Shown here piece after piece: positions 1 to 23,698 of a stretch of DNA of 23,698 nucleotides. Source of the stretch: Gemmatimonadota bacterium (GTDB lineage Bacteria > Latescibacterota > UBA2968 > UBA8231); contig PATE01000103.1 in the NCBI GenBank assembly GCA_002712305.1, forward strand, positions 1 through 23,698, written 5' to 3'. The notes under the pieces were generated by a model. The model did not search any database. It saw nothing but the letters and a program-made list of their open reading frames with translations, and was not told the DNA's origin. A program made the position numbers and the translations under genes. Each line of letters begins with the position of its first letter. The stretch's first letter is position 1.

Positions 1-72
1 CCGTTAAGTAGTTCATCTCTGAGCTTACCATTGAAGCTTTCGATGTAGCCGTTCTCCCAGGGGCTGCCCGGT
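1..72 (-). pseudogene. IS3-family transposase (OrfB) fragment, cut by window edge
   Basis: Read on the minus strand, this stretch encodes PGSPWENGYIESFNGKLRDE followed by LLN. This is the highly conserved block around the catalytic Glu of the DDE integrase core in IS3-family OrfB transposases. Upstream of it (about 73-107) the frame loses family resemblance and meets a stop about a dozen codons before the PGSPWEN motif. The N-terminal two thirds of the transposase are therefore missing here, and the C-terminal end lies beyond position 1. It directly abuts a tyrosine-recombinase remnant on the other strand. No terminal inverted repeat is visible. Assignment to the family is secure from the motif; the exact IS is not determined. 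Confidence 0.8.
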
Positions 73-76
73 TCAG

Positions 77-352
77 ACGAACGACATATCAAAATTCAGT
101 CTGTGCCCCGTCGATTCCAGCGAACACAGCTTGCGAAAAACAGGAGCGACGATCCTGGAAACAGAGTTGGGAGTATCCCGCGAGATCGTTAAGGCAGCAC
201 TGCGGCACCAAGGTGGCAGCGTAACCGATGTCTATGTGAGATATGACGCAGAATCGCTGAGACCTTACATCGACAAGCTGGCAACCCTAGTCACCGATGG
301 CCATCCCTCAACTTGCCCTCAATCTCCCCATATTCTGGCTGCTACTGGTTGA
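77..352 (+). pseudogene. Tyrosine recombinase (phage-type integrase) C-terminal remnant
   Basis: The frame encodes the catalytic end of a tyrosine recombinase. It contains an H-x-L-R box (HSLRKTGAT, His codon at 125), a second conserved His in ALRHQGG, and the nucleophile Tyr in VTDVYVRYD (codon about 233-235). It ends at the TGA at 350-352. The N-terminal and core-binding domains are absent: stops in this frame lie just upstream and the sequence there belongs to the opposing IS3 fragment. The only start-like codon (TTG at 131) falls inside the HxLR box, so this is not a working gene. It probably records an integrated element disrupted by insertion or deletion. Confidence 0.75.
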
Positions 353-431
353 TTGTGATGACCGTTTCTCTCTGAAAGCCTGCTACTATCCCGAGCCGGA
401 ACTCTTCAGATCAAAGAGGTACTTCTGTTCG

Positions 432-2870
432 TCATTCATGATCAGGTGCCAACCCTTCTGCCAATCCCATATTGAGGGGCCACAGTGCTTGAGAGAGCAT
501 CTCGCTCCAACGAACCAACGCTTCATCTGCCCCGAAGCGCCCGGCCAACTGCAGACCCACGGGAAGGTGCCCGATCGTGCCTGCGGGCAGGTTGACCACC
601 GGCACACCTGAATGTGTCCAAGGGAGATTCATCACCGGATCTCCCGTTGAGTCGAGCCCGAACGGTGCTGGCCCAATCGCCGAGGGGCAGATCCAGGCAT
701 CGACGCCCTGGTCATCCATCCGTTGCATCAGTCTCTCTCGCAGTTCGGTGCGCCCCCTTCGCCCTTCTTCGAGTCGTTCAGAGGACACTTGCTGGCCGCG
801 CTTCAGGATCTCTCGCGTCTTCGGACGATAGTCGCCGATGTGCTCATCCATCCAATCCGCGTGCTCCGCAGCCATCTCGGCCGCCTGCATGTCGCTGTGG
901 CGAGCATTGATCGCGGCGATGTCGTCAAAAACGCCAGCCATATCCCTGATCTCGATGTCGACCTGCCGCAGGGCGTCGAGTTGCCTTTCGAAGGCCTCGG
1001 TCGCTTCATCCGATGCTTGATCGAGATACGCACCGCGTGGCACGCCCAACACGGGACGGCCCGCGGTCTGCACAATCGGCGTCCACCCCTCGATGATGAT
1101 CGACGCTGTTCGTGCAATCGTAGCCGGATCTGCAGCGAACAACCCGATCGTGTCTACCGAGGCAGAGCACAACAGCAGACCGTCGGTGGCGATACGTCCA
1201 TAGGAGGGTTTGAAACCTACGACCCCGCAGAACGCGGCGGGCCGAATGACGGAGCCCACCGTCTGCGTGCCGAGGGCGATGTGGCAATAGCCAGCGGCGA
1301 CGGCTGCTGCAGACCCACTTGAAGAACCACCAGGTGTGTGAGCTGAATCGTGGGGATTGGTCGTTGGGCCGGGTTCGAAGTAGGCGAATTCGGTAGTCAC
1401 CGTTTTGCCGAGGATGACGGCTCCCGCCTCTCGCAGCCGGCGCACACACGACGCTTCTGCACCTTCGAATAGGCTCGGTGGCAGTGTCGTGCCTGCTGCG
1501 GTGACCATGCCGTCCACGTGGAGGATGTCCTTTACGCCGAGAAGATAACCGGCCAGTGGGGCATCCTCAGACAGCCCTGAGACCGCCGACATCACACGAT
1601 CCCGCCGCCCCGGTTCGGGAAGCAGAGCCTGCAGTTCACGCTCGCGGATGTCGATGACATCGAGACGGCGTTCGAAATCGCCGCGGATGGTCTGGGCAGA
1701 CAGACCAAAACCTCCTAGGGGGGTCGGGTACAACAGTTGTGTTCTGTCGGATGCGGCGTCCACACCCTTCAGTTTCACAGTACGACTTTCAAAGCCGGGT
1801 TCGTCGAGGGCGATGGCCGACCGCCGTAGCAGCGGCAGCAGTCGGGCGTGATCGAATGCTTCGATCTGCGGATGAAGCCATTCGCTGTCGACGGCGCCGT
1901 CCACGAGGAACTGCACGCCTCTTTGCAGCGACTGTCCGTCAGGCCCCTCGTGATGCCAGAGATCGATGCCAGCGTGGAGACAAAGATCAGCGACGTCGCA
2001 GAACCCGAGCAAGTTCATCACCGAGTAGCTCAGCGACTTTGTACGGGCCAGTTCCCGGGGCTGTGAGCCGTCGGCTGCGATCTGCGCTTCCACACGAGCC
2101 GGTGTGGCGTCGGCGACGCGTCGTGTCGTGGCTTCGTCTCCCACAAAGGCGGCCAGGGCCAGCACCTGCGCATCATACCAGGTGCCGTGATTGTTGGGTT
2201 CGTTGGATTCCTGCTGCCCCTCTGGGCTTGTGAGGAGCCACGCGAGGAATTCTCTACACCAGTCCCTCATGCCCTGATCGTCGTCGGAGGACCAGGCGGA
2301 CGAACCTCCGAGAAGACCCACCGCGTCGAGCAGTGATGGCAATTGTGCGGTGTCGATGATGCCGATCCCGCGTCCGTCACAGATACCGGGGATTCCCTGG
2401 GCGTAGCGCAGGTGTGGGTTCATCCGCGTAGACGGTTCGATGAACCAGGTCCGCAGCAGGACGGCCGCGTGTTGGGCGAACCGCTCGTGGTCGCTCAGGT
2501 AGTAGGAGAGTCCGAACGTATTGATGGTGCTGATCAGCCCTGCAAGCGCTTCCCGGTCGTCTTTTTCTCGGTCGGGATTCCCCTCGCCATCGCGACGGAC
2601 GTAGGGCAAGCCGTCTTCTGAATCCGAATCAGGCCACCAGTACGGGCCATGGCTCAGGTAGTCGTGCAGATCGCCACTTGGCGGTACCGTCATCTTGTCG
2701 ACGACGCTGAAGGGACCCGCGCTCATGGCCGCTTCAGCGTCTTCCAGCAATCGATGATCAGCCGCAACGAGGGCCTCGTCGGCTTCGATCACACGTCGGC
2801 GCGTGTCGATCAGTTGCTGCGCGTTGAGGACAAATACTCGCGGCGGCACCTCGAGTTGCGCGTCACTCAC
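432..2870 (-). CDS. Alginate-lyase-family / amidase fusion protein
   Basis: An 812-aa protein with two unrelated enzymatic halves. Residues ~10-382 match the alginate lyase superfamily (PL5-like alpha-barrel), with the NNHGTWYD motif at 226-233, where PL5 lyases carry their catalytic Asn-His pair, and a later Arg...Tyr around 275-282. Residues ~390-800 are an amidase-signature hydrolase: Lys447 in GVKDI, the cis-Ser in PGGSSSGS (Ser516) and the nucleophile Ser540 in GTQTVGS, with the family's 24-residue Ser-Ser spacing. The amidase lacks only about its first 20 residues and there is almost no linker. No signal peptide is visible, so it is probably cytoplasmic. It starts at GTG, overlapping the upstream gene's stop as GTGA, which implies translational coupling. 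Seen: both catalytic sets in one open frame. Inferred: one bifunctional enzyme, or two genes joined by a recent deletion. The substrate is unknown. Confidence 0.85.
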   Translation of the reverse strand: MSDAQLEVPPRVFVLNAQQLIDTRRRVIEADEALVAADHRLLEDAEAAMSAGPFSVVDKMTVPPSGDLHDYLSHGPYWWPDSDSEDGLPYVRRDGEGNPDREKDDREALAGLISTINTFGLSYYLSDHERFAQHAAVLLRTWFIEPSTRMNPHLRYAQGIPGICDGRGIGIIDTAQLPSLLDAVGLLGGSSAWSSDDDQGMRDWCREFLAWLLTSPEGQQESNEPNNHGTWYDAQVLALAAFVGDEATTRRVADATPARVEAQIAADGSQPRELARTKSLSYSVMNLLGFCDVADLCLHAGIDLWHHEGPDGQSLQRGVQFLVDGAVDSEWLHPQIEAFDHARLLPLLRRSAIALDEPGFESRTVKLKGVDAASDRTQLLYPTPLGGFGLSAQTIRGDFERRLDVIDIRERELQALLPEPGRRDRVMSAVSGLSEDAPLAGYLLGVKDILHVDGMVTAAGTTLPPSLFEGAEASCVRRLREAGAVILGKTVTTEFAYFEPGPTTNPHDSAHTPGGSSSGSAAAVAAGYCHIALGTQTVGSVIRPAAFCGVVGFKPSYGRIATDGLLLCSASVDTIGLFAADPATIARTASIIIEGWTPIVQTAGRPVLGVPRGAYLDQASDEATEAFERQLDALRQVDIEIRDMAGVFDDIAAINARHSDMQAAEMAAEHADWMDEHIGDYRPKTREILKRGQQVSSERLEEGRRGRTELRERLMQRMDDQGVDAWICPSAIGPAPFGLDSTGDPVMNLPWTHSGVPVVNLPAGTIGHLPVGLQLAGRFGADEALVRWSEMLSQALWPLNMGLAEGLAPDHE

Positions 2871-3727
2871 CCGTGCGCCTTCACCCAGGTCTTGAGGTGT
2901 TTCTTGAAAGACTTGTCGATCTGTTTGCGGATGACCTGCACGTCCTTGAATCGGTCGCCAAATACGGACAGCATGTAACCGCCGCCAATCTGTTCAGGAC
3001 ACGAAAAGACCTCGCGGCCCGGTTCTGCTGCCTCGAGCCAGTTCTCGAGCACGCGATCGACAAATTCCATAAAGTCGAGAAACTCAGGGGTCATCTTGCC
3101 CTTGGCGTTCAGCGCCGGAACCTGGGCGTGATGCCCGTTGAAGGGCCGGAAATGGTACTGATTGGCCAGTTTCATCAGGTCCGTCCGCTCAGTGAGACGG
3201 TCCCAATAGGGTGGCGAGAGGTGTTTGACCACGGCCGGATGTGAGAAGTCCCACGTCATCTTCAGAGGTTTCCCCTCCGCCTCTTCGTAGCCTGAGGCCA
3301 GAGCGTAGGTCTTTTCTGGGGTTTCCGTACACGTGTCTCGGTGAACCTCAATGGACACATCCAGATCGATCTGAGCGCCCACATCGATCACCTTCCTCGC
3401 AACCTGCACGGCCAGCTCGGTGGGCGTGTCGTGATCGAGCATCTGCACGTTGCACACGCGGGCCCCATGCTCCTTCACGGCCGTCAGCTTGGGTTCGGCT
3501 TCATCCACTCCACCCATGTCGGTGGTACATGCGAAGATCAGCCCGCTGTCGTCGACCTCTTCCTTGCTCAACATGTGGACCCGTCCCAGGAATCCGTCAA
3601 AACCTGCCTTGCGGATCTTCGTCAGTTTCTTGGGGACGGACCATTCCTTCTTGCCGCCATATCCACCGAGAGTTCCGAGGCTGCACATGTGGCGGATTTT
3701 TGGCTTTTTTGCGCTCTTGTTTGCCAT
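2867..3727 (-). CDS. Xylose-isomerase-like TIM-barrel protein (sugar isomerase/epimerase family)
   Basis: A 286-aa protein resembling the xylose-isomerase-like TIM-barrel superfamily, whose members isomerise or epimerise sugars using a divalent metal. Supporting segments are FDGFLGRV near the N-terminus, DLDVSIEVHRDTCTET in the middle (acidic/His metal-site region), MTWDFSHPAVVKH, and FRPFNGHHAQVPA followed by GREVFSCPEQIGGGY. The start chosen is ATG 3727, which has AAGG five bases upstream; an in-frame GTG at 3742 is possible but has no better ribosome site. The basic N-terminus (ANKSAKKPKIRH) does not look like a signal peptide. It is the first gene of a two-gene unit with the lyase/amidase fusion, so it may act on a sugar acid released by that enzyme (inference). 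The specific reaction cannot be named. Confidence 0.75.
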   Translation of the reverse strand: MANKSAKKPKIRHMCSLGTLGGYGGKKEWSVPKKLTKIRKAGFDGFLGRVHMLSKEEVDDSGLIFACTTDMGGVDEAEPKLTAVKEHGARVCNVQMLDHDTPTELAVQVARKVIDVGAQIDLDVSIEVHRDTCTETPEKTYALASGYEEAEGKPLKMTWDFSHPAVVKHLSPPYWDRLTERTDLMKLANQYHFRPFNGHHAQVPALNAKGKMTPEFLDFMEFVDRVLENWLEAAEPGREVFSCPEQIGGGYMLSVFGDRFKDVQVIRKQIDKSFKKHLKTWVKAHG

Positions 3728-3814
3728 GGTCGCCTTGCTCACTTGGTTCGCCGTCAGCGATGAGTAGAACGAAGTATCCTACAGTGGGCTATGAACTTAG
3801 CTTGGCTTTCACGT

Positions 3815-3830
3815 GCCGACAACCATCGGC
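3815..3830. promoter_or_regulatory. Inverted repeat GCCGA-N6-TCGGC in divergent intergenic region
   Basis: Two 5-bp perfect arms separated by six bases lie in the 215-bp region between the divergent isomerase-like gene and the mrp cluster. They sit about 9 bp upstream of a candidate -35 box for mrpE. This could be an operator half-site pair, but the arms are short and chance occurrence is possible. Confidence 0.25.
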
Positions 3831-3838
3831 AAAAATGC

Positions 3839-3867
3839 TTGACCCACCTCAGGTGGGCCGATACATT
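3839..3867 (+). promoter_or_regulatory. Candidate sigma-70-type promoter of the mrp cluster, with embedded palindrome
   Basis: TTGACC (3839-3844) and TACATT (3862-3867) are separated by exactly 17 bases, facing mrpE about 75 bp downstream. Inside the spacer lies a perfect palindrome, CCCACCT-C-AGGTGGG (3843-3857), which overlaps the end of the -35 box. A repressor bound there would block RNA polymerase. The hexamers are fair matches only. The palindrome is seen directly; its role is inferred. Confidence 0.4.
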
Positions 3868-3942
3868 GACGCGGCTTTTGTCGCCATGTGGAGGGGCAGT
3901 CGAAAGCTCACTCCGCCACTCAGACAAGTACGGAGTAACTCG

Positions 3943-4422
3943 TTGAGTCGCCTGTTTTCTCTCGTCATCATCCTGTTTGGCACGTGGCTTCTATGGTCGG
4001 GGATCTATCAACCTTTGACCATCGGATTCGGTGTTGGATCGTGCCTTTTCGTCGCTTGGCTCGCGTCGCGAATGGGCATTGGAGACGCCGAGGGTCATCC
4101 GGTCCACCTGATCCCAAAACTGATCCTCTACATTCCGTGGCTCGTGTGGGCCATCGTCAAGGCGAACATCGATGTCGCCCGACGGATTCTGAATCCAAGG
4201 CTTCCGATCAGTCCACGGATGGTCAAGGTGAAAGGAACGCAAAGGGATGACCTGGGACGGGTCATCTACGCCAATTCGATCACCCTGACTCCCGGCACAG
4301 TCACTGTGGACCTTCAAGGCGACGAACTGACCGTCCACGCCCTGACCGCAGAGGCCGAGGCAGACCTGCTGACCGGTGATATGGATGGTCGTGTGACCCG
4401 CCTGCAGGGCACCAAAGGCTGA
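3943..4422 (+). CDS. mrpE: Mrp/Mnh cation:proton antiporter subunit E
   Basis: A 159-aa MnhE-family protein. It has two hydrophobic segments near the N-terminus (LFSLVIILFGTWLLWSG and the following ~22-42), a third at ~57-73 (LIPKLILYIPWLVWAIVKAN), the family segment NIDVARRILNP, and a soluble C-terminal domain with NSITLTPGTVTVDL. The frame stays open far upstream, but TTG 3943 is preferred. It has GGAG seven bases upstream, gives the family's normal length, and puts the first helix at the N-terminus. The upstream extension overlaps the isomerase gene antisense and has no family character. MrpE is an accessory membrane subunit needed for assembly and activity of Mrp complexes. It is the first gene of the ten-gene unit. 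Confidence 0.9.
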   Translation: MSRLFSLVIILFGTWLLWSGIYQPLTIGFGVGSCLFVAWLASRMGIGDAEGHPVHLIPKLILYIPWLVWAIVKANIDVARRILNPRLPISPRMVKVKGTQRDDLGRVIYANSITLTPGTVTVDLQGDELTVHALTAEAEADLLTGDMDGRVTRLQGTKG

Positions 4423-4428
4423 GCCCGC

Positions 4429-4704
4429 GTGTTTGCCGCAACGATGGCCGCCGTGCTGGTGACGATGATCCTCGCTCTTGGGCGAGCCGTACTCGGTCCC
4501 ACGACCTATGACCGGATTCTCGGCGTCAATATGGCGGGCACCAAAACGGTGCTGCTCATCGCCGTCCTCGGTTTCCTCACCGGACGACCTGACTTTCTCG
4601 ATCTGGCACTGATCTACGTCTTCCTCAATTTCATCGGCACCCTGGCCGTGTTGAAGTTCATCGAGCATGGCGATCTTGCGCGCAATGCTGGGGATGGTGA
4701 GTGA
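4429..4704 (+). CDS. mrpF: Mrp/Mnh antiporter subunit F
   Basis: A 91-aa protein of normal MrpF length with three hydrophobic segments: AATMAAVLVTMILALGRAVL, TKTVLLIAVLGFLTG and LDLALIYVFLNFIGTLAVLK. The characteristic GPTTYDRILGVN and FLDLALIYVFLNFIGTLA blocks are present, including the Asp in the first of them that is conserved in the family. It starts at GTG six bases after the mrpE stop; the ribosome site is weak, so coupling to mrpE translation is likely. MrpF is a small membrane subunit of the cation-pathway side of the complex. Confidence 0.88.
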   Translation: MFAATMAAVLVTMILALGRAVLGPTTYDRILGVNMAGTKTVLLIAVLGFLTGRPDFLDLALIYVFLNFIGTLAVLKFIEHGDLARNAGDGE

Positions 4705-5042
4705 TAGCGGGCATGGAGACTATCGATATCGCCAGTTGGGTGGTCCTGATGCTGGGCGCAATCTTCTGTGTGATCGGCGGCATCGGCCTTCACCGCCTCC
4801 CGGACTTCTTCAGCCGCCTCCACGGCGCCGGCATCACCGACACGCTCGGTGCGGGGTTGATTCTCTTCGGCCTGATGCTGCAGGCGGGTCTGACCCTGAT
4901 CACCGTGAAACTCGTCTTCATCCTTGCCATCCTTTGGCTGACGAGCCCGACGTCGACGCATGCGATCGCCAAAGCGGCACGACTGGCCGGTCTCGAGCCG
5001 AAGCTGGACACGAGTGACGATGCGTCGGAGGGTGCCTCCTAA
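4701..5042 (+). CDS. mrpG: Mrp/Mnh antiporter subunit G
   Basis: A 113-aa MnhG/PhaG-family protein with three membrane segments (~9-31, ~40-62 and ~65-83). It shows the family blocks GAIFCVIGGIGLHRLPDFFSRLHGAGITDTLG and LTSPTSTHAIAKAA, which are highly typical of MrpG. The start is GTG 4701, overlapping the mrpF stop as GTGA and preceded by GGGGATG. An in-frame ATG at 4713 is an alternative four codons downstream. The stop TAA overlaps the next ATG (TAATG), consistent with coupled translation through the unit. Confidence 0.88.
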   Translation: MIAGMETIDIASWVVLMLGAIFCVIGGIGLHRLPDFFSRLHGAGITDTLGAGLILFGLMLQAGLTLITVKLVFILAILWLTSPTSTHAIAKAARLAGLEPKLDTSDDASEGAS

Positions 5043-5599
5043 TGCTCGAAATGACCGATCTTGTCGATCTGGCGCTTCTCCTTTTCCTGGCCGTCCTCGC
5101 CATCACGATCGCCAAACAGCGGAATCTTTTTGTCGTCGTCATCGTGATGGGATTCTACAGTCTGGTATCAGCAGCACTCTTCACCGTGCTCGACGCCGTC
5201 GATGTTGCGTTCACGGAAGCGGCCGTCGGTGCCGGCATCTCGACCGTAATCATGCTCGCCACATTGCTGATGGTGGGTACAGAAGAGAAGACGCCGAGCC
5301 AGCCTCGCATCCTGCCTCTACTGGCAGTCGTGGTCACTGGCGCATTCCTCGTCTTTGGAACACTCGACATGCCCCACTACGGAGACCCACAAGCACCAAT
5401 TCATCAGCATGTGGCTCCCCGTTACATCGAAGTATCGGGTGACGAGATAGGGGTTCCGAACATCGTCACCTCGGTCCTGGCCAGTTACAGGGGCTACGAT
5501 ACACTCGGCGAGACCGTGGTCATCTTCACGGCCGGTGTCGCTGTGTTGATGCTGATGGGGCAGGCGCTTCGTTTCCGCCAGAGGGATGGTGACGCATGA
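5042..5599 (+). CDS. MbhD/MbhE-like antiporter subunit (free-standing MrpA C-terminal module)
   Basis: A 185-aa membrane protein. Residues ~1-80 form three helices with the DUF4040/MbhD pattern (AKQRNLFVVVIVMGFYSLVSA, then FTEAAVGAGISTVIMLATLL). Residues ~95-182 resemble MbhE, with PRYIEVSGDEIGVPNIVTSVLASYRGYDTLGETVVIFTAGVAVLMLMG. In canonical Mrp systems this module is the C-terminal part of the long MrpA; here it is a separate gene. AVGAGIS and the Glu before it are hallmarks of the cation-pathway region. The gene overlaps its neighbours by 1 bp (TAATG) and 4 bp (ATGA). It is often annotated as a hydrogenase subunit, but no hydrogenase catalytic genes are present here. Confidence 0.85.
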   Translation: MLEMTDLVDLALLLFLAVLAITIAKQRNLFVVVIVMGFYSLVSAALFTVLDAVDVAFTEAAVGAGISTVIMLATLLMVGTEEKTPSQPRILPLLAVVVTGAFLVFGTLDMPHYGDPQAPIHQHVAPRYIEVSGDEIGVPNIVTSVLASYRGYDTLGETVVIFTAGVAVLMLMGQALRFRQRDGDA

Positions 5600-6018
5600 G
5601 TGACCAACCGATCCTCCGCGTGATCGCCAAGATGTTCATCCCCTTTCTGATGCTCTTCGCCCTGTATGTGCAGTTCCACGGCGACTTCGGGCCAGGCGGT
5701 GGTTTCCAGGCAGGTGTGATCTTCGCAGCAGCTCTCGTTCTGTATGCCCTGATCTTTGGCACCGAGCAGGCCAAGCGGGTCGCCCACCCGCAGGCCCTGC
5801 AGTTGCTGGTCGCCTTCGGCGTTCTGCTCTATGCAGGAACGGGTGTTGCGGGCATTCTGATGGGTGGCAACTTCCTCGACTATGGCGCCCTCGACCACCA
5901 CGATCCGGTGCACGGCCAGCACCTGGGTATTCTTCTGGTCGAGCTCGGCGTGGGCATCACGGTTACGACGGTGATGACGTCGACCTTCTTCATCTTTTCG
6001 GCGCGGAAGAAGCCATGA
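5596..6018 (+). CDS. mrpB: Mrp/Mnh antiporter subunit B
   Basis: A 140-aa MnhB-domain protein with four hydrophobic segments. Typical blocks are FIPFLMLFALYVQFHGDFGPGGGFQAGVI (the GPGGGFQ loop is the family hallmark), GVLLYAGTGVAGILMGGNFLDY and GQHLGILLVELGVGITVTTVMTSTFFIFS. Length and architecture are normal. The start ATG overlaps the previous stop as ATGA. It forms part of the membrane core together with the MbhD/E-like and C subunits. Confidence 0.9.
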   Translation: MSDQPILRVIAKMFIPFLMLFALYVQFHGDFGPGGGFQAGVIFAAALVLYALIFGTEQAKRVAHPQALQLLVAFGVLLYAGTGVAGILMGGNFLDYGALDHHDPVHGQHLGILLVELGVGITVTTVMTSTFFIFSARKKP

Positions 6019-6365
6019 TCCTCCCCGGGCTGATCAACTACTGGGTCGTTGTTTTCCTGATGATGTCAGGATTCTACGTCGTCATGTCGACGGGCAATCT
6101 GGTGAAGAAGATGGTGGGTCTGACCCTGTTTCAGACGTCCGTCTTCATCTTCTACATCACCATGGGCAAGGTCGCAGGAGGCACGGCGCCGATCCTGGCA
6201 GCGCCAGGTACGAGCTATTCCAACCCATTGCCCCATGTCTTGATCCTGACTGCCATCGTCGTCGGCATCGCTACGACTGCCGTGGGCATGGCACTGATCA
6301 TTCGGATCAAGGAAGCGTATGGCACTATAGAGGACGACGAAATCCAGGCGGCGGAGCAGAGCTGA
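6015..6365 (+). CDS. mrpC: Mrp/Mnh antiporter subunit C (NuoK-like)
   Basis: A 116-aa protein with three helices in the NuoK/MrpC pattern: INYWVVVFLMMSGFYVVMS, NLVKKMVGLTLFQTSVFIFYITM and LPHVLILTAIVVGIATTAVGMALIIRI. The segment NPLPHVLILTAIVVG is characteristic of MrpC. The C-terminal tail (KEAYGTIEDDEIQAAEQS) is acidic and soluble. The start ATG overlaps the mrpB stop as ATGA. In complex I and Mrp this subunit sits between the antiporter-like subunits and the rest of the membrane arm. Confidence 0.9.
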   Translation: MILPGLINYWVVVFLMMSGFYVVMSTGNLVKKMVGLTLFQTSVFIFYITMGKVAGGTAPILAAPGTSYSNPLPHVLILTAIVVGIATTAVGMALIIRIKEAYGTIEDDEIQAAEQS

Positions 6366-6366
6366 A

Positions 6367-7857
6367 GTGGAATTGATCAACCAACATCTGCCGATCCTCC
6401 AGATTGTCGTGCCTCTGATCGCGGCACCACTGTGCATCATTCTACGCCGACGACAACTCGTGTGGGTCTTCGCCGTGGTCGTCACCTGGGCGTGCCTGGC
6501 GATGGCGGGTGGCCTGATGCTCCAGGTGCTGTCCCAGGGTCCCATCTCCTATCACCTTGGGGGTTGGGAACCACCTTGGGGAATCGAGTATCGCGTCGAC
6601 GCCGTCAACGCCTTCATCCTCATTCTGGTCTCGCTGATCGGTGCCGTCGTCCTGTTGTATGCCCCAGCGAGCATCGAAGCCGAGCTCCCTGAAGCGCGCG
6701 CAAGTCTGTTCTATACCGCTTATCTACTGTGTTTTACCGGTCTTCTCGGCATGACGATCACGGGAGACGCTTTTAATGTCTTCGTGTTCCTGGAGGTATC
6801 GTCCTTATCGACGTATGCCCTGATTGCCATGGGCACCGACCGGCGCGCCCTGGCCGCGTCCTTCCAGTATCTGATCATGGGCACCATCGGGGCCACATTC
6901 TTCGTCATCGGCATTGGCCTGCTCTATATGATGACGGGCACCCTAAACATGGCAGACATGGCGATTCGCTTGCAGCCCGTGCTGGCAACTCGCACGGTGC
7001 TTGCGGCCTTTGCCTTTTTGACCGTGGGCCTGAGTCTGAAGCTGGCGCTTTTCCCATTGCACCTCTGGCTGCCCAACGCCTACGCCTACGCCCCATCTGT
7101 GGTAACGTCATTTATTGCTGCCACGGCGACGAAGGTCTCCGTCTATGTGTTCCTGCGCTTCTTCTACGGAATCTTCGGACGTGAGTACGCCTTCGACACC
7201 CTGCACTTGGAATATTTCCTCGTTCCGTTGGGTCTGTTGGGTGTTTTCGTCGCCTCTACGGTGGCCGTGTTTCAGTCCAACCTCAAACGACTCCTTGCCT
7301 ATTCGTCCATCGCCCAGGTGGGCTACATGGTCGTTGGAATCGGCCTGGTATCGGTGACAGGTCTGACAGCTACTCTCGTCCACCTGTTCAACCATGCCGT
7401 CATGAAGGGCGCCCTCTTCCTCGCTCTGGGTTGCATCGTCATGCGACTCGGTACGGTCGAACTCGGTGAACTACGTGGCATTGGCAAGCGCATGCCGGTC
7501 ACCATGGCTGCTTTTGTCTTTGGTGGCCTGAGTCTGATTGGTGTCCCGCTGACCGTTGGCTTCATCAGTAAGTGGTATCTCGTGTCAGCCGCTCTCGAGC
7601 GGGGCTGGTGGCCTGTCGCGGTTCTGGTTCTTCTCGGTTCGTTGCTCGCCGTCGCCTACATCTGGAAAGTGGTGGAGACCGCCTATTTCCACGAACCCGA
7701 AGGTAAGACTGCAGACGCGACCGAAGCTCCACTGACACTCCTGCTGCCCACGTGGATCCTGATTGGCGCGACCCTCTACTTCGGTGCGACGGCGACGTTC
7801 ACCGCGGGACTGGCACGTGCAGGTGCTGAGGCGCTGATGGGAGGTCTGGCGCCATGA
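6367..7857 (+). CDS. mrpD: Mrp/Mnh antiporter subunit D (proton-channel subunit 1)
   Basis: A 496-aa proton-conducting transporter of the NuoL/M/N family, with about 14 predicted helices. The charged residues of the proton path are visible: Glu143 in FVFLEVSSLSTYAL, Lys225 in LSLKLALFPLHLWLPNAY, Lys256 in TATKVSVYVFLRFF, His339/His343/Lys347 in LVHLFNHAVMKGALF, and Lys402 in GFISKWYLVSA. The wording of these motifs (GFISKWYL, PLHLWLPNAYAYAPS) is that of genuine MrpD. It starts at GTG one base after the mrpC stop. Length is normal for MrpD. Confidence 0.92.
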   Translation: MELINQHLPILQIVVPLIAAPLCIILRRRQLVWVFAVVVTWACLAMAGGLMLQVLSQGPISYHLGGWEPPWGIEYRVDAVNAFILILVSLIGAVVLLYAPASIEAELPEARASLFYTAYLLCFTGLLGMTITGDAFNVFVFLEVSSLSTYALIAMGTDRRALAASFQYLIMGTIGATFFVIGIGLLYMMTGTLNMADMAIRLQPVLATRTVLAAFAFLTVGLSLKLALFPLHLWLPNAYAYAPSVVTSFIAATATKVSVYVFLRFFYGIFGREYAFDTLHLEYFLVPLGLLGVFVASTVAVFQSNLKRLLAYSSIAQVGYMVVGIGLVSVTGLTATLVHLFNHAVMKGALFLALGCIVMRLGTVELGELRGIGKRMPVTMAAFVFGGLSLIGVPLTVGFISKWYLVSAALERGWWPVAVLVLLGSLLAVAYIWKVVETAYFHEPEGKTADATEAPLTLLLPTWILIGATLYFGATATFTAGLARAGAEALMGGLAP

Positions 7858-9365
7858 CACCGCACACAGCTCTGATCGTCTCGCTGCTATTGCCGATCGC
7901 ATTCGGTCCCATCATCGCTCTGTGTGGATCGAGGCCGAATCTGCGCGATTCCCTCACCGTCGTTGCCGGGCTGCTCACCTTCGGTACGGTGTGCACGCTG
8001 ATACCAGCCGTGCAGGCAGGTGGCGTCGCAGAGCTAAACGTTCTCGAATTCGTGCCCGGGCTGGCCCTCAGCTTCCACGTCGAGCCACTGGGAATGATCT
8101 TCGCCCTTGTCGCCTCGGGGCTGTGGATCGTGACCTCGCTGTATGGCTTCGGTTACATGCGCGGCCACCACGAAATCGATCAGACGCGTTTCTTCTTCTT
8201 CTTTGCCGTCGCCATCACCGCCGCCCTGGGTGTGGCCTACGCGCGCAATCTGCTGACACTGTTCGTGTTCTATGAAGTGCTGACCTTCTCCACGTATCCG
8301 CTGGTCACACACGCTCGCACGACAGATGCTCTGCGGGGTGGACGGGTCTATCTGGGAATCCTCGTCAGCACCTCCGTCTCCTTCCTGTTGCTGGCCGTGA
8401 TCTGGACCTATGTGGCCACAGGCACCCTCGACTTCACGCCTGGTGGTATCCTCGCGGGGAATGTGGAGGGCAACTCCCTTTACGTCCTGTTGGCGCTGTT
8501 CGCTTTTGGGACAGGCAAAGCGGCCTTGATGCCCTTCCACCGCTGGCTGCCAGCAGCCATGGTTGCGCCGACCCCGGTAAGCGCACTGCTGCATGCTGTG
8601 GCGGTCGTGAAGGCTGGTGTCTTCACGGTGCTGAAGATCATCGTCTACATCTTCGGAATCGACCTGTTGGCAGAGACGGGCACCAGTGTCTGGCTGATGT
8701 ACGTGGCAGGCGGCACGGTCGTGATCTCTTCGCTGATTGCGATGACGAAGGACAATCTGAAGGCGCGGCTGGCCTACTCTACGGTGAGCCAGTTGTCCTA
8801 TATCGTACTGGGCGCCGCCCTGGCCACCGACTGGGGTATCATCGGCGGCGGCATGCACATCGTCATGCACGCCTTCGGTAAGATCACTCTCTTCTTCTGC
8901 GCCGGTGCCATCAATGTGGCCCTGCACAAGACCGAGATCAGCGACATGGTCGGCATCGGCAAACAGATGCCCTTCACCATGATCGCGTTCTTCATCGGTG
9001 CTCTCAGCGTCATTGGCGTGCCGCCCCTGGGTGGTTCGTGGAGCAAGTGGTATCTGGCATTGGGTGCCGTCGACGCAGGCCAACTGGTCTTTGTCGCGGT
9101 CCTGATGATCAGTTCGCTGCTCAACATCATGTATCTGATTCCGATTCCAATCCGGGCCTTCTTCCCCGGTGCCTTGCCGAAACCGGCAGCGGCGGGCACA
9201 GCCGCGACCGACCATGGCCACACGGATCACGGGCATGGCGATGGAATCCATGAGGCCCCCATTCTGATGGTTGGCCCCCTGCTGTTCACAGCCTTCGGCT
9301 GTATCGTGCTGTTCTTCTACGCGGAGCCCGTCTTCCGGCTCATCGCGCCGATCGTTGGCCGGTAG
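7854..9365 (+). CDS. Second NuoL/M/N-type antiporter subunit
   Basis: A 503-aa paralogue of the preceding subunit from the same proton-conducting family. Glu141 (FVFYEVLTFSTYPL), Lys222 (TGKAALMPFHRWLPAAM), Lys253 (AVVKAGVFTVLKI) and Lys398 (SWSKWYLALGA) occupy the proton-path positions. It may take the role of the N-terminal NuoL-like part of MrpA. Unusual is a His/Asp-rich loop before the last helix (residues ~453-466, DHGHTDHGHGDGIHEAP), which could bind metal or simply be a flexible linker. The start ATG overlaps the mrpD stop as ATGA. Orthology to a specific Mrp subunit is not settled. Confidence 0.88.
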   Translation: MTPHTALIVSLLLPIAFGPIIALCGSRPNLRDSLTVVAGLLTFGTVCTLIPAVQAGGVAELNVLEFVPGLALSFHVEPLGMIFALVASGLWIVTSLYGFGYMRGHHEIDQTRFFFFFAVAITAALGVAYARNLLTLFVFYEVLTFSTYPLVTHARTTDALRGGRVYLGILVSTSVSFLLLAVIWTYVATGTLDFTPGGILAGNVEGNSLYVLLALFAFGTGKAALMPFHRWLPAAMVAPTPVSALLHAVAVVKAGVFTVLKIIVYIFGIDLLAETGTSVWLMYVAGGTVVISSLIAMTKDNLKARLAYSTVSQLSYIVLGAALATDWGIIGGGMHIVMHAFGKITLFFCAGAINVALHKTEISDMVGIGKQMPFTMIAFFIGALSVIGVPPLGGSWSKWYLALGAVDAGQLVFVAVLMISSLLNIMYLIPIPIRAFFPGALPKPAAAGTAATDHGHTDHGHGDGIHEAPILMVGPLLFTAFGCIVLFFYAEPVFRLIAPIVGR

Positions 9366-9381
9366 ACCTCAGGAGCGACCA

Positions 9382-9663
9382 ATGACTGACGAACAACAGC
9401 AGAAAGACACCCAGACGCCGTGGATCGAACGCGGCTCGAGCCTGAATCTGCTCTATCGACTGCTCATCGTGATTTGCCTGGGTCTGCTGGTTCCTGACGT
9501 GCTCGATATGCTTCACATCGGCTACCACAAACACATCCACTACGGGGCTGAGGGCTGGTTCGCCTTCTATTCGATCTTCGGATTCATCGCCTACTCTCTC
9601 ATCGTAGGCGCCGGGTTCATCTGGCGTCGCGTTGTGATGCGCGACGAGGACTACTATGCCTGA
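9382..9663 (+). CDS. Small two-helix membrane protein of the antiporter cluster
   Basis: A 93-aa protein starting at ATG 9382, with AGGAG six bases upstream; longer in-frame extensions run into the previous gene and lack this site. The N-terminal ~18 residues are polar. Helices lie at ~21-41 and ~57-82, with a His-rich loop between them (HIGYHKHIHYG). The C-terminus is RRVVMRDEDYYA. From memory, similar small proteins with an EGW-FY segment and an R-x-EDYY end accompany NuoL/M/N-type subunits in proteobacterial Mrp-like clusters; this was not checked. Its position between two antiporter subunits, overlapping the next gene by 8 bp, suggests a structural subunit of the complex. Confidence 0.75.
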   Translation: MTDEQQQKDTQTPWIERGSSLNLLYRLLIVICLGLLVPDVLDMLHIGYHKHIHYGAEGWFAFYSIFGFIAYSLIVGAGFIWRRVVMRDEDYYA

Positions 9664-11371
9664 GCACATGCCCCCAGGCACACTGCTCGTCCTCGGCGCT
9701 CTGCTCATACCCGTTTTGCGGGGCCACCTGCGCTCGGCGTGGTTGCTCGCTCTGCCCCTGGTGAGCTTCGCCCATCTGATTGGCCTCGGACACGGGTCCT
9801 ACGGCGAGATCCAGTTGTTCGACTACCATCTGACCCTAGCCCGGATCGACAAACTCAGCCTGGTGTGGGGCTACATTTTCCACCTGGCCGCCTTCCTCTG
9901 TGCGCTGTATTCGCTGCATGTGAAGGATCCGATCCAGCATATGGCGGGTCTGATCTACGCAGGCTCTGCCATTGCCGGAGCCTTTGCGGGTGACCTGATC
10001 ACGCTCTTCGTCTGCTGGGAGTTGACGGCCGTTTCTTCCGTCTTCCTGATCTGGGCCCGTCATACGGACCGCTCCTACAAGGCAGGCCTGCGGTACCTGG
10101 TGATTCAGGTCGGTTCGGGTGTCATCCTGCTCGCAGGTGTATTGATCCACTACGGCGATACGGGGTCACTGGCCTTCGTGCACCTGGGCGATCTTAGCTT
10201 CACGGACAATCTGGGACCGACGCTGATCTTCATTGCCTTTGGCATCAAGTGTGCATTCCCCTTCCTGCACAATTGGCTGCAGGATGCCTACCCGGAAGCC
10301 ACTGCGACGGGCACTGTCTTCCTGTCCGCCTTCACCACGAAGTTGTCGGTCTATGCGCTGGCTCGAGGTTTCGCCGGCACGGACATCCTGATTCCGATCG
10401 GCGCCGTGATGACGGCGTTTCCCGTTTTCTTTGCCGTCATCGAGAATGATCTGCGAAAAGTGCTGGCCTACAGTCTGAACAATCAGCTGGGCTTCATGGT
10501 CGTCGGTGTCGGCGTGGGCACGACGATGGCGATCAATGGCGCTGCCAGTCATGCCTTCGCGCACATCCTCTACAAGGCGCTGTTGTTCATGTCTATGGGG
10601 GCGATCCTTCACCGCGTGGGCACAACGAAGGCCTCCGAACTCGGCATGCTGTATCGGTCGATGCCATGGACGACCTTCTTCTGCATCATCGGCGCCATGT
10701 CGATCTCCGCGTTCCCGTTGTTCAGCGGTTTCGTCACCAAATCCATGACGTTGACGGCTGCCGCGAATGAGGGGTGGAATTTGACATGGTTTGTCCTGCT
10801 CTTCGCCTCGGCCGGTGTGCTTCACCATTCGGGGATCAAGATTCCTTTCTACGGATTCTTCGGTCACCATGACAGTGGCCTTCGCTGCAAAGAAGCACCA
10901 CTGAATATGTTGTTGGCTATGGGCATTACGGCGTTCCTATGCGTGGGCATCGGCGTTTTCCCGGAGCCGCTCTACGGAATCCTGCCCTATCCGGTCGAGT
11001 TCGAGCCGTATACGGCAAGCCACGTGGTGACCCAGCTGCAATTGCTCGTGTTCGCCCTGCTCGCCTTTGCCTTCCTGGCCAGACGCCACTGGGAGACGCC
11101 CGAGTTGCCGTGCACGAACGTGGACACCGACGTGGTCTATCGGAAGCTGATTCCGTCACTGATCCGTGGCTTCAATGGAATCGCGGGCCCCGCCCGGGAC
11201 GCGTTCATCGCAGGCGGCAAGCGCGCAGCGGCCCAGTGCGTCGCATATGCCCATTCTCACCATGGACCCGCCGGTGTATTCGGCCGAACATGGCTGACGA
11301 GCAGCGCCGTTCTCGTGATAGTGGCCCTGCTGTCGGTGTATCTGCTGTTTGCATACCGCAGCGGTTTATAG
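9656..11371 (+). CDS. Third NuoL/M/N-type antiporter subunit with C-terminal extension
   Basis: A 571-aa proton-conducting transporter. It conserves Glu122 (FVCWELTAVSSVFLI), Lys198 (FGIKCAFPFLHNWLQDAYPEA), Lys229 (TTKLSVYALARGF) and Lys362 (FVTKSMTLTAA). It is about 70 residues longer than the other two paralogues. After residue ~480 an amphipathic stretch (VDTDVVYRKLIPSLIRGFNG onward) is followed by a final membrane helix (~545-566). This arrangement recalls the lateral helix and last transmembrane helix of NuoL; the match is by pattern only. It starts 8 bp inside the small membrane protein gene, is the last gene of the unit, and is followed after 22 bp by a strong terminator. Confidence 0.88.
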   Translation: MPEHMPPGTLLVLGALLIPVLRGHLRSAWLLALPLVSFAHLIGLGHGSYGEIQLFDYHLTLARIDKLSLVWGYIFHLAAFLCALYSLHVKDPIQHMAGLIYAGSAIAGAFAGDLITLFVCWELTAVSSVFLIWARHTDRSYKAGLRYLVIQVGSGVILLAGVLIHYGDTGSLAFVHLGDLSFTDNLGPTLIFIAFGIKCAFPFLHNWLQDAYPEATATGTVFLSAFTTKLSVYALARGFAGTDILIPIGAVMTAFPVFFAVIENDLRKVLAYSLNNQLGFMVVGVGVGTTMAINGAASHAFAHILYKALLFMSMGAILHRVGTTKASELGMLYRSMPWTTFFCIIGAMSISAFPLFSGFVTKSMTLTAAANEGWNLTWFVLLFASAGVLHHSGIKIPFYGFFGHHDSGLRCKEAPLNMLLAMGITAFLCVGIGVFPEPLYGILPYPVEFEPYTASHVVTQLQLLVFALLAFAFLARRHWETPELPCTNVDTDVVYRKLIPSLIRGFNGIAGPARDAFIAGGKRAAAQCVAYAHSHHGPAGVFGRTWLTSSAVLVIVALLSVYLLFAYRSGL

Positions 11372-11393
11372 CACAAGTCTTCTGAAACACGAA

Positions 11394-11428
11394 GGGCCGT
11401 CTTCCATGTGGTAGACGGCCCTTTTTCT
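11394..11428 (+). terminator. Intrinsic terminator of the mrp cluster
   Basis: A perfect 9-bp GC-rich stem GGGCCGTCT / AGACGGCCC, extended by two A-T pairs, has a 10-base loop and ends in TTTTT. It lies 22 bp after the last antiporter gene. The convergent NUDIX gene ends 19 bp beyond it; on that strand the hairpin is followed by TTCGTGTTT, so it may stop transcription in both directions, less efficiently leftward. Confidence 0.9.
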
Positions 11429-11446
11429 GTCCGGCAAGATCTGTGT

Positions 11447-12040
11447 TCACTCGTCATACTTGCTCACCAGATCCTGGTTGCGGTCATACCAGCGATCGAA
11501 CCAGTAGAACCCGGCAATGACGAGGGCATGATGCAGTTGTCCCGAATCGATCAACGCCGCCGCGTCCTCCAGTGAGACCTCTCGCACGGCGATGTCTTCG
11601 GCCTCTTCGAGGTCTGTCGCTGATGTTGGGCGACAGCCCAGGGCGACGAACGTGTGCAGTCGATTGTTCTGAATCGCTGGATTTGCAGTGACCGATCCAA
11701 TGGTGATGACATCCTGCGCCTCGTAACCGGTCTCTTCCTGCAGTTCCCTCGCCGCTGTATCGGCCAGCACATCCTCACCTTCGTCGACCATTCCACCGGG
11801 GATCTCCACGCTGACCTGCTCGATGCCATGTCGATACTGCTCGATCATAACCACCCGACGCTGAGGAGTCAGGGCGATCACATTCACCCACTCCGGCATT
11901 TGCAGCACATAGAAATCGTGTGCGACGCCTGTCCGGGGCGACCTGCGTCGATCTTCTCTTACTGAGAAGACACGGTAGTCTCCCATTTGGCGACGGCGGA
12001 GAGTCTCCCATTCGTCCACGCCGTGCTGCGAGTCATCCAT
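11447..12040 (-). CDS. NUDIX hydrolase, ADP-ribose pyrophosphatase-like
   Basis: A 197-aa NUDIX protein. The signature runs from Gly83 to Tyr106 (GMVDEGEDVLADTAARELQE, then ETGY) and keeps the REL-QEE metal-binding core. It has one extra residue between the first Glu and the Arg compared with the textbook Gx5Ex7RE spacing. The overall layout (MIEQYRHG before the box, EIPGG directly in front of it) is that of ADP-ribose/NDP-sugar pyrophosphatases, which would cleave ADP-ribose to AMP and ribose 5-phosphate. It is the last of four overlapping genes; its ATG lies 8 bp inside the gluconokinase gene. Substrate is inferred from family and operon context. Confidence 0.85.
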   Translation of the reverse strand: MDDSQHGVDEWETLRRRQMGDYRVFSVREDRRRSPRTGVAHDFYVLQMPEWVNVIALTPQRRVVMIEQYRHGIEQVSVEIPGGMVDEGEDVLADTAARELQEETGYEAQDVITIGSVTANPAIQNNRLHTFVALGCRPTSATDLEEAEDIAVREVSLEDAAALIDSGQLHHALVIAGFYWFDRWYDRNQDLVSKYDE

Positions 12041-12551
12041 GCAGGCAAAGCTCTTTCACGATTCGGTCAGCGATCTTCTCGGGCGGCGAATCGATATCGA
12101 CGGTGAGCGCTTCGGCGGGTTTCTCAAGCGTATCGAATTGGCTCTGCAGCAGAGAGGCCGGCATGTATCGATGAACTCGGTCCTGCAGTCGCGATCCGAT
12201 CAGTTCCTCGGAGCCTTCCAGGTGGATGAATCGAATCTCCGACGAGCGCTCTCCTACCAGTAGTGAACGGTAGTTTGCCCGCAGGGCTGAGCAGGCCAGC
12301 AGGCAGCTGTGCCCATCATCAAGGTGTGAGGATAACTCTCTCGACAATCGAAGAAGCCAGGGGCGCCGATCCTCGTCGGTAAGGGCCGTTCCATTGGCCA
12401 TCTTCGCGACATTCTCAGCAGGATGAAAATCATCTCCGTCAAGGAAAGGCCAACCGAGTCGATCGGACAAAATCGCCCCAATGGTAGACTTGCCACTTCC
12501 GGTGACCCCCATCAATACGAGGGCCACAGGTTGAGACACCGGTGTCGTCAC
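12033..12551 (-). CDS. gntK: Gluconokinase
   Basis: A 172-aa P-loop kinase with the GntK pattern. The Walker A motif GVTGSGKS is at 15-22, followed by FLDGDDFHPAENVAKMANG, the substrate-binding segment of gluconokinases, then DEDRRPWL, CSALRANYR and IRFIHLEGS. The full length matches the family (about 165-180 aa). It phosphorylates gluconate to 6-phosphogluconate, the entry point to the pentose-phosphate and Entner-Doudoroff routes. It is third in the four-gene unit: it overlaps the CBS gene by 4 bp (ATGA) and the NUDIX gene by 8 bp. No gluconate transporter lies next to it. Confidence 0.9.
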   Translation of the reverse strand: MTTPVSQPVALVLMGVTGSGKSTIGAILSDRLGWPFLDGDDFHPAENVAKMANGTALTDEDRRPWLLRLSRELSSHLDDGHSCLLACSALRANYRSLLVGERSSEIRFIHLEGSEELIGSRLQDRVHRYMPASLLQSQFDTLEKPAEALTVDIDSPPEKIADRIVKELCLHG

Positions 12552-12943
12552 GACAGACGTCCCTGGCTTACGGCTCGAAGGATGTCGAGGGTACCCACGA
12601 TGCCCACTATATTCGAACCATCCAGAATGACGATTCGATGGATATCATGAGAGACCATCATCTCTGCCAGCTCCTTAACGGGTGTGTCTCGATGAGCAGT
12701 GACGACATTGGTCGACATGATATCGGCCACGGTCAGATCTCGACCATCATCTTGCCAGTCATCGAGATCAGCGATCGAGCCACTTGTGCGGGCATGGTAG
12801 TGAGAACTCAGCTCCGAAGCATCCTCGGATAGACATTCCACCTTCATGTCGGGGAGACCATCCAGGACGGTGAAGTGCTCCCACACGCCACGCCCATGGA
12901 CATGTGACGTCTCGACAGGCTCCATGACATCGACGGTGGTCAT
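12548..12943 (-). CDS. Small single-CBS-domain protein
   Basis: A 131-aa protein. Residues ~71-128 form one clear CBS domain (VADIMSTNVVTAHRDTPVKE, then LAEMMVSHDIHRIVILDGSNIVGIVGTLDILRAV). The first ~70 residues are acidic and His-containing and do not read as a second CBS domain, although CBS domains normally work in pairs; dimerisation could supply the pair. CBS domains commonly bind AMP, ATP or related adenosyl ligands. Being between a nucleoside hydrolase and a gluconokinase with 4-bp overlaps on both sides, it could sense nucleotide level for this salvage unit (inference). Confidence 0.8.
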   Translation of the reverse strand: MTTVDVMEPVETSHVHGRGVWEHFTVLDGLPDMKVECLSEDASELSSHYHARTSGSIADLDDWQDDGRDLTVADIMSTNVVTAHRDTPVKELAEMMVSHDIHRIVILDGSNIVGIVGTLDILRAVSQGRLS

Positions 12944-13887
12944 TTCTTAGCTCCCCTCCACGATCGGATCGGTTGGAAGAATGCATCAAGGAGCTTCCTC
13001 CGATCGATGTCCATCGCCACCTGGATCGGTTTCCCCTGGTGGACGGGCTGTGATCTCTCGTCGACAACGATCTGCCCGTGGGTAAACTCTCCCTGTGTCT
13101 CGATTTGGATGTGGAAAGTTTCCCATTCAGCCCACATTGGCTCGACACTGAGCATCGCCGTGAGAGGATCATGCAGATACATCCCGTCGTAGCCGTATTT
13201 CTCGCGCCCGATTTTCATGGGCGTGGACGTTGCCGCCATGAGGAAATCCCGGATCTCGGCGGGACAATCAGTCAGCCCCTCTTTCATTTCGGCTTGGGTG
13301 ACACGCATCTTTCGGGTCACATCCAGCGGAACAAGCCGTATCGTCGCATTCGATTCGAAGACGATGCTCGCTGCTCGTGGATCCGAGACGAGATTGAATT
13401 CACCCGTGGGGGTCACATTTCCTGGCACGTGAATGGCGCCGCCCATGACGTAGACCTCGCTCGCTTTGGCGAGCACACCTGGATCGTTCAGCTCTGCCGT
13501 TGCGAGGTTCGTCAGTGGCCCGACGGCAACGATGGAGTAGCGATCAGGCTCGGATCTGAGTCGGTCCGACAATGCCGCACTCGCTCCACTGTCCGCTGTG
13601 CCGGTAGACGATGGGAGTTGCGCTTCGCCAAGGCCCGTTCCGCCGTGGATGTGAGCAGCGCGAATCGGCTCTCCCTCGAGCGGCCTTCTTTCACCGCGAT
13701 AGACGGGAATATCCGGTCGCCCCATCAAAGCCAGCAGCCGCAGAGCATTCGACGTGCCCAGGTCGACGTCCACGTTGCCACTCACCGTCATCACGGCACA
13801 CACGTCACATTCGGCCCAGGCAAGTGACCAGACCAGAGCGAGGGCGTCGTCGACGCCAGGGTCCATGTCTAGGATGAGTGGTGGCAT
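12940..13887 (-). CDS. Inosine/uridine-preferring-type nucleoside hydrolase
   Basis: A 315-aa nucleoside N-ribohydrolase that splits nucleosides into base and ribose. From ATG 13887 it opens with the family's calcium-site motif LDMDPGVDDALAL (Asp7, Asp9, Asp13, Asp14). It continues with HIHGGTGLGEA (His81), GPLTNLA, VMGGA, GEFNLVSDPRAA, and HDPLTAML (His239 and the metal-ligand Asp240). The frame is open 34 codons further upstream, but that extension has no family resemblance and would run into the regulatory gap. No strong ribosome site precedes ATG 13887, so the exact start is the least certain part. It is first gene of a four-gene unit and divergent from the SulP gene. Confidence 0.9.
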   Translation of the reverse strand: MPPLILDMDPGVDDALALVWSLAWAECDVCAVMTVSGNVDVDLGTSNALRLLALMGRPDIPVYRGERRPLEGEPIRAAHIHGGTGLGEAQLPSSTGTADSGASAALSDRLRSEPDRYSIVAVGPLTNLATAELNDPGVLAKASEVYVMGGAIHVPGNVTPTGEFNLVSDPRAASIVFESNATIRLVPLDVTRKMRVTQAEMKEGLTDCPAEIRDFLMAATSTPMKIGREKYGYDGMYLHDPLTAMLSVEPMWAEWETFHIQIETQGEFTHGQIVVDERSQPVHQGKPIQVAMDIDRRKLLDAFFQPIRSWRGAKK

Positions 13888-14005
13888 GTTCAGATGAGGA
13901 TCAGAGGTAATCCCCTGGTGAGTGCCATGTTCGCTACAGTTTGCAGCTGACGCGCTCGATGGTTGGCGAACAGTAATGAAGCGGACCAAAGCGGGTCAAA
14001 CTGCA

Positions 14006-14035
14006 TTGACGGCACCACCAGACAACGCTGATACT
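14006..14035 (+). promoter_or_regulatory. Candidate promoter of the SulP gene
   Basis: TTGACG (14006-14011) and GATACT (14030-14035) are separated by 18 bases, with the SulP ATG 34 bp downstream. The -35 box matches the consensus at five of six positions, the -10 box at four. It lies in the 182-bp divergent gap next to the nucleoside hydrolase gene. Confidence 0.35.
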
Positions 14036-14069
14036 CCTCCGTTCGACCTTCACTCACCTATTGGGATCC

Positions 14070-15374
14070 ATGAACCAGTCCTGGCCCTCTCCTTCGACCA
14101 TCTGGCGGAATATCGTCGTCGGTCTTGCTGTCAGTTTTGTCGCCCTGAGCCTGGGCGCGGCCTTTGGCATTCTCTCTGGCCGTGGAGCCACAGTGGGGAT
14201 GATCTCAGCAGGTCTCGTCTCCGTGGTGACCTCCCTGTTCGGAGGTACCCGCGTGCAGTGCTCTGGTCCAACGGCACCAATGAGCGTGATCACGGCCATC
14301 GTGGTAGCGGCCGCCTTCGACACGATCCCGACGCAGCTCCCCGGCACCGATCCAGATCAGTTTGTCAACATGGTGCTGCTGCTGACGGCCGGTATCCTGA
14401 TTCTGATGGGAGTCCTTCGGCTCGGTCGCTTCATCTCCCTGGTCCCGAATGTGGTCATCTCCGGTTTCATGAATGGCATCGCTTTACTGGTCTGGGCGAG
14501 CCAGTGGAGGAAGCTCTTCGGCTCCACAGATGACGCATTCGGAGGTCCCGTCTGGATCAACACGTCCGTCGCCATCGCAACCCTCGTGCTGATCTATCTG
14601 TTTCCACGATTCGTCGCCCGCCTCCCGGAGTGCGTGCATCCGTTGATCCCACCGGCGACGCTCGTGGCCCTCGTGTCGATGACAGTTTTGGCTCAGTGGC
14701 TGCAACTCCCCATTGAGACCACCGACGTCAGCGGTGAGCTGACCAGTTGGGCAGCCCTTGGAGATGTGATCGCCCGCCAGATTCCAACGGACTGGTCCCT
14801 GTCTCTACTGGTTCTTGCTCTGCCTTTCGGATTCCAGTTGGCCGCCCTGTGTTATCTGGACACTCTGCTCACTTCCCTCGTAGTCGATCGAATGACGGGT
14901 GAGGCCACTCGGCAGAATCAGGAGCTGATCGCCCAGGGTGCCGCCAATGGAATCGTGGCTTTCATCGGGGGCATTCCCGGTGCGCAGGCCACGATTCGCT
15001 CGGTGCTTGTCATCAAAGAGGGCGGCACGCTTCGACTCGCCGGCGTCTGTATCGGCTTGTTCGTCCTGGCGGAGATGGTCTTGCTGCAAGACCTGATCGC
15101 CATGATCCCACAAGCCGTGTTTGCGGGAATCCTGTTCAAGGTGGGTTACGACGTGTTCGATCTACCCCCACTGTGGAGCTATCTGCGCCGTTGGGTTGGG
15201 CGCCCGATACAGCCGGGCCAGGTCGGTGTCCAGAATCGCGAGTTTGCTCTGATTCTGGGAACGACGATGGTGACCTTCTTGTGGGACCTGAATGTGGCCG
15301 TCGTCCTGTTCAGCGCAGCGTTCTATCTGATCAACTATTGGCGCAGGGATGATCCAATCAGGGATCTGCGGTAG
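14070..15374 (+). CDS. SulP-family anion transporter lacking a STAS domain
   Basis: A 434-aa membrane protein with about 10-12 hydrophobic segments in the SulP/SLC26 pattern. Characteristic blocks are VQCSGPTAPMSVITA (~62-76), VISGFMNGIALLVW, and RQNQELIAQGAANG followed by GGIPGAQATIRS (300-311). SulP proteins import or exchange sulfate, bicarbonate or dicarboxylates. Most continue into a cytoplasmic STAS domain of ~100-150 residues; this one ends about 10 residues after its last helix (INYWRRDDPIRDLR). The start ATG 14070 has only a weak upstream purine stretch; a TTG at 14061 is possible. The transported ion cannot be told from sequence. Confidence 0.88.
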   Translation: MNQSWPSPSTIWRNIVVGLAVSFVALSLGAAFGILSGRGATVGMISAGLVSVVTSLFGGTRVQCSGPTAPMSVITAIVVAAAFDTIPTQLPGTDPDQFVNMVLLLTAGILILMGVLRLGRFISLVPNVVISGFMNGIALLVWASQWRKLFGSTDDAFGGPVWINTSVAIATLVLIYLFPRFVARLPECVHPLIPPATLVALVSMTVLAQWLQLPIETTDVSGELTSWAALGDVIARQIPTDWSLSLLVLALPFGFQLAALCYLDTLLTSLVVDRMTGEATRQNQELIAQGAANGIVAFIGGIPGAQATIRSVLVIKEGGTLRLAGVCIGLFVLAEMVLLQDLIAMIPQAVFAGILFKVGYDVFDLPPLWSYLRRWVGRPIQPGQVGVQNREFALILGTTMVTFLWDLNVAVVLFSAAFYLINYWRRDDPIRDLR

Positions 15375-15565
15375 GTCGAACGATTGGACTCCGAAGACTG
15401 ATCTCATCTCCCCGACCGGGGCGAACGGCGACGAGGTTGCTCGGGGGCATCACGCCCATTACCATGCACTCCATCCGCCTCCCATTCCGCACCAGGAAAA
15501 GATCGAACTGCCGGGCTCCTGTCGACTTTACAGAAACTTCATCTGTTTCAGGACTTGCTCCGTAG

Positions 15566-16864
15566 CTATCCGCTCAGGGCCCGTGTAACCGCCTGCGCGA
15601 TCAGTTCCTCCGTTTCGACTGCAAAAGGGCCGGTGTACAGGAGGTGACGATTGTTGTCGACGACCTCGTAGCCAGCCTCTGGAATCTGCCGCCTCACTGG
15701 CACATATCCAACCATTTCATTCGTGTAACTCAGCGTCCAGACCGCGCGGTACGCCGAGCCTAGGCTGCGGCGAAACCTGAGTCCGAACTCGACGCTCATC
15801 TCCCCCGCCAGCCCGATCAGCGCAAGATCTGAACCCATCCGCAGTGTCTGGACTTCAAGATCGAATCGATAATCAGCCGGCGTGCCGGACGCGATCAGCT
15901 CGAGATGGTGCTGGGCCCACTCCACCACGTACCCAAGGTCCGAACCCAGATGGTGCTGCAGATCCTGCTCTGTGGGTAGATCGGTCGTGATCGGCACCGT
16001 CTCTTGCGTCCAGCTAATCTTTCCTTCGACTGGATGCAGATCATCTGCGTCGAGAACCCGCAGTACGGCCTGACCGAGTTGCTCTCCCCTCTCCCGCACC
16101 TGGTCCAAGGAGAGTTTCTCGTACCCATCCCCGTCTGCGTCGCGTGCGTCCACCTTCTGATCGCCGGCGCACCCTTGGAAGAAACAGGCGACCGTCTCAG
16201 GGCGCTGCTGCTCGATGAGATCGCTGGCGAAAGTGACGTAATCTCCCCCGATCTGCCGAATGGCCCCACCACTGGTGGGATGACAGGCATAGCTGTAGAG
16301 CACGTGCTGCAGGGATCCGTTGAGGGCTTCGATCACCAGGACCTCGACCTGATGATCGTGTGGCGCATCGAGACTCGGCTTGAAGGACACGCCGCCTTGA
16401 CCATCGGGTCGTCGTCTGGATGAGGAGATCCCACACCAACCCGTGCCAGCCTTGAGACGGGCAGGTGTTCGTGCGGCGAGCGCTTCGGCGGCAGTTCCAG
16501 CCAGCCCCTCCAGAGTATCGGTGATGTATTGCTCGTCGATATGACCGTGGCGTCGGATGTCCATATCTCGGCGCAGAACGGGTCCACAATGAGTGTGCGT
16601 GCCACTGAGCAGGATGCGCTGCGCCGGCACCCCCGTGCGCGCCGTGATCCGCTCGCGTGCCTCTACCGTGCGGTCGTAGAAACCGAGCCATTCGATGGAG
16701 ATCAGCAGAGAGGGCTCGCCTCCATCCTCGAGGGCGACACAGACCGCTCGCAAAGGGTGATACACTCCGTCCGAGGGTTCATTGCGACCGGCATATCCGG
16801 CCAGAAAGATTCCGACGGGGGGCGTCACATCTAGGGTCGAGACGCCAATGGCGTAATGTTCCAT
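15566..16864 (-). CDS. Neutral/alkaline ceramidase-like hydrolase
   Basis: A 432-aa protein matching the N-terminal catalytic-type domain of neutral/alkaline non-lysosomal ceramidases. Zinc-site-like histidines occur in GTHTHCGP (His90, His92) and YACHPTSGG (His195). The motif that in Pseudomonas ceramidase carries the catalytic Ser (GDVSPN) reads GCAGDQKVD (231-239) here, without Ser. True ceramidase activity is therefore doubtful, and the C-terminal beta domain of full-length ceramidases is also missing. No signal peptide is visible, although classic ceramidases are secreted. The start ATG 16864 has AAGG five bases upstream. It is divergent from an aldo/keto reductase across an 81-bp gap with a perfect palindrome. 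Confidence 0.8.
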   Translation of the reverse strand: MEHYAIGVSTLDVTPPVGIFLAGYAGRNEPSDGVYHPLRAVCVALEDGGEPSLLISIEWLGFYDRTVEARERITARTGVPAQRILLSGTHTHCGPVLRRDMDIRRHGHIDEQYITDTLEGLAGTAAEALAARTPARLKAGTGWCGISSSRRRPDGQGGVSFKPSLDAPHDHQVEVLVIEALNGSLQHVLYSYACHPTSGGAIRQIGGDYVTFASDLIEQQRPETVACFFQGCAGDQKVDARDADGDGYEKLSLDQVRERGEQLGQAVLRVLDADDLHPVEGKISWTQETVPITTDLPTEQDLQHHLGSDLGYVVEWAQHHLELIASGTPADYRFDLEVQTLRMGSDLALIGLAGEMSVEFGLRFRRSLGSAYRAVWTLSYTNEMVGYVPVRRQIPEAGYEVVDNNRHLLYTGPFAVETEELIAQAVTRALSG

Positions 16865-16905
16865 AATGACCTTGCTTCGTGTGGATGTCCCTCAAGCATA
16901 GGATG

Positions 16906-16921
16906 GCCGTCGATCGACGGC
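16906..16921. promoter_or_regulatory. Perfect 16-bp palindrome in divergent intergenic region (candidate operator)
   Basis: GCCGTCGATCGACGGC is its own reverse complement over all 16 bases. It sits in the 81-bp gap between the ceramidase-like gene and the aldo/keto reductase, 24 bp upstream of the reductase ATG. It falls within the spacer upstream of a weak leftward -10-like TATGCT. This is a natural position for a dimeric regulator controlling both genes. Confidence 0.5.
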
Positions 16922-16945
16922 GAACGGACAGGAGAGACCTCTGAG

Positions 16946-17899
16946 ATGAAGACACTGCCACGTCGTCGGCTGGGACGAAGCGGCCTGACCCCCAACGCCA
17001 TCGGCCTGGGGGGTGCCTGGTGGGGCGGGTCCACGGATTCAGAGATATTGGCCGCCATCGACCGGGCCATCGACCTGGGCATGGACTTCCTCGACACCTA
17101 TCCGGGGCAAAATGAAGAGATCTGGGGAAGAGCTCTGGTCGGCCGCCGGGAGCAGGTTTTCCTTCAGGCCAAAGTCAGCAGTCATGTTCGCAACGACATG
17201 CGTTCCAACCACACGGCATCGGCCACGCGGCGCAGCCTGGAAAACTCACTGCGAGCCCTGCAGACCGACTACCTGGACTCGGTCCTGATTCATGGATACG
17301 ACCAGCCCGATCAGTTCGAGGATCCCGACATGGACATGGTCGATCCCCTGGCGCCCGGGCACGCGCTGGAGGAACTGATGAAGCTGAGGGACCAGGGAGT
17401 GGTTCGCCATATCGGCATCGGCGCTCGATCCGCAGCCGTCCACCGTCGGGCGATCGAGACGGGACAGATCGAGATCGTGCTGACCTATCTGGAGTACAGT
17501 CTTCTCACACAGGTGGCAGACGCCGATCTCTTTCCACTGTGTCGGGAACGTGATGTAGGGGTCATTCTCGCCAGTCCCCTGGGAATGGGACTGCTCACCG
17601 GGCGACCTGTCGACGACGAGGACGAGCGCCGAAAGATTCCGTCAACCACAGAGCCCACCGCGAATCGCATGCTCGAATGGTGTGCGGAGCATTCTGTAGA
17701 TATCCGCCACCTTGCGATCCAGTATTGCCTCGCCGCAGATGTTGACGGAATCGTGCTGCCGGGCCAGGCAAGTCGTGCCGAGGTCGAGGGCACATACGAG
17801 GCGGCGACCTGTGAGATTCCCACCGATGTTTGGCGGCAATTCCTGACGAACTTCAGTCTTCCGCTGAACGATGCTCTCTTGAAAGGCCCATCGTCCTGA
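16946..17899 (+). CDS. Aldo/keto reductase
   Basis: A 317-aa NAD(P)H-dependent oxidoreductase of the AKR TIM-barrel superfamily. It starts RRLGRSGLTPNAIGLGGAWW and contains Asp50 in DFLDTYP, Lys76 in VFLQAKVS, His116 in SVLIHGYD, then HIGIGARSA and VILASPLGMGLLTGR. These are the family's catalytic Asp, Lys and His. The usual Tyr four to five residues after the Asp is not at its normal place: the loop reads DTYPGQNEE, two residues short, and only Tyr52 is nearby. The start ATG 16946 is preceded by GGAGAG; the frame is open 30 codons further upstream but lacks family character. Divergent from the ceramidase-like gene, so possibly co-regulated. Substrate unknown. Confidence 0.88.
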   Translation: MKTLPRRRLGRSGLTPNAIGLGGAWWGGSTDSEILAAIDRAIDLGMDFLDTYPGQNEEIWGRALVGRREQVFLQAKVSSHVRNDMRSNHTASATRRSLENSLRALQTDYLDSVLIHGYDQPDQFEDPDMDMVDPLAPGHALEELMKLRDQGVVRHIGIGARSAAVHRRAIETGQIEIVLTYLEYSLLTQVADADLFPLCRERDVGVILASPLGMGLLTGRPVDDEDERRKIPSTTEPTANRMLEWCAEHSVDIRHLAIQYCLAADVDGIVLPGQASRAEVEGTYEAATCEIPTDVWRQFLTNFSLPLNDALLKGPSS

Positions 17900-17922
17900 T
17901 GCTCGGTTGAGGCAGGCGATTC

Positions 17923-18039
17923 TCAGACACTGAGGATACCGGCAAAGTGCTGTAGGGCCACGTATCCCCAGGCGAAAGCGATGCATAGAGAGGCGGTGGG
18001 AAGGAAGGCTTGAGTGAAGATGCGCCGGGTGCGGGTCAT
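17923..18039 (-). CDS. 38-aa single-pass membrane micro-protein
   Basis: A short ORF with an excellent ribosome site (AGGAG six bases before ATG). The predicted protein has a basic N-terminus (MTRTRRIF) and one hydrophobic segment (~11-30, AFLPTASLCIAFAWGYVALQ), ending HFAGILSV. The positive-inside charge pattern suggests the N-terminus faces the cytoplasm. It lies alone between the convergent aldo/keto reductase end and the dioxygenase end, in the same direction as the dioxygenase and 110 bp after it. I do not recognise a family. The good start signals are the main support; the length makes chance possible. Confidence 0.5.
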   Translation of the reverse strand: MTRTRRIFTQAFLPTASLCIAFAWGYVALQHFAGILSV

Positions 18040-18149
18040 GTCACTCTCCTGTTGTAGAAGGTTTCTCTGTGCTGCAATCATGAGATACCGTCCATAGGAG
18101 AAAGGTTTACACAGATCCTACAATTTTCTGGGCCGCCTGTGTTCTGGCC

Positions 18150-18956
18150 TCAATTCTTGCCCCTTGCGAGATGAGCATGGTCTGCGGTGGGACCGCCCTT
18201 GTCTCGATCCCACTGCCACCGCTCGACATACGGCGCCTCCGCATCGATTCCGAAGATTCTCCGCTCCTCCCCAGCCCGTTCCAGGACCTGGGGATCAACG
18301 ACCTCGGCCATCTCATACTCACAACGCGTCCAGTGTCGACGCCATGGGTTGAGTACCGCATAACGAGGCGCCTGCGTCTGGTTGTGCGAAGGTCCGTGCC
18401 AGGTGTTGACGTTGAACACGATCACTGAGCCCTGGGGGGCTCGGGCGATCACAGACCTCTCCAGCCCGCCCTTCGGCATCTCCAGCGACGTGTGGAGATG
18501 AGACTTCGGCAGAAGTCGTGTTGCGCCATTCGTGTCGGTGAACTCTGAGATACACCAGATCGTATTGAGCGCCAGCACGTGGCTCGTGATTCTCTCTCCC
18601 CCATCGTCGTCTGCCATGGAACGAGCACGATTGTGGCCGGTGATGGAACCATCGGCGTGGAGGCCGCCTTTCCCCTCTCCGGGGCCAAGGACAGATCCAT
18701 GCATCGAACTCAGGAGAGCATCGTCCCCGAGGAAGTGACGGACAATGCGCAGCAAGGGAGCGATCTGATAGAGCCGCTCAAAAATCCTCGCTTTGTTGAA
18801 GATCAGCTCGAGACCACCCCGGTCTCGAAGGGCATATAGCCGATCGAGTTGTACCACGGCCTCGGCGCATTCCTCGCTGGTGAGTAAGAGTGGTAGGATC
18901 GTGTATCCCTGCTCCACCACGTGCGTCACATGATGACGGAAGTCATTGTCCTGCAT
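18150..18956 (-). CDS. Phytanoyl-CoA-dioxygenase-like Fe(II)/2-oxoglutarate oxygenase
   Basis: A 268-aa PhyH-family protein. It has the iron-binding HxD in GGLHADGS (His100, Asp102), the distal His in NVNTWHGPSHN (His187) and the 2-oxoglutarate-binding Arg in APRYAV (Arg198). GATRLLPKSH is the typical family segment before the distal His. Such enzymes hydroxylate small lipophilic or other organic molecules. ATG 18956 is preferred, with GGGAG nine bases upstream. The frame stays open another 29 codons, but that extension would translate part of a 14-bp-stem hairpin and carries no family sequence. It is apparently monocistronic, with no obvious partner enzyme. Substrate unknown. Confidence 0.88.
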   Translation of the reverse strand: MQDNDFRHHVTHVVEQGYTILPLLLTSEECAEAVVQLDRLYALRDRGGLELIFNKARIFERLYQIAPLLRIVRHFLGDDALLSSMHGSVLGPGEGKGGLHADGSITGHNRARSMADDDGGERITSHVLALNTIWCISEFTDTNGATRLLPKSHLHTSLEMPKGGLERSVIARAPQGSVIVFNVNTWHGPSHNQTQAPRYAVLNPWRRHWTRCEYEMAEVVDPQVLERAGEERRIFGIDAEAPYVERWQWDRDKGGPTADHAHLARGKN

Positions 18957-19024
18957 CCTGTTGGGCTCCCGCTCCCAGGCATACCCGGTGTCTTTGGATC
19001 GAGCCCCAAAAGGAGCCGCGCAGA

Positions 19025-19061
19025 ACGGAAAGAGGGGCCGCAACGCAGCCCCTCTTTCCGT
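19025..19061. terminator. Strong hairpin upstream of the dioxygenase gene, role unclear
   Basis: A perfect 14-bp stem ACGGAAAGAGGGGC / GCCCCTCTTTCCGT with a 9-base loop. It has terminator strength, but no good U-tract follows on either strand: plus reads CTTGTATAT, minus reads TCTGCGCGG. No plus-strand gene ends here. It lies 68 bp upstream of the dioxygenase ATG, so if that gene's promoter is in the AT-rich stretch beyond, the hairpin would be in its 5' leader. It could be a leader element, an antitermination barrier or a leftover terminator. Confidence 0.5.
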
Positions 19062-19074
19062 CTTGTATATGAAA

Positions 19075-19145
19075 TCAGGGGCTCTACTAATAAAGCTAAA
19101 TCGGCTTAGATCTTAAACTAAAATAATGACTTACTTAATAAACAC
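19075..19145. promoter_or_regulatory. AT-rich intergenic segment, probable divergent promoter region
   Basis: This stretch is strikingly AT-rich in an otherwise GC-rich window. It contains CTTAAA and TTAATA 17 bases apart pointing right, and several T-rich -10-like words on the minus strand. It separates the leftward dioxygenase from the rightward small membrane ORF. Downstream at 19162-19177 is a short inverted repeat, CTGGC-N6-GCCAG. No specific promoter can be fixed with confidence. Confidence 0.35.
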
Positions 19146-19231
19146 GACCCGAAGTGAGCATCTGGCTATATTGCCAGGCTAAGACTGCATTGGGATTTTG
19201 CCAAGCCCCGTCAGGACGTAGCCGGAGAACT

Positions 19232-19385
19232 ATGAGGTCAGGCCCTTTCTTACCTGATCGTCGTCTTCCTCGTCGCCGCCGTCTTCATCGGCCTCGGGCT
19301 TCAACAGTTATCTGGTCTCCAGCCCACGACCGGACCACCTGTCGTCGCCGAACCCTTGCCGCCCTTCAATCGCGCGGGCCCATGA
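19232..19385 (+). pseudogene. Small membrane protein ORF, apparently frameshifted by one base
   Basis: ATG 19232 has GGAG five to six bases upstream, but its own frame is Arg-rich and implausible. From 19242 a frame one base later encodes ALSYLIVVFLVAAVFIGLGL, then a Pro-rich polar tail ending PLPPFNRAGP at TGA 19383-19385. That frame has no start codon: a TGA (19233-19235) immediately precedes it. Omitting one base at 19239-19242 would join MRS to this segment and give a ~50-aa single-pass membrane protein. A canonical terminator follows 43 bp downstream on the same strand, supporting a real transcript. It may be a sequencing error, a fresh pseudogene or, less likely, a programmed +1 frameshift. 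Confidence 0.5.
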
Positions 19386-19428
19386 TTCCCGCGTGGATCA
19401 TCTCTAACTGAGTCCGAAGCACGACGAG

Positions 19429-19464
19429 GCCCCCGCCGGAAGCATCCGGCGGGGGCTTTTCTTT
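19429..19464 (+). terminator. Intrinsic terminator, rightward orientation
   Basis: A perfect 12-bp stem GCCCCCGCCGGA / TCCGGCGGGGGC has a 4-base loop (AGCA) followed by TTTTCTTT. The T-tract is on the plus strand and overlaps the stop codon of the leftward MFS gene. It therefore terminates rightward transcription from the small membrane ORF. For the leftward operon it supplies a hairpin with no U-tract. Confidence 0.88.
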
Positions 19465-20671
19465 ACGCCGTTCCCTTCGATGAGGGATCTTGTCGCAGCG
19501 TCTCCGGCACCCAGAACCCGAGGATGGCGGCACCGCCGAGACCGATGAAGGCGACGAGGAATGGCGTTCCCGCCAACCCGAGAAGATCGGCTGCACGCCC
19601 CACGATGAGCGGCGCAGCAGCGTGGCCACTGTCTCCGATGAAACGCCAGATCCCGAGGAATTCGCCCGGCGCATCCTTGGGGGCCAAATCAGCGCCGAGT
19701 GTGAGCATGGTTCCCGAACTGAGTCCGTTGGCCAGCCCCATCCCCATCGCCGCAGCACACAATGTTCCGAAGCCGTCGGCCAATGGCACACAAGCCATCG
19801 CTGCCGACTGCAGAATGAAACTAGGGACGTACGCCCATTTGCGTCCGAAACGATCCATGATCACTCCGGCGGGCCAGAACATGAGCATGTCCACCGCGTA
19901 CGACAGACTCACGATCAGGCCCACGTCGCTGGCGTCGAGTCCGAGGTGGTCAGCCGCGACGAGCGGAATTACGACATTGCGAGCGGTGCGAATCGTCTGC
20001 GCCATCAGGGAACCACTACCGGCAGCCAGCAGAACACGCCCCTGAGATCGCAGAACCTGCCAGAGACGAATCAGAGCCGCATCCTGACTCGGTTTCGTGC
20101 TGGCTTCGTCCATGGGGATCCAGATCCATGCCGAAACGAGTCCCGCGACCGACAAAGCCGCATAGACCACGAAGGGAGCCTGCAGCCCCATTCGTTCAGC
20201 CAGAATTCCTCCAGCAACCGGGGCCACGAAACCGGCAATCCTGCCAAGGCCACCCAGACCGGCATTCGTACGACCTCGAACACCGGTGGCCACCATTTCG
20301 GTGATATAGGCATGCCGGGCGATGTTCCACAACGCCATTCCGATCCCGGAGACAAATCGGTAACCTGCCGCTTCCCACAAGAGCGTCGCCTGAGCCATGG
20401 CCAACGCAGTGGCCCCCATGATGACAGCCCCGATCATCATCGACCGCTTTCGGCCGAGGCGGGCGACAAGCGTGCCGGCGGGGATGTCGAACAGGAGATT
20501 GCCGACGCCTTCGGCAGCCAATAACACGCCCACCATCGCGTAGGAAACCTCGAAAGAAAGGGCGAACAACGGCATGATGGGCAGAACGAGTCCCCGGCAC
20601 AGGGACATGCTGAAGGCAGGGATATAGATACTGAGCAACAGCTGCCGCTGACCGATCTGCTGCGTCGTCAC
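19463..20671 (-). CDS. Major facilitator superfamily transporter
   Basis: A 402-aa MFS protein with about 12 hydrophobic segments and two copies of the cytoplasmic loop motif A: GTLVARLGRKRSM between helices 2 and 3, and GVIMDRFGRKWA between helices 8 and 9. The GTG start is three bases after the sulfatase stop and is preceded by GAGG, so it is translated with the sulfatase. The two-gene order suggests uptake of a sulfated compound or export of its product. The substrate class cannot be told from sequence. It is the last gene of the leftward operon. Confidence 0.85.
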   Translation of the reverse strand: MTTQQIGQRQLLLSIYIPAFSMSLCRGLVLPIMPLFALSFEVSYAMVGVLLAAEGVGNLLFDIPAGTLVARLGRKRSMMIGAVIMGATALAMAQATLLWEAAGYRFVSGIGMALWNIARHAYITEMVATGVRGRTNAGLGGLGRIAGFVAPVAGGILAERMGLQAPFVVYAALSVAGLVSAWIWIPMDEASTKPSQDAALIRLWQVLRSQGRVLLAAGSGSLMAQTIRTARNVVIPLVAADHLGLDASDVGLIVSLSYAVDMLMFWPAGVIMDRFGRKWAYVPSFILQSAAMACVPLADGFGTLCAAAMGMGLANGLSSGTMLTLGADLAPKDAPGEFLGIWRFIGDSGHAAAPLIVGRAADLLGLAGTPFLVAFIGLGGAAILGFWVPETLRQDPSSKGTA

Positions 20672-20674
20672 TCC

Positions 20675-22051
20675 TCAGCTCAACTCGTGGTTGTGCTCGT
20701 TGCTGAGGAAGGCGTCGGATTCGTAGTAAGCGGCATCCCGTCCTCCGGTGCGCTCCCACCATGCGTCGGCCATGGCTGCCAACTCGGCCTGGATCGCTGC
20801 GACCTCGCCCTGCCCAGCAACATTCTTCAACTCGTGAGGGTCACTGGCCAGGTGATACATCTCCTCACATGCATCGTCGCCAAAGTAGCGTATCCACTTC
20901 CAATCTGTGGTTCGTACACCATAGAAAGGATGCAAGCCCCAATACGCGCCGTAGTGTTCGAAGAAAGCGACCTCGTCGCCCATCGCCTGGTCGCGCTTGA
21001 AGGCGTCGCAGAGATCGCCGTGGGCAAAGGCGGGTTCGTCGGGCAGACCGGCGAGTTTGGTCAGGCTCGCGGCCAACTGTACCGAAGAGACCACATCATC
21101 GATCACGGCGCGACTTGACGTCTGCCCCGCAGGCAGTTTGAAGATGCAGGGCACTCGGTACAGCTCATCGTAGGGCAGGGTGCCCTTCTTGCTCATCCCA
21201 TGGGCACCCATCATGTCCCCGTGATCAGCCACAAACAGGACGATCGTGTCCTCCCACATTCCCAGTCGCTCCAACTCGGACACGATGGCGGCAAAGTGAG
21301 AATCCATGGCCTCGATCATCGACAGATACTGAGCCAGTTCGTTTCGGGCCTGCGCCTCGTCTCCGGCACTGTGATCGCCGTCGGCATGTTCCTTCTGAAA
21401 TGCGGGTTTTCCTTCGAAGGTGTCTTCGTAGTAGCTCGCCGGCAGGGGCAGGACGTCCGCCTCATAGTTGCCTGCGTACTCAGGATCGTGGAAGAACGGC
21501 GGATGAGGCATGTTGGTTGAGAACGTGAGGAACAGGGGGCGCCCATCGTCTTCGAAATCGCGCAGCCAACTCACTGTGTCCTGGGCTGCCGCATAATCTC
21601 GTCGCAATGATTGTGGAACAGCACCGATCCCTCGTCGGTCGGCTTCCTCATCCTCCACGCGGCGAGCATCGTAGTCTTCCCCCTCATCGTAGCCAAGCGA
21701 TTCAAAAGGCACACCGAAGTGACACTTACCGAAGTAGGCCGTTCGATAGCCGGCGTCGCGAAAACTCCGCCCGATGGTTCGTTGGCGGCTTGGCGCCAGC
21801 CGGTTCTGGTGATCGTAAAATCCGTAGTTGATGACGACTCCACACTCATGTGGTGGCAGGCCGGTCACAAAAGAGGCCCGTGACGGCACGCACTGCCCAT
21901 GGGCGGAAATCATGTGCGTAAATCGCACGCCCTCCCTGGCGAGACGGTCAAGGAATGGCGTGCGCACATGCGGGTCTCCCGCGCACCCCATACGGTGGGC
22001 CTGCATTTGGTCGCACATGAGAACCAGGACGTGGGGCGCTCGTTGTGTCAT
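20675..22051 (-). CDS. Type I sulfatase (formylglycine-dependent)
   Basis: A 458-aa sulfatase/alkaline-phosphatase-superfamily protein. The Cys-type formylglycine signature C-x-P-x-R is at 54-58 (HGQCVPSRASFVTG), and Cys54 would be converted by a formylglycine-generating enzyme not seen in this window. Other family features are the N-terminal metal-ligand region VLMCDQM (Asp14), TAYFGKCHFG, TFSTNMPHPPF and LFVADHGDMMGAHGM. ATG 22051 is preferred over the longer open frame because it overlaps the preceding reading frame as ATGA and places the first strand (APHVLVLMC) at the N-terminus. There is no signal peptide, unusual for environmental sulfatases, which implies a cytoplasmic substrate. It probably removes sulfate from an imported sugar or small molecule. 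Confidence 0.9.
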   Translation of the reverse strand: MTQRAPHVLVLMCDQMQAHRMGCAGDPHVRTPFLDRLAREGVRFTHMISAHGQCVPSRASFVTGLPPHECGVVINYGFYDHQNRLAPSRQRTIGRSFRDAGYRTAYFGKCHFGVPFESLGYDEGEDYDARRVEDEEADRRGIGAVPQSLRRDYAAAQDTVSWLRDFEDDGRPLFLTFSTNMPHPPFFHDPEYAGNYEADVLPLPASYYEDTFEGKPAFQKEHADGDHSAGDEAQARNELAQYLSMIEAMDSHFAAIVSELERLGMWEDTIVLFVADHGDMMGAHGMSKKGTLPYDELYRVPCIFKLPAGQTSSRAVIDDVVSSVQLAASLTKLAGLPDEPAFAHGDLCDAFKRDQAMGDEVAFFEHYGAYWGLHPFYGVRTTDWKWIRYFGDDACEEMYHLASDPHELKNVAGQGEVAAIQAELAAMADAWWERTGGRDAAYYESDAFLSNEHNHELS

Positions 22052-22513
22052 GATTCGAGGATTTCCCAGGACTTTTGCAGGTAGAAGCGATAGTTCTCGA
22101 GAGATGTGCCATTCGGGATGCGGTGATCGAGTGCCAGAACACAACCGCCACTGGCCATCATGGGGGGCAGCTTCTTTTCCAGTTCCTCGACAATGCCGGC
22201 CTGGCTCTGTCGAATCACGTGTTTGTCGATGCCCCCGTAGAACGCGAGACGATCTGAGTGTTTCTGCCGAACTTCGACGATATCCAGCCCCGCAGCAGGC
22301 TCCATTGGATGCATGCAGTTGATTCCGGCGTTCAGGAACGCATCGATGACGGGGCGCATGTCGCCATCACTGTCCTGGATCGAAGATCTCGGTGAAGAGC
22401 GGCCGCTCATTGGCCTTGAAGGTCATGTGATCGAGAGACTCCTCGCGACCCACCGTCGGTTTGCGCTCGATCGCCAGATCCGCGTGGGTCGCCCACTTCA
22501 GGGCCGTCGTCAT
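22048..22513 (-). pseudogene. Uroporphyrinogen-decarboxylase-family gene with internal out-of-frame deletion
   Basis: Two ends of a URO-D-like protein are joined in different frames. From ATG 22513 (AGGAGG eight bases upstream) the frame encodes 48 aa ending LDHMTFKANERPLFTEIF, then runs off-frame to a TGA at 22367-22369. From about 22380 a second frame carries the C-terminal end: IQDSDGDMRPVIDAF, MHPMEPAAGLDIVEV, RLAFYGGIDKHV and LALDHRIPNGTSLENYRFYL, ending at 22048. The middle, roughly 200 residues in related proteins, is missing. Such URO-D homologues in environmental bacteria are usually not heme enzymes but possible methyltransferase or decarboxylase relatives. The C-terminal frame still ends with ATGA coupling to the sulfatase. 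Confidence 0.8.
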
Positions 22514-22521
22514 CCTTACAT

Positions 22522-22527
22522 CCTCCT
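22522..22527 (-). promoter_or_regulatory. Consensus ribosome-binding site overlapping the upstream stop codon
   Basis: AGGAGG, the best ribosome site in the window, lies eight bases before ATG 22513. Its 5' bases are shared with the TAG stop of the acetyltransferase gene (TTTTAGGAGG). It fixes the start of the broken URO-D gene and shows that this reading frame was once well translated. Confidence 0.8.
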
Positions 22528-23698
22528 AAAAGTGATCTGGAGCGGGCATCGCAGGATTGCGTGCAGGAAACAAGGCACTCGCCAGTTCACGACCCTCTCC
22601 CGACGCCACGAGTGTGCCTTCCTCGATAAACTCCTCGGAATCGTCGGTACCGATCAGGAGTTGAGAGAGGGCCGGCCCTGCAAGCACGTGAGGTGAATCG
22701 GCTCGCGCTTCGGCGATCTGAAGCTGCCCCCCCTCGATGTGCAGCGTGACGGACTCCATATCGCCATCGACGCGCAGGGCGCCTTCCCAACCAGGAATCA
22801 GACTCCGACTCAAGGCACCTTTCATTTCTGGAATCAGCTTCTGCAGCGTACTTCGAAGATTCACGATACGAACCAGGGCATCACCATTGCGGCGATGATG
22901 GACGACCTCGCGCGCATTCCCCTGACGCAGCGATCTGGCCAAGGCGCAGGCCGGTGGGATACAGGTAATCGTCACCCGATCACGTTCCAGCCTCTGCATG
23001 AGATGTCCAACCACGGCCAGGACTTGATTCGGCTCGCCCGCATGATCGGTGATGAGAAGTTGCTCGTCGGGCAATCGAGTGAACACGTAGCCGGCGATGG
23101 CGCCATCCGCCCCTCGCCAGAGATGTCCTCGGTCTTCGTTCAGGGATGTGAACCACCCACCCTCCCGCACCACGCTGCCCGTCTGCGATGTGTAGGCACG
23201 GTGAGCCAATTCGATCACCTCCTCGGGGTGCTCGTCGGTGAACTCCTCGAGCTCAAAGTCGATCTCGCTGGGCAGATCGATCGCCTTCACCCGGAAACTG
23301 TAGTCCGACCACGCCCGGCGAAATCCAAAGGGCTCATAGAAGCCGTCGATCCCATACAGCAGACTGATGTCAAAGCCCGCAGGCTGCAGAGCCGTCAGAA
23401 CATCGTTCATCGTCTGCCGCATCCAGCCGCGACGCCGATGCTCTTCGACGGTAAAGATGCCGGCAAGCCCTGCCGTACGAAGTCGGGTCTGGCCCCCGAC
23501 GCGCATCTTGAAATCGACAACACCTACGTGGGTGGCGATCGAGCCATTGTCCGTCATCCCGATGCGGCTGTCTGCCCAACTGTAGCTGCCGCCAGGTCTG
23601 AACGCATCGTTGATGGTCGCGAGGGTCGATTCGGCCGTATCACCCCAGAAGGTCTTCGCCACCTCTCTGGTGATCTTGGCCAGATGGAGTGTCGGTTC
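22526..23698 (-). CDS. Eis-like GNAT N-acetyltransferase with SCP2-like C-terminal domain (5' end outside window)
   Basis: At least 390 aa of a predicted acetyltransferase of the Eis/COG4552 type. It has a GNAT domain with the acetyl-CoA-binding segment GIFTVEEHRRRGWMRQTM, a second GNAT-like middle region (~150-280) and an SCP2-like C-terminal domain (VTLHIEGGQLQIAEA onward) ending PAMPAPDHF, a typical ending for this family. The frame is open to the window edge. GTG 23662 is a possible start but has no spaced ribosome site, and the residues before it (PTLHLAKITRE) could be the first GNAT strand, so the gene probably begins beyond 23698. Relatives acetylate amines such as aminoglycosides or peptides. 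It heads the visible part of the leftward operon. Confidence 0.85.
   Translation of the reverse strand, partial: EPTLHLAKITREVAKTFWGDTAESTLATINDAFRPGGSYSWADSRIGMTDNGSIATHVGVVDFKMRVGGQTRLRTAGLAGIFTVEEHRRRGWMRQTMNDVLTALQPAGFDISLLYGIDGFYEPFGFRRAWSDYSFRVKAIDLPSEIDFELEEFTDEHPEEVIELAHRAYTSQTGSVVREGGWFTSLNEDRGHLWRGADGAIAGYVFTRLPDEQLLITDHAGEPNQVLAVVGHLMQRLERDRVTITCIPPACALARSLRQGNAREVVHHRRNGDALVRIVNLRSTLQKLIPEMKGALSRSLIPGWEGALRVDGDMESVTLHIEGGQLQIAEARADSPHVLAGPALSQLLIGTDDSEEFIEEGTLVASGEGRELASALFPARNPAMPAPDHF

Follow-up and report, generated by a model that had tools for sequence, protein, structure and literature searches.

A putative stand-alone group 3 Mrp-type antiporter operon encoding three distinct proton-channel subunits and a small membrane protein

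Group 3 Mrp antiporters have been defined by the absence of mrpA and the presence of mrpD, sometimes in several copies (PMC8415708). The stand-alone Mrp of P. furiosus follows the order mrpEFGBB′CD, its B being a homologue of an MbhD-MbhE fusion (PMC8415708). For 'Ca. Nitrospira alkalitolerans', a group 3 Mrp locus in which mrpD is followed by two NuoM/L-like genes was reported from sequence only (PMC7784846). In respiratory complex I, rhizobia carry two MrpD-like subunits in place of NuoL (PMC9040806), and the length of the lateral helix (HL) follows the number of channel subunits (PMC7684303, PMC9040806). Both group 3 Mrp loci containing additional mrpD-like genes and the pair of subunits here named D2 and D3 in complex I are, then, known already. 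The open-access literature yielded no biochemical work on a three-channel form or on the small protein s that accompanies it, and no description of s in group 3 Mrp was found in open-access text, nor was the assignment of D2 to the NuoL/MrpA-N lineage and of D3 to the MbsH′ lineage in Mrp, nor the helix-length match reported below. In the accessible part of PMC7784846, s, phylogeny and helix length are not discussed for the 'Ca. N. alkalitolerans' locus.

The present analysis concerns a stretch of 23,698 nucleotides of contig PATE01000103.1 (assembly GCA_002712305.1), hereafter the window. It is considered likely that the operon found there encodes a stand-alone group 3 Mrp-type cation/proton antiporter, in which X/C, D1, D2 and D3 would form a three-channel row, clamped by D3, with s as an accessory subunit.

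Gene content and surroundings of the operon

It was observed that positions 3943-11371 of the window comprise one tight operon, mrpE-F-G-X(MbhDE)-B-C-D1-D2-s-D3, whose ten genes are all encoded on the + strand and overlap their neighbours or nearly do so (Table 1). All ten were present in the order originally predicted from the sequence. Nine were named by Pfam and NCBIfam (MNHE, MrpF, MrpG, MbhD plus MbhE, MnhB, NuoK/MrpC-like and three Proton_antipo_M proteins), the exception being s, and the three Proton_antipo_M proteins bore out the expectation of three NuoL/M/N-type subunits. D3 passed the NCBIfam model PRK12668 with 703 bits, the curated cut-off being 564. The TTG start of mrpE is the call of the gene finder.

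Table 1. Genes of the operon, in window positions
Gene	Positions	Strand	Family or description
mrpE	3943..4422	+	MNHE PF01899, 159 aa, Pfam E=7.4e-35
mrpF	4429..4704	+	PF04066, 91 aa, Pfam 6e-18
mrpG	4701..5042	+	PF03334, 113 aa, Pfam 2e-25; above TIGR01300 cut-off
X (MbhD-MbhE fusion)	5042..5599	+	PF13244 and PF20501; above NF009159 cut-off
mrpB	5596..6018	+	MnhB PF04039, 140 aa
mrpC	6015..6365	+	NuoK-like PF00420, 116 aa
D1	6367..7857	+	MrpD/MbhH/MbsH-type proton-channel subunit, 496 aa, 14-TM class
D2	7854..9365	+	NuoL/MrpA-N-type channel subunit without lateral helix, 503 aa
s	9382..9663	+	two-helix membrane protein, 93 aa; no Pfam/NCBIfam family
D3	9656..11371	+	PRK12668/MbsH′-type channel subunit with TM15, HL and TM16, 571 aa

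In this operon no full-length mrpA was found, whereas mrpD and all of B, C, E, F and G were present, as in group 3 Mrp. The absence of mrpA, the E-F-G-[MbhDE]-B-C-D order, the stand-alone setting and the lack of a redox module are shared with the P. furiosus Mrp, which, however, has one channel subunit where the operon has three plus s. The 'Ca. N. alkalitolerans' locus is described as sharing with the operon the two NuoM/L-like genes behind mrpD, and the ten-gene order itself was seen in a Nitrospira locus (L071). The group 1/2 Mrp complexes (Bacillus, Anoxybacillus and Dietzia structures) have homologous small subunits and channel folds, and Na+-path motifs that are largely kept in the operon, but they contain two channels (A and D), a one-piece MrpA, the order A-G and no s. 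In the operon the C-terminal part of MrpA is encoded separately (5042-5599) and D2 carries no such extension; the proposed splitting of MrpA was in this way upheld, X being the C-terminal piece and D2 the protein closest to MrpA-N/NuoL in the tree described below. In that tree the named proteins nearest to D1 and D3 are MbsH and MbsH′ from the MBS of P. furiosus, a complex that differs in possessing a redox arm and two channels.

The gene order had been regarded as a rearranged version of canonical Mrp. It corresponds instead to the arrangement known from archaeal MBH and from group 3 Mrp (PMC8415708), with D2-s-D3 added, and since it is repeated in dozens of loci, local rearrangement was rejected as its source. 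The suggestion of an unrecognised module was likewise not sustained, because group 3 Mrp with several mrpD genes (PMC8415708) and with two NuoM/L-like genes behind mrpD (PMC7784846) had been published and NCBIfam models for the large subunits already exist. Altogether, the interpretation offered in the original prediction is partly supported.

Alignments indicated that the cation-path motifs are mostly retained. MrpF presents an Asp-Arg motif at the position of the essential Asp32 of Bacillus MrpF (PMC5703873 lists the essential residues of Bacillus Mrp), and X keeps the TEAAVGAG and RGxDTxGE motifs common with MrpA, the Glu of the RGxDTxGE motif lying about one helix turn away from the MrpA Glu.

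The flanking genes (alginate lyase-amidase, NUDIX, kinase, CBS, nucleoside hydrolase, SulP and others) are unrelated to Mrp. Among those scanned in the window there were no redox or hydrogenase genes adjoining the operon, in agreement with the original reading, no MBH/MBS redox-arm genes (MbhJ-N) and no nuo genes, the canonical nuo cluster of this genome, with its own nuoL-M-N, being located on another contig (C58). One MnhB match, in the operon, was obtained from the assembly of 4.77 Mb in 146 contigs. The single MnhB locus and the location of nuo elsewhere were counted in favour of a stand-alone antiporter. The SulP transporter gene at 14061-15374 was considered as a possible conserved neighbour, by comparison with bicA at other Mrp loci, and was discarded, as SulP occurred in 0 of 56 long related loci.

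Ancestry, conserved residues and distribution

A maximum-likelihood tree of 76 proteins, whose root was not inferred, grouped D1 with MbhH/MbsH and NuoN (98/96), and placed D2 as sister to NuoL, MrpA-N and HyfD (99/93) and D3 as sister to MbsH′ (99/86). This was the phylogenetic check that had been proposed together with the gene-order survey given below. Each of the three formed one clade over bacteria and haloarchaea, the divergent Aminobacter operon being left out. The fact that annotation models loosely call all three proteins subunit D would accord with a lineage-specific triplication of mrpD lacking any ancient identity, but D1, D2 and D3 do not form one clade, and a constraint joining them was rejected under the model used (delta lnL 172, p-AU 4.5e-7 in the AU test), leaving such a triplication with hardly any probability. 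Since both the tree and the AU test reject a single clade, D1, D2 and D3 are judged to be old and distinct, that is, ancient separate paralogues and not the products of a recent triplication.

It had also been predicted that each channel subunit retains the Glu and three Lys of the proton path. This was true of D1 (E143, K225, K256, K402) and D3 (E122, K198, K229, K362), but D2 retained only E141, K222 and K398, the TM8 column being occupied by V252 flanked by H248 and K253, which is the NuoL/MrpA pattern. Over 72 operons (the window plus 71 loci), the Glu of TM5 and the Lys of TM7 and TM12 were invariant or nearly so in D1, D2 and D3, and the TM8 Lys was conserved in D1 and D3. The near-invariance of the first three residues argues against a sub-case of the preferred reading in which one of the three channels is structural only and the H+/cation ratio is the same as in two-channel Mrp. 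This sub-case is regarded as rather unlikely. In its favour, the stoichiometry of Mrp, MBH and MBS was given as undetermined in 2020 (PMC7684303), so that no rule links channels to protons per cycle. Against the preferred reading itself stands the P. furiosus Mrp, which is retained although it has no MrpA-N, so that channel number need not equal the number of protons per cycle.

A D3 profile search of species-representative genomes returned at least 575 coding relatives, the best 80 of which were used for locus comparison. Among these best 80, the order E-F-G-X-B-C-D1-D2-s-D3 was found in nearly all contigs that were long enough, with X and B fused in some loci, and the carriers were titled as alpha-, beta- and gammaproteobacteria (Pseudomonadota), Planctomycetota, Nitrospira and Gemmatimonadota. 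HMM labels of D1 and D2 were mixed in this survey, their positions being consistent. Two haloarchaeal plasmids held the nine-gene order E-F-G-X-B-C-D1-D2-D3, without s. As the ten-gene order recurs across phyla, chance is excluded, and this operon type is widespread.

The small protein and the D2-s-D3 cassette

Two membrane helices were predicted in s (18-43 and 64-85; model mean pLDDT 72), which ends in the C-terminal signature R-x-E-D-Y-Y, and its family showed no convincing Pfam or NCBIfam match among 29 members. In the window's own phylum, s and D3 occurred in the identical 33 of 64 genomes, one copy of each per genome, and adjoined each other wherever both lay on one contig. The small gene also stands beside D2-D3 in rhizobial complex I. 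It was missing from the haloarchaeal operons, where the sequence search recovered it neither as a gene nor as a fusion, and from a three-channel operon on an Aminobacter plasmid. On the simplest reading, s would serve the D2-D3 end as an accessory subunit.

In plasmids of Phyllobacterium, Sinorhizobium, Rhizobium, Pararhizobium and Ensifer, D2-s-D3 is placed between nuoK and nuoM, without nuoL. The same configuration, J-K-D2-s-D3-M-N, was found in a genome of the window's own family (G017), and in four other genomes (G031-G034) the entire Mrp operon lies between nuoM and nuoN, with nuoL also present. These loci would fit a reading in which D2-s-D3 works for complex I as an independent two-channel module, there replacing NuoL or adding to it, and shares no more than a transcript with Mrp. 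Such an arrangement is nevertheless improbable for the operon, since the window's genome and G031-G034 possess their own nuoL, the cassette overlaps tightly with mrpC-D1 in an order kept across phyla, and the D3 lateral helix of Mrp operons is about 25 residues shorter than the complex I version. In the rhizobial complex I designated green, the cassette replaces nuoL beside nuoM and nuoN, its D2 and D3 being about 52% and 47% identical to those of the window. The 76-protein tree placed D2 and D3 from complex I loci between the haloarchaeal and the bacterial Mrp copies, which suggests that the cassette moved from Mrp to complex I, a direction drawn from an unrooted tree.

Lateral helix of D3 and the proposed three-channel row

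The AlphaFold2 model of D3 (pLDDT 84, pTM 0.81) displayed a 14-helix core followed by TM15 (454-476), HL (493-536, 44 residues) and TM16 (548-570), with modest confidence in HL and the linker and values below 50 at residues 484-496; the modelled topology is that of NuoL. Residues 1-546 were aligned with E. coli NuoL (Z 42.0, 525 residues, 3.7 A), and in a resting-state structure the match reached residue 569 at 6.8 A. The best Foldseek matches were MrpA and NuoL, between which that comparison alone makes no choice.

Helix length was then expressed as the distance between the conserved Asp that opens HL and the midpoint of TM16, the latter located by hydropathy. This ruler gave 34.6 +/- 3.0 for MrpA (two channels, n=5), 61-64 for NuoL (three channels, n=7), 66.8 +/- 1.8 for operon-type D3 (n=80) and 91.3 +/- 0.7 for D3 of green complex I (four channels, n=7, six rhizobial and one from G017). 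The 80 operon-type D3 are the best matches among at least 575 relatives, so their even HL length in part reflects relatedness. The step from MrpA to NuoL amounts to about 27 residues and that from Mrp-type D3 to green D3 to about 25, each corresponding to one subunit width; the HL of operon-type D3 matches that of three-pump complex I in length and is about 30 residues longer than that of MrpA and about 25 shorter than that of rhizobial green complex I. Operon-type D3 thus falls in the three-channel class. Two exceptions were recorded: two haloarchaeal D3 gave 93.5, their sequence containing a low-complexity insert and their landmark being poor and unreliable, and the NuoL of one genome (G028) gave 90, a long HL, yet L, M and N alone are found at its locus. 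The ruler accordingly lends support to one row of three channels, short of proof.

Judged indirectly, from the gene order and from the length class of the D3 lateral helix, D1, D2 and D3 probably stand in one row within one complex. In such an antiporter, E, F, G, B, C and X, the C-terminal part of MrpA, would constitute the cation-translocating block, along which three proton-translocating subunits would be lined up as X/C-D1-D2-D3. D3 would occupy the distal end and clamp the row by its lateral helix and TM16, like NuoL in complex I. If solved Mrp is taken as the model (PMC7419157), protons entering through the three channels, down the proton motive force (pmf), would drive the export of Na+ (or K+). 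Compared with two-channel Mrp there may be one additional coupled proton site and up to three coupled protons per cycle, and the outcome could be a stronger, more electrogenic antiporter suited to low pmf or high external Na+. An H+/Na+ ratio differing from that of two-channel Mrp, which the original prediction had raised, is plausible. More tentative, and falling slightly short of an even chance when taken as a whole, is the joint proposal that this Mrp has the channel number of complex I in one row, an obligatory s and a higher H+/cation ratio than known Mrp, and that its D2-s-D3 end-cap has shuttled whole between Mrp and complex I with the clamp helix altered by one subunit width.

The coupling of complex I is debated partly because its channel number is hard to alter. 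Mrp offers a redox-free natural series of one channel (P. furiosus), two (Bacillus) and three (this operon), which bears directly on the question of one proton being moved by every channel in a cycle, and the D2-s-D3 cassette in four-pump complex I provides a second comparison. The small protein s is a defined, unnamed candidate subunit.

Possible coupling of Mrp and complex I

In four genomes of one genus, belonging to the same class as the window genome (G031-G034, loci L151-L155), the complete ten-gene Mrp operon was found within the nuo operon, inserted between nuoM and nuoN in the order J-K-L-M-[E-F-G-X-B-C-D1-D2-s-D3]-N. This nested layout suggests that complex I and the ten-gene Mrp are co-expressed or physically coupled.

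Green-type complex I, in which the D2-s-D3 cassette replaces nuoL, was observed in a non-rhizobial host, G017, a member of the window's own family. Its operon lacked nuoL, and no E, F or G was detected within the same interval.

Coordinates and composition of the features described
Feature	Location	Detail
Green-type complex I operon	L095:1621-13276 (G017:C151)	A-B-C-D-H-I-J-K-D2-s-D3-M-N
Mrp operon, three channel subunits, without s	L109:6109-13074 (Aminobacter plasmid pMET1)	
X as two small genes instead of one	L149:3578-4101 (G037:C29)	
NuoL, 691 aa	L097:11110-13185 (G028:C4)	lateral helix ~27 residues above usual length
Second, divergent NuoN-like and NuoM-like pair with NuoF/NuoG-like genes	L094:6606-15001 (G000:C81)	
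SulP-family transporter	window 14061-15374	2.7 kb downstream of Mrp operon
Alginate lyase domain then amidase domain, single open frame	window 432-2870	

Variant operons and unusual complex I subunits

In the Aminobacter operon D2 was related, with D1 and D3 highly divergent. The two X pieces of G037 are probably MbhD-like and MbhE-like, an arrangement that probably resembles that of MbhD and MbhE in archaeal MBH.

The channel genes found at the locus of the long-helix NuoL were L, M and N only. The divergent NuoN/NuoM-like pair belongs to the window's own genome, and its adjoining genes were read as apparent F1 ATP synthase genes.

Genes flanking the window operon

Genes of the bicA-type SulP family adjoin Mrp loci in Nitrospira and cyanobacteria; no SulP gene was found among 56 long related loci. 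The alginate lyase-amidase frame is possibly a fusion.
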